A stretch of 64,000 bases of DNA. It comes from Echinometra lucunter (lineage: Eukaryota > Echinodermata > Echinoidea > Camarodonta > Echinometridae). Below are positions 1 through 64,000 of the stretch, in pieces. Location of the stretch: NCBI GenBank assembly GCA_029962745.1, contig CM057167.1, positions 17,481,704-17,545,703 of the forward strand, read 5' to 3'. Position numbers and translations under genes: made by a program. A model generated the notes under the pieces. That model did no database searches. It saw only the letters and a program-made list of their open reading frames with translations, and was not told the DNA's origin. Position 1 is the stretch's first letter. Each line of letters begins with the position of its first letter.

Positions 1-2423
1 GCTTACTTCCTTTTAAAATATTTCAACATTAAACGGCAAATAGGCATCTGATGCAACCAAAATGGGCACATTAAAAATGGTATGTTTTTAAGGCTTCGAC
101 TGAAAGTTTATTGGGCCAATGCACACAATGGGGACCCTCTGTCACGAATCGGTTCAGAAAAAATCAATGGAATTTGCATGCTCTTTGCCTACATTATGAA
201 CCCACACCGATAATATTATCGTAATTTTGATAGCGTTAATAATAATTGTGAAAACTTATAGAGCACCCACACCGTCCAATGACGCTCATGGCGCTAGCCC
301 AGCAACGGTTCTCTTTAATGGAGGTATACTACAATTAATTTTATATTCATACAAAAAAATAATGTTACATACCACCACAATGAAAGGTGCCAGCTAGTAT
401 TATACTCATGTACGCCAAAATGAGTGTTCTGCAAGGGTCCTGCAGAAGTAAATAGATGGAAAATGATAGCAAGATAACTTGACGAAGCTGCCATTTGTAA
501 CATACCGAACGATAAATCCATGAAATATGCTCAACGTGATATTTTATTGAAAGTTAAAGAAGCCATTTAAACAGGAAGGTCCTTTGAAAAGTCGAATACA
601 GTGGATTACGTTTTGATATAGGTACTGCTTTATTTCTTGATCGATTTTACACAACTGAAAACAATCAAAGGTCATCCTATCCATCTATCAGGTTGCCATT
701 TATAGCGTTGAAAACACCAAACGAATTCTTTCCTTTCAGGCCAGGGACTAAACTACGGGGGGAGCAGGGGGCAGCCGCCCTATGATTTTTCAAGTGTTCA
801 GAAAAGTAAAAGAAGAAGAAGAAGAAGAAGAAGAAAGAAGAAGAGTATGTACGAAGAGAGGATAGAATCATGCACCTATATAATAGTCCCATTTGTTTAA
901 TTAAAATGTAAATAAACTCACCTTTGGGCCAAGATTAAAACAGAAAAAAACTGTCTTGCCTCCCCAATCAAAATACCCTTGCGCTGCCCCTGTTTCAGCC
1001 ATATACTTACATGTGTGCTAAAATAACCAAGAAGTTGCAACTCTCTGGTTGGAATAACCATGATAAGACCCAGAATGAAAGCCCCATATACATTACCAAG
1101 TTTTAATGAATTGTAAATGGAATTGGGGAACATAAAATTAGGTAATCATAGCATTACATTTCAGAATGTTTTTGATTTTGCTCTGTGGTCAGTAAAATAA
1201 AATATCATTGGCTGGTCTACATAGAACTACAAAATATCCACACTGTGCACTCTGTCTCTACAGCCCTTCTTTACTCACCCGAGTGGAAATTTCTGTTCCA
1301 GATCGTAAACTCTCCATGTTTCCAGTAGCCTTGTTTCGATGACACAAACCAAAACCATCAAGAAGCTTTAGTCATTGATATTCTTCAGTTAGGGCTATTG
1401 CAAGTTTGTATTGTTGTTTTTTTAGGATTTTCGATCATTTATTCTATCCACAGTCCAGTTTATGGTCATTCTGATAATATCTATGAGAACAGTTTCGCCA
1501 AATAGCTCTTGTAAAGTGACAGATTTTATTCCCCCATGCTGAAAGCTGACGAGCACGAAACACTTCCAGCTGAAAAAGCGTGGATGTGTGTTTGTACTTA
1601 TAAGCAAAATGGGTTATATTCGGGTTTTCACCTCTAAATGTAATTATCAAATTCTAAGACAATGTTCAAATAATGTCAGAATATACTCTACAACGACAGG
1701 GGTAGCATACGTACTTCCGCAGTAGCCTTAGCCTATTCGAACACTACGTAGACACGATAGGCATGATAGGTTGTGTGTTGGAAGCCTTTTACCTTTTGGA
1801 ACGGGTCTGTATTTACACACGCTCTCCCACTATGGATAAAGTGATTTGCATTTTTCATAGTCATATGTCATGATCATAAATTTTGGAATCGAGTGGACTT
1901 ATGGCAGATTTCATGTTTGCCCTTTATTAATATTTGTATAGTTCTATTTTCGGCAACACGTCATATCTTCAGTGTTGTGATAGAAAAAAATGCGCAGTGT
2001 TTTCTCAAAGTTTATGCGTAATTTCCCACTTCAATCTAGTGGCATCATATTTAAAATAAGTCGAATCATATTTGACCACGCCTTTTCTCGTATGCCAAAA
2101 CTACGTTTCAGACTTTTGGATGATTTAACAAAAGTAGATGGCCCTCTTATCCAGATATTTGCAGACAGCATTTCTTTAAGATATTGTAATTTAACAAAAC
2201 ACTTTGTAGAAGCTTGAAAAGAAAACTAAGATTTTAGATAGAGTCGCCATATTTCCTACATGCGCCGATTTATAAACACAATTATCGATAGAAAGTGTAG
2301 GTAGTTTATGACAACGTCATTGAAATACTGTAGTATAACTAAAGTGTTGCCTACGAAGTAATGTGGAAAACAATAATCAGCTTTTGCCTATAGCTTTAAT
2401 TAACATGCCGTAAATGGGAATCT

Positions 2424-2445
2424 ACCGTGCGTCCCCCCCCCCCCC

Positions 2446-2476
<31 letters not shown>

Positions 2477-3868
2477 TTACACTTTTGAAATGGCTGCCAA
2501 ATAAAAAAATATATATGATTCTGGCGGGAAAGGTTTATATGTTTGGATAGCTCATGGACTCAACTTTTACATGAGACCAAAAAGGTAGAAAATAATTCAT
2601 GCCTGGGTGAGCACTGCTCACTTTTGTAAAGGGTATGAAAATTAGGTTGCGCACGAATTGCGCTTTCCAATTGGTGAGAGGTGAGTCCTTTGGAGCTTAC
2701 AACATTGAGGGGGATGTGATAAATTCATGATCAATTGCAATCAGTCTGGGTCTGAGTGAATTTTATGGTTTATTTAATCAAAACTTTATGCATGAGTAAA
2801 CAGGAATTGCATTGATTATTGTAGCATTGTACCTTTCCCTGGTAGACTCGGTAGTGTGTTCATGGAGTCAGTATGTGGTGATGGTACATGATGCAAGGAA
2901 GATGAGATAGAGGGTAAGATGGGATGGATGGGAGGGTGGATGGGATAAGGGTCAAAAGGACATTATGCCCCCCCCCCCCCCCGCCTCTCTCTCTCTCTCT
3001 CGTTTTCTGAGTGTGGTGGTGCATATCTTGACAATTCATATGCATTGGTCTCCTCTCCACAATATCAAGACCACCTTCCCTTATCCCGAATTCTATCATG
3101 TCCCAAATTTGGTCTTATTGCTCTCACACATTGACCAAAGAATAAGTAGCCAACATTCTGTGACATTCCTTTTTTCTCTCTTACAAGGTGGGATGAAACA
3201 GTTGTAAAATTGAAAAGAAAATCAACTGAAAGAAAGACTGACATGTTCATTTTACAAATTTACCGTATTTCTTATGAGAAACTCAACTGCTAAAATGACT
3301 GCTGGGTTGGTTGATTGACTGATTGACTGAGTTACCAGGAAAAGGGAGAGGGGGGGGGGGGAAGGGGCATACAGTGTCCTCTTGACCCTTATCCCATCCA
3401 CCCAACAATGTCCTACCTTACGGTACATCTCACCTCCCCTGCACCATGTACCATCACCCAATCCTGAACAAACCAGGGAAAGAAGTACAATGCTACAATA
3501 ATCAATGCAATTCCTGTTCACTCATGCATAAAATTTTGATCTAATAAACCATAAAATTCAATCAGCAAACCCAAATTGATTTCAATTGATCATAAATTCA
3601 TCATACCCCCTCAATTTTGTAAGCTGTAAACGACTCACTCTCTCACAATTGGGAGGTGCAATTCCTGCGCAACTTAATTTTCATACCCTTTACAAAAGTT
3701 AGCAGTGCTCACCCAAGCATGAATTATTTTCGGCCTTTTTGGTCTCCTGTGAAAGTTGAGTCCATAAGCTATCCATACATATAAACCTTCTCCGCCAGAA
3801 TCATATATTTTTCATTTGGCAGCCATTTTCAAAAGTGTAAAGGTTTTTTTGGGGGGACGCACGGGTAT
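2424..3868. mobile_element. Foldback (long inverted repeat) element in copy A
   Basis: About 550-570 bp on the left (from ACCGTGCGTCCCC) reappears inverted on the right (ending GGGGGACGCACGGGT). The arms share, in mirror order, the poly-C/poly-A edge, a 'gagcactgctca' block, a 'cataaaattc/gaattttatg' block and a 'ggatgggataagggtc' block. The unpaired centre is about 330 bp, bounded by CT-rich DNA. No transposase reading frame is present, so this is a non-autonomous foldback or long-TIR DNA transposon. I could not define a target-site duplication. Short open frames inside it are products of the repeated sequence. Confidence 0.75.
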
Positions 3869-5337
3869 ATGATGTAACATCTAGGGCTGCATGCTGAATT
3901 AAAGTCTGGGTGAAAGTCTGTGAAAAGCACCCTAAATATCCTCTGAGAAAGGGTTAATGGGCAATCTAGGCTACATGTGTACACATGTGCGTCAATCGGG
4001 GAAAGGGGACGGAGACGGGGACACGTTCCCTAAAATTTAGGGGTGGGGCACAATAGAGTATGCCCCCGCCCCGATACCTTTTTCCCTTTTTTCAGCATTT
4101 TTTTTTTTTTTTTTTTTTTTTTTTTGGGGGGGGGGGTATGTCCTCTAAATTCAGACCGAGGACCTTTCTTTTTTCCATTGTCAGACACATTTTTAGACAC
4201 CCCCCCCCCCCCGGAATATAAAACGGATTGACCCCCGAGTGTGCAGAGGAAGTTTTGTTAATGCTGTTGTACACTAAAAAAATATTGAATCATTCTTTTC
4301 ATTACAATTACGCATAGGGTTTCCAAGGTTCACAAAAAATATGCACTTCGTGTTTTCTATGGTAAGAGCTATATGCATGCTTGTTTGTGTCCGTTTTCTT
4401 TCTTTTTTTTGTAACAGACATTAAGCATAACGATGTCCTTATGTAATCAACTATCAACTTATTATAATCAACTTGTTAAGAGAAACAGACTTTCGAATAA
4501 TTTTATTCAAGGTCAACCTAATCTTTATTCCTTGTTAATATTTAAAAAATTAAAACATGAATAAATAGAAAACATTATAACATGGTAGCATACAAGGAAC
4601 AATATTTGCATACCCTTTAAAAACCGTTAACAGAACATACGTAAATGTCTTAGAACATATTGTTGTAGGAAAAGCTGTCTATTGGTAGAGGTGTGAATAA
4701 ATTATCTATCAGGCTAGTACTGGTCTAATGGGGATTATCGTTCAGGGGCTAGAAGCCTGATTCTCTGGATAAGCCACGTTTAACTTTTCTGCAGGCAGTG
4801 TGTTCATTTTGATATTGGTGGTAACCGGTGGCTATTGCTACCTTTGATGTTTATATACTTCTTGGTTTATACCTTCCTCATAGTGTTGAATTTCTGCTGC
4901 TGACAGCACCCATGTTACTTTGCAAGAATATTTTGTTTAATGAATTTGATTTTCTATTGTCTCTGATTTTGAAATGTTTCAATATAATACTGAGCAGGCA
5001 TAGTGTACGAGAAGTAAGAAGGGTATGGGGGTAATTTCTGGAGAAAATTTATCTGGGAGAATCGTCCTGGTTGTATTTCCTAGTGGTAGCTGTCCTGGGG
5101 TAATTGTCTTGGGTGTAGTAGTCCATTCATCTTGAATTAGGTCATAATAATCACTTTCTAGTTCAATAAAATAATGAATTAAACCACTAATATGCCCCCA
5201 AATAGGCCTAAAGCAGGTCTAATATTTTTTCAGAGCTGTAGGCCTATTATGACTTGTTTCCGGTCGGTTATGTAATTGGTACATAGTTGCGATCATCGTA
5301 ATTCCCGTCTTCCCCCTTTACTTCTCAAGTATTTGCT

Positions 5338-5764
5338 CTAATATCTCATAACTGATTCGTAGAAGGAGCAGCTGCTACTTCACCAACATACAGGGCATTC
5401 CCGATCCTCTGGTGTTTGCACGTGGAATATCAAACGTTGGATCTAACGCTTCGACGTAGGGCGGGGGGCGCAGTCCCATCATTCAATCGCCGGGGGGTGA
5501 CGGCGGCGGGGCAGTAGGCTCAGTTGCGGGGCGATTGTGTCTCCTCGAAGATGTAGGATCAAAGTAAGCTGACCGAGGGGTCCACGAATTCGTCTCGACG
5601 GAGGCGGAGGGTCAGAACTCAGGTCGCCGTACCCGGAGGGGGCTCACGTGGTGCCGTGGTATTGTTCGCTGATGATTACCCGTTTCTGATGGCGTCCTGA
5701 TCTGTTCCCGATGAAGCAATTTCAGCTAATTCGGTACGGGAGCCCGGTTTAATGGTTCTTGGGT
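5338..5764 (-). pseudogene. Copy A version of the PPxY-tail exon, frame broken
   Basis: This stretch matches the open terminal exon of copy B (17936-18366) but is 427 rather than 431 bp long. One-base indels interrupt the reading frame, for example near the GC-rich run at 5460-5520 and around 5630-5660. The stop codon region and the splice-acceptor-like TCCTGAG edge are still recognisable. Either copy A has decayed or one consensus is wrong. Because copy B is open through 143 codons, I regard B as closer to the functional state. Confidence 0.45.
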
Positions 5765-7580
5765 CTCAGGATCAATGGATGATGTACTTTCCCTTCTTTC
5801 CCACCTTATTTTGTACAAACAGAGAACATTTCGTATATGCATTCGCATATGCTTCTGCAACCTTGTAGAAGGCAGAATGAACTCGAATACACAGCGCATA
5901 TTGCAAATCCCACTCTTGCCTTTTGTTTGCGCTGCAGCAACACCATAAAAGAAAGAGAGTGAGGGCCGTCAGGGAGATGGCTGGCAATTGCTCCATTGCT
6001 CATTCCAGAGGGCTTACTCAATAATTCCTCGTCCTCACTTGACCAACCCGTCTTCAGAATCACCTGAAATGTCGACCAAAAGCAGATAATTAATCTATCA
6101 CGTGCTCACGATGTGTTAAATTAGATATGATTGAACAGGCGCGCCGGAAAAGGGGGGGGGGAGGTGGAACACTCTGGGGCCCACCTCAAACCCTTTATGT
6201 GCCCACATCAAATGCCTACTACAAGCCTACAGCCCTACTCCCCCTCCCTGAATAAGCCCATTTCTTTCCCCTTATACATATTCTTTATATTCCAAAAATG
6301 CAAATTTATTTTAAAAAAAAGAAATCATCAAGAAAATATTATACATAGATATAGATTGTAAGGTGTGCGCACCTATTAACATGATTGCACTGTCTCGTAT
6401 AGTAGCATGAAAATACTCAAAACAGTGAAGGACGTTGTTTATTTCCCCGGGCTTTCGGCTTGGAAGGTCCTTTTCATGGTTGCCGTGTAGACACCTGCAT
6501 TGCCCACTCTCACCTCCATTATATTCCATGAGAGTGGTCGTCATAGTTAGGCTTACCTCACAAAGTTACTCGACTCAATACATGAGCTTTTTTTTTACTT
6601 GTAACTTGTGGCGCCTCCACGCCACCACCACACTAGGTGGCGTCGCATTCACACGGACTCAGTGACTTTTGTTGTCTGACACACAGGAATCGCTCTAGCC
6701 ACAGGCCACAACTCCTAGACAGGGTAAACAATTCGAATTGCTGATTTTATATTATTTTAAGCATATTAGTATATTAATACTATTACTGAGATTTCATTTA
6801 TTGTTTTCCTTAAGATCTTTACCGTTTATTTCTGCTTGTAATTTCGTTTGTTCTGTTTGTTGTTTGTTTTAGAACAAGGCCTTTCAAGCCAAAGGCTCGG
6901 GAAAAAAAAAAAAAAAATAAAAAGTGGTATTTAGCTTGTTTAGCTACGTCTCTCACGTCTTCGGTATTTTCGTTTACATATATACACTCAACAGAAAAGG
7001 AAGTAAACACTTCTTCAAGTTCAGATCTTTCTTATAAGGCTTTGATGAAAATCAATATATCATATATGAAATGAAAGGAAATTTAATGGTCTTTTGATCT
7101 GGTAGGTGAAACGAACAGACGAAGAGAAACTTTACGCATGAGTACATAAGTAAAAATCGCAAAAATGGGCAGTTTTTCCATTCATGTGTAAGTGCCCCTT
7201 CCCACTAACAATGGGAGCAAAGATTAAATTTACAAAATGAAACGGCATAATTAATGAGCCTTTGCTCTATAAATCTCTTTCCAGTCCTCCCCCCTTCCCC
7301 CCTCCGGGAAAAATAAAGAAAGAAAAAGGAAGCTTTTGCACAGTCCAAAATTTTAAATGACATGTGGAAGTAGACACAAAGGTGACCTAAATGCCACCAA
7401 ATTGATTTTTTTTTAATCACCACACTACTGAGTAACCATATTACTTCACTACATTTGACTCAATAAGTTCATAAATTAATAAATTCATGAAGCCCATGAA
7501 TTACAACTATCACATTTGGGGCATTTAATCACCCGTGTGGCTAGTCCGGATGTCATGTGGACATAAGAAAGCTTCCTCTT

Positions 7581-7611
<31 letters not shown>

Positions 7612-9983
7612 TTTTTTTTGGGGGGGGGGGGGGTAGGGTTTAGGGTAGAGAGCGGGGGTTGGTGTAGAGATATAGAGAGCAGAGCTCAGTTATGTTATTT
7701 CAGCCAAATCTCTCAATGTTTAATTTGATTTTTTGTTCGTAACGTTGTTGAAAACTGTCCATTTTTGCAATATCTACTTTTGTACCTTGGAAGAGAGAAA
7801 CGAATGTTTTCACTCATGCGTGAAGTTTCTCTTTATTTTCACCTGTCAGATAAAAAAAAACATAAAATTTCTTTTAATTTGATATCCGATATATTGATTT
7901 TTATCAAAGTCTTCTATAAAAAATCTGACCTGAAAAAATATTTACTTTCTTTTTTTTTGTTGTTGAGTTTATATGTATATATTCATAAATATAATCAATT
8001 ATTTTGTGTGTGTGTGGTGTGTGTGTGTGCACGCGTGCTGCAGGTGAGTGAGGGTGTGTGCGTGTGTGCGTGTTAAAGTAGGGGAGAGAGATTATGGAGA
8101 TTGACGGGTTTTGTAGTTAAGTAGTGTGCATGGGTTGGGCATTATGATTTCAAAAAATCTCATTGTTACTGAAAATGGGATAAACATTAGGGTTATAGTG
8201 TGAAAAATACCACTCTGAAAGTTTTCAGAGTATAATATCCACGGGAAGTATTTTGAATATTAGAAATGTGAACCAATGTTGAAAAATACACGAGGGTCAG
8301 TTGCACAGACCAAACGTAAGGAGTGCGCATGCGCGCATGACCCTCAACGGAGCGCACTGTGTGTATTGACGTACCACGGCGGAAGGCAGGTCACGGTACT
8401 TTTGAATCGTGCAAACGGTCCTCTAATCATTGTCTCTCGAGACGAAAGCTAATAAAATCGCCGTTTTGCGTCTAACCTTAAAGCTATTCATTCCAAATTA
8501 TAGTTGGTTTTAGGGTTTTTTAAGTCCAAATACAAGTTAGTCATACAAATGTTTCATCTTAGTTGAGAATTTTCTAAATCAGCTGCTCACAGAGTTATTA
8601 TTGTATGAGAAAGAAGAAAAGATGCATGAAAAAGATTTATCACATTCATTTCACTTTAGCGTCTATGTATTTTCTAACTATATTATAGAATCATGTAAAT
8701 ATCGATCGAGTCGTCATAATGTGATATTCTTACACACACACACACACACACACAAAAAAAAAAAAAAACATAACGAAAGAAATGTTTTGTGGCCTATCAA
8801 GACTCAAAACCAACACCGGCCCTCATGGTTAAGCAGTATTAACGAAGAATGAACCGTTTGGTGGAAAAATTAATCTAATAATAGATAGGATAGAGAGAAG
8901 CCATTTTGAAAAGTTCCATCAAAATGGTTACAAAATGAGAAATCATGAAAGTTTGAAAAGTCACCATTTACTTTCTACGGCATCCTGAAATTGACAATGT
9001 TGCTTGAAAATGGCAGGTTAAGAAGGAAAGGCTAAATATGTTTGTACACAAAATTTCATATTTTTTTCTGTATATATATATATTATATATATATATTTAT
9101 ATATATATATATATAAAATCCCAAGAAACGAGATAAATAACATCATGTAGAATCCCAATTCCTGTCCGTTGCCTAGCGCTTTTCCTGACAAGCCAAATCG
9201 TGGGTACCTACGAAGGCTCTCTCACTTATCAAAGTTATTATACCCCTAAAATAATTCTGATCCATCAGTATATACCTTCACAATAACAAGACGGAGCAAG
9301 TATTATGATCATGTACGCCAAAGAGAATGGTCTCCAGAAGTCTGTAAAAATCAATGCAAATATGAACAGTGATAACATTAACATGAAATGATTGCATGAT
9401 ATTTACTACACGGAAAGATGAATGGATTATGAATGTTTAAGAAAATTAAGTAATCCCTAGACATCATCATATTTTTGATACTCCAACCTTTAATGCGGAA
9501 TGACCTTTTCCTTCTTCGCAATGATAATTTTTTGAGATTATTTATTGTATTTTTTGTTAAACCAAAAGGACGTTTCAGATATCAAAATTTCAAAATACAT
9601 TTATTTCGTTCTCATCATCGAATACCAATGACAAACTTTACATAGTCAAGACAAAAGATGATGAATGGAGACGATCGAGATCCCTGTATACATGGTAAGC
9701 ACGTGACTTGTGTTGGGGTCGCTGTATATATGAGCAACACATTTTTTTTTCCAACATGTTTTTATTAAGGATTTCATTCAAATAAACTCAGATAAATATA
9801 AACAAAATTGACAAATCTTCATTTCATATCAATAACAAATTACAAAACTATTTACCAAAAAAAAACTGAAGCAAATAATGATGGAATGAAATACCTTGAA
9901 TATATATATATATATATATATGTAAATGAAATGAACCCAGCCCCGACCCTCATGTAACCTAATAATACATATAATTAATATTG

Positions 9984-10483
9984 NNNNNNNNNNNNNNNNN
10001 NNNNNNNNNNNNNNNNNNNNNNNNNNNNNNNNNNNNNNNNNNNNNNNNNNNNNNNNNNNNNNNNNNNNNNNNNNNNNNNNNNNNNNNNNNNNNNNNNNNN
10101 NNNNNNNNNNNNNNNNNNNNNNNNNNNNNNNNNNNNNNNNNNNNNNNNNNNNNNNNNNNNNNNNNNNNNNNNNNNNNNNNNNNNNNNNNNNNNNNNNNNN
10201 NNNNNNNNNNNNNNNNNNNNNNNNNNNNNNNNNNNNNNNNNNNNNNNNNNNNNNNNNNNNNNNNNNNNNNNNNNNNNNNNNNNNNNNNNNNNNNNNNNNN
10301 NNNNNNNNNNNNNNNNNNNNNNNNNNNNNNNNNNNNNNNNNNNNNNNNNNNNNNNNNNNNNNNNNNNNNNNNNNNNNNNNNNNNNNNNNNNNNNNNNNNN
10401 NNNNNNNNNNNNNNNNNNNNNNNNNNNNNNNNNNNNNNNNNNNNNNNNNNNNNNNNNNNNNNNNNNNNNNNNNNNNNNNNNNN
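9984..10483. other. Assembly gap of exactly 500 N
   Basis: The run of N is exactly 500 long, a typical placeholder rather than a measured distance. It starts exactly where copy A stops matching copy B and is followed by a GAA/TTC repeat (10484-10509). Any reading frame drawn through it is meaningless. The missing sequence on the copy A side should begin inside the LINE seen in full at 22298-26871. Confidence 0.99.
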
Positions 10484-10509
10484 TCTTCTTCTTCTTCTTC
10501 TTCTTCTTT

Positions 10510-11487
10510 TTAAAGTTTTCACGATAATAACATTACGCAAACATACGCACCTCCGTCTTGTCCATATTTGCAGATAAAGTTGAGTAGGGAATTCTGGCAA
10601 TTTGAAACGTTCCATCTTCCGAATCCATCCAGATCAATCACTGAACATTGAAACTTGCTCAAGGTTTCATATCTGAAGCTTTAGAAAAAGGTGATGAAGT
10701 ATTTGTACATCGCTGTTCATTCAGATTTCAGATTAGCACAGAAGATTTAAAACATCAAAGCCTCTTTCTTAAAAAGAAGGAAAAGTGTTCTGAAGGTTTG
10801 CAAAGAGTTGTTACTGGCAGGATGTCGTAGTTTGTTCGCAAGATATTTCCTCTTGGAGGAGAGAAATATTTGAATCCTTTTGACGTACTTCAGAGAGAGA
10901 AAGAAAACAAGACATGAGAACGGTCCAATTTATTTGTTAATTGAGAATACTGTGCGCAAAGGCAGACAAAATGCTTATTTGGAGAGTAGACAATGCCAGG
11001 TTCGATGGAATGCTTAAACTTTATTTATGTTTCAAAGAATAATTTGAATAGAGAGACATGTACAGAAGGGTATCAGATTTAATCATACTCTGGATGGGGT
11101 GTTGACAAGAAACGCTTACCAAAATTTCTGAACAACGCTAACTGGAAAAAGCGAAATCATAATATTTCAACTCACTGGTTGTAAAACATCTGAGAACTTG
11201 AACTAACCGTCCAACCATTGTCCGGTTGAATCCATCCCTATCCAAGCTAACGCTGACTGATTTCGAAAGGATTCTGAATTAAATATTCCAGAATTTGTTC
11301 ATTTGCAAGTCATAGATCTATTATGATATGCATATAAGTCACAGTGGGGCAAATTGGAGGTAAACACAATTAGTTTGTATAATGATATATTCAAACAACG
11401 CTTTGAAGAATAAAAAACTTGAAGAAAAGGGTATTTACAAAACATAAGAAACTGCATCGTCAACAGACAATAAACCAAACCCTTACT
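10510..11487. other. Non-repetitive spacer, nothing recognised
   Basis: AT-rich sequence between the gap and the trinucleotide tract. Open frames here are short. The longest (60 codons from 10648, plus strand) has no domain I recognise and no convincing splice borders. It may be intronic DNA of the lectin-type gene whose exon lies at 12000-12155, since that gene would run right to left through this stretch. Confidence 0.5.
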
Positions 11488-11500
11488 ATCATTCTACTAT

Positions 11501-11557
<57 letters not shown>

Positions 11558-11579
11558 AACTCCTGCGACTACTACTCTG

Positions 11580-11610
<31 letters not shown>

Positions 11611-11872
11611 CTACCACTACTACCACTACTACTACACTCCTACTCGCTACTCCTACTCCTCCTCTCCTCCTCCTCCTCCTCCTCCTCCACCCCTACTTCT
11701 TCTACTACTACTACTATTACTACTTACTACTACTACTGCTGCTACTCTTCCTCCTCCTTCTCCTCCTCCTCTCCTCCTCCTCCTCCTCCTCTCCTCCTAC
11801 TCCTACTCCTCCTCCTCCTCCTCTTCCTACTACTACTACTACACCACCACCACCACCACCACCACCACAGCT
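11488..11872. repeat. Compound trinucleotide repeat (CTA/CTC/CCA)n
   Basis: Nearly 400 bp of interrupted CTA, CTC, CTT and CAC triplets. It gives long low-complexity Leu/Ser/Pro/His translations in several frames, which I do not regard as coding. It lies downstream (on the minus strand) of the lectin exon. Confidence 0.95.
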
Positions 11873-11999
11873 TCTAATACCAACTACTTTATGACTTCGA
11901 CAACACCTAATTTTATGCCTAAAGTTTTATGTCTGAAAAATGTTCTAATGTCGTTGTTAATTGATGCCATAAGAGGAGAAACAGTTGAGCAGCATTTAC

Positions 12000-12155
12000 C
12001 GACGAGAAATTCATTCTCTTGTCTGCTTACAATCGATGTCAAGAAACCACCGAAAAACCCACATTCTCTCGCTGCAGATTGCCACGGTAATCGCTCAGTG
12101 TAAAGTTTGTAGCAGTAACCATCTCGTTCAATCTGTTCTAGAGGGCAGGATCCTT
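12000..12155 (-). CDS. C-type lectin domain exon (partial gene)
   Basis: The 156 bp exon has a polypyrimidine tract and AG acceptor at 12156-12161 and a GTAAAT donor immediately after 12000. It is phase 1 at both ends (2 + 51 codons + 1), the usual phase of exchangeable extracellular modules. The translation has the N-terminal half of a C-type lectin fold: a CPLEQ start, GYCYKLY, then W..AAREC and a block ending SRQENEFLV. These match the family pattern CP..W...G..CY......W..A...C....G.L.SI.S..EN.F. The second half, with any WND or EPN sugar-binding motif, should be on a further exon to the left. I do not see it; it may be lost in the 500-N gap. Ligand and full architecture are unknown. Confidence 0.75.
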
Positions 12156-12454
12156 CTAAAAAAAAAAGGAAATCAATGGACGATTTCAAACTTTGAAAAC
12201 TGTCTAACATGTTTAAAGTGTGACATTTCGGTCTATGTCAATAGTAGCAACAGCAAACATGCCAAACGACACTTTCAATAACCCATTTATGAGAGGATTT
12301 AATTTTTTTCGATCAGTTTTGTTCTTCATATTGGCAACACCGGTATTTTTCTTTTACTACTACATTTTTCTAATAAAAAATCATGTAAAAATGATAACAA
12401 ATTGACAGAAAGTGCTTAAGCAGTTAAACAGTGGCCCGATCTTCTTGGTAAAAC

Positions 12455-12600
12455 AATCGGATTCTGAACTTTCCAGAACACTGCCAGTTAAAGGATTGGA
12501 GTGCTTACTTCATGCAAATTCCTTTAAAAAAAATCAGCATCAAATCGGATTTTGAACTTTCCAAAGCACTGCCATTTAATGGAATGATGTGCTTACTTCC
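12455..12600. repeat. Imperfect ~59 bp direct repeat at the left edge of copy B
   Basis: Two neighbouring blocks (about 12455-12515 and 12543-12601) share 'atcggattYtgaactttcc', 'cactgcca' and 'gtgcttacttc'. The second block runs straight into the first base of copy B at 12591. The left junction of the duplication therefore falls inside a local repeat. Confidence 0.7.
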
Positions 12601-15005
12601 TTTTAAAATATTTCAACATTAAACGGCAAATAGGCATCTGATGCAACCAAAATGGGCACATTAAAAATGGTATGTTTTTAAGGCTTCGACTGAAAGTTTA
12701 TTGGGCCAATGCACACAATGGGGACCCTCTGTCACGAATCGGTTCAGAAAAAATCAATGGAATTTGCATGCTCTTTGCCTACATTATGAACCCACACCGA
12801 TAATATTATCGTAATTTTGATAGCGTTAATAATAATTGTGAAAACTTATAGAGCACCCACACCGTCCAATGACGCTCATGGCGCTAGCCCAGCAACGGTT
12901 CTCTTTAATGGAGGTATACTACAATTAATTTTATATTCATACAAAAAATAATGTTACATACCACCACAATGAAAGGTGCCAGCTAGTATTATACTCATGT
13001 ACGCCAAAATGAGTGTTCTGCAAGGGTCCTGCAGAAGTAAATAGATGGAAAATGATAGCAAGATAACTTGACGAAGCTGCCATTTGTAACATACCGAACG
13101 ATAAATCCATGAAATATGCTCAACGTGATATTTTATTGAAAGTTAAAGAAGCCATTTAAACAGGAAGGTCCTTTGAAAAGTCGAATACAGTGGATTACGT
13201 TTGATATAGGTACTGCTTTATTTCTTGATCGATTTTACACAACTGAAAACAATCAAAGGTCATCCTATCCATCTATCAGGTTGCCATTTATAGGCGTTGA
13301 AAACACCAAACGAATTCTTTCCTTTCAGGCCAGGGACTAAACTACGGGGGGAGCAGGGGGCAGCCGCCCTATGATTTTTCAAGTGTTCAGAAAAGTAAAA
13401 AGAAGAAGAAGAAGAAGAAGAAGAAGAAAGAAGAAGAGTATGTACGAAGAGAGGATAGAATCATGCACCTATATAATAGTCCCATTTTTTAATTAAAATG
13501 TAAATAAACTCACCTTTGGGCCAAGATTAAAACAGAAAAAAACTGTCTTGCCTCCCCAATCAAAATACCCTTGCGCTGCCCCTGTTTTAGCCATATACTT
13601 ACATGTGTGCTAAAATAACCAAGAAGTTGCAACTCTCTGGTTGGAATAACCATGATAAGACCCAGAATGAAAGCCCCATATACATTACCAAGTTTTAATG
13701 AATTGTAAATGGAATTGGGGAACATAAAATTAGGTAATCATAGCATTACATTTCAGAATGTTTTTGATTTTGCTCTGTGGTCAGTAAAATAAAATATCAT
13801 TGGCTGGTCTACATAGAACTACAAAATATCCACACTGTGCACTCTGTCTCTACAGCCCTTCTTTACTCACCCGAGTGGAAATTTCTGTTCCAGATCGTAA
13901 ACTCTCCATGTTTCCAGTAGCCTTGTTTCGATGACACAAACCAAAACCATCAAGAAGCTTTAGTCATTGATATTCTTCAGTTAGGGCTATTGCAAGTTTG
14001 TATTGTTGTTTTTTTAGGATTTTCGATCATTTATTCTATCCACAGTCCAGTTTATGGTCATTCTGATAATATCTATGAGAACAGTTTCGCCAAATAGCTC
14101 TTGTAAAGTGACAGATTTTATTCCCCCATGCTGAAAGCTGACGAGCACGAAACACTTCCAGCTTAAAAAGCGTGGATGTGTGTTTGTACTTATAAGCAAA
14201 ATGGGTTATATTCGGGTTTTCACCTCTAAATGTAATTATCAAATTCTAAGACAATGTTCAAATATGTCAGAATATACTCTACGACAGGGGTAGCATACGT
14301 ACTTCCGCAGTAGCCTTAGCCTATTCGAACACTACGTAGACACGATAGGCATGATAGGTTGTGTGTTGGAAGCCTTTTACCTTTTGGAACGGGTCTGTAT
14401 TTACACACGCTCTCCCACTATGGATAAAGTGATTTGCATTTTTCATAGTCATATGTCATGATCATAAATTTTGGAATCGAGTGGACTTATGGCAGATTTC
14501 ATGTTTGCCCTTTATTTGTATAGTTCTATTTTCGGCAACACGTCATATCTTCAGTGTTGTGATAGAAAAAAATGCGCAGTGTTTTCTCAAAGTTTATGCG
14601 TAATTTCCCACTTCAATCTAGTGGCATCATATTTAAAATAAGTCGAATCATATTTGACCACGCCTTTTCTCGTATGCCAAAACTACGTTTCAGACTTTTG
14701 GATGATTTAACAAAAGTAGATGGCCCTCTTATCCAGATATTTGCAGACAGCATTTCTTTAAGATATTGTAATTTAACAAAACACTTTGTAGAAGCTTGAA
14801 AAGAAAACTAAGATTTTAGATAGAGTCGCCATATTTCCTACATGCGCCGATTTATAAACACAATTATCGATAGAAAGTGTAGGTAGTTTATGACAACGTC
14901 ATTGAAATACTGTAGTATAACTAAAGTGTTGCCTACGAAGTAATGTGGAAAACAATACTCAGCTTTTGCCTATAGCTTTAATTAACATGCCGTAAATGGG
15001 AATCT

Positions 15006-16450
15006 ACCGTGCGTCCCCCCCCCCCCCAAAAAAAAAAAAAAAAAAAAAAAAACTTTACACTTTTGAAATGGCTGCCAAATAAAAAAATATATGATTCTGG
15101 CGGGAAAGGTTTATATGTTTGGATAGCTCATGGACTCAACTTTTACATGAGACCAAAAAGTAGAAAATAATTCATGCTTGGGTGAGCACTGCTCACTTTT
15201 GTAAAGGGTATGAAAATTAGGTTGCGCACGAATTGCGCTTTCCAATTGGTGAGAGGTGAGTCCTTTGGAGCTTACAACATTGAGGGGGATGTGATAAATT
15301 CATGATCAATTGCAATCAGTCTGGGTCTGAGTGAATTTTATGGTTTATTAAATCAAAACTTTATGCATGAGTAAACAGGAATTGCATTGATTATTGTAGC
15401 ATTGTACCTTTCCCTGGTAGACTCAGTAGTGTGTTCATGGAGTCAGTATGTGGTGATGGTACATGATGCAAGGAAGATGAGATAGAGGGTAAGATGGGAT
15501 GGATGGGAGGGTGGATGGGATAAGGGTCAAAAGGACATTATGCCCCCCCCCCCCCTCTTCTCTCTCTCTCTCTCTCTCTCTCGTTTTCTGAGTGTGGTGG
15601 TGCATATCTTGACAATTCATATGCATTGGTCTCCTCTCCACAATATCAAGACCACCTTCCCTTATCCCGAATTCTATCATGTCCCAAATTTGGTCTTATT
15701 GCTCTCACACATTGACCAAAGAATAAGTAGCCAACATTCTGTGACATTCCTTTTTTCTCTCTTACAAGGTGGATGAAACAGTTGTAAAATTGAAAAGAAA
15801 ATCAACTGAAAAGAAAGACTGACATGTTCATTTTACAAATTTTACCGTATTTCTTATGAGAAACTCAACTGCTAAAATGACTGCTGGGTTGGTTGATTGA
15901 CTGATTGACTGAGTTACCAGGAAAAGGGAGAGGGGGGGGGGGGAAGGGGCATACAGTGTCCTCTTGACCCTTATCCCATCCACCCAACAATGTCCTACCT
16001 TACGGTACATCTCACCTCCCCTGCACCATGTACCATCACCCAATCCTGAACAAACCAGGGAAAGAAGTACAATGCTACAATAATCAATGCAATTCCTGTT
16101 CACTCATGCATAAAATTTTGATCTAATAAACCATAAAATTCAATCAGCAAACCCAAATTGATTTCAATTGATCATAAATTCATCATACCCCCTCAATTTT
16201 GTAAGCTCTAAACGAATCACCTCTCACAATATGGGAAAGGTGCAATTCCTGGCGCAACTTAATTTTCATACCCTTTTACAAAAGTTGCAGTGCTCACCCA
16301 AGCATGAATTATTTTCGGCCTTTTTGGTCTCCTGTGAAAGTTGAGTCCATAAGCTATCCATACATATAAACCGTCTCCGCAGAAGCATATATTTTTCATT
16401 TGGCAGCCTTTCAAAAAGTTAAAGGGTTTTTTGGGGGGGACGCACGGGGT
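15006..16450. mobile_element. Foldback element in copy B
   Basis: Same element as at 2424-3868, with the same terminal CCGTGCGTCCCC / GGGGGACGCACGG edges and an unpaired centre. The copies differ in homopolymer lengths (poly-C/poly-A at the left edge, CT run in the centre) and by small indels in the right arm near 16210-16440. No coding capacity. Confidence 0.75.
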
Positions 16451-17935
16451 ATATGATGTAACATCTAGGGCTGCATGCTGAATGAAAGTCTGGGTGAAAG
16501 TCTGTGAAAAGCACCCTAAATATCCTCTGAGAAAGGGTTAATGGGCAATCTAGGCTACATGTGTACACATGTGCGTCAATCGGGGAAAGGGGACGGAGAC
16601 GGGGACACGTTCCCTAAAATTTAGGGGTGGGGCACAATAGAGTATGCCCCCGCCCCGAATACCTTTTTTCCCTTTTTTCAGCATTTTTTTTTTTTTTTTT
16701 TTTTTTTTTTTGGGGGGGGGGGGGTCCTCTAAATTCAGACCGAGGACCTTTCTTTTTTCCATTGTCAGCACATTTTTAGACACCCCCCCCCCCCGGAATA
16801 TAAAACGGATTGACCCCCGAGTGTGCAGAGGAAGTTTTTGTTAAATGCTGTTACACTAAAAAAATATTGAATCATTCTTTTCATTACAATTACGCATAGG
16901 GTTTCCAAGGTTCACAAAAAATATGCACTTCGTGTTTTTCTATGGTAAGAGCTATATGCTATGCTTGTTTGTGTCCGTTTTCTTTTTTTTTTTGGTGAAC
17001 AGACATTAAGCATAACGATGTCCTATATGTATCAACTATCAACTTATTATAATCAACTTGTTAAGAGAAACAGACTTTCGAATAATTTATATTCAAGTCA
17101 CCTAATCTTTATTCCTTGTTAATATTTGAAAAATTAAAACACTGATAATAGAAAACATTATAACATGGTAGCATACAAGGACCATATTTGCATAGCCTTT
17201 AAAAAAACCGTTAACAGACATACGTAATGTCTTAGAACATAATTGTTGTAGAAAGCTGTCTATTGGTAGAGGTTTGATAAATATCTATCAGGCAGTACTG
17301 GTCTAATGGGGATTATCGTTCAGGGGGCTAAGAAGCCTGATTCGCTGGATAAGCCACGTTAACTTTTCTGCAGGCAGTGTGTTCATTTTGATATTGGTGG
17401 TAACCCGTGGCATATTGCTACCTTTGATGTTTATATACTTCTTGGTTTATACTCTCTCTCATAGTGTTGAATTTCTGCTGCTGACAGCACCCATGTTACT
17501 TTGCAGAATAGTTTGTTTAATGATTTGATTTTTCTATGGTCTCTGATTTGAAAATGTTCTCAATATAATAATGAGCAGGCCATAGTGTACGAGAATTAAT
17601 AAGGGTATGGGGGTAAATTTCTGGAGAAAAATTTATCTGGGAGAATCTGTCCTGGTTGTATTTTCCTAGTGGTAGCTGTCCTGGGGTAATTTGTCTTGGG
17701 GTAGTAGTAGTCCATTCATCTTGAATTAGGTCATAATAATTACTTTCTAGTTCAATAAAAATTAATGAAAATTAAAACCACTAATATGCCCCCAAATAGG
17801 CCTAAAGCAGGTCTAATATTTTTTCCAGAGCTGTAGGCCTATTATGACTTGTTTCCAGGGTCGGTTATGTAATTGGTACATATTGCGATCATCGTAATTC
17901 TCCCCGTCTTCCCCCTTTACTTCTCAAGTATTGCT

Positions 17936-18366
17936 CTAATATCTCATAACTGATTCGTAAGAAGGAGCAGCTGCTACTTCACCAACATACAATGGCATTC
18001 CCGATCCTCTGGTGTTTGCACGTGGAATTACAAACGTTGGATCTAACGCTTCGACGTAGGGCGGGGGCGCAGTCCCATCATCCTGCGCCGGGGGTGACGG
18101 CGGCGGGGCCCGTAGGCTCAGTTGCGGGGCGATTGTGGTCTCCTCGAAGATGTAGGAATCAAAGTAAAAGCTGACCGAGGGGTCCACGAATTCGTCTCGA
18201 CGGAGGCGGAGGGTCAGAAACTCAGGTCGCCGTACCCCGGAGGGGCTCACGTGGTGCCGTGGGTATTGTTCGCTGATGATTACCCGCTTCTGATGCGTCT
18301 GATCTGTTCCCGATGAAGCAATTTCAGCTAATTCGGCTACGGGAGCCCGGTTAATGGTTCTTGGGT
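17936..18366 (-). CDS. Terminal exon of an unidentified protein with a PPxY tail (partial)
   Basis: Open for 143 codons from an acceptor-like TCCTGAG edge to a TAG stop (17936-17938). Base composition is GC-rich against its AT-rich surroundings, as expected for coding DNA. The peptide is charged in its first half (LRLRRDEFVDP, VSFYFDSYIFEE). Its second half is proline-rich with a canonical PPPY motif (APPPYVEALD) and a tyrosine-containing end (PSYESVMRY). PPxY motifs bind WW domains such as those of Nedd4-type ubiquitin ligases, so a cytoplasmic tail of an adaptor or membrane protein is plausible, but I do not recognise the family. Further conserved sequence at 18400-18660 may hold an upstream exon; its frame differs between the two copies. 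Confidence 0.45.
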
Positions 18367-21300
18367 CTCAGGAATCAATGGATGATGTACTTTCCCTTCT
18401 TTCCCACCTTATTTTGTACAAACAGAGAAAACATTCGTATATGCATTCGCATATGCTCTGCAAACCTTTGTAGAAGGCAGCATTAACTCGAATACACAGC
18501 CGCATATTGCAAATCCCACTTTGCTTTTGTTGCGCGCAGCAACACATAAAAAGAAAGAGAGTGAGGGGCCGTCCAGGGAGATGGCTGCAATTGCTCCATT
18601 GCTCATTCCAGAGGGCTTACTCAAATATTCCTCGTCCTCACTTGACCACCGTCTTCAGAATCACCTGAAATGTCGACCAAAGCAGATAATTAATCTATCA
18701 CGTGCTCACGATTTGTTAAATTAGATGATGATTGAACAGGCTGCGCCGGAAGAGGGGGGGGGGGGGGGAGGTGGAACACTCTTGGGGCCCCACCTCAAAC
18801 CTTTATGTGCCCACATCAAATGCCTACTACAAGCATACAGCCCTACTCCCCTCCCTGATAAGCCCTTTCTTTCCCTTATACATATTCTTTGTATTCCAAA
18901 AATGCAAATTTTATTTTAAAAAAAAGAAATCATCAGAAAATATTATATATAGATATAGATGTAAGGTGTGCGCACCCATTAACATGATTGCACTGTCTCG
19001 TATAGTAGCATGAAAATACTCAAAACAGTGAAGGGGAAGTTTTTATTTTCCCCGGCTTTCGGCTTGGAAGGTCCTTTTCATGGTTGCCGTGTAGACACCT
19101 GCATTGCCCCACTCTCACCTCCATTATATTCATGAGAGTGGTTCGTCATAGTTAGGCTTACCTCACAAAGTTACTCGACTCAATACATGAGCTTTTTTTA
19201 CTTGTAACTTGTGGCGCCTCCACGCCACCACCACACTAGGTGGGCGTCGCATTCACACGGCTCAGTGACTTTTGCTTGTATGACACACAGGAATCGCTTA
19301 GCCACAGGCCACAACTCCAGCAGGGTAACAATTCGAAATGCTGATTTTATATTACTTTAAGGCATATTAGTATATTAATACTAGTACTAGAGATTTCATT
19401 TATTGTTTTCCTTAAGATCTTTACCGTTATTTCTGCTTGTAATTTCGTTGTTCTTGTTTGTTTTGTTTTAGAACAAGGCCTTTCAAGCCAAAGGCTCGGA
19501 AAAAAAAATAAAAGTGGTATTTAGCTTGTTTAGCTACGTCTTCCACTGTCTTCGGTATTTTCGTTTACATATATACACTCAACAGAAAAGGAAGTAAACA
19601 CTTCTTCAAGTTCAGATCTTTCTTATAAGGCTTTGATGAAAATCAATATATCATATATGAAATGAAAGGAAATTTAATGGTCTTTTGATCTGGTAGGTGA
19701 ACACGAACAGACGAAGAGAAACTTTACGCATGAGTACATAAGTAAAAAATCGGCAAAAATGGGCAGTTTTCCATTCATGTGTAAGTGCCCTTCCACATAA
19801 CAATGGGAGCAAAGATTAAATTTACAAAATGAAACGGCATAATAATGAGCCTTTGCTCTATAAATCTCTTTCCATTCCTCCCCCCCCCCCCTCCCGGGAA
19901 AAATAAAGAAAGAAAAAAGGAAGCTTTTGCAAAGTCCAAAATTTTAAATGACATGTGGAGTAGACACAAAGGTGACTAAATGCCACAAATTTGATTTTTT
20001 TTTAATCACCACACTACTGAGTAACCATATACTTTCACTACATTTGACTCATAAGTTCATAAATTAATAAATTCATGAAGCCATGAATTACAAATATCAC
20101 ATTTGGGGGCATTTAATCACCCGTGTGGCTAGTCCGGATGTCATTTGGACATAAGAAAAGCTTCCTCTTTCTCTCTCTCTCTCTCTCTCTTCTTTTTTTT
20201 TTTGGGGGGGGGGGGGTAGGGTAGAGAGCGGGGGTTGGTAGAGATATAGAGAGCAGAGCTCAGTTATGTTATTTCAGCCAAATCTCTCAATGTTTAATTG
20301 ATTTTTTGTTCGTAACGTTGTTGAAAACTGTCCATTTTTGCAATATCTACTTTTGTACCTTGGAAGAGAGAAACGAATGTGTTCACTCATGCGTGAAGTT
20401 TCTCTTTATTTTCACCTGTCAGATAAAAAAACATAAAATTTCTTTTAATTTGATATCCGATATACTGATTTTTATCAAAGTCTTATATAAAAAATCTGAC
20501 CTGAAAAAATATTTACTTTCTTTTTTTTTGTTGTTGAGTTTATATGTATATATTCATAAATATAATCAATTATTTGTGTTTGTGTGTGTGTGTGTGTGCA
20601 CGCGTGCTGCAGGTGAGTGAGGGTGTGCGTGTGTGCGTGTTAAAGTATGGGAGAGATTATGGAGATTGACGGGTGTAGTTAAGTTAGTGTGCATGGGTTG
20701 GGCATTATGATTTCAAAAAATCTCATTTGTTACTTGAAAATGGGATAAACATTAGGGTTATAGTGTAAAAATACCACTCTGAAAGTTTCAGAGTATAATA
20801 TCCACGGGAAGTATTTTGAAATATTAGAAATGTGAACCAATGTTTGAAAAATACACGAGGGTCGGTTGCACAGACCAAACGTAAGGAGTGCGCATGCGCG
20901 CATGACTCAACGGAGCGCACTGTGTGTATTGACGTACCACGGCGGAAGGCAGGTAACGGTACTTTTGAATTCGTGCAAACGGTCCTCTAATTCATTGTCT
21001 CTCGAGACGAAAGCTAATAAAATCGCCGTTTGCGTCTAACTTAAAGCTATTCATTCCAAATTATAGTTGGTTTTAGGGTTTTTAAGTACAAATACAAGTT
21101 ACTCATACACATGTTTCATCTTAGTTTGAGAATTTTTCTAAATCAGCTGCTCACAGAGTTATTATTGTATGAGAAAGAAGAAAAGATGCATGAAAAAGAT
21201 TTATCACATTCATTTCACTTTAGCGTCTATGTATTTTCTAACTAATTATAGAATCATGTAAATATCGATAGAGTCGTCATAATGTGATATTTTACACACA

Positions 21301-21628
21301 CACACACACACACACAAAAAAAAAACATAACGAAAGAAATGTTTTGTGGCCTATCAAGACTCAAAACCAACACCGGCCTCAGGTTAAGCAGTATTTAACG
21401 AAGAATGAAACCGTGTGGAAAAATTAATCTTAATAATAGATAGGATAGAGAGAAGCAATTTTGAAAAGTTCCATCAAAATGGTTACAAAATGAGAAATTC
21501 ATGAAAGTTTGAAAAGTCACAATTTACTTTCTACGGCAATCCTGAAATTGACAATGTTGCTTTGAAAATGGCAGGTTAAGAAGGAAAGGCTAAATATGTT
21601 TTGTACACAAAATTTCATATTTTCTCTG

Positions 21629-21665
<37 letters not shown>

Positions 21666-22297
21666 ATAAAATCCCAAGAAACGAGATAAATAACATCATG
21701 TAGAATTCCCAATTCCTGTCCGTTGCCTAGCGCTTTCCTGACAAGCCAAATCGTGGTACCTTACGAAGGCTTCTCTCACTTTATCAAAGTTATTATATCC
21801 CTAAAATATTCTGATCCATCAGTATATACCTTCACAATAACAAGACGGAGCAAGTATTATGATCATGTACGCCAAGAGAATGGTCTCCCAGAAGTCTGTA
21901 AAATCAATGCAAATATGAACAGTGATAACATTAACATGAAATGATTGCATGATATTTACTACACGGAAAGATGAATGGATTATGAATGTCTTTAAGAAAA
22001 TTAAGTAATCCCTAGACATCATCATATTTTGATACTCCAACCTTTAATGCGGAATGACCTTTTCCTTCTTCGCAATGATAATTTTTTGAGATTATTTATT
22101 GTATTCTGTTGTTAAACCAAAAGGACATTTTCAGATATCAAAATTTCAAAATACATTTATTTCGTTCTCATCATCGAATACCAATGACAAACTTTACATA
22201 GTCAAGACAAAAGATGATGAATGGAGACGATCGAGATCCCTGTATACATGGTAAGCACGTGACTTGTGTTGGGGTCGCTGTATATATGAGCAACACA

Positions 22298-22450
22298 TTT
22301 TTTTTTCCAACATGTTTTTATTAAGGATTTCATTCAAATAAACTCAGATAAATATAAACAAAATTGACAAATCTTCATTTCATATCAATAACAAATTACA
22401 AAACTATTTACCAAAAAAAACTGAAGCAAATAATGATGGAATGAAATACC

Positions 22451-22491
<41 letters not shown>

Positions 22492-25400
22492 AATGAAATG
22501 AACCCAGCCCCGACCCTCATGTAACCTAATAATACATATAATTAATATTGAAAGATTTGCAGAAAGAGAAAAAAAAAATCAAGATATCATTGTTGCACCC
22601 CTAACATATTTTACATTAAGCTTCTACATACAATGAAAGAAAAAGTACATTGACATATACACCCACTCACACACACTTACACCCCCGCAACCAACACACT
22701 CACACATATACACATACATAAACAAACATTCATACAAATATGTTCATGAACATATAATTCTGACATAGAGTAAAAAAAAAAAAAAAAAAAAAAAATCTGC
22801 AAATCAGATTGACACAAGAGAAGGGGGAAATGAAAAAAAAAATAGTACAAAATTATCTCACACTCACTGAATCATCAACACTCACACCAAAATTGACACT
22901 CGTACCACACTAGACACATCCTATCTGTTCACATTCAAATCTCTTTTCACCTTCAGTTCATCCCATTTTTGTATATGTAAACTTATCTTACCTGATTTTG
23001 ATGCCAGGCGACTTTCTTCCTCTATACAACCCGTAATATATTTCTGTATTTTAATGAAAGAGGGTAACCGGCCTTCAGCTCTTGAATTAAAAATAGCATA
23101 TTTTATAAATAAAATAACAGAATTAACACATTTATTTCTATTAGAATGTCCAGGTAATCCTAAAAATATATCCCTCCAATTCATAGTTCTTAATTCAACT
23201 AAACAAAAATGATCAATACAAAATTGCCACAAAGGCTTAACTTTTATACAGTCCATGAATATATGAAAATATGATTCAGTATGTGTACAACAAAATGAGC
23301 AGTAATTATCCCCCACAAAACCAAATCTCTTCAAATGTTCTTTTGTATATATTGCTCCATGTAAAAGCTTAAACTGAAATTCCCTTTGTTTTCTTATAAG
23401 AGTTGTACTTCTGATATATCCAAATAATTTACAAATTTCTACATCAGTAAAACTAAAACCACTGTGACCATCCTTGAGTGTTAATTTATACAATTCTTGT
23501 AGATTGGTAATGAATAAGTTATAAACTGTTTTTGATTTAATTACCTCAAAATCTGTTTCCTGTCTTCCAATGTTCATACATATCCTAAAGTCTACGAAAT
23601 CAATTTTTTTAAACTTCAACGAACCAGTAAAATTTTTCCAACTTGTTGGTATAGCGTGGGCGATATCTATTATTTGAAGAAGTTGATTTGCAGTAATACC
23701 AAGATTTTGAAAAAACGACACAGGTTTTATGTGTCCATTGTCAAAAATTTGATCCACGCTAAATATTCCTTTCTTAAAAAGATCCTTGTTAAAAATCGTT
23801 TTACCTCTGATACAAATATTTTGATTATTAAATATAATTGGATTAACCTCATCTTCAGAATATCGATATTTCCTCAAGTCTTGCCAAGCCTTCATCATTT
23901 CTGAATAAAATTGGGGTATTTTTATATTTAATTTTGAAGTGTCAAAGTCACATAGAAACAGAAATCTCCCTCCAACTGATCGAAAACAAAAATCAAAATA
24001 CAACCTCCATCCTGCATCCCGTTCTCCATAAAGTAATCGTTTAAGCCACATCAAACGTTCGGAGACTTTACAAACAACTTAAAATTCATCATTTTTAAAC
24101 CTCCTTGTGAGTAATCCTGATACATTATATTTCTCTTTATACGATCTTTTCCTGACCATAAAAATTCAAATGTGATCTTTTCCACTTCCGCATACAACCA
24201 CTGAGGAACCACTATAAGTGACGAAACAAAGTTTAACCTTGACAATGCATATGTTTTCAACAAGTGAATTTTCCCCATAAGTGTGAGATCCCTTTGCTTC
24301 CACCATCCCAAGAGTCTTTTTATTTTACTCAGAATTTCTTTGAAATTCATGTCCTCTTTTATTATAACATTTAGAGAAAAGTAAACACCTAAAATTTTAA
24401 TATGCTGAACAAAATTCCCAAACAACTGTATCTGAGGTCTGTCATTATCCCTACCCATCCACAAAATATTAGTTTTTTCCTTTGTTTATTTTTAGACCAC
24501 TAATTTTCTCGAATTCTTCAAAAAGGTATTGAAGACGTTCTAGAGAGTACGTATTTTTAACAAACAGTGATATATCATCAGCATACAAAATTTGTTTTAA
24601 TTCATGGTTCTCAAATTGAATTCCTTCAACATTTCTGTCTTCCCTTTTTGCCAAAGCCAGTATTTCTATACAGAGCAGAAACAAATATGGGGAGAGGGGA
24701 TCCCCCTGTCTTACTCCTCGTTTTATATTAAAATAACCAGAAGAAAAACCCCCATTCATAACACAACTAGTAATATCTGAGTATAAAACACGGACCAACG
24801 AACAGAATGACTGACCAAATCCAAATAGTTTAAGGATTTCAAAAAGAAAATCATGTGAAACAGAATCAAAGGCCTTTTCGAAGTCAACTGTAATTAGATA
24901 TCCAATGTTTTCAAAATAAGATTGATATAATATATCATCTATTAATCTTACACCATCTCCAATGTTCCTATCTTTTACATAACCAACTTGATCATTATGA
25001 ATAATCTCATTCAGTACACTTTTTAATCTTTTCGCTAAAACCTTTGACAATATTTTGTAGTCCACGTTTAAAAGTGTAATTGGTCTAAAGTTTTGGACAT
25101 ATAACGGATCTTTACCCTTCTTTTCCAATAACGTTATCACACCTTGCTTTTGTGAGGTTGTCAATGTACCCCTATCATATGTTTCATTTAAAACATCTAC
25201 CAAAAGTTCCCCCAATAAATTCCAAAACGTATAATAAAAAACTCTACCGTAAAGCCATCATTACCAGGGGTTTTATTAAATTTCATTTCTTTTAAAACAC
25301 TGAAACTTTCATGAATACTTATTCTACCTTCACAAATTTTACAATTTTCTTTACTTAATTGAGGAATGTCATTAAGGAACATAGAATTTTCATTAACATT

Positions 25401-26871
25401 AGCTTCACTCAATGAGTATAAGTTTTCATAATATGATCCAATCTTCTTCAGTATTTCCTTTCTATCCTTAATGATATGTTCATCGTCATCATATAATTCT
25501 TTTATCACACTTTTTCGTTTATTAGACTTCAATAACTGTTCAAAATATTGTGTTTTTTGTTCTCCTTCCTCAAACCAAACTGCCCTTGACCGAATTTTTA
25601 AACCTTGTCGATTGTAATCGTACAACTTGTTCAAATTAGATTTTTTTCATCATTGTCATCAATTATATTTCTCAATGGCTGAGACAAAAGTTGACTTTCT
25701 AATTCTTCTATTTCCTTCTCCAATTTTCTAATTTCAACTTTCCTATGCTTTGCCTTTTCTTTTGTATAAGTATTAATAAACTGTCTCATTTTCATTTTCA
25801 AAAAATCCCATAACAGTAATTTATCCTTTATCTTTGGAATCCACTCTGCTTTTAATTCAACTACTTTATCTTTAAATATCCTCAAAAATTCTTGATCTAC
25901 GCACAAACTATTATTAAATTTCCAATATGAATTCCCAAAGTAAGGAGCATTTACATAGTTCTGTAATTGAAGCAGTACACCTGAGTGATCGGGTGTAATC
26001 GATGTCAAAATATCACAACAGTTAACTGAATCCTGTAATGCAGAGGAAACAAACCAATAATCCAACCGACTTTGAACAACAGGCCACTTTTGTCTAAATG
26101 TAAATTGTTTTTTAGCTGGATTCTTCTTTCTCCATATATCTACTAAAAATAATCTATCCAGAAGGTCTTCAAACTTTTCATTAAATCTATTTCTAATAAA
26201 CTTTCGAGGCCCCATATAATCCAATTCCCCATTCATTATCATATTAAAATCTCCACCTAAAGTAATTGTATCTCCAGAGCTGTAAAACTTTGAAATACAA
26301 TTTTCCAATTCCTCTAAAAATTCCACTTGCATCTTTTCTTTATCCCTGGTAGGAAAATAGCAATTTACTAGTAAAAAGGTAGATTGTTGATATTCTAATT
26401 TCATTATTATAAACCTTCCATTTTCACCAATACTCACATCTTTCATTTTCATATTCAAATTTGGAGAAATCAAAACTAAAACACCTTTACTATGATTTGT
26501 TCCATGACTAAACAATAACTGACCATTCCACTCTGACTTCCATTTTTCTTCCACCTCTACCGTACTATATGTTTCCTGTAAAAATACTAAGTTACTGCTT
26601 TTATCTCTGCAAAATTCAAAAATGTTTTTCCTTTTAATTCTATCTCTTAACCCTCTGACATTTAAAGTTAATAAAGTTAAATATGACCTGCTACCGAAGT
26701 ATCGACGCCCTATCCCGAAAAATATGCAAATGAAACTGACCAAGTGAGAGATCTAAATGTGAACAGGCATCACTACGCTCCAAACAATCACTCACTTTCA
26801 CTACACCACAGGAAAGACACACTCATTCATACCAGACACGCGCATTCACCCAACACAAAATGTATGCCAAT
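22298..26871 (-). mobile_element. LINE retrotransposon, L1/Tx1-like, reverse strand
   Basis: A non-LTR retrotransposon reading right to left. Its 3' end is a poly(A), seen as nine T at 22298-22306, preceded by an AATAAA-like signal in a ~600 bp 3' UTR that contains CA repeats and A runs (22307-22920). A 9-bp word, AGCAACACA, occurs at 22289-22297 next to the poly(T) and again at 26872-26880 just beyond the ORF2 start. That is where a target-site duplication would be, and it would make this a 5'-truncated insertion lacking ORF1. The 9-mer match is suggestive only. Copy A holds the same 3' end (about 9740-9983) before the gap. The L1/Tx1 assignment rests on the reverse transcriptase and endonuclease motifs. 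Confidence 0.85.
22921..26743 (-). pseudogene. LINE ORF2: endonuclease and reverse transcriptase, frameshifted
   Basis: Five consecutive open segments (26743-25631, 25634-25197, 25215-24469, 24464-24051, 24054-22921) make up one ORF2. The first carries an APE-type endonuclease: LTLNVRGLRD, FLQET, GGDFNM, SRLDYWFVS and ITPDHSG. The second ends at TPGNDGF. The third is the reverse transcriptase palm: FRPITLLNVDYKIL, VDFEKAFDSV, GVRQGDPLSP and the catalytic YADD. The last contains a C-terminal CX2CX8HX4C knuckle (around CSFC...HIFMDC) typical of L1/Tx1-type LINEs. Segment breaks sit at or near A/T homopolymers (A7 near 25645, T6 near 25240, A6 near 24474) plus one near 24060. They are small indels, either decay or sequencing error. 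The catalytic residues I can see are intact. Confidence 0.9.
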
Positions 26872-26880
26872 AGCAACACA

Positions 26881-27535
26881 ATTACACTATCAATCGAAAC
26901 GTACACACCCATGTCAATAACACACATACCTAATAATAGCCTCAACATCGAGAGAGCTCCCTTCCATTTGATAAACAAATTCATTAGGAAATATCTTCCA
27001 AACGAAACATAATAAACCTTTACGAACCAAAAAGTAACAGTGCTTGCAAATCACATTAGTGCTTGCAAAGACAATCCTATAAAAAAGAATGAAATCTTTT
27101 ATCTCCAAGCATTTCAACTTTACTTTATACATTTTAGTTGCACCTTGGTGAAATTCATAGAGAAGAAAAAAAAAACCCGGGAAACTACATTCCAATATTC
27201 CATTTTATATTCTAATCAGATGCATGAAAAACCTACAAACAAAATAATTTCCCGGACCTTGCACCTGTTGAATCTAATTACATACGTCAGCAGTGTTTTC
27301 AAATAACCTTATATACATGCAAGACCTTTCTTTCATGATAATGCAACAACAGCTAATGTAAGGGAGAAAATGTATAAAAAAAAATCCCTTAAAAGCAGAG
27401 ATATCAATCGTAACAAAACATAAAAATTTAAAGACATACAAACGATAATATTAAAATTACACGTCTCAAAATACTAGCACTGTACTTACACTAATTTAAC
27501 ATACAATTGCTCATCATTGGAAACCAAAGTAGAAC
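26881..27535. other. Spacer between LINE and satellite, nothing recognised
   Basis: AT-rich sequence with CA-rich stretches near 26800-26930. The longest reverse frame (26914-27195) has no recognisable domain and no zinc knuckle or coiled coil that would identify it as a LINE ORF1. Confidence 0.5.
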
Positions 27536-30160
27536 AAAGTAAAGTGGACTTTCAATCTGAAAGACTCTTCTAATTCTTTCCAATAACTTTGTTTGCTTCG
27601 AACTTAAAAAAAAACAAATCGGCCATTTTGAACTCCTTTTACAGATATCAATGAAACTAAAAGAAAAGAGGAACTATCCGTTTGTAAAATCTAAACATTC
27701 TCTTCATATCCATTTCATATCACCCTTTCTTCATCTTCATCTTTCCATCACTTCCTTCTTAAATACTTGCTCTCAAAACTCTATTTTAAGTCTACAAAAA
27801 AATTTTAAATACCCTGTATGTAGGCTACCCAGGTAAACATTTTAATACTATGTTTAAAACTAATACATTAAAATACGAACGAAAGAAAAGTGAAGGGACT
27901 TTCAGTTCGAATTACGTCTTCTCATTCTGTTTTTATTAATTCCATCCTTTCTTTATCTTTCCATCATTTCCTTCTAATAATGATTTGCTATCAAACACTT
28001 ATTATTATTTGTTTCAAAATCAATTTTGATGACCAACTTAATCATATTTTACTAACCCATTTACAACAGTTGATCAAACCATTAAAACAAGCAAACAGAA
28101 AAGTGAGGAAACACTTTCAAACTTAGAAAATCCCTTCTCCCCTTGTTTAATCTCATTCCATCATTTTCTAAATCTCAAAGAAAAAAAAATTGTTTCTAAA
28201 AACTTGCTATCCGAGGCTTTTGATTATTTGCTTCAGTTTTACATATCCTCAACAAACTACCAGAAAGGGAGTTTCAATTGAAAGAATCTCTTATCATTGT
28301 TTAATTTCCATCACATCCTTTCTTCATCTTTCAAACATTTCTTTCTAAATACTTGCAACTGAGTGTTTAATATTTGCTTCAATTTTTTATTACCCTATTC
28401 AAAAAATCTACACATTTTTAGAGTTATTGATCTGAAAAAAGCATAAGAAAAGTGAAAGACTATCCATTTGAAAAATCTAAATGTATTCTTCTTCTGTTTC
28501 ATTTCATTTCACCTTTCCTTCACCACTTCCTTCTTAAACACTTGCTATCAACATTCATATGATATTTACTGCAGGTGTTTGATACACTGTACCCAAGTCA
28601 ACCTTTTATACACGATGTACAGTTTAGCTGTATCAAAAGAAGAAAACAAGAAAACAGCGAGATAAAAGTGAAAAAAAAACACCAAAATTTTTAAGTTTTA
28701 AGAATGATACTCATGTATTTCAATCAATTCAACCCTTTCTCTAACTTTTCATCATTCGTTTATAGAAATGAGTTGATATCAAACACTTGTAGTTGATGGA
28801 TTCGTTTTTTAAGACTAAATCAGCTATTCCTTCTAAACTGTTCACCACTGTTATCCATTTAAACATGTCAACAGAAAAATGAAGAAGCACTTTCAAAATT
28901 AAAAATAAAGTCTCTTGTCAACGTATTTCATTTCATTCCATCCATTCCTCAATTTCCATAATTCTCTACTAATGATCTGCTGTCAGATTTATAAAAATCC
29001 TTTCTTAAGCTTAAATATCTTAATCATTTTAAACATCTTTCACATTTTTCGATAAAAGAGTGAAACAGAAAACCTACAAGAAAAGTGTGAAAGAATCTTT
29101 TCATTATTTCATTTCTAACTCATCCTTCCTCCATCGTTCCATCATTTATTTCTATATAATATCTTCCAGTTGAATGATTTTTTGCTTAAAAAAACTTAAA
29201 ACACTCAATTCAACCTTTTACAACACTTTTACAGCTATTGATTATCGCTGTAGCAAACAGAAAAGTGAAAGGTTTTCCGTCTGAAAACTCTATATAAATG
29301 TATTATCATTTTGTTTCATTTCATTTATCCCTTTCTTCTTCTCAATCTTTCCATCACTTCATTTTTAAAATACTTGCTGTCGATCACTTATTTGCAGCAG
29401 CATGTTTACTGTAAGTCACATTTGAATAGACATTCTACAAATATTGTTCATTAACTTCTTATTCTGTTTCAACACATTCATTTCTTCTTTATTTCACTAT
29501 CACTTCCTTCTGATAATTAACTTGTTGCCAAGCACTTATTATATGTTTCAGAATTAATTCGATGCCCATTTTTCATTTTTTTCTCCTCTTTTTTTCCATT
29601 CTTTCACCCTTTCAATGCTCTTCAAAAAAACAAAAAAAAACACGAACAAATAGAAAAGTGAAAAGGCACTTTCAATCTGAAAAAAAAATCTTGTAATTCT
29701 GTTACCTTGCATTCTACGATTTCATCATTTTCCATCATTTCCTTCTAATGACCTCTTATAAGATGCTTATTATATGTTGCAACTATAAATACACAAATCA
29801 ATCATATTACACATCTTTCAAAGTTTTTCATCATAAAAGAAAAGAAAGGGGAAAACTAAATACTTTCATTACAAAGGCACTCCTGTCATTTAGTTTCATT
29901 TCATTTAAATGCATTCATTTCTCATTTCTTTCTAATGACTAGCAGTTAAATGCTTATTGCTTATTTGTTTCAACTTTAGTTGCAACCAGATCTGGAAAAA
30001 AAACCCATTCCTTAATGCAGTCCTAAAAAGAAAAGGGAAAGAATAGTGACAAGCAGCTTCACCTTGCTTCTTTCTTCCATTACCTTCTTTCAATAAAAAA
30101 GGAAATTTCATACTTTCATAAGCTGCAAACTTTGTAGTCTTAATTATACATTTATAAACA
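27536..30160. repeat. Degenerate tandem satellite, ~190-215 bp unit, about 12 copies
   Basis: A recurring block reads approximately AGAAAAGTGAAAG, then CTTTCAATCTGAAA, then TTCATTTCATTCCATCC, then TTTCCATCAYTTCCTTCT, then an ACTTGCTATCAAACACTT box. Starts of the AGAAAAGTGA box fall near 27886, 28098, 28450, 29081, 29260 and 29650, with weaker versions near 28267, 28658, 28875 and 29835. Copies are strongly diverged from one another, so the array is old. The strand shows a strong pyrimidine/AT bias. No coding potential. Confidence 0.75.
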
Positions 30161-30455
30161 CACCATATTAAAAAATACATGATATCTGTTGCTATTTTGC
30201 TGATTTCATCATACCAATATCTTCAGAAAATAACAAACAAACATTCCCCAAAAGGGACATTTTCTTCAAAGATGTATGATTCCATCGCATTGACCACTGT
30301 CTCATCTCATGTACCGATGTTTTATCAGCATGAATACAATCTTTTCATGATCTTTTCAGGCCTACTGAATGATTTTACAAGAATATAATGCTAACATGGC
30401 TGAAGGAAGGAAGGAGAAAGGAGGAGAAGAAGAAGAAGATGAGATTTTTTTTTTA

Positions 30456-30546
30456 CACATACACATGCGCACGCACACCCCCCCCCCACACACACACACA
30501 CACGCGCACCCACAGCACACACACACAGGCGCGCGCGCGCGCGCCC
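30456..30546. repeat. CA/CG dinucleotide microsatellite
   Basis: Alternating purine-pyrimidine tract of ACAC, poly-C, CACA and GCGCGCGC, preceded by a GAA-rich stretch at 30410-30440. The GC run (30530-30543) could adopt left-handed DNA. Frames through it are low complexity. Confidence 0.9.
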
Positions 30547-31687
30547 GTACACCTACTAAATGCCACTTATATAGACTACTTCGTATCTGCGCTGTGGAGA
30601 CAGTCTACCTCAAACGCCTTTATTTACCCACCTGAATGCAAAATGTTGTTGCAGCCTTTATACTCTTCATGTTTCCACAATCCAAACTGTCAGGTAGCAG
30701 AAGGGTAATGCTGATGCTAATTTCACCATCTGCAAATATGAATTTGAAGTAATAAACTACAAATTCAATTAAAACTCGTCCCTAGGAGAACAACAGGCCC
30801 ACCAGCCAGTCCACTATCACGTCAAGTTCCAATGGTATAATGCTGATTAACGCAGAACCACGCATCATTGGAACATCAGCACCATGGATGGTGGTTTTCC
30901 ATGCTAAGACCACACTGTAGTCGAGATAGGGCGCTTCTTTGATTCTGATCTTCAGTTCATAAAACGCGATGTTCCTATCATGTCTTCCAAAATTCAGTTA
31001 TTGGACAACTCTTCCAGCAGCATGCATTAATCTAGTCAGTATTCACACACTGTATAGCCTATATTTAATGATGTACAATGGTCGCTTTACCGAGCCGGTA
31101 TTTGCACAAGGTCCGTCGGTTTTGAGCTTGTTATTGTGACGTAGTTATGTCCGAATTGAAATTTAAATGCATATTTGTCCTGGATTAATATTTGACTTTC
31201 AAAGTCCTGTTAATTGCAACGAGTCATAAGCAGTATACTCTACATAAAAAGGCTGGAGTTTTTCTTTCTTGAATTGGTCTGGGATCTCTAATTACATATC
31301 ATTGTGCATGAAATCGGACCCAGCTTATCTGCCGTTTGCAGATGTAAATTTAAAATGTTATATTCTGCCGAAACGAACTGAATGAGAGAAATTTTGAATT
31401 GGCGGTGGTGGAGAGGACGAGGGATACTAGACTCCTTTCTGACAAATATTTTCAAATGTTCTGGTTTTTAAACCCATGTGACACTGTCATTACGTCTTCT
31501 GTTTAATTCTTTACTGTTTACAACTAACTGGTATGACACAATTATCTTTAGTTGGTTTTTCTCAGATAGAATGTTAATAAAACAATTTGTTTTCGTTTGC
31601 AAAGTATGTATTTATTCTTCTGTTTCTATTTTACTTCCGTTTTTCTATTTTTTCTTTGTTTTATTTTGTTTTTGTTTGGTTTATTTT
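30547..31687. other. Unique-looking intergenic sequence, nothing recognised
   Basis: No reading frame with a recognisable domain, no long repeat and no RNA gene that I can identify. Confidence 0.5.
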
Positions 31688-31788
31688 TTTCTCCTGAAGG
31701 AGAAAGGGAAAGAAAAAAGGAGAAAGGGGAGAAAGAAGAAGAGAGAAAGGGAAAAGAGGGAAAACAGAAGAAAGCAAATTGTGTTTGT
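31688..31788. repeat. GA-rich block shared with the hAT-like element
   Basis: About 85 bp of interrupted GGAGAAAGGGAAAGAA units ends with 'gggaaaacagaagaaagcaaa'-type sequence. It is nearly identical to part of the purine-rich tract at 32493-32580 inside the hAT-like element, so the two arise from one another or from a common element. Confidence 0.75.
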
Positions 31789-31849
31789 ATGCTCTCATCC
31801 CTGTTTAATGGCAGATGCGTATTTGCTAGTTTCCTTTGGTACTGCAAGA

Positions 31850-32093
31850 TCTCCTTGATCGTGTATGTACCTTAACTAGAGACCACTGGTATCACAATCT
31901 CCCTTCTTTTGCTAGTCTCCGTTTTCATTTTCATTCTAAATGTTCTTTCGAATTTGCTTTAGAATATTGTTTTTATCTTAATATATCCCATCAGTCTTTT
32001 TCCTTTGTTGTATATTGTCTCATTCATACTTTGAAAAATGAAAATGAAATAAAATCTGTGAATCTGAATCTGAATCTGAACCTGAACCTTTTA
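31850..32093 (+). mobile_element. 3' end of a non-LTR retrotransposon
   Basis: The segment ends in a short hexanucleotide tail (AATCTG)n (32056-32085) just after an AATAAAA signal and a GAAAATGAAAATGAAAT box. This is the usual form of 3' ends of CR1/L2- or I-type LINEs, which end in microsatellites rather than poly(A). No reverse transcriptase remains, so this is a truncated copy. Clade assignment is not possible from the tail alone. Confidence 0.5.
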
Positions 32094-32773
32094 AGATCAC
32101 TGCTAAGCTTTTATTGTAGTTGTTTTTGTTGTTTTGTTTTGATTTTTAAACAATGGCATAGGCATACCCATCGTGTGTTGATTTCTGGTTGTTTTTTTTT
32201 TTATTTTTTTCTAAAAGACTGAAATGAAGTAATCTGTATAAGATTACGTTGGAGCTTGGCTCAGTCGATAAAGCGTCTGCCGTCGAACCAAAGGTCGTGG
32301 GTTCAATTCAGTGGCGTAACAACCAGGGGGGGGGGGCAGGGGGGCAGAGTGCCCCCCCCCCCCTGAAGGATTTCAGCGGGAAAATCCACCAAACCACCGG
32401 GAAAAAAATGAAAGGAAGGGAAAGGAAGGAAAAGGAAGGGAGAGAAAGGAAAAGAAAGAAGGAGAAAGGGAAAGAAAGAAGGAGAAAGGGAAAGGAAGAA
32501 GGAGAAAGGGAAAGAAAAAAGGAGAAAGGGGAGAAAGAAGAATAGAGAAAGGGAAAAGAGGGAAAACAGAAGAAAGCAAAGTGAAACAAAAGAAATGAGG
32601 GAAAATTTAGTACCAAAACCCCGGAGTTTCCGGGGGCTCCCCCGCAGTGGCTTTCCCTGTAGACCCCACTCAGGGGCCCTAAGCCAGAACCCTGGGACCC
32701 ACCCGCTAAGGGCTTCACAACAAGCAACTCGCGGTGCGGGCCCACCTCCGCATATTCTATTTCTAGACTTATA

Positions 32774-33114
32774 CTGCCTTGACATCAAGGTACGGTCGCT
32801 GCGAACGGTCGCTGCGACCGTACCCAGCGACCGATCGGACGTGCTTTCACACCTCCGTCAAAATTTGGTCAGGCCCAGAGCGATCGGTCGCGTATAGCTG
32901 ACCTAGCCGGAAGTGGAAGTAGAGATAGTGCGTAGGCATGTATGGGGGTCATTGCATTTCGATCGGTCGCTGAGTACGATGTGCTTTCACATCTAGCTTG
33001 CATCGGTCGCGATCGGTCGCTGAAGTACCTCACCGACCGTACTCAGCGACCGATGAAATGCTTTCACATTATGATTTCATCGGTCGCAGCGACCGTACCT
33101 TGGTGTGAAAGCAG
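32774..33114. mobile_element. TA-inserting MITE nested in the hAT-like element
   Basis: A 341 bp element has ~31-bp terminal inverted repeats (CTGCTTTCACACCAAGG..., the left end slightly diverged) and is flanked by TA on both sides. The interior is filled with direct and inverted copies of CGGTCGC / GCGACCG and two CTTTCACA boxes. A paralogous unoccupied version exists 0.8 kb away: the sequence around 33899-33920 matches the flanks joined with a single TA and has the same length. This establishes the insertion boundaries. A TA target suggests Tc1/mariner-type mobilisation; no transposase is encoded. Confidence 0.85.
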
Positions 33115-33514
33115 TATTAGTTACCAGGAAATTTTCGGCTCTGCCCCGCCCCCCCCCCCCCCCGAAAACAGGCAGAGAATTACACCACTGATTCTAGGCT
33201 TAATTACTGGGAATTTTTTGGCTATGCATATGTCCCCCACCCCATTATAGGTAGAGAGCGTAAGAAGAGCGGGAACTGACAGCGCAAAAACGTCGGAGCT
33301 TCCGCGCTTTGCGCGTGAGGGGGAAACTCCCCCATCCCTGCACCCTTCCCCCAGGGAGCACTACCGTCCTCCTAAAATGAAATCTTAGTTACGCCGCAGA
33401 AGTTAGACTTTACTACCGACAACTAATAATTCAAAGAAACGTCGGAGCTTCCGCGCTTCGCGCGGGAGGGGGGAAACTCTCCCCTCCCTGCACCCTCTCC
33501 TCTAGGGAGCACTA

Positions 33515-33857
33515 CATTGGCGTAAATTCCAGGGGGTAGGGGGATCTATCACCCCCACTTGGGGGAGAGGGGGGATGGTGTGTACAAATACCCCCCCCCC
33601 CATGCAGACACACTTTTTAAGGAAGAAAATATATTTCAATTAATCAGTAAGTAAAAATTATGAATATCTATCATTAAAAAAAACATTATATTTTAGAATG
33701 TCTATTTGAAAATGCTATTGAAAACAAAAAAGGGGTTATTTTTTGCCTCGCTCGCTTCGCTCTCTCGCAAAAATAGTTATGAAAATGTGTGTGACGGAAA
33801 AAAAATCGTTAAAAAAGTTTTTCATCCCCCACTCCTCAAATTGGATTTACGCCGGTG
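33515..33857. mobile_element. Second, smaller hAT-like element nested in the first
   Basis: A 343 bp insertion has termini CATTGGCGTAAATTCC and, inverted, CACCGGCGTAAATCC. It is flanked by a perfect 8-bp duplication GAGCACTA (33507-33514 and 33858-33865). The empty site is visible in a sister block at about 33356-33385, where GAGCACTA is followed directly by CCGTCCTCC. The interior is AT-rich with poly-C, a run of A and a CTCGCTCGCTTCGCTC tract. There is no transposase, so it would depend on an enzyme encoded elsewhere. Confidence 0.85.
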
Positions 33858-34347
33858 GAGCACTACCGTCCTCCTAAAATGCAGTCCTAGCTACGCCACA
33901 GATTCTAGACATAGACTAGTTACCGGGAAATTTTGGGCTCTGCCCCCCCCCCCCCCCTGATAACAGATACCTATTACGCCCCTGGTTCGATTGCATCCCT
34001 GTCGAATGACTGGAAGCCTGCGTTGTGTGTTATCGTTCCCCTTCCCTGTTTCAAAGATACAGGCTATGTTACTGTGGAAAACACTCCGTCCCTCGGATAG
34101 GAGGTCCCGTGTAAAGGAGAGTCACAACCTTTGCACCTCTGAACCCGCTGCACTTTTCGAAGAAGTGTATACATGTATAGGAGAAACCCCGGTGTAGTGG
34201 CACACCTGCACATCTCAGTCAGTTATATCCTACCGGGAGGAGAGACCTGAGGGTCACAGCTCACAGCTCACAGTGATTATGATTAAGTTCGCTTTTCCCC
34301 TTCAGGCGGAGGTGACACCAAATACTTAATAATAACAATATAATAAT

Positions 34348-34419
34348 ACAGAGTGGTAGAGATTGCAATCGTCCAGTTTGCTGCTTCGTGTGACAACTGA
34401 TTGTTCTCTACCACTCTGT
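34348..34419. repeat. 72-bp inverted-repeat element
   Basis: ACAGAGTGGTAGAGA at the left returns inverted as TCTCTACCACTCTGT at the right, around a 40-bp non-palindromic centre. It lies between the SINE tail and an ATT/ATC microsatellite. It could be a very short MITE; I found no target duplication. Confidence 0.6.
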
Positions 34420-34439
34420 ATAGTACTCCACGATGATCA

Positions 34440-34683
34440 ACCTCTTCCGTTCTAATATAATAATAATGATATTAATAATATTCATAATAAAAATGATGGT
34501 AATAGTCATCATCATCATCATCATCATCGCCATCATCATTTTCATCACCATCATCATTATCATCATCACCACCACCATCATTATCATATTCATTATCATA
34601 ATCATTATCTTCATCACCATAACAATAATCATAATAATCATAATAGTAATATTTGGTTCCGCCATTATACAGGCAGTCCTCTC

Positions 34684-34714
<31 letters not shown>
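34440..34714. repeat. Compound microsatellite (ATA/ATC)n followed by (CT)n
   Basis: Trinucleotide ATA, ATC and CAC repeats to about 34665, a short unique stretch, then CT repeats (34688-34714). All frames through it give low-complexity Ile/Met/Ser peptides and are not genes. Confidence 0.95.
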
Positions 34715-34715
<1 letters not shown>

Positions 34716-34718
<3 letters not shown>

Positions 34719-35326
34719 TTCTTCCTGTCTTCCTCCCTTATTTCCCTCTCTCTGATATTTCAAGTCGCATTAGCTTACTTTTCAACACAGACTGGTGTGG
34801 ATTAGAGCTGATCGCATCCATCATCTTGCATCTGCATGGTATGTATTTTCTTCTTTTTAATTGTTTGTCCAGAGTTAGGGTGCTTATGGCGAGCTTAACG
34901 ATAAAAAAAAAGGAATACAGACATCTAGCATAAGTGTTTGGTGATAATAAGCTACAATGTTTTCTTGAGGGGCAATTTTCGTCTCATATAGATTTACCCT
35001 TTTGAGTAGATGTAGGGGATCATAATAATAGAAATGATAAATTAAAGGAAACCAACACCCTAATGTCAAGTAGTTTTTAAATCAAAGCTAAGACGGAATA
35101 ATACAGATCGACGAAAATTTGAACGAAATCGAAGGCCGTATAAGGAAGTTATGGCTTTATATTTTTTTGTATGGCATATTTTCTCTGCATACATGATTAA
35201 ACATTTTCCTTTTGCTAAAATTTGAACATTTCCTTCAGCCAAACTCAAGATATAGAATGTAAGAGTGTTTTCTCCACAAACATATTTGGGATAAGGACAA
35301 TGTGTGCTTCGATGTGATGTCGTGTT
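34716..35326. other. Intergenic, nothing recognised
   Basis: AT-rich unique sequence to the left of the first LTR-like repeat. No domain, repeat or RNA gene identified. Confidence 0.5.
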
Positions 35327-35850
35327 GGGATCGGATTTATATATTGTTTAGTTCTTCCAGCATAGAGAATACGTATGAAGACACGAAGACTCAAACTCAG
35401 TTAAAGTATGAAGTTAACATTTATTCAGTTGAAGATCAAAAATATGAACAGAAGTATACAGTAAGTCTGATGGTGACTGTACTCTGATGATGTCTTGAAT
35501 GTAGTCTGAAGTATTCTGAAGTATTCTGGTTCTCTGATTGGAGTCCTGAAGTGAACCCCTTTTATAATGGGTAAACCCTCTATTGGGAGTTGGTCAACCT
35601 TGAGCTCTTGACCAAAGGCCTTGTGTACGTCATAACTTTTACTCAGTAATGGGGGAGTGGGTCAGTTATCTGGAAGGAGTGATGTAGTGAATAAGAAGAC
35701 CATAAAGTGACCAGTCTGTCATAGCTTTAGTTGGAAGATACTTTCTGAAGAAGAATGAAGTTTGTAAACATTTAACTTCCTGTTTTGCTTCCTGTATAGA
35801 AGTATTGATAAGTATTGATAAATCATATAAAATGTGAAATTGGTCTTATT
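35327..35850. repeat. LTR-like direct repeat, left copy
   Basis: About 524 bp, nearly identical to 38090-38610. Both start GGGATCGGATTTAT and run to TTGGTCTTATT. After the left copy the next nine bases are ATCACATAA. The same nine bases follow the right copy only after the two Helentron-like elements (46729-46737), so the repeat really ends in ATCACATAA. An internal CCTTTTATAATGGG could be a promoter in plus orientation. The repeat spacing (2.2 kb) and lack of gag/pol suggest a non-autonomous LTR element. I could not confirm a primer-binding site, polypurine tract or target duplication. Confidence 0.6.
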
Positions 35851-38089
35851 ATCACATAATATCCTTTTGTTAGAAAATGTGGCTTTCCCTCATTTGTTCA
35901 AAGTAAATTACTTCTCAATCAACTTAAATGGATAACCGATAGAAAAACATAGAAATTTACAGTAACATTCTATACTACAATCCATTCTATCCTAACAAAT
36001 TTGTTTACTACACAATTCATCAAACAATCTAACTTTATCTCAAACATATCAAAACATAAGAATAGAAGACAAAGAAAGTTAGAAAGGAAAGAAGAAAAAA
36101 GATTTTAAATACTATTCAATCAAAATCTATTCCAAACGAATATCAATCTAACTTCTAAATTCACTTTGATTTATTAATGAAGATAATAATTGTAACTTAA
36201 ACCAAACTTGCTGGTCGCTTTAAGAAATAATGGCATTTCAATTATTCTTAATTATACCTTGAAGATTAAAGAGTTACTAATGTAGTTATTATTATATACA
36301 AAAATCCTTTCAATAAAATACCAAATCAGCATCCTTTGAAAGTCATTGTAGAAAACAATAAAACTGAAGTTGGGGTAAACAATAAATCCAAAACTGAAAC
36401 ATACTGTTGGTACTTTCCCGCTATTGTTTACCTCCTTGAACTAAGACAGGAGGAATTATAACTTTGACGAATTGAAGTTGGGGTAGTATAACAAATCATG
36501 ATGTGATCAAAATAATTGCCTTACTTCACAAGAACATCATATAAATCAATCAGTTTCGAGCTGCGGGCTCCTCATCACAGGGAGATGTGCATCTATGCCA
36601 AAATTTGAATCATTTTGTACTTCCTCTTCTGAAGCACATAAAACATAGAATTTCGCACTAACCAAATCATCCGATATGAATTTTACTCCAAATTGCTCGG
36701 ATAACGTCTCTCTGATGGTTTTTCAAGTACTTTCAAACTTGATATTTATTCATGCTATACACAAAGCGTTGAAATACTCTAACATTGGAGCACACAATGC
36801 CTTTATTGGTAGTCCTTGACACATTATAGTGTAGTCCAGTATCATTCAAACTGGAAAATTGCTTTGCTTTACATGTTAACCGTATATGACATTATAAAGT
36901 TTAGACTGAAATACATAAATTATTACTTTGTAGTATCTACTTTGATTATATCATAATGGCATTTTGTTCAGAATTGTCGGTCTATACACGAAACATACGC
37001 CACATGATTCAATTCAAGCTTTTACGTGTTAGCATCATTTCAAATGCATTTTAATTTTCCCATCGGGATTTCACGCTTACATCTTGATCAATATTCCTTT
37101 AATACTTTTCTAGGAACTTTTGGATACATGTGCGATGTTCAATGATTACATATCTTAGATTTTTGAGAAAAAAAATATGATAAATGAAATAGTCCAATTT
37201 TGTTTTTGTTTGTAGCCTTTAACTGGGATGAAGTATTTATTGTTTTATTCCTTTATGTATTAATTGTCAGCGGTAATAGAGGGGCTTATCAAACCAGTAA
37301 TAACAACGCATGGATACATTAATCAATCGCTTATACTACATTCTTACAGTAATACACTAACAAAAGTTATCTAAGCAAACTCTTTAATGAAAATATCAAT
37401 TCAGAATAAAAATACTAGTGGTAATTTAAGTGTGATTCAAAGCAAAGAGAAAATTGGTTAATTAAGTAAGTGGTTTGACTTACCAGAGTCATCCAAATCA
37501 GAGAAATACAGAAAATTATTGAAAACATCAAAAGACACACAGATAATCAAACAACAACAAAAAAACTTAGTGGTATAGAAGCAGTCCTCTCAAACGTCTG
37601 TCTTCCAGATTTAGAGTCAATTATTTCGTCAATTTGTCATGATCCTCCATCTGGTCAGTCTTGGGATGAAATTAGATGTCAAAGTTGGTTGATGTGGATC
37701 TCAGCTCTGTAGGTCTCTTTATTGTCACTGTTGTCGTGGTCCCTGTCTTTCATCTTGTCTCTGCTTTCATCGCTGTCCTCATCGTCGTCTTCGTTTCAAT
37801 GTGTTTGTTCGTCAGTCTGTTTCTTCCGTCTGTCATGCTGTCTTCATGTATGGTTTAGAAGCCGATCAGATCAAGATAATATAATGCAAAAATTCAGGAG
37901 TAGCAGTTCAGGAGAAGGTGTGTTCGTTGAAGTGCTGAATTAAGAGTATCCTCCATCTCTTGTCAAATAAGCTCGCCATGATGATATCAATTATCAACAC
38001 TGTCTGTACTTAAGCTAGTCAAAACCGGGTTCTCCTTAGCTGGATGAAATTGAAAACGAGTTTTCCACTATGTTAGGGACGGTTGGTTA
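35851..38089. other. Non-coding interior between the LTR-like repeats
   Basis: About 2.2 kb of AT-rich DNA without any frame longer than about 75 codons and no protease, reverse transcriptase, integrase or gag motif. If the flanking repeats are LTRs, this is the interior of a coding-less (LARD/TRIM-like) element. Confidence 0.5.
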
Positions 38090-38610
38090 GGGATCGGATT
38101 TATTGTTTAGTTCTTCCAGCATAGAGAATACGTATGAAGACACGAAGACTCAAACTCAGTTAAAGTATTAAGTTAACATTTATTCAGTTGAAGATCAAAA
38201 ATATGAACAGAAGTATACAGTAAGTCTGATGGTGACTGTACTCTGATGATGTCTTGAATGTAGTCTGAAGTATTCTGGAGTATTCTGGTTCTCTGATTGG
38301 AGTCCTGAAGTGAACCCCTTTTATAATGGGTAAACCCTCTATTGGGAGTTGGTCAACCCTGAGCTCTTGACCAAAGGCCTTGTGTACGTCATAACTTTTA
38401 CTCAGTATTGGGGGAGTGGGTCAGTTATCTGGAAGGAGTGATGTAGTGAATAAGAAGACCATAAAGTAACCAGTGTGTCATAGCTTTAGTTGGAAGATAC
38501 TTTCTGAAGAAGAATGAAGTTTGTAAACATTTGACTTCCTGTTTTGCTTCCTGTATAGAAGTATTGCTTAAGTATTGATGAATTATAGAAAATGTGAAAT
38601 TGGTCTTATT
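38090..38610. repeat. LTR-like direct repeat, right copy, interrupted at its end
   Basis: Matches 35327-35850 with few differences (for example a 4-bp length change in the TATATATTG box). It stops at TTGGTCTTATT where the first Helentron-like element begins. Its last nine bases, ATCACATAA, reappear at 46729-46737. This gives an exact empty-site/filled-site comparison for the 8.1 kb insertion. Confidence 0.7.
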
Positions 38611-41044
38611 TTGGAAAGAAAGCTCTGTGGACTCGTGATTGCCATTGCTTGTTGTTTAATTCTGCTCGAAGGCAGCGATACAAACGTGATGCCATTTGAA
38701 TACGATTCATAATATAACCAACAGATATACAGAATACCAGAACAATCTGCCTTATTTGCTAGAATGCAGGGATACCAACTCCGTGCCATTTGGATACAAT
38801 ATTAAGGCACACTCATACAATAAACAGTGATATGTCTCGCAGTTTTTAACACTTCTTTTAACATAAGGCAGTATTCAAACTCGACACTTTGTCTTGTGTC
38901 AAACTCATGAGAACACGGTCAGTCATGTAAGTTAGTGTTTTAATACCGTTTTCACAACATAGTAACTGGACTAATTTCAAGTATGCAAAAATATTCGGTT
39001 ACCATTACTTATTACCGAACAAGTACAGAGTAAACACTTTTATGCCTTTTGAGTGGCATAAGGACTGGTATAAATATTTATCGAGTGATTGCTGGGCGGT
39101 GGTAACTCGACCCAGCAAGCAGTTTACCTGCCAACAGGATGGTACCTAGAGTGGCAATTCGCATCTTTCTTGTGATGCTAATGCCCCCAAAACACCTTCC
39201 ACCTAACTTCCCACCATTACGTGATTTGAAGCATCATATCGTTTTTAGCACTCTACACAATTTAGATCAAACTACTGAGCGTGACTCATCACGATGATGA
39301 GCGAGCTGGGAAAGGATAACCTGGCCCAGCAAGCGGTTTACCTGCCAATGGGATGGTAACTAGAGGGGCAGGCGAGCTACCCCATCCGGCCAAACTTCCC
39401 ACCATTACATGATTTAGGGCAATCTATATCAATCTACTGAGCATGACCCGTCAAAATGATGAACGAGCAGGGCGGTGGTAACCTGACCCAGCAATCAGTT
39501 CACCTGCCAGACCGATGGTAACTACGGTGGCAGGCAGGCTGCCCCATCCTACCCAACCTCCCGCCGTTACGTGAACTGGTATCATCTGGGGCAAACTAGA
39601 TAAATATACTAAGCATGGCGCATCGGGATGATGAGCCAGCTGGACAATAGTAACTTGACCTGCAAACGGTTTACCTGCCTACAGGATAGTAACTACAGTG
39701 GCAGGCAAACTGCCCCATCCTACACAAACTCTGGCCATTACACGATTTGGAGCAATCCAGATAAATCCAGATAAATGTACCACACATGGGCAATGGTAAC
39801 TTGACCCCGCAAACACTTCACCAGCCAACTGAATGGTAACTAGATTGGCAAGTGAGCTGGGCGATGATAACTCGACCCGCAGATGGTTTACCTGCCGACC
39901 GCATGGTAACTACAGTGGCAGGCAAGCTGCCCCATCCTACCCAACCTCCCGCCGTTACGTGAACTGGTATCATCTGGGGCAACTATATAAATATATTAAG
40001 CGTGGCTCACCGGGATGATGAGCAAGCTGGGCAATAGTAACTTGACCTGCAAACGGTTTACCTGCCTACAGGATGGTAACTACAGTGGCAGGCAAACTGC
40101 CCCATCCTACACAAACTCTGGCCATTACACGATTTGGAGCAATCCAGATAAATTAACCAAACATGGCTCATCAGAATGATGAGCGAGTTGGGCAATGGTA
40201 ACTTGACCCCACAAACGCTTCACCAGCCAACGGGATGGTAACTAGATTGGCAAGTGAGCTGGGCGATGATAACTCGACCCGCAAATGGTTTACCTGCCAA
40301 CGGCATGGTAACTACAGTGACAGGCAAGCTGCCCCATCCTACCCAACCTCCCGCCGTTACGTGAACTGGTATCATCTGGGGCAACTATATAAATATACTA
40401 AGCGTGGCTCATCGGGATGATGAGCAAGCTGGGCAATGGTAACTTGACCTTCAAACGGTTTACCTGCCTACAGGATGGTAACTACAGTGGCAGGCAAACT
40501 GCCCCATCCTACACAAACTCTGGCCATTACACGATTTGGAGCAATCCAGAGAAATGTACTGAACATGGGTCATCAATATAACGAACGAGAAATCCCGCCA
40601 TTATGCGATTCAGACTGATCTAGATACATTAACCAACTTGGCTCATCTTAATGATGAGCGGGCTTCTTCATGTTGCCCAGCCTGTGACCATGCAACTGCA
40701 TGTGTATTCATATATATCCATCATATCCCACCACAAAAATTGTATAAGATAGCTATCACTTGCATATGACATTCAATGTATACATTGTAATCTGGGCTGG
40801 GTGGGAGGGAATAAAATTTGTTGCCTTCGGGCAGAAAAACGTGTGAAGCAATGACGTCTTGGGCGAAAGCGCGCTTTCAGCACAATTGTTATGGTAACCT
40901 CTTGTTGACCTCACTGTTTACCTTTTGTGACTTTGTTCGTTATTTGAATATTGATGGTCTAGTGATAATGTGTTCCTATATCTGACTGCGTCCAGCCAAG
41001 CTTCTCCCAAAATATTAATGATCACTTATTGTGATCATGTTATT
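38611..41044. mobile_element. Helentron-like (HINE-type) element 1, carrying a satellite array
   Basis: A 2434 bp element shares its first 593 bp with 41045-41637 and its last 234 bp with 46495-46728, with equal lengths and no difference I could see. The left end TTTTGGAAAGAAAGCTCTGTGGAC is mirrored by a subterminal TTTTGGGAGAAGCTTGGCTGGAC about 32 bp inside the right end. That right end finishes with a hairpin (ATGATCAC-ttatt-GTGATCAT, 41019-41039) and TTATT. Asymmetric terminal repeats, a 3' hairpin, insertion at T-rich sites without a clear duplication, and an internal satellite are the features described for Helentrons/Helitron2 and their non-autonomous HINE relatives. No Rep/helicase is encoded. 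Confidence 0.6.
39110..40640. repeat. Internal satellite of the Helentron-like element, 402-bp higher-order unit
   Basis: Repeated blocks contain TGGTAACTTGACC, GGTTTACCTGCC, a GGATGGTAACTACAGTGG box and GGCAAACTGCCCCATCC. Sub-blocks of ~70-200 bp are organised into a ~402 bp higher-order period; the same 61-codon frame recurs at 39833 and 40235. The frames are by-products of the repeat. Element 2 holds only the first truncated unit. Confidence 0.85.
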
Positions 41045-41639
41045 TTGGAAAGAAAGCTCTGTGGACTCGTGATTGCCATTGCTTGTTGTTTAATTCTGCT
41101 CGAAGGCAGCGATACAAACGTGATGCCATTTGAATACGATTCATAATATAACCAACAGATATACAGAATACCAGAACAATCTGCCTTATTTGCTAGAATG
41201 CAGGGATACCAACTCCGTGCCATTTGGATACAATATTAAGGCACACTCATACAATAAACAGTGATATGTCTCGCAGTTTTTAACACTTCTTTTAACATAA
41301 GGCAGTATTCAAACTCGACACTTTGTCTTGTGTCAAACTCATGAGAACACGGTCAGTCATGTAAGTTAGTGTTTTAATACCGTTTTCACAACATAGTAAC
41401 TGGACTAATTTCAAGTATGCAAAAATATTCGGTTACCATTACTTATTACCGAACAAGTACAGAGTAAACACTTTTATGCCTTTTGAGTGGCATAAGGACT
41501 GGTATAAATATTTATCGAGTGATTGCTGGGCGGTGGTAACTCGACCCAGCAAGCAGTTTACCTGCCAACAGGATGGTACCTAGAGTGGCAATTCGCATCT
41601 TTCTTGTGATGCTAATGCCCCCAAAACACCTTCCACCCA

Positions 41640-41671
<32 letters not shown>

Positions 41672-41839
41672 GTTGCTATTACAAGGGTTCCTGAGCACTG
41701 AGTTACACTAGTTCATGTGTACAATAGCTTCCTTCATTCTTTTCCTTTTCCTTTCTTCTTCTCAGTGCGGGTGGTAATAGCAATTTCTCTCTGATCCTTG
41801 CTATTGACAAGAATGCTCAATTGCCCATGTTTTTTACAG

Positions 41840-42122
41840 GGGCAATTGGCGGACAATTGTCCGCAATGGGCGGACACTTGCCGCCGAGGTACAGGAGGTG
41901 ATAAGGGCGAAAAACCAGCAAGATGCAATGGCATTGCTCCCTTTGTCTGGGAGATATGCTGGGGAAAATTCCCTTATGGCCCACTTGGCGATTGTGTACA
42001 GTGCGACCGAGATGTTTCTCCACCACCAGACCACGGCGGCAATGTCCTGCCCGGGGGCTACATTCAATTCCATTCGTTTCAATCACATCTATAACAAGGC
42101 AACCAATATATACAATGCATAA
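41840..42122 (+). CDS. Exon-like open segment in the cargo, plus strand, unrecognised
   Basis: An acceptor-like TGTTTTTTACAG precedes an open frame of about 94 codons ending in TAA. The peptide is of mixed composition (RTLAAEVQEVIRAKN, MAHLAIVYSATEMFLH), not low complexity. The start contains a 16-bp perfect DNA palindrome (GCGGACAATTGTCCGC). Part of the opposite strand is also open, so the coding strand is uncertain. No family recognised. Confidence 0.3.
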
Positions 42123-42524
42123 ACATTGAAAAGGGGCGTAAAGAAAAGAATGAGATTAGGAAACAAGACTAATGCTTAAAAATGCAGTGGTTGCAGGAGA
42201 CAAGATTTCCTTAAGTGATGCTAGCGCACTGATGTTTTTGTCCCTGAATGTAACCTGATCATGTATTGTCTATCCATGTGTATTTCAAAGAAGGTATGTC
42301 CGACAGGTAATGCCATCCCTGATGAGGTGATTTGTAATCAGCCCTGTCTATAACTCATTATCCACCTACATTGTTTGTCATCTCGGTGTTAGGGACAGTC
42401 ACAGGCCTGCTGATATCTCTTGGGAAGTAGAGCCAGTTGATTTCATTCCACAAGAGAATAGGAGTGGAAGTGTCCTTGACCAGGGAATTGAGCTTGTTAC
42501 TCCCTAGTCTTAGTGGGCTAAGGG

Positions 42525-42777
42525 CTATTCTGGTCCTCTTAATGCGTCCTCAAGCTTTGGCTCGGCGACTATGATAGAGTCCACATAGAGTAGGGCCACT
42601 AACGTGGGGGCCACCAACATTCTGTCTACCTGCCTCTCCCTGTCCTCCAGCCTTGCACCTCCCTGGCCATGTCCCTGGATGCTGTATGGTGTGCCCAGCT
42701 GGAGACAGTTTGCTGCTGCAGTTCTCTCCTTGGCTAAGCGTACCATGCTGTCCCTTGCAATCGATATCGGGGCTGCC
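42525..42777 (-). CDS. Exon-like terminal segment in the cargo, minus strand, unrecognised
   Basis: A good acceptor (TTGTCATTTCAG) opens an 84-codon frame that ends in TAG at 42525. The peptide is balanced and alanine/arginine-rich (ISIARDSMVRLAKERTAAAN, then DRMLVAPTLVALLYVDSIIV). Codon use is GC-richer than the surrounding DNA. It would be the last exon of the minus-strand gene proposed for the cargo. I do not recognise the protein. Confidence 0.35.
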
Positions 42778-43717
42778 CTGAAATGACAAGCAAAATCCTG
42801 GCAGTATCTCTTGCTACAAACCAATAAATATCACATTCAGACCTAGTTACCCAGTATTATTTATGCAATAAATTAATGCCAACAGAGGATTGGATGTTCC
42901 GTGCCCGTATTGGGCTGGCTGGCGAGTCCCGGACCGTGCCTGCGGCTAGTACGCCCTCTCGTCACTTGTTAGTTATGCCCATATGTATAATGTGGCCTAG
43001 CCCCACCTGTGGCACTGGGGTTAGATGTGCTCTACTCGCATTGTTCCTTTACTTACTAATTGTTGCTCGTCACTCAGATGTAGTTCATATTCTGCCATTT
43101 ATTCACTAGTTAATTTACTTTTTAATCTCTCCTCTTTCCTCTCTTTTTTTTTTTTCAGTACCGTTTTTTATTTTTTTATTATTATTTTTTTTTTTCGTTT
43201 CTGTTTCATGGTCCGTGTGCCTATTTACCTGCCTACGTGTCTATGCTATTTCTTCATTTTTTTTTTTTTTTTATAAACCGGCCGCGCCATTTATCCATGC
43301 CCATCCTCTCTTGGCACTCCTATGGCAGCTAATGTCACACCGCCCTTACACAGAATGAATGGATACCATGTTGGCTGGGGTTGCGCCTAACCATCAATTT
43401 ATCGCAATTGGGAAGGCACTCTAGTTATAGTGTGTGGTGGACTCTTCTCAATATGTCGCATAATTTGGGTCTCCAGCTATCTCCCATTGTTATCATTAAT
43501 ATCATTATTAATCATTATTATATTTATCGTTGTTATTATCATAATTAGTATTATTATTATCAGTAGTAGTAGTAGTAGTACTATTGTTATTGTCAGTTCA
43601 AGAATTTATTTCTCCTATTTTATTTTCTCATTTTATTATTTACTTATTTTTTCCTTTGTTGGTCCACCACCTTTCTGTAAGTCCCTAATAATCAAACATC
43701 CCTCAAGGTCCACTCAC

Positions 43718-43911
43718 CCATGATATAATCGGGCTGCAACATGTGAGAAAACAGAGGAGGTAAATTTGCCATCTGCGGAAAGCTGTGCAGCAGACGCGGT
43801 TTGGTGCTGGCCACCTTGATCTCATGAGCCCTGGGCCCAACTCCACCAAACTTCGCAATAGCAATCGTCATCAAAGTGGCAACTTTCTTATCAAGGCCAA
43901 TCAGGAAGCAG
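43718..43911 (-). CDS. Exon-like internal segment in the cargo, minus strand, unrecognised
   Basis: About 64 open codons end at a strong donor (CATGG|GTGAGT). The peptide looks like real protein (FLIGLDKKVATLM, KFGGVGPRAHEIKV, SFPQMANLPPLFSHMLQP), with hydrophobic and polar residues well mixed. The left border is uncertain; GTGAG|AATTC is the only acceptor that keeps the frame open. The donor phase (1) does not fit 42525-42777 directly, so an intermediate exon would be needed. Confidence 0.35.
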
Positions 43912-44445
43912 AATTCTCACTATTGCCCTAGTATTTATCTCTCTAGCGGGAGTTCCCTTCACTGCAGCTCACCCTGACACGGGAGCCCCCTGCCCAAAAA
44001 TGTGAGCTGTGTGGTGAGCTCCTTTGATTATTCCTCTGCTAGCGCACTCTACACTCACTGCACAGCTCCCCACCAGGTTTGGACGATTTTGTGGGAGGGC
44101 AGCCCTTATTTCGAACCCACACGCAGGAGGTCATAAACGTAGGATGTTATAGATTTGACATCTAACTAAAAAAAAAACCATCTGGAGGTGTGGGCAGCCG
44201 GTAGAAGGTAGATTTTATATATTTTTCTCCCTTCCTGCAAAAGTTCTCAGTTTCTGCCAAAAATATTTGTGCCAGGGACCTACATTGTAATATTTCTCTT
44301 GTCGTTCCCTTTGCTATTATCTGATCTCCTCTCTCGGGGGTACCCCTTCCCCTGATTTTGGTAGTCTTCTTGCTGTAATTATTAGTCCTTACTAAGGCTA
44401 CCCGACCTATACTTTGTCAATAAGGTGCCCATATCTGTCAGTGGT

Positions 44446-44583
44446 TCAGGATCCTGATATCATGCCGGCAGTCTCAGGGGGGTGCCCCATCCTTCCTGAT
44501 AGCACCTCAAGGTGCAGCACACATTTTAGCAGCTTGGCAAGAGGCCTGCCGCATGGCATGAAAAAACTACTCTCCATTAATGA
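44446..44583 (-). CDS. Exon-like segment in the cargo, minus strand, unrecognised
   Basis: Acceptor CTCAACACAG is followed by 45 open codons and TGA (44446-44448). The peptide includes FFMPCGRPLAKLLKCVLHLEV. A donor inside it (CTTGAG|GTGCTA) could remove the stop. No domain recognised. Listed because it lies in line with the other minus-strand exon-like segments. Confidence 0.25.
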   Translation of the reverse strand, partial: SLMESSFFMPCGRPLAKLLKCVLHLEVLSGRMGHPPETAGMISGS

Positions 44584-44843
44584 CTGTGTTGAGATCAATA
44601 TTCACCCTTTCCAAGCTTAATCTCTTATCTTTCTGGATGAGGACATGCAGCCAGTCCCCCAATATGTGCTAAGAGAATGTGACTGGGCGGGTTAGTGTCT
44701 GAACACCTTGCCCTTGTGGCCTGCTACCTGTATAATATGTGCATGTATATAATTCTCCTCCATGTTGGTGTAAATAGTGGGAATGCTTCCAGTTCTCCCC
44801 CTAAAATTTCTTGGAGCGGGAACCCAACTGGGCAAGTACTTAC

Positions 44844-45338
44844 CTACCACCCCGACAACCGAGGAATAGGAATAAATGTTGTTGCCAAGAATTTTTTCAA
44901 AAACAAGGACACTCCTAAATTTCCTACAATACTAAGGATAGACCTGTGTAGAACTGAGAAACATGGTTTAGCATGGTGAAATTTTCTTTCTCTATAGTAG
45001 GAATACTCCTGCCTAACAGTTAGCAGGTATATAGGAACCAAGGATGGGAAAGAGATCCCTAATGTGGAGCCAGGCTTATTTCTTTCTGCCAATATATACC
45101 AGAGTCTATTTCCGTCTGGTATCTGTTATAAGAACGTTTTAAGTTCAATAGAATTTCTGAGGTTTTGATCCGGATCACTCACATCATAGTGCACGGTTAT
45201 ACTGGCCTCGCCCAAAAGGCATGCTGTAGCATGCCCACTGACGGCCATAGGATAGCCGTGTTCTACTAATGGATATTTTAGGGACAGGGCAGCACGAGCT
45301 GCGCCACCAGCAATCAGCAAATATTTCTCAAAACGCAT
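44844..45338 (-). CDS. Two-exon open reading frame in the cargo with a 60-bp intron, unrecognised
   Basis: From ATG at 45338, 52 codons run to a strong donor (TATGAT|GTGAGT, exon end 45183). A 60-bp AT-rich interval ends in TTCTTATAACAG. The frame then reopens in phase 0 at 45122 and continues 92 codons to TAG, which is followed immediately by GTAAGT. The joined product would be 144 residues. The first exon reads KYLLIAGGAARAALSLKYPL with small residues dominating; the second contains GSTLGISFPSLVPIYLL. No family recognised. A 60-bp intron is short for an echinoderm-like genome. An alternative donor (TG|GTAGGT) would avoid the stop and extend the gene. Confidence 0.4.
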
Positions 45339-46737
45339 AATTTTTTATATTGCTAAATACTTTTCCATCCAGATGGGGGACTGGGAAGGAACTAGGGTAT
45401 ATGAGTATCCTGTGTGTAAGACGTAAATAATTTAAGCAAGTCTCTTGTTCTAAGGATTTCAATCTGTCACCCTAGAGGGCAGCATATCGCCCAAATTTGG
45501 ACGGCTCAGCCTCCCATCTATAGCCCTGTATGGATTCGGATAGTGAAAATTACTATCCTACTCAAGCCGCAGGAAGCAGGTGACAACTCAGCAAATTTGA
45601 GCCATTGATATTCACGCACATTACCTGTTGCATAGCCAGACCAAACGCAGTGTAGCACGGCGTCGGGCAAGGACAGGCATAAAAATTTGGCGAACCAATT
45701 CGCTATGCCAGAGAATAACCCGCATTCGCATAGGCCTACAGTACATGTATGAGCGGTCATTCTTCCCGCTCGCCCTCGGCGGAAAGAACGCAATTTCAGA
45801 GTGCAGATGAGGCAGTAAATCATCGCTTTTTCCGTAATTTCTAAGTAATCAAATAATTATGTGAAATAACAAAACATCCCTCAAACATTCAATTTCAAAA
45901 TAATGTCACTTTCGTAGCTGAGAAAATTCAGCTTCATCACAAACGCAATGTTCACCTTGATTTCCTATGCCCGCTTGTAGAGTGTTGTCGCGAAGCGACT
46001 ACACTGTACTTGTTGTGTTGCTCTTTCATTAGTGGGCCCACTATGCATGAACACTCATTCTGGCTTCTGTTAAGCCGGTAAGAAAACGATACGTTCCGAG
46101 GCAAGTTCCCCCGAAAGTATTGACGTCAGTGTGAATAACATGTACAATTTGCTCTTTTTTTTTAAATGTCACCTGCTTCCCCCGGCCGAATCGGGGTAGA
46201 ATTACCTGTCATTCGTTGGCGAGCCAGTTGCTGGTCTGTGTAGTACCCCGGTCTGTGCCGCTGCGCTGGGCCAGGTCATCTCGCCGGCTTCCTCTTGCTG
46301 TGGCTGCACATCGCAATCCCACTCTTGCAGTAGGGTCTGGTTGAATTTCCTGTCCCTTTTTTGTCGGAAAGGCCATTGGATTCGCCCTTTTTGTCAGTGA
46401 ATGATGCCTGGTCCCCTGCGCCTTTCTCTTTCCCATTTCTGTGAAGCTTGCTAATTTAAAAATTCGATCTTTCGTAATTTTTTCGACAAGAACTATAAAA
46501 TTTGTTGCCTTCGGGCAGAAAAACGTGTGAAGCAATGACGTCTTGGGCGAAAGCGCGCTTTCAGCACAATTGTTATGGTAACCTCTTGTTGACCTCACTG
46601 TTTACCTTTTGTGACTTTGTTCGTTATTTGAATATTGATGGTCTAGTGATAATGTGTTCCTATATCTGACTGCGTCCAGCCAAGCTTCTCCCAAAATATT
46701 AATGATCACTTATTGTGATCATGTTATTATCACATAA

Positions 46738-47815
46738 CAGTGAAATAGAATATGTGAAATAACAGTTCTCCAACAATTATAAGACCAAGAGCTATGGTAG
46801 TATAAAAAAACAGAACATTTCGTACAGGCATAACTTTCGTATTCCGTGTCCAATTTCTTTCAATATTTCTGATCTGTTTTATACTGTCTTCAATCTGTAA
46901 ACGCTTCATAAAATGTCAAATTACCATAGAAATAGAAATTAGAATTGTGCGAAATTCCATTTTCTATAGGTTGTAACCTAAAACTTCTTATTCATCAAAA
47001 TGTGGAATATCTTTGAACACTCACCTGATAAAGCCAAACTTTTATCATAAAAAAATTCCAGGAAATGCATTGAAACTATTCAAGTATTTTCTAACCGCCA
47101 AAGTAAACGGAAATTCACTGTATTCACAACTTTACTTATGCTTTTATTGCAAACGGAAGAGAGTGGGCAAAATTTTGAAATGCAATGGATAATCTGAAAC
47201 CTCTCAAGTAAAAGACGGATGCTTCAAGTTTGTCCCTCTTCCAATATCGTTTATATTGGCACTTGATTCAATGGTCATTAAGGATACGAAAATGCGTGCA
47301 GACGATATGGAAGAAATTTTATTTTTGTAGGCCATTTAAATCAAAGAAAGAAGAAAATATCAGAGAAAATTACTGTCAAGGCTGGATAGAAGGAAGCTGC
47401 TCAAGATTTTGAGAGATTACCAAACCTTGCTTAATTTCCGAGCAAAAACTTCGTTAATCGAGATCGCTGCAGACTCAAAATACGGAACTATTATTATTCA
47501 AAATTGTCATCCGGAGAAAAAGCGGAAAGTGCATACGATTTGCCAACAGGTTTTCTTTTAAATTTGTTTTATTCTTTCGTTTTAATGTTTTATTTTTTAA
47601 TATTAAAGAATAAAGAATCACTGAAGAATAAAACTATGGAAAAGTTCTCATTCGCCTCTGAAAGTATTTTAAATCTACAACTCCTTCAAGATCTTCGATT
47701 AAGATAAGCAAAGAGATTTGCCATGTTTGCAGTTTCTTCAAAATATTTGCCTTTATCTACTTTTCTCATTTTTTAATTATCCTCATTATTCAGAGAGAAA
47801 GAAACGCGCGGAAGA
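46738..47815. other. AT-rich upstream region of the GPCR gene
   Basis: No recognisable gene or repeat. Short frames (47230, 47504) have no domain. This stretch should contain the promoter and 5' leader of the GPCR at 47816. I see no unambiguous TATA box or other site I would defend. Confidence 0.45.
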
Positions 47816-49089
47816 ATGGAAGGTACTACAATCCCAACCTTCATGACAGAAGTTACTCCAGATTACCAATGGAGCAAGAAGGAACTTTTTGTGTTTGAAG
47901 ATTACAACCAACGAATTATCATAGCCGCCATCATGTGCCTCGTCATCCTCGTTGGCACTATCGGCAACACTTTGGTCATCATCGCCGTCGTCGTGTCCCG
48001 TAAACTCCGATCGTCAACCAACTGGTTTATCGTCCACCTTGGATGTGCTGATCTCCTCTCTTGCATCACCATCCCGTTCAATGTTGTTGCTATGCTGAGC
48101 CGTGACGGCTGGCCTCTTCCAAGTTGGATCTGTGCCACAAGTTCGGCCCTGTTCTACATCTGTCTGGGTGCCAGCGTCATGACCCTGGCCCTCATAGCCT
48201 ACAACCGCTGGTACCTGCTGACACAACCGATGGCACACTATCAGAAGCTCTACAAAACAGAGAACATATGTTTCATGTTACTGAGCGCATGGATTTACCC
48301 CTCTGTTTTGGTCCTCGTACCATACTTTGCTGGGATGGGAAAATTAGGATATTCCTATAAGTACAAGTCATGTTCGCAAGATACTTCGCTTCCCTTGTCA
48401 GACTTGTACAGTCTCATGGCGGGAGCTTGTGTGATCATCCCTATTTTCATTGCCATAGTAGTCATCTACGTGCGGATTTACTTCTTTGTTTCCAGGCAAA
48501 ACAAAAAGATGGAGCAAAAGAAGTCAGGAGTGTCAAAAACGTGCCTCGTGAAAGATGATAATGTGGAGATGAGCTCTTTGAAGATTTCCACAGCAAAACA
48601 AGCACCACATCAGAGACACCAAGCCATGCAACAGATGGTACACTCCAATCAGCCGACAGTACCGAAGCGACTGCAGAAGATATCACTCCCAGGACTAAAA
48701 CCATACCAAGAAACACAGCTGACGCAAGGTCTGTGACTCAGTCAATGTCTTTGGGTAGGTCATCGAAATTCCCAAGAGTTCTCAACCAAAATCCTAGAAG
48801 CACAGTGCCACCGCGCGTGAATCGATACCATGTCACTGTCACCAAGCGTCTGGCCATTGTGGTCCTAGCCTTCTTCATCTGTATGCTTCCGTTTGGGATC
48901 AGTGTTGTCGTTCCTCCGAGTGATCCAGGTATTCCCTGGACTGTACTCCTGATGACCATCAACAGCTGTCTCAACCCTCTGATTTACGCCAGGACAATGC
49001 CGGGGTTCCGCAAGGTTATGTGGGCCATCATTCGCTGTCGCCTTCAAGAGATTCCTGAGCCGATCGCATGCATTCGTCGCCTACGTTAA
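47816..49089 (+). CDS. Class A (rhodopsin-family) GPCR, single exon, one frameshift
   Basis: From ATG at 47816 one frame encodes TM1 (IMCLVILVGTIGNTLVIIAV, residues ~38-60), TM2 with the LGCADLL motif, TM3 ending AYNRW, TM4, and TM5 (CVIIPIFIAIVVIYVRIYFF), with Cys before TM3 and in loop 2 (KSCSQD). The frame drifts off in intracellular loop 3 and stops at 48736. TM6 (VVLAFFICMLPFGIS) and TM7 (SCLNPLIYAR) lie in another frame, open from about 48575 to the TAA at 49089. Both frames read through the Ser/Thr-rich loop, so a single indel lies between about 48553 and 48640. NRW replaces DRY and CMLP replaces CWLP, as in melatonin-receptor-like and other orphan invertebrate receptors; the ligand is unknown. 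Assembly error, allele or pseudogene are all possible. Confidence 0.85.
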
Positions 49090-51074
49090 TTTCATTTAAC
49101 ATTTATCTGTATCAAAATTAGTACGAAAAAGGAGAGAATAGAACAAAGGAATGGACATATCTTTACCGTGTTCCTTTCACAGCAAAATGTAGGAATTAAA
49201 CAAAGTAAAATGTTTGTGATGGACAGATCGAGACACCTTAACCAGAGGCAAAAATAATTTGCATAATCAGTGATAACGTTGTTTTGAAATGCATGAGCAA
49301 CTTATAGAATAATGTATTTTTTACTGGAATAAATTTTCCTTTTGGCAAAATATCGCGATGAAATTTCAAGCATAATCATACTCATTAAAATGTAAAAATA
49401 TGTTGTCACCAAAATACATTGCACATCTTGCTACAGGAAATTTTGTTAAATGCTTAAAAGTAAGTATTGGAAGGGTGTTTACCATTTTTAAACCTGACAG
49501 AAAATATGATAAACAAGAAATAGAAATACTACTCCATAACATAAAGATTGCAGTACCCTCATTTGTAGATTGAAGCGAATATGGAAAGTTCAAATGTATC
49601 ATGCAATATTACGACTGTGACATAAGTAAACTCTGCAACTTCCATATGTACATCGAAAGATAAAGCAAGATTCGACATGCACATCATATCTGACATATTT
49701 TGATTTTAAAAAAGTTTTAATTTGTTTAAATTGTGTATAGTGGACGTGAACTGTTGATGCGTAAATGAAAAATGGTAACTTTTTATGCACTATCGGTTGG
49801 TGTTTTCTTTCCAGATAGCTTTTACAAGGTGGTATAAACCCCCTTTTCTGTTAATGGTTTGCTCTTGCATGTGCACCAGGGTGTGCAGTTTAGCTTCCAC
49901 CTGTTGAATATTGAGTCTACATGTTTGTTTGTTGTTGTTTTTAATAATATCTTTATTTCGCAGTTAACTCATACTAGTAATCGTAAGATTGTTCCGCTGT
50001 ATTGAAGGAACTCCTGAGCATATATGCATACTACACAAATATTGATATTTACAAAGGACTTGGCTTGACAACGGGCAATTTTTGCCAGTGTACCCGTATT
50101 TCTGTAGTTATTTTTCAAAGGTTAATTTGTTGACAAATATGTTTCATTGATATTTTTCTATGCGCAACGTCTTCATATCATTATGTGATGTTAATTGTTT
50201 GAATAGTATTTCAAGATGGAATCAGTGCTAATCTTGGATACATTTCCCGTTAGTCTGCATCTCCAAAAATCTAAAGAAAGTCAATTTTAAGTCCCCCAAA
50301 GTTCAATGCTAAATAATGACATACTGACGTCATTTTACTGCATGTCAAGAGATCTCATTTATTGAAAATTACCTACAGATAAAATCAATCTTAAAACTCT
50401 TACAAAGAGAAAAAATCAGTTACCAAGATATCATAAATGATGCTGTAGGCCTATTCAAATTTGAAGATTTGAAGAAAAGGGGTATGGATTGTACAATTGA
50501 TGCTGAAATAAATGAAGTGGGAAGAAACATTTTTTAGCACAGTAAAGAGATGAAGGGATCCGCCCAGCATTTTTTTTTCCTTCTTTGAATGCGCGAGTTT
50601 AATTCAAGCGTAGAATGATATCTTTCTAACTCTGTCGATAAGTAAGATTAATAAAGTGCAGGTTCTGGAAGCTTATTTCCATTTATGAGAATTTACCACG
50701 TACTAGGTGAAGTCTTCTTTCCAACATCTATGTCAAAGCAAGGATGTGCATGACATTTTTAAAAGAAATCAAAGTCAAATAAATTTTTGCCATTTCCTTG
50801 CATGGTAAATTTTAAATAAATTCTCTCATTTCTTAGGGTTCACATCCGGTACCAATAGCCAGTGGTTTAAGCATGGAGGCATTCTATTCCTTATTAGATG
50901 ATTCCAATCATAGTCCATGCCCAGTGTGATTACGCTTCTTCAGTGTGGTTACGCTTCTTCCGCATTACGCTTCTTTCGTTTACTGCCTCCCAATGACAAC
51001 AGGAAGCAAATATGATTTTTTATTCAATATTGACGTTTTCTTGATTTTGCGTACTTTTTTAATGCTCTACATGA
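49090..51074. other. 3' flank of the GPCR gene, nothing else recognised
   Basis: AT-rich. An AATAAA at 49329-49334 is a candidate polyadenylation signal for the GPCR transcript. No other gene, repeat or RNA gene identified. Confidence 0.5.
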
Positions 51075-51490
51075 TGTCGAAGAAATCACGGTCGCATGAC
51101 CGCCAATTTCCGAAATATAGTCATATTAAAAGGAAGCAACTCTACAGATTTCCTCATAAAAACGTGACATACATGTATTTTCTTTATACTAAGAAACTAA
51201 TTTGACAGAGTTGGGGTTTTTTTTAGTCAATGGATTGCATGTGCATGGGTAACCATAATGACGAAGAAATCCAAATGTCATACCTCCGATTTCCGAAATA
51301 TAGACATATCAAAAGGAAGCACCTCCATAGACTACCTTTAAAAAAGTGGCATACATGTATTTTCTTCATTTACTAAGAAACTCATTTTACAGAGTTGTCT
51401 ACTTTTTTCAATGAATGGCAAGGATATGGGTAACAACTTCGGCATGACCCCATGAATAAGAAGATGAAACTGTAGTTTCCGATATATAGC
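51075..51490. repeat. 183-bp tandem duplication with a decayed third unit
   Basis: The marker ATTTCCGAAATATAG ends at 51120 and again at 51303 (183 bp apart), followed each time by CATAT..AAAAGGAAGCA and ACATACATGTATTTTCTT. A third, degraded version (GTTTCCGATATATAG) ends near 51488. Non-coding. Confidence 0.8.
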
Positions 51491-52287
51491 CTAAACACCG
51501 GGTATATAGCCATTTGCGAAAAATTTCCTTTTGACTTAGATGAAAATGAAAAGGAGGGGAAAAAAAGAATATTGCTTTTCTTGAATGATCTTCTTGGTAA
51601 AATACAATTTGATTTATCCCCCCGCAAAAAAATGTGTGTTAATAAATGATATGCTATTATAAGGGTGGCGGTAATAAAGGTAGGTTTTGCATACGCCTTT
51701 GGGATACAACTTTAAAACATATAAGCTACGCTTAACTTGAATCCATCATGAAAAACGTTGGGCGAGAGCATATGTAAATGTACCTTGTCCAGATGTCTAT
51801 TGAAAATATAATAATCATACTAACGCACACTACTCTTTACCATCATAAATATCGAGAATGGTCTACTGTATACATGTAGCAAGTCCACTTTACTTATTCT
51901 TGGACTGACATAGGTCTACCAAGTGGCGGCATTATATATATTTCTGTTATAATCTCTCATGGCAGGGATTTTACAACCCAACGTTACTAGGTGATAGAAT
52001 TTTAGCCATGACAAGACCGACGAAGATTTGAGAAACCCGTTGCCTCCTGGAAACCGGCCATAAATATCTTTTCAGATCCGGATGTTAGAGGAACTCAACA
52101 CCTCCACTTATGTCTTGGTCGTCACTATTCATAAGGAGGTCCATCACACAATCATGTATGAAAATATACTGGTTCTAGGGAGAAAAACATTAAAAAAAAA
52201 TGATGCTTAGTTCGTGGTATTTACACTCATAGAAATATGGAAATAGCTCGTGTGAACACAAAAATCGATGACTGGATTTTTTTACAT
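51491..52287. other. Intergenic, nothing recognised
   Basis: AT-rich unique sequence between the 183-bp repeats and the terminal-inverted-repeat element at 52288. No gene supported. Confidence 0.5.
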
Positions 52288-53175
52288 CAGTGACACCCCC
52301 TAAACGTCAACACTCGCTATACGTCAACATGTCCCCTTTCTTTCTGAAAAAACGTGCACAGCTTTGTAGCTCTGTGTGCATTCACGGCCGCACGTCTGTA
52401 AAAAGATCCGTTCATTTTCAGAGATTCCTCCAACCCGTACCAAAAACGACATCATAGTTGAAAAAAAATGCTCATATAAAATCAATGATACATTGAACAC
52501 TTTGTTTCATATGTGCATAGAGAGGGATAATTACTGGTTTAGATCAGCCCATGAGAGAGCAGTAGTTGGTCCCAGGTGGATTTTAAGGGGACTTTATTAG
52601 TGCGGCAAAAAGCCTTACAACCACCGGAGCTTTGACCAAGGTTTTGTTAGTCTAAGTTTCAGCCCCTCTACCGGGAGAAAAAAATACTGAAAAACACCCC
52701 TTCATATTTCCGGCAAGTAAAGAATAATGTATGAACTTGTGAAGAGAACAGTTTGAAGTGTGCCATTACTAGCATTTTTTTTTCTTCATTTTTATCAAAT
52801 TTCATTTTTAACACTGGAGCCTATGGGGATACAGGCGTGCTACCTCACGTCTCCGTGTCCATACGACTTTGTATGTATACCGCCAGCTGTCGAGGGAAAA
52901 AGAAATCATTGAATTTTCTTCTTTTACAAAATAAGTTACACGTACCACTACACGCACAGCTAGTTAGCTATAGTAATAGTAACAGTAATAGTAATAGTAA
53001 TAGTAATAGTAATAGTAACAGTAATAGTAATAGTAATAGTAACAGTAATAGTAATAGTAATAGTAATAGTAATAGTAATAGTAACAGTAATAGTAATAGT
53101 AATAGTAACAGTAATAGTAATAGATGAGAGACATGCTGACTTTTGGAGGCGTGTTGACGTTTAGGATTGTCACAG
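52288..53175. mobile_element. Terminal-inverted-repeat element containing a hexanucleotide array
   Basis: The left end (52288-52336, CAGTGACACC..CTAAACGTCAACAC...GTCAACATGTC) returns inverted at 53127-53175 (GACATGCTGAC...GTGTTGACGTTTAGG..TGTCACAG). The ~49-bp ends are imperfect. The interior has no transposase; it holds AT-rich unique sequence and the (AGTAAY)n array. No clear target duplication at the borders, so boundaries may be off by a few bases. Confidence 0.55.
52970..53125. repeat. (AGTAAY)n hexanucleotide array
   Basis: About 25 copies of AGTAAT with AGTAAC interspersed. Because the unit is a multiple of three, every frame stays open and gives Ser-Asn, Tyr or Leu repeats; these are not genes. 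It lies next to the right terminal inverted repeat. Confidence 0.95.
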
Positions 53176-53530
53176 ACGTCAAATTTCAAAGTTAAACAGT
53201 CGTAATGTATCCTTCCTCTTTTCAAAAATTACCCCAAAATACCGGCCCAGATATTTAACATTTTCAACATGTTGAATGAACATTCATTAATTTAGTTCCA
53301 TTTGTATGTTTTTACTATAATTTTGGCGCTGGATTTTCCGATTGCCTTTTATGCTAATAAATTTCAATTCAGACTTTTCATATCGATGCATTACGGGGCG
53401 GTACATCTAGAATGCAAGAAAGTTAACAACATTAGGAAATTAAGGAGCATTTTTAATAGGAATGCGGCATGTTAAACGCTTTTCTCTGACAGAGATAGAA
53501 AGGGATTTACGCCCTCTTAGTTCTGTGTAC

Positions 53531-53666
53531 CTCTGTTTGCACCATGTAATTTCTCTGCATCCTCATCTCACAAACTGCTCCGAAGATGTCGATGAAGTCA
53601 TTATCTTTCATATGCTGTATCAGTCTGTCCAGAGCGATGTAAACTCCCGTCCTTCCCACACCAGCA
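53531..53666 (-). CDS. Phosphatase exon: catalytic loop (P-loop)
   Basis: Acceptor GTTTAG, donor GAG|GTACAC, 136 bp. Joined to the preceding exon the phase gives [11 protein letters not shown], the CX5R signature with the nucleophilic Cys and the Arg present. It continues through [12 protein letters not shown] to [12 protein letters not shown], the usual segment ahead of the Q-loop exon. Confidence 0.93.
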
Positions 53667-56600
53667 CTAAACATAAGCGATAACAGAATTCACATTATAA
53701 ATGTTATAAATTTTATGATTTCAAATAAACTAAAATCTATAAAGAACGAAGATTCTTAAAATATGATCATGATACAAAAGGAGTTCCGAATTTTCTTAAT
53801 GAAATCTACATTTTCATCATTGGTTTAATGTTGCTTTTGATGTTGTTTTACCATGTTTTGTTCATTTTTCTGGAAATTTCAGTGGTGTTTCCATTCATTT
53901 TAAGTCAACCAGAATGTGCAGAGCTGAGATTAAAGCCTCAGTTCCATTTTATTTTTATTTCTTTGAAACAAGCTCTTGAGGTTTCGTTGTCTATCCTGAT
54001 TAAGCTTATTTAACTTTGTTCTGTTTTTCTTGGACTATTCTATTCATTGTTATATGTTCGATGTTTGGAGATTGAAATCAATCAGTCAATCAAAGGAAAT
54101 GACAAAAAACTTGTTCCCTATTTCAATATACTGAATGATACCTTTTACTTGCACGTCACTGCATACTTCCAAGTTACATGATTCAGTTTTGTGTGTGTGT
54201 GTGTGTGCAAGTTACCCCAGTGTCTACGGGAACATAGTGGGCATTGCATGCCATTAGCTATATAAGAAATCAGTACTCAGCGGGTTGGGAGGACCGCAGT
54301 ATAATAAATGGTGAAGACTCTTGCCAGTCATATGGCAGGTCCTGGGTTCGAGCCTCGCTCGGTGACTACATCCTTGGACAAGGGTTTCCCCCACAAATGT
54401 CCCTCTCAACCCTGGTATATTGAATGTGTACTTGGCAATGATGGAGAAATAACCACTGCAGGGCATTCAGGAAGAGCAGTAATAATACTGCTGTGGCTAC
54501 CCTGCGTGAATAAAACCCAATTATAATTACCTGCAGTGAACGACGACTGGTTTACTGAGAGACTGCTTCTGGATATATTTTCTCACAATCCGTACAAAAT
54601 CCAATATGATCCAAGAATCATCGGGAACACCATGATCCGGCCAAGAGGTGAATTGGAAGTGAGTAACTTTGCGTTTCATGCCACCCTGGAAAGGAATAGG
54701 ATAAAGTAGTCACATAAAGAAAAGACCGAGACCGTAAATCGCCGAAGGTATATTCAAGGAAATATTAAAGGAAATTCAAGTTTAGGGTAATGACAGATTC
54801 ACTGAAATATCTAGAGTGTTCAAACTCAATTATTTTGGAGCATTAATCACAACGGAATGAACGTGATGCATATCCAAAATGAGTTTGGTGACAAAATTCT
54901 TCACTTAGACCTATCATGAAACGTCACTTTTTAATTTTCCTCTAACTTTCTTATTTGTTTAATTTTTTTGTAGGTTAAACTAAACATTTCTAAAGATGAC
55001 CTTAAATTCTTTCAAATTAAAAAAAAATATTTTCTCTTTTGGGGTTATCAATTAATGGACATTTTCTGACTTGACCAAAACACACACCTTGAACAAAACC
55101 AACTTTCGGATGATCCAGTGCTCGAGCTGGTATTCAGCATCGAAGAGAACCTCAATAGAGTCGTATGTTGCATTTGTACCCTTCTCCATGGGCCAGTACT
55201 GGTGGCACTTATCCTATAAGACAGATATTTCAAATTCGTTTGTTGAATGACTAATAACGAGGAAATATTAGCAAGTTTAGCTTAGTTTAGAAAATCCTGA
55301 CCTGGGGCCTGTTGCATAAAACTTACCATAATAGTAACTTTGCTATTATAGTAACTCTTCATGGAATACTGGATTTTGATTGGCTGTTGAGCAACATCAA
55401 AATCCAGTATTCCATGAAGAATTACTATGATAGCAAAGTTACTATTATAGTAAGTTTTATGCAAAGGGACCCTGAATTTGCCGAAATTCTGTCCTCAGCA
55501 GCAGTTGCCAAATTTCAATTATTTGATAGAGTGATGCTTATCTATTTACCACGTGGAATATGCAAAGAAATTTATTTTTGCACACTCTGTAAACTAATAG
55601 TAGTATCTCACAGATGATATTATTCGATTAGAAATTATAGATAATTAATTGAAAATTGATCTTATTATGAGCCTAATCATCATGGCATGATCTTTCTCCT
55701 TAACATATAACAAAATAATTCTTTAGCTTCACCTTTCCACCTTCTGTAAGATGTGTCAGCATGACGATGATTGTTGAGCGTTTTTCCCAGACCATCCTCC
55801 ACATATCGTCCACAGTTCCAGGGAGCGGTCCCTGACATGAGATAAATTCCCGAGACGAAGTATAACCAGGAATGTAGCTTGCGTTGATGTAGTCTGTGTC
55901 TGGTTCATCGTTCTTTGCTCCTAACTTGACACGGGAGTGATCATCTGAGAAAGAAACCGGAAAAATCACAATTTAATTCAGTGTAATACACTTTGAGCAA
56001 CAAACTGAATAACAATATACATTTTTGTAATAATTTTTTTTTTCCATTTACTTCACTTCACTTCAATTCAATAAAAGTTAGAAAACATGCTTTGCAGTTA
56101 AAAAAAAACGATACAACTGAATTGTACATGTTTCACAGAGATTAATAAATACAAGTAGAAATTGCAATTATTGCAGTTTCACTCTACATAAACCAAATAC
56201 TGCGCACAACTGATAAAACCCTTGTGGCTGGAAAATAACCACAAAAACAACAAAAGATATTGTGTTGTTGTGTAACAATTTACATTCACTTCAGCTAATT
56301 CAAACTCAGATTTATCCTGTAAATGCACGAATTGTGTTATGGTTCTGGTCACTTTCATTCTAGAAAAAAAAAAGTATCGATTATCACAAAGCTTGTTGCA
56401 CTCTTTTATTTGTTTGCTGAATGTTATGTTCAAAGGTATTTCTAAGCCCCCAAATGTATAATGTTGATAATGACTACTAAACATGCTGAACGACCAATCT
56501 TACAGGGCAAGATATTGGTGTATCTGTTTTTAGCTCTGTTCATTTCACTGATGGCAGCAACAATCTCCTGATCCTTCCCAACAGACCTGAATTCCTACAT

Positions 56601-58511
56601 GGATAATGCATGAAAAATAGGTATTAATATTTTCGATAACCACAACAACAACAACAAAAATTACCGACACCCTTGGATTGAAATATTCTGCTTAAATTAT
56701 TATGGATGATATATCCTCATTTCCTGTCATTATGGAATTAGTTATATGTTTACTTTGATATAATATCTCTGTAACTCTCTCGTTCTCCCCCCCCCCCCCT
56801 CTCTCTCTCTCTGTGCAAGTATTTTGCAAACAGGCCCATCACATTTTAAATAAATATCACACAAATTTTAATCTTTTATTATTGCCAATTAGAAATTATC
56901 ATTGCTAACTATGAAATAGTAGAATTTGGGACAATTACGAACCTCGAGCTTATGTTGGCAACATCTGTTCTGTTTTTGTTTTGTTTTTTTGTTTTTGTTT
57001 TGTTATGTGTGGGGGGGGGGGAGTTACCTCGAATTCTTCTGCGAACTTGTACTCAGAATCCGTTTTCAATCTTCCGTATACCGTCTCGTATTCACTCAAA
57101 AGAATCGGTCTAAGTCAGTAAGAAGAATTGTGCTTTAATTAGCCATGCACATCAACATTACACAATTTACACAGTTAAGGAAAGATACTTGAACAATGAT
57201 ATTTTCATTAAAAAACAAACGAAAAAGCAAACAAAAACATGTAGTCAAGCAAAGGCCAATAGGGCAGCAAGACAGCACAGAAATAAATACCAAAATAGTC
57301 CATGTACTATTTACCAATAGTCTTCAAAGTACCGCAGATTTAGGAGGGAAAGAAATTAATTGTTTTGATGGAAATTTCATTTGCCTAATATGTAATGTAT
57401 TATCTTACATGAATTCACCTTTCGTCTGTTTGTTCATTTCAACAGTTAATTTGTAAAATGTATTTTTGTTGCAGTGATGACAATCACGTCTTGTGGGTTT
57501 CGTTTCAATAAATTTGATTTTTTGTTTGAGAGTTATCCACTGTGCGGGGGGGGGGGGAGGCATCCTGTAGAGCTGTGCGGCTGTATGCCAAATGTTGTTA
57601 GAACGTCTTCTTTTCGCCCACCTTGTGAGTGATTTGAAATAAACCACATTAATTCTTTGAAGAAGATACCAACATTTAAACCCATTATCCCTTACTAAGT
57701 CTACGATTTTACATGAATAAACTTAATTAAAAGACTATGCCGTTATAAGAGTAATTCACATGAAAACCATCAGACTTTAAGAAGGAATTACTCAGATTAT
57801 TCCTTTCCCTTATAGCAACCGATTAAAAGCATAATGTACATAGTGTAACATAGATTAAAGAGGATTTCACAAACTTTGACAAATTCTTCTTGTGCATCGA
57901 GCTGCCTGATTTCCTGTTGATCCTCTTGGATAATTCTAAATGTTCCTCTTCGAAAGCGGCATTCTGGTGACCACTGTAAAAGAATAGGAAAGTTTCGAAC
58001 ACACATCTTTAATTCATCATTTAATTAGCACACTCATTTATCATGTTTATATTACATTTTACGAAGGGGAGATCAAAGACATGTTTTATCAGCAAATGAG
58101 AATATAAGAATTGAAATTGTTTTGTACCGATAGCACGTCTTAAAGTTACAAGCAAGTATTTTTACTCCTATTGTACTATTACTGGATGGAAAATGACGAT
58201 AGATACATTAAATAGTTTGGAATATTCAACTCTAGAAAGCCTGGTGTTATCACTCTGTACTGACTTCGTGTGCGCATGATCGTTCGAAATTTCGCGTAAA
58301 AAGGGGTCTCTCTCTTTTTTTTTTAGCATGTTTGCGATTTTTTTTTTAAAAAGGGTGTGTTCATGAGCTTGTACTCGAATCGGGAAAAGGGGTGTTTTTG
58401 AGGTGGTAGACCTCTACTTGAAATTGAAAAAAGGGTGTTTTTCCGGTCCTAAATTGCAATTTTCTGTTTTTGGCTCAGATGTGGATTGAATTTTAAAAGG
58501 TGGTTTAGTAT

Positions 58512-58542
<31 letters not shown>

Positions 58543-61500
58543 TTTTATTCATTTCAAATTTTTACCCAGAGTAGCCTGTTCAGTTTAATACAGAAAATTA
58601 CATGAAACACAGAATTTATATACAATTAAAATGAAATAGAAAAACATAAAAGAAAGTTACTGGTCTTCCACAGGACTCTGCATTATACAAATGCAAATAT
58701 AAATACACTTCATGAACACAATCATAACATTATCTTTAAAATATTACAAGTTAATACACAACATTTAATCATATCAAAAGAGAGAGAGAGACGGTGGGAG
58801 ATGTTGAGAGAAAAGGGAAAAGGGGGTGAAGATGATAATGAGAGCAGGATAAGAACAGAATAAAAGAGGAGAAAGGTGAAAAAAAGAAGATTTAGAAATA
58901 AGGGGAGGGAGAAAGAGAGTGAGACAGAGGGAGAAAAATGTTTAGAGAACATTAAAAGCAATAAATAGACTGTCTCATAAAATGCGAGATATACATACAA
59001 AGTTAGTTACCAATCTTAATTATGTACGCATATCATATAAAAGTCAATTAAGGTAAAGAACAAAATCAGAGAGCATGATGTGTAATATGGAACTGTGCAT
59101 GTGGGTCATTGATTGCTTCGTACTAGTATAGGTTTTCCCGGTCAATTTCATACTTTTTCCATTCCAATTCATGAACGTGCATTCAATTTCACGCAACGCA
59201 CGCCCGCGAAGATATTCGGGCTTTCAAATTCAGAATCCGATCGATCAATTTCATGTATGGGCGCTCTTATTTCCTTTCCGTAAAATCAAAATCACGCATG
59301 TGCGTTCAATTTCCAAATGCCAGCATTGCGTTTGCTACTTGTGCATTCAAATTCACGCAGTAGTCACGATGACCCTGTTTGGGGCGTTCAATTTCATTTT
59401 CAGGCCATCAATTTCCTGCTTCGTGCATTCAGTTTAGTGGAGAAGATCAAAAGAGGACTATGAAGGGGAGAGGGGGACCAGCATTGGTTGTTTCTGATAA
59501 ACGAGCACGCTCTGAAAAAGGATTAGTCAAAATAACTATTGTGTTGGTGCATATTATCCGACCAAAATTTTGGTGAAGATTGACCAATATGATGGTCATA
59601 ATTACCAATGAAATTGTTTGTTGAAAATTTAATGTACCAAAATTTTGGTGGATTTTGACCAATTTTTTGGTCAGACACATATTCACCAACGCATTGGTTA
59701 TTTTGACCAATCCCTTTTTAGAATGTACATAATCCACCCGCACACCCCTCACCCCTAACACACACACGAAAAAAAAAATCCTATTTTCGTAGGCTTTTAT
59801 ATTGTATGCTTATTCTTTTTTTAAGGTTCTATATTGTTCTGAATTTGTATCCCCTGACAATGATATCCATAATTACCATAGATGATGTGAATACACAAAG
59901 ATAGGAATTGAGAAAACTCTGATGAGAGTCATAGTTTTGAGTTTCATATTTTCGACCTTTATTTACTAGATCGTCTTCAGGTACTGAGGTAAAACTGAAC
60001 AAGACCTGTTTATATATAATTTTGGATAAATGCACCTTTTTTTCAGTTTCACCTCAGTTCCTGAAGATGATCTACTTAAAGGTCGAAAATTTGAAACTCA
60101 GCACTATGACTCTCATTGGAGTTTTCTTCCTATCTTTGCATATTGACAATGATAATCATGTCCTTATATGTTCATGTATACTTTAATATAGGTTTTCCCG
60201 GTCAATTTCATACTTTTTTCATTCCAATTCATGAACGTGCATTCAATTTCACGCAACGCACGCCCCGCGAAGACATTCGGGCTTTCAAATTCCGAATCCG
60301 ATCGATCAATTTCATTTATGGGCGCTCATATTCTCTTTCCGTAAATCAAAATCACGCATGAGCGTTCAATTTCCAAATGCGAGCATTGTATTTCCTACTT
60401 GCGCATTCAAATTCAACTCGTAGTCACAATGACGCTGTTTGGGGAGTTCAATTTCATTTTCAGGCGATCAATTTCCTACTTCGTGCACTCAATTTAGTGG
60501 AGAAGATAAAAAGGGGGTTATGAGCATGATGAGGGGGAGAGCCGGACGAGCGTTGGTTGTTTCTGATAAACGAGCACACTCCGAAAAAGGATTAGTCAAA
60601 ATATTGAGGTAAAACAGAACAAGAACTGTTTTTGTATACACACTGATATAAGAAGGAATCAAAATGTTCAGTTTTACCTACAATTTCATAAGATGATCTA
60701 ATCAAAGGTCGAAAACGTGAAACTCAACACTATCATAACTATCACTCTCATTGAAGTTTTCTACCAATCTTTGTATATTTACAATGATATCATGTCCTTA
60801 TATGCTCATGTATACTTCAATACTTTAACAGCATAACGACATAATTTCTAACTTGCACTCCTTGATGACGCCACCCATAGAAAGACAAAATCACAACACT
60901 AACCACACAATGCGTCAATTAAACAACCGAATGACAAACAACATGATCTAAAAATATCTCATGTGGAAGCCTAGATAACAGCAATATGAAATGTTTATAT
61001 ATAATTTCCATGTTACCAGTTTCAATGGAAGCATTTATGGCATAAACCTAAAATAGTGGACCTAAGCATGATAACATTATGGCAAATGTCTTGCCAAAGA
61101 AGCCCAATTTATTCCAAACTAAGTGAAAAACACCCACAATGACCCCAAGCTAACTAAATGCAATGAATCTTTTAAATTGAATGCACTTATTTGGAACTTG
61201 GTTGCCTTTTCACGAATATGAATGACCAAGGAGATTCGGTCGCCGGCTTGAAATGAATTTGATTGCCCATTTATCAAAAAGCATGCTCCTACTTTGAATT
61301 TGAATGACCCAAATGAACAATCGATTGCTCGGATAGTGAATCTGAATGACCCAATTTGAATTTGAAAGCTGCTTCAGAGGTGCGAGCGTGAAATGCGGGA
61401 AATTGAACGCTCGGAATATGAACTTGAATGACAAAATCATGAAATTGACCGGGAAAACCTATACTTTAACAACATAACGACATTTCTAACTTATACTCCT

Positions 61501-63354
61501 TGATGACACCACCCATAAAAAGGCAACACCACAACACTAACCACACAATGCGTCAATTAAAAAAAACCAACTGACAAACAACATAATCTCAAAATCTCTC
61601 ATGTGGAAGCCTAAATAAACAGCAATATGAAATTTTTATAATTTTCATGTTACCAGTTTCAACGGAAGCATTTATGGCATAAACCTAAAATATTGGACCT
61701 AAGCATGATAACATTATGGCAAATGTCTTTACAAAGAAGCCCAATTTATTCAAAACTAAGTGAAATTACACCTACATTGACCCCAAGCTAACAAAAATGC
61801 AACGATTCTTTAAAATTGAATCACTTATTTGGAACTTGATTGCCTTTTCACGAATATGAATGACCAAGGAGATTCGGTCGCCGGCTTGAAATGAATTCGA
61901 TTGCCTATTTATCAAAAAGCATGCTCCTACTTTGAATTTGAATGACGCAAATGAACAATTGATTGCTCGGATAGTGAATCTGAATGACCGAATTTGAATT
62001 TGAAAGCCGCTTCAGAGCTGCGAGCGTGAAATGCGGGAAATTGAATGCTCGGAATATGAACTTGAATGACAAAATCATGAAATTGACAAGGAAAACCTAT
62101 AGATAAAAATAGCATCTAGTTTACAGAGTAAAAGTGTACTTCGAATGCGAAAAATAGGGGTGTTTTTTAAAGGCCAATTTGTACCCGTTTTGTGCCAAAT
62201 AGGGGTAAAAATGGCTGAAAATGTACTTGAAACACCACGAAATAGGAAATAGATTGCCGAACGATCATGGTTACATCTTTAAATATAGAGTGACAACAGC
62301 GGGCTAGACAGTTTTGTGGTAATTATTCAATGATTCATGATGGGAATTGCAAGCTCTCTAAACTGACTGTGAGTCCCGTACATAGAACTTTCTCAATTCA
62401 CCCCATAAGGTATTATAAGCTTTGATTTTTGCATCATTTCCTTTGATTGTATTCTTCTCCTCTGCTGTATGACAGCCGCGTTCATACTGTATTTCGTTTA
62501 TTTGATTCGATTTCTTCACATGCTTTCTATAACTTTCTATTGATACTGACTTCCAGTTTCCTTTACAGTTTCCTTGATTAACGTGATCGCAATGATTTTA
62601 TCAAGTTTGGAAATTATAAAAGCCCCATAAAAGGTGATATAGGTGTAGGACATTATCAAGACAAAACTGAGTATAATTTGACTTACCCTTCATTCAGGTT
62701 ACTATAGCTCCTTCTACGCTTGAAGAAATATGCAGCAACGATTATGACAATTAGCACTACCACAGAAAGAGAAACTGATAAACCAATTATCAATTTTGGA
62801 ATCTCCTTTTCTGTAATATAAAGTTTGACAGGGATAGGAATTGTTATCAACAACAACAAAAAAAACTAAAGTCTGAAATTGCGTATAAACTGATAACTGT
62901 CAATATTACCCGCCCTGTTCTGAAGATATATCGAACCACATGAGGATTATACTCAGAAAAATGTGTAATTCTGAATTATCATAAGTGTTTTGAAAGCGTT
63001 GAAAAATAGAAAACCCGCAAGAGGTTTTTTTTCACCTCGTACCAATGTAACCATTTCCTTCTTATACTGCAAGAAATGCTGAAGAATGGTATTGCTGCAT
63101 GTTGATGAGTAATAATGGAAAAATGGCCCGTCTTCATATCATCTAGCTTTCATTGTCTGACATGGAACTATTAGGAAGAATACAATAAAATCTGCAATAG
63201 CTCAGATAATCTGAGAGGTCTGTATGATTAAGCGACTTTTAACACATTTATGAGTTTAATATTATGTGAATCGCCATGAAATTCACCTGTTTCAACTGGT
63301 CCGAAAGTTCCTGAGGAAACCGAGCCGATGTCATTGTATGCTCTGAATGAATAA
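53531..63354 (-). CDS. Receptor-type protein tyrosine phosphatase, 3' portion of the gene
   Basis: Eight exons read right to left: 63354-63287, 62810-62687, 57973-57875, 57109-57028, 56594-56504, 55944-55733, 55213-55088, 54685-54531 and 53666-53531 (nine with the fibronectin exon). All have AG/GT borders, and each junction's codon phase matches the next. The product is the end of a fibronectin III domain, one membrane span, a basic juxtamembrane stretch and a catalytic domain with [24 protein letters not shown] and [10 protein letters not shown]. The enzyme removes phosphate from tyrosine at the inner face of the plasma membrane. Fibronectin repeats plus this domain resemble R3-type or LAR-like receptors. 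The last part of the domain (Q-loop) and any second domain lie left of 53531 and were not found; the 5' exons lie beyond the window. Confidence 0.92.
54290..54515 (+). mobile_element. tRNA-derived SINE in a phosphatase intron
   Basis: A B box (GGGTTCGAGCC, about 54346-54356) lies downstream of an A-box-like stretch in GGTGAAGACTCTTGCC. A body follows (GACTACATCCTTGGACAAGG...) and an A-rich end near 54510-54515. It stops only about 15 bp from the donor of exon 54531-54685, in opposite orientation to the gene. Borders approximate. Confidence 0.6.
54531..54685 (-). CDS. Phosphatase exon: WPD loop
   Basis: Acceptor CCTTTCCAG, donor CTGCAG|GTAATT, 155 bp. Encodes [19 protein letters not shown], with the general-acid Asp in the WPD loop, then an amphipathic stretch ([12 protein letters not shown]) and ends in VVVHC just at the catalytic cysteine, completed by the next exon. 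Confidence 0.93.
55088..55213 (-). CDS. Phosphatase exon: CHQYWP segment
   Basis: Acceptor GTCTTATAG, donor TTCAAG|GTGTGT, 126 bp, phase 0 at both ends. Encodes [12 protein letters not shown], matching the conserved KC.QYWP block, then a beta-rich stretch ending in [10 protein letters not shown]. Confidence 0.9.
55312..55465. mobile_element. Near-perfect hairpin MITE in a phosphatase intron
   Basis: Arms of about 70 bp start TTGCATAAAACTTACC and end GTAAGTTTTATGCAA. They pair almost completely around a short loop (about 12 bases, GGCTGTTGAGCA). Flanks GGGGCC and GGGACC are related but not an exact duplication. No coding potential. An RNA copy would fold into one long hairpin. Confidence 0.85.
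55733..55944 (-). CDS. Phosphatase exon: substrate-recognition segment
   Basis: Acceptor TTTCTTTCTCAG, donor GGAAAG|GTGAAG, 212 bp. Completes NILPYDHSRVKL and carries [24 protein letters not shown] and [19 protein letters not shown]. The first Asn-Ala-Ser-Tyr block is the phosphotyrosine-recognition loop family motif. The last codon fits phase 0 to the next exon. Confidence 0.93.
56504..56594 (-). CDS. Phosphatase exon: KNRY segment
   Basis: Acceptor CATGTAG, donor GCCCT|GTAAGA, 91 bp. Encodes [19 protein letters not shown] then [11 protein letters not shown], the conserved KNRY motif at the start of the catalytic fold. Ends phase 1, completed to Tyr by the first bases of the next exon. Confidence 0.9.
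57028..57109 (-). CDS. Phosphatase exon: N-terminal helix of the catalytic domain
   Basis: Acceptor CTGACTTAG, donor TTCGAG|GTAACT, 82 bp. Encodes [15 protein letters not shown] and YKFAEEFE, the wedge-like helical lead into the catalytic domain. A poly-G run sits just beyond the donor. Confidence 0.88.
57875..57973 (-). CDS. Phosphatase exon: juxtamembrane region
   Basis: Acceptor TTTTACAG, 99 bp. The phase carried over from the transmembrane exon gives [17 protein letters not shown] then a basic stretch ending MHKKNLSK. The donor AAA|GTTTGT is weak. Because the exon length is a multiple of three and the neighbours are phase-compatible without it, it could be an alternatively used cassette. 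Confidence 0.7.
58510..58546. repeat. (ATTT)n microsatellite
   Basis: Nine uninterrupted TATT units. It follows the GGGGTGTTTTT-rich left part of the composite cluster. Confidence 0.95.
59127..59440 (+). repeat. Phased-motif arm L1 (TCAAWTTC every ~20.5 bp)
   Basis: Begins TATAGGTTTTCCCGGTCAA. TCAATTTC/TCAAATTC-like words start at 59142, 59163, 59183, 59224, 59245, 59286, 59306, 59347, 59388, 59408 and 59429. All steps are 20, 21 or 41 bp, so every word sits on one ~20.5 bp register while the bases between differ. Near-identical to arm L2 at 60187. Confidence 0.9.
59525..59715. repeat. Cluster of ACCAA...TTGGT palindromic words
   Basis: Seven ACCAA words start at 59561, 59583, 59604, 59636, 59658, 59685 and 59706. 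Several are completed to palindromes such as ACCAAAATTTTGGT (59561 and 59636). Spacing is 21-32 bp, less regular than in the arms. It lies between arms L1 and L2 but is absent after L2. Confidence 0.7.
59893..60143. mobile_element. Foldback element between the phased arms
   Basis: About 105 bp (AAAGATAGGAATTGAGAAAACTC...GAGGTAAAACTGAA) reappears inverted at 60043-60143 (TTCAGTTTCACCTCAG...GGAGTTTTCTTCC). Both arms share a TTCGACCTTTA / AAAGGTCGAAAA box. A partial copy of the right arm recurs at 60600-60790 after arm L2. Confidence 0.75.
60187..60500 (+). repeat. Phased-motif arm L2
   Basis: Copy of arm L1, displaced by 1060 bp. TCAAWTTC-like words start at 60202, 60223, 60243, 60285, 60306, 60346, 60366, 60407, 60448, 60468 and 60489, giving steps of 20-21 or 40-42 bp. 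One-base indels relative to L1 (extra T near 60217, extra C near 60266, lost A near 60345) hardly disturb the register. Confidence 0.9.
60600..60790. mobile_element. Partial foldback copy (right arm)
   Basis: Repeats the right arm of the 59893-60143 foldback (CAAAGGTCGAAAACGTGAAACTC...TTGAAGTTTTCT) with a short GAGGTAAAACAGAAC remnant of the left arm. Confidence 0.65.
61170..61463 (-). repeat. Phased-motif arm R1 (GAAWTTGA every ~20.5 bp)
   Basis: Inverted relative of the L arms, ending GGGAAAACCTATA. Words like GAATTTGA start at 61173, 61194, 61214, 61255, 61296, 61338, 61358, 61399, 61420 and 61441: steps of 20-21 or 41-42 bp. Outside the terminal ~25 bp and the motif positions the sequence differs from the L arms. 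It is followed by a second copy of the element interior (61462-61810). Confidence 0.9.
61810..62101 (-). repeat. Phased-motif arm R2
   Basis: Second copy of arm R1, about 638 bp further on. GAAWTTGA-like words start at 61852, 61893, 61934, 61976, 61996, 62037, 62058 and 62079, reproducing the same gaps as R1. Ends in AAGGAAAACCTATA, one substitution pair away from the R1 end. Confidence 0.9.
62687..62810 (-). CDS. Phosphatase exon: transmembrane segment
   Basis: Acceptor ATATTACAG, donor GAAGG|GTAAGT, 124 bp. Encodes KEIPK, then about 23 hydrophobic residues ([18 protein letters not shown] plus VAAYFF), then the stop-transfer KRRR. Its phase-1 start joins the fibronectin exon exactly. Confidence 0.92.
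63287..63354 (-). CDS. Phosphatase exon: end of a fibronectin type III domain
   Basis: Acceptor AGTTATTCATTC preceded by TTTACAG, donor ACAG|GTGAAT, 68 bp. Encodes [19 protein letters not shown], the Y.FR..A.N..G F-strand/G-strand pattern of fibronectin III domains, ending in VET just outside the membrane span. The earlier part of the domain lies further right; I found no exon for it within the window. Confidence 0.85.
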
Positions 63355-64000
63355 CTGTAAATTTAGAGAGCGTAAACAAGAACAATTCATTTACAGAAAT
63401 CATTGAAATATTTTACTTTATTTTACTGGAATCCGTATAGTCACCGCGCATGGGACCAATTTGACTTTACTAGTGTTACTAGATGATACCCATTTTCCCG
63501 CAGCTCATTCTCTGGCCTTCTTACATGAAAATACCTTAACTTGTTTGGATATAAGATATAAAGAACCCCCAACAATGGTGAGGGGGAGGGAATCATATAA
63601 GCCTTCGAGGGAACGATTGAAATGAATAGTTCATTAAGTAACTTATCAGGGAATGACACCCCCCCCCCCCCCCCCCCTTGATTATGCAATATACTTGTTG
63701 AACAGAAGTGTTGTTAGAATTTATGATAACGTCGAGTATAGTTTTATTTTCAAACCATACTAATCTTGTTAAATGGCAGACAAGGCTCATTCGAATGGCA
63801 GGACATAATTGGTCGCAAGGGGCAAAGAGAAATTAGAAAGGGTTTTTTATCTTACATTTTTTAACATCGGGAAACAAATAATTGTCGACAGACAGTAAAT
63901 GAAAACACGCCCTTAAATTTAGATATTGGTTGACAACGATTATGGTGCCCTGTTCACAAAATGCAAAATTACAAAGAGAACGAGAACAAGATTTCAAAGG

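Follow-up and report, generated by a model that had tools for sequence, protein, structure and literature searches.

The locus and its parts

The window, i.e., the whole 64-kb stretch of sea-urchin DNA analysed here, contains at 59127–62101 an inverted-repeat element with two left and two right arms. Elsewhere it holds a non-LTR retrotransposon (22921–26743, minus strand), whose endonuclease, reverse transcriptase and zf-RVT matches lie in separate ORFs; a hexanucleotide microsatellite of about 26 copies of ATAGTA (52970–53123); and a rhodopsin-type GPCR ORF of 306 aa (47816–48736, plus strand). The ten best matches of the latter are longer (343–448 aa), and the named proteins among them, from Lytechinus and Strongylocentrotus, are 61–69% identical to it over 72–93% of the query. 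A complex tandem array at 39080–40640 combines a 402-bp unit present twice at 95%, a 162-bp unit present twice and a 70-bp unit, with recurring words such as GGTAACT, TTACCTGCC and CCCCATCC; no inverted pair of at least 30 bp occurs in 38500–41500, and the array was not returned by the 20.5-bp register scan described below. The parts of the inverted-repeat locus are as follows:

59127..59436, plus strand: left arm L1 of the outer copy, 15 slots, 10 on-register words matching at least 7/8 letters
59127..60186, plus strand: left part of the outer copy (L1 unit, 1060 bp), closing with CTTTAA at 60181–60186
60181..60186, plus strand: CTTTAA to the left of the inner copy, one of the two repeats in its probable 6-bp target-site duplication
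60187..60496, plus strand: left arm L2 of the inner copy, 15 slots, 12 on-register words
60187..61463, no strand assigned: inner element copy TATAGG...CCTATA, 1277 bp, no long ORF
60813..60828, plus strand: TACTTCAATACTTTAA, a near-duplicate in tandem in the middle of the inner copy, interpreted as a scar that an insertion at the same site left on excision
61173..61463, minus strand: right arm R1 of the inner copy, 14 slots counted from 61463, 9 on-register GAAWTTGA words
61464..61469, plus strand: CTTTAA to the right of the inner copy, the second repeat in that probable duplication
61470..62101, no strand assigned: right part of the outer copy beyond the duplication, terminating in CCTATA
61812..62101, minus strand: right arm R2 of the outer copy, 14 slots counted from 62101, 10 on-register words

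The plus strand of both left arms (L1 from 59127, L2 from 60187) begins with TATAGGTTTTCC, as does the minus strand of both right arms (R1 ending at 61463, R2 at 62101); these inverted tips are thus present at all four arm ends, which show the termini TATAGG..CCTATA, i.e., TA..TA, in every case. The left and right tips are complementary without gaps over 46–48 bp at 83–89%. The arms span about 290–310 bp and their repeated words are inverted between left and right, in keeping with the long inverted arms and short internal direct repeats of foldback-type DNA transposons as a structural class. A coding or RNA function was rejected, as the longest ORF by length within 59127–62101 is 106 aa and a search of the whole window against Rfam at the gathering score gave no match. 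Taken together, the element is probably a non-coding foldback-type DNA transposon.

The two copies are related: L1 and L2 are identical at 556 of 614 ungapped positions, and R1 and R2 at 593 of 633, with 1-bp indels between the inner and outer copies. The 468 gap columns of the former alignment mostly reflect one long insert in L1, and the short matches across that insert are partly chance. The L1 unit also contains hairpin-like inverted repeats (59511–59722 and 59911–60127) that are mostly absent from L2 and are possibly further small inserts. The inner copy, 60187–61463, is bordered on both sides by CTTTAA. Among 200000 random position pairs, 100 gave an exact 6-bp match and 1491 a match of any length from 4 to 10 bp, the second being the fairer figure, since the length of the duplication was chosen afterwards. 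Once the inner copy is removed together with one CTTTAA, the rejoined flanks form a site that agrees with the inner copy's own centre at 100 of 110 ungapped positions. The largest internal gap in this comparison corresponds to 8 additional bases of the inner copy, forming the tandem near-duplicate TACTTCAA-TACTTTAA; we read it as a putative scar left by an earlier insertion and excision at the homologous site, comprising either a 6-bp duplication plus a leftover TA or an 8-bp duplication. For the inner copy itself, a 6-bp duplication (CTTTAA) is favoured because the ends are then symmetric, while an 8-bp one (TACTTTAA, with ends TATAGG..CCTA) is possible. No target-site duplication can be recognised around the outer copy, which is bordered by TACTAG on the left and GATAAA on the right, so that a duplication is seen in one copy of the two.

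A nested insertion is well supported by these observations: the inner copy was probably inserted into the middle of an outer copy of the same family. The initial annotation had described a single inverted-repeat element with two left and two right arms. The four arms stand, but their layout is probably the product of nesting, and doubled arms as a design were rejected in view of the CTTTAA flanks, the matching centres and the relatedness of the copies.

A polar array in register at 20.5 bp

Of the exact copies of the word TCAAWTTC or its complement GAAWTTGA in the 64-kb window, 26 fall inside the element and 11 outside it. Words matching at least 7/8 letters number 47 in the first 330 bp of the arms (11 in L1, 13 in L2, 11 in R1 and 12 in R2), against a background, taken over the window's first 59 kb, of 0.5–0.6 per strand and 330 bp. 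All 47 share the orientation of their own arm, none of the four arms holding an opposite-oriented word over this distance. On the register lie 41 of them (10 in L1, 12 in L2, 9 in R1 and 10 in R2), and the pitch fitted from the tips is 20.47, 20.45, 20.60 and 20.55 bp, respectively (standard errors 0.02–0.04), with a largest residual of 1.07 bp over about 290 bp. At each of the four ends the first word stands at offset 15 bp, counted from the tip, and left and right arms alike have their next words at 36, 56/57, 97/98 and 118/119. Slots that lack a word of at least 7/8 are numbers 3, 6, 9, 11 and 14 in L1; 3, 9 and 11 in L2; 3, 6, 8, 10 and 12 in R1; and 3, 6, 8 and 10 in R2. The six remaining near-words sit 6 bp beside a slot, at offset 267 in L1 and L2 and at offsets 42 and 104 in R1 and R2; one of them, at 61990, is exact.

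When equal numbers of words were placed at random, the observed periodicity was matched in 0 (L1), 0 (L2), 7 (R1) and 2 (R2) of 2000 placements. Further, a scan of the whole window in 330-bp stretches for any 7-mer keeping a 20.5-bp register (score above 3.2, with 4 or more occurrences spaced by no less than 12 bp and 3 or more different letters) gave no stretches other than those overlapping the four arms. Chance clustering of the words was rejected on these two grounds. The array, its pitch, its polarity and the identical tips are features of the DNA as it stands. The claim that the words recur in a register was hence borne out as to periodicity and orientation, and fell short where it said "without exception", given the six off-register near-words; the 41 on-register words give 37 intervals rather than the 39 that had been counted. 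Autocorrelation, which had been proposed as a check, yielded its main peaks at 41, 82 and 123 in L1 and at 62, 82, 103 and 124 in the right arms, with smaller excesses at 20–21. The further claim that all words face one side of the helix holds at 10.25 bp per turn, where 20.5 bp makes two turns. DNA in solution has 10.5 bp per turn, at which words spaced by 20.5 bp drift by about 17 degrees per step; the same-face reading therefore assumes that the DNA is protein-bound or slightly overwound.

By blastn at E 0.01, no copy was found in the rest of the 64-kb window outside 59127–62101. The tip pattern matched nothing in viral contigs and seven stretches in prokaryote genome contigs, and three consecutive phased words were found in 42 stretches of viral contigs. 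We scored these 49 contig loci and the window for slots on both strands: among the best 15 of 100 rows, the window ranks first, with 10 slots on the plus and 8 on the minus strand at a pitch of 20.5, followed by two loci at a pitch of 21.0 bp that have 7 and 6 slots and are presumably unrelated 21-bp repeats. The evolutionary comparisons below rest on the window's two copies, inner and outer.

Words, spacers and the origin of the arms

The profile of the 41 on-register units approximates TNGGGCATTCAAWTTCA, and the motif extends past the 8-bp word, 36 of these units carrying C at −3 and 29 carrying A at +8. Units of the same arm are pairwise identical at 0.82–0.88 of word sites and 0.37–0.42 of spacer sites (chance 0.26–0.27), a comparison that favours the word, as units were picked by word score and the 7/8 threshold by itself makes word columns appear conserved while the spacer columns are unselected. 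The initial annotation had the bases between the words as variable: they are far more so than the words, and they nevertheless stay above chance. In the left–right comparison of 14 paired slots, made with no choice by word quality, with empty slots included and with positions hand-set within about 1 bp, word identity is 0.74–0.75 and spacer identity 0.46–0.49. Past the tip, L2 and R2 are identical at 60 of 80 word sites versus 47 of 120 spacer sites (one-sided p about 5e-7, treating sites as independent).

This pairing leaves out one left slot, the right arm being one unit shorter. Across nine slot shifts, word identity is indeed best with the right arm one slot shorter (0.71–0.72, versus 0.46–0.60 at the other eight), as if the arms differed by one whole 20.5-bp unit. 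Spacer identity at that same shift is 0.36–0.41 and is higher at shifts −3, +3 and +4; homology of left and right spacers beyond the tip is thus putative.

Between the two copies, the aligned count gives changes at 3 of 96 word sites versus 21 of 204 other sites for L1/L2 (one-sided p 0.023), and at 3 of 80 versus 8 of 201 for R1/R2 (p 0.62); pooled, p is 0.055, or 0.44 without CpG sites. An ungapped tally over slots holding a word (same base at 93 of 96 word and 127 of 144 spacer sites for L1/L2, and at 77 of 80 and 108 of 120 for R1/R2) was replaced by this weaker count because 1-bp indels misalign the spacers. Words are thus not clearly better kept than spacers between copies. Selection at the motif only, for which the initial annotation had named an alignment of copies as the check, did not clearly pass it, and the outcome speaks against that claim in its strongest form. 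Evidence for a putative motif-only constraint comes instead from older divergence, within arrays and between left and right arms.

These figures bear directly on the rival that survives best, namely that the arms are a decayed minisatellite. Under this reading they were amplified from a 41-bp unit (2 × 20.5), so that the register records history rather than function; we regard this as improbable, though it merits being taken seriously, and the same holds for its corollary that the words are merely the slowest-changing or most lately homogenised part of such a repeat. In its favour are the L1 autocorrelation, strongest at 41 and its multiples; the odd left–right slot shifts, which mostly give higher spacer identity than the even ones (the exception being +4, four slots) and hint at an older 41-bp double unit; the above-chance identity of spacers within arrays; and the lack of a clear word excess between the copies. 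However, within the same arrays the adjoining spacers are far less conserved than the words, and the register runs for about 290 bp without cumulative drift, despite the 1-bp indels that separate the copies. Probably, an origin of the arms by amplification is true in part.

A possible function of the arms, and comparison with known systems

We favour, as the likelier account though by no means a secure one, the view that the locus comprises two nested foldback copies whose arms are arrays of slots for a sequence-specific DNA-binding protein, likely a transposase or its partner acting in trans. Each arm of about 300 bp would present a polar array of 14–15 slots, 20.5 bp apart, of which about 9–12 hold a good word. 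The slots would most likely serve an absent trans-acting transposase or its partner protein, the element presumably being moved in trans, as its longest ORF is so short. Subunits might then occupy one side of the DNA in head-to-tail order, coating each arm, and the coated arms would bring both ends together for excision and insertion, with selection acting on the word and on whole-unit spacing. Identical DNA-binding subunits arranged in a chain would require just such a polar array, anchored to the tips and repeated every two turns. Precedents are the Galileo THAP domain and TnsB, both treated below, and the phased left-end repeats of Hermes. Further, 13 of the 16 mismatches in the 41 on-register words hit the four central letters (the copies not being independent), which points to base contacts at the word edges rather than to A-tract bending alone. 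Protein binding, the identity of the protein, synapsis of the ends and cut-and-paste mobility are what we infer from these patterns.

Several observations count against this account: (i) the outer copy lacks a target-site duplication; (ii) six near-words lie off the register; (iii) words are not significantly better kept between copies; (iv) left–right spacer identity is not best where the words are best; (v) the element's longest ORF reaches 106 aa, so that the binding protein is putative; (vi) the 7/8 threshold by itself favours the word columns; (vii) blastn showed no copy in the window beyond this locus. In addition, for Hermes PMC10368747 describes right-end repeats as unbound and far subterminal sites as unlikely to bind extra transposase in cells, which likewise weighs against it; the left-end subterminal repeats are described there as requiring exact phasing. 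The phased protein-binding scaffold that had been proposed fares best as a binding array within an inverted-repeat mobile element, and less well as regards motif-only conservation between copies.

Two further rivals concern what the words might do. One makes them binding sites for a host protein, a transcription or chromatin factor, whose role would be to regulate or silence the element and not to mobilise it. We deem this rather unlikely. The array evidence is equally compatible with it, and the arms are CpG-rich, with observed/expected ratios of 0.95–1.55 (59127–59456, 60187–60516, 61134–61463 and 61772–62101) versus 0.47–0.48 in two other stretches of the element and 0.66 in the part of the window that precedes it; yet the array keeps a fixed distance of 15 bp from each of the four tips and occurs in both arms, as expected of end-recognition sites.

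The least probable rival makes the words a structural DNA signal: A-tracts (AAATT/AATTT) recurring in phase would curve the arms or set the positions of nucleosomes. The core of the word is an A/T tract, a pitch of 10.25 bp per turn is nearer to that of nucleosomal than of free DNA, A/T power at 20–21 bp exceeds every one of 500 shuffles in three arms (L1, L2 and R1) and 497 of them in R2, and AA/TT/AT power at about 10.2 bp beats 495 of 500 in L2, 471 in L1, 436 in R1 and 443 in R2; but the words are polar, the conserved TC before the tract, C after it and C at −3 are not required for bending, several one-mismatch words (TCATATTC, TCAAGTTC and TCAGATTC) break the tract and keep the outer letters (whereas TCAATTTA/T do the reverse), and A/T power at 10–10.7 bp is ordinary in three arms, being reached by 130 (L1), 113 (R1) and 133 (R2) of 500 shuffles; in L2 it is reached by 33 of 500.

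Returning to the slot array for a transposase or its partner, we tentatively advance, as a possibility well short of an even chance, that the ends act as a helical ruler: 14–15 polar slots, one every two turns along about 290 bp, in an array whose length would change by whole units and on which a transposase, perhaps of the IS3EU type, would form a one-sided filament before synapsis. An array with fixed two-turn pitch, polarity and empty slots bears on the role of long repetitive foldback arms. The prediction is that changes of spacing by whole turns would be tolerated, and that changes by half turns would impair recognition of the ends. A search for an autonomous partner in sea urchins could also start from the tips and the duplication.

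Among known systems, the TU foldback elements of a sea urchin have long arms of short tandem repeats, approximately 15 bp each in an outer arm domain, and an 8-bp duplication. The sea-urchin host is common to both; the repeats of TU differ in length from the pitch of 20.45–20.60 bp seen here, and its duplication is 8 bp against 6 (or 8) bp. Foldback transposons of a sea urchin go back to Lieberman et al. 1983, as cited in PMC4079207, in whose description Tetris is a foldback-type element with repeated subterminal motifs.

The Mutator superfamily offers close analogs. Muta1 of Aedes aegypti is described in PMC5225508 as a type-2 foldback element of this superfamily with a known and active transposase; like our element, it has long arms with a repeated short motif, and it has non-autonomous derivatives. 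It differs in that its motif and spacer together span 15–16 bp and its duplications 8–9 bp. Its nine copies of a 12-bp repeat with 3–4-bp spacers make the initial annotation's statement that no named family has this design too strong. Likewise, Tm1 of Meloidogyne (Phantom/Mutator) is portrayed in PMC3169594 as having arms of many short direct repeats, variable in number; its repeats are 13–15 bp, its duplications 9 bp and its 7-bp tips asymmetric. As to the 8–10-bp duplication expected of Mutator/MULE foldback elements, the symmetric ends of the inner copy favour 6 bp, with 8 bp possible.

In the account of PMC3688188, Galileo of Drosophila (P superfamily) has long foldback-like arms with several THAP-domain sites, and its THAP domain binds these repeated sites; the three identified ones lie at about 70, 561–577 and 701–718 bp and form no helical array. 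The ends of Tn7-like/CAST elements are similar to the present ones in that sites of about two turns come after a short terminal sequence: TnsB binds 22-bp sites behind an 8-bp terminal sequence, and PMC9371665 describes the first two of these sites as overlapping by 1 bp. These elements differ in being bacterial and in having four unevenly spaced sites per end, against 14–15 regular slots here. None of the literature matches listed, in the portions available, describes a eukaryotic transposon end this long and regular.

Finally, IS3EU/GingerRoot elements have TA..TA termini and usually 6-bp duplications, with TAYGG..CCRTA termini in a set of fungal families (PMC10045372, PMC12730594). The TATAGG..CCTATA termini and the probable 6-bp duplication CTTTAA resemble these, whereas our element has no transposase and phased arrays go unmentioned for IS3EU/GingerRoot in the relevant parts of both papers. 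The affinity, suggested by the ends and duplication of one insertion with the transposase absent, is a lead and not a membership. Foldback arms built of repeated motifs are thus already known, and it is the 20.5-bp pitch that sets the present arms apart from the systems compared.
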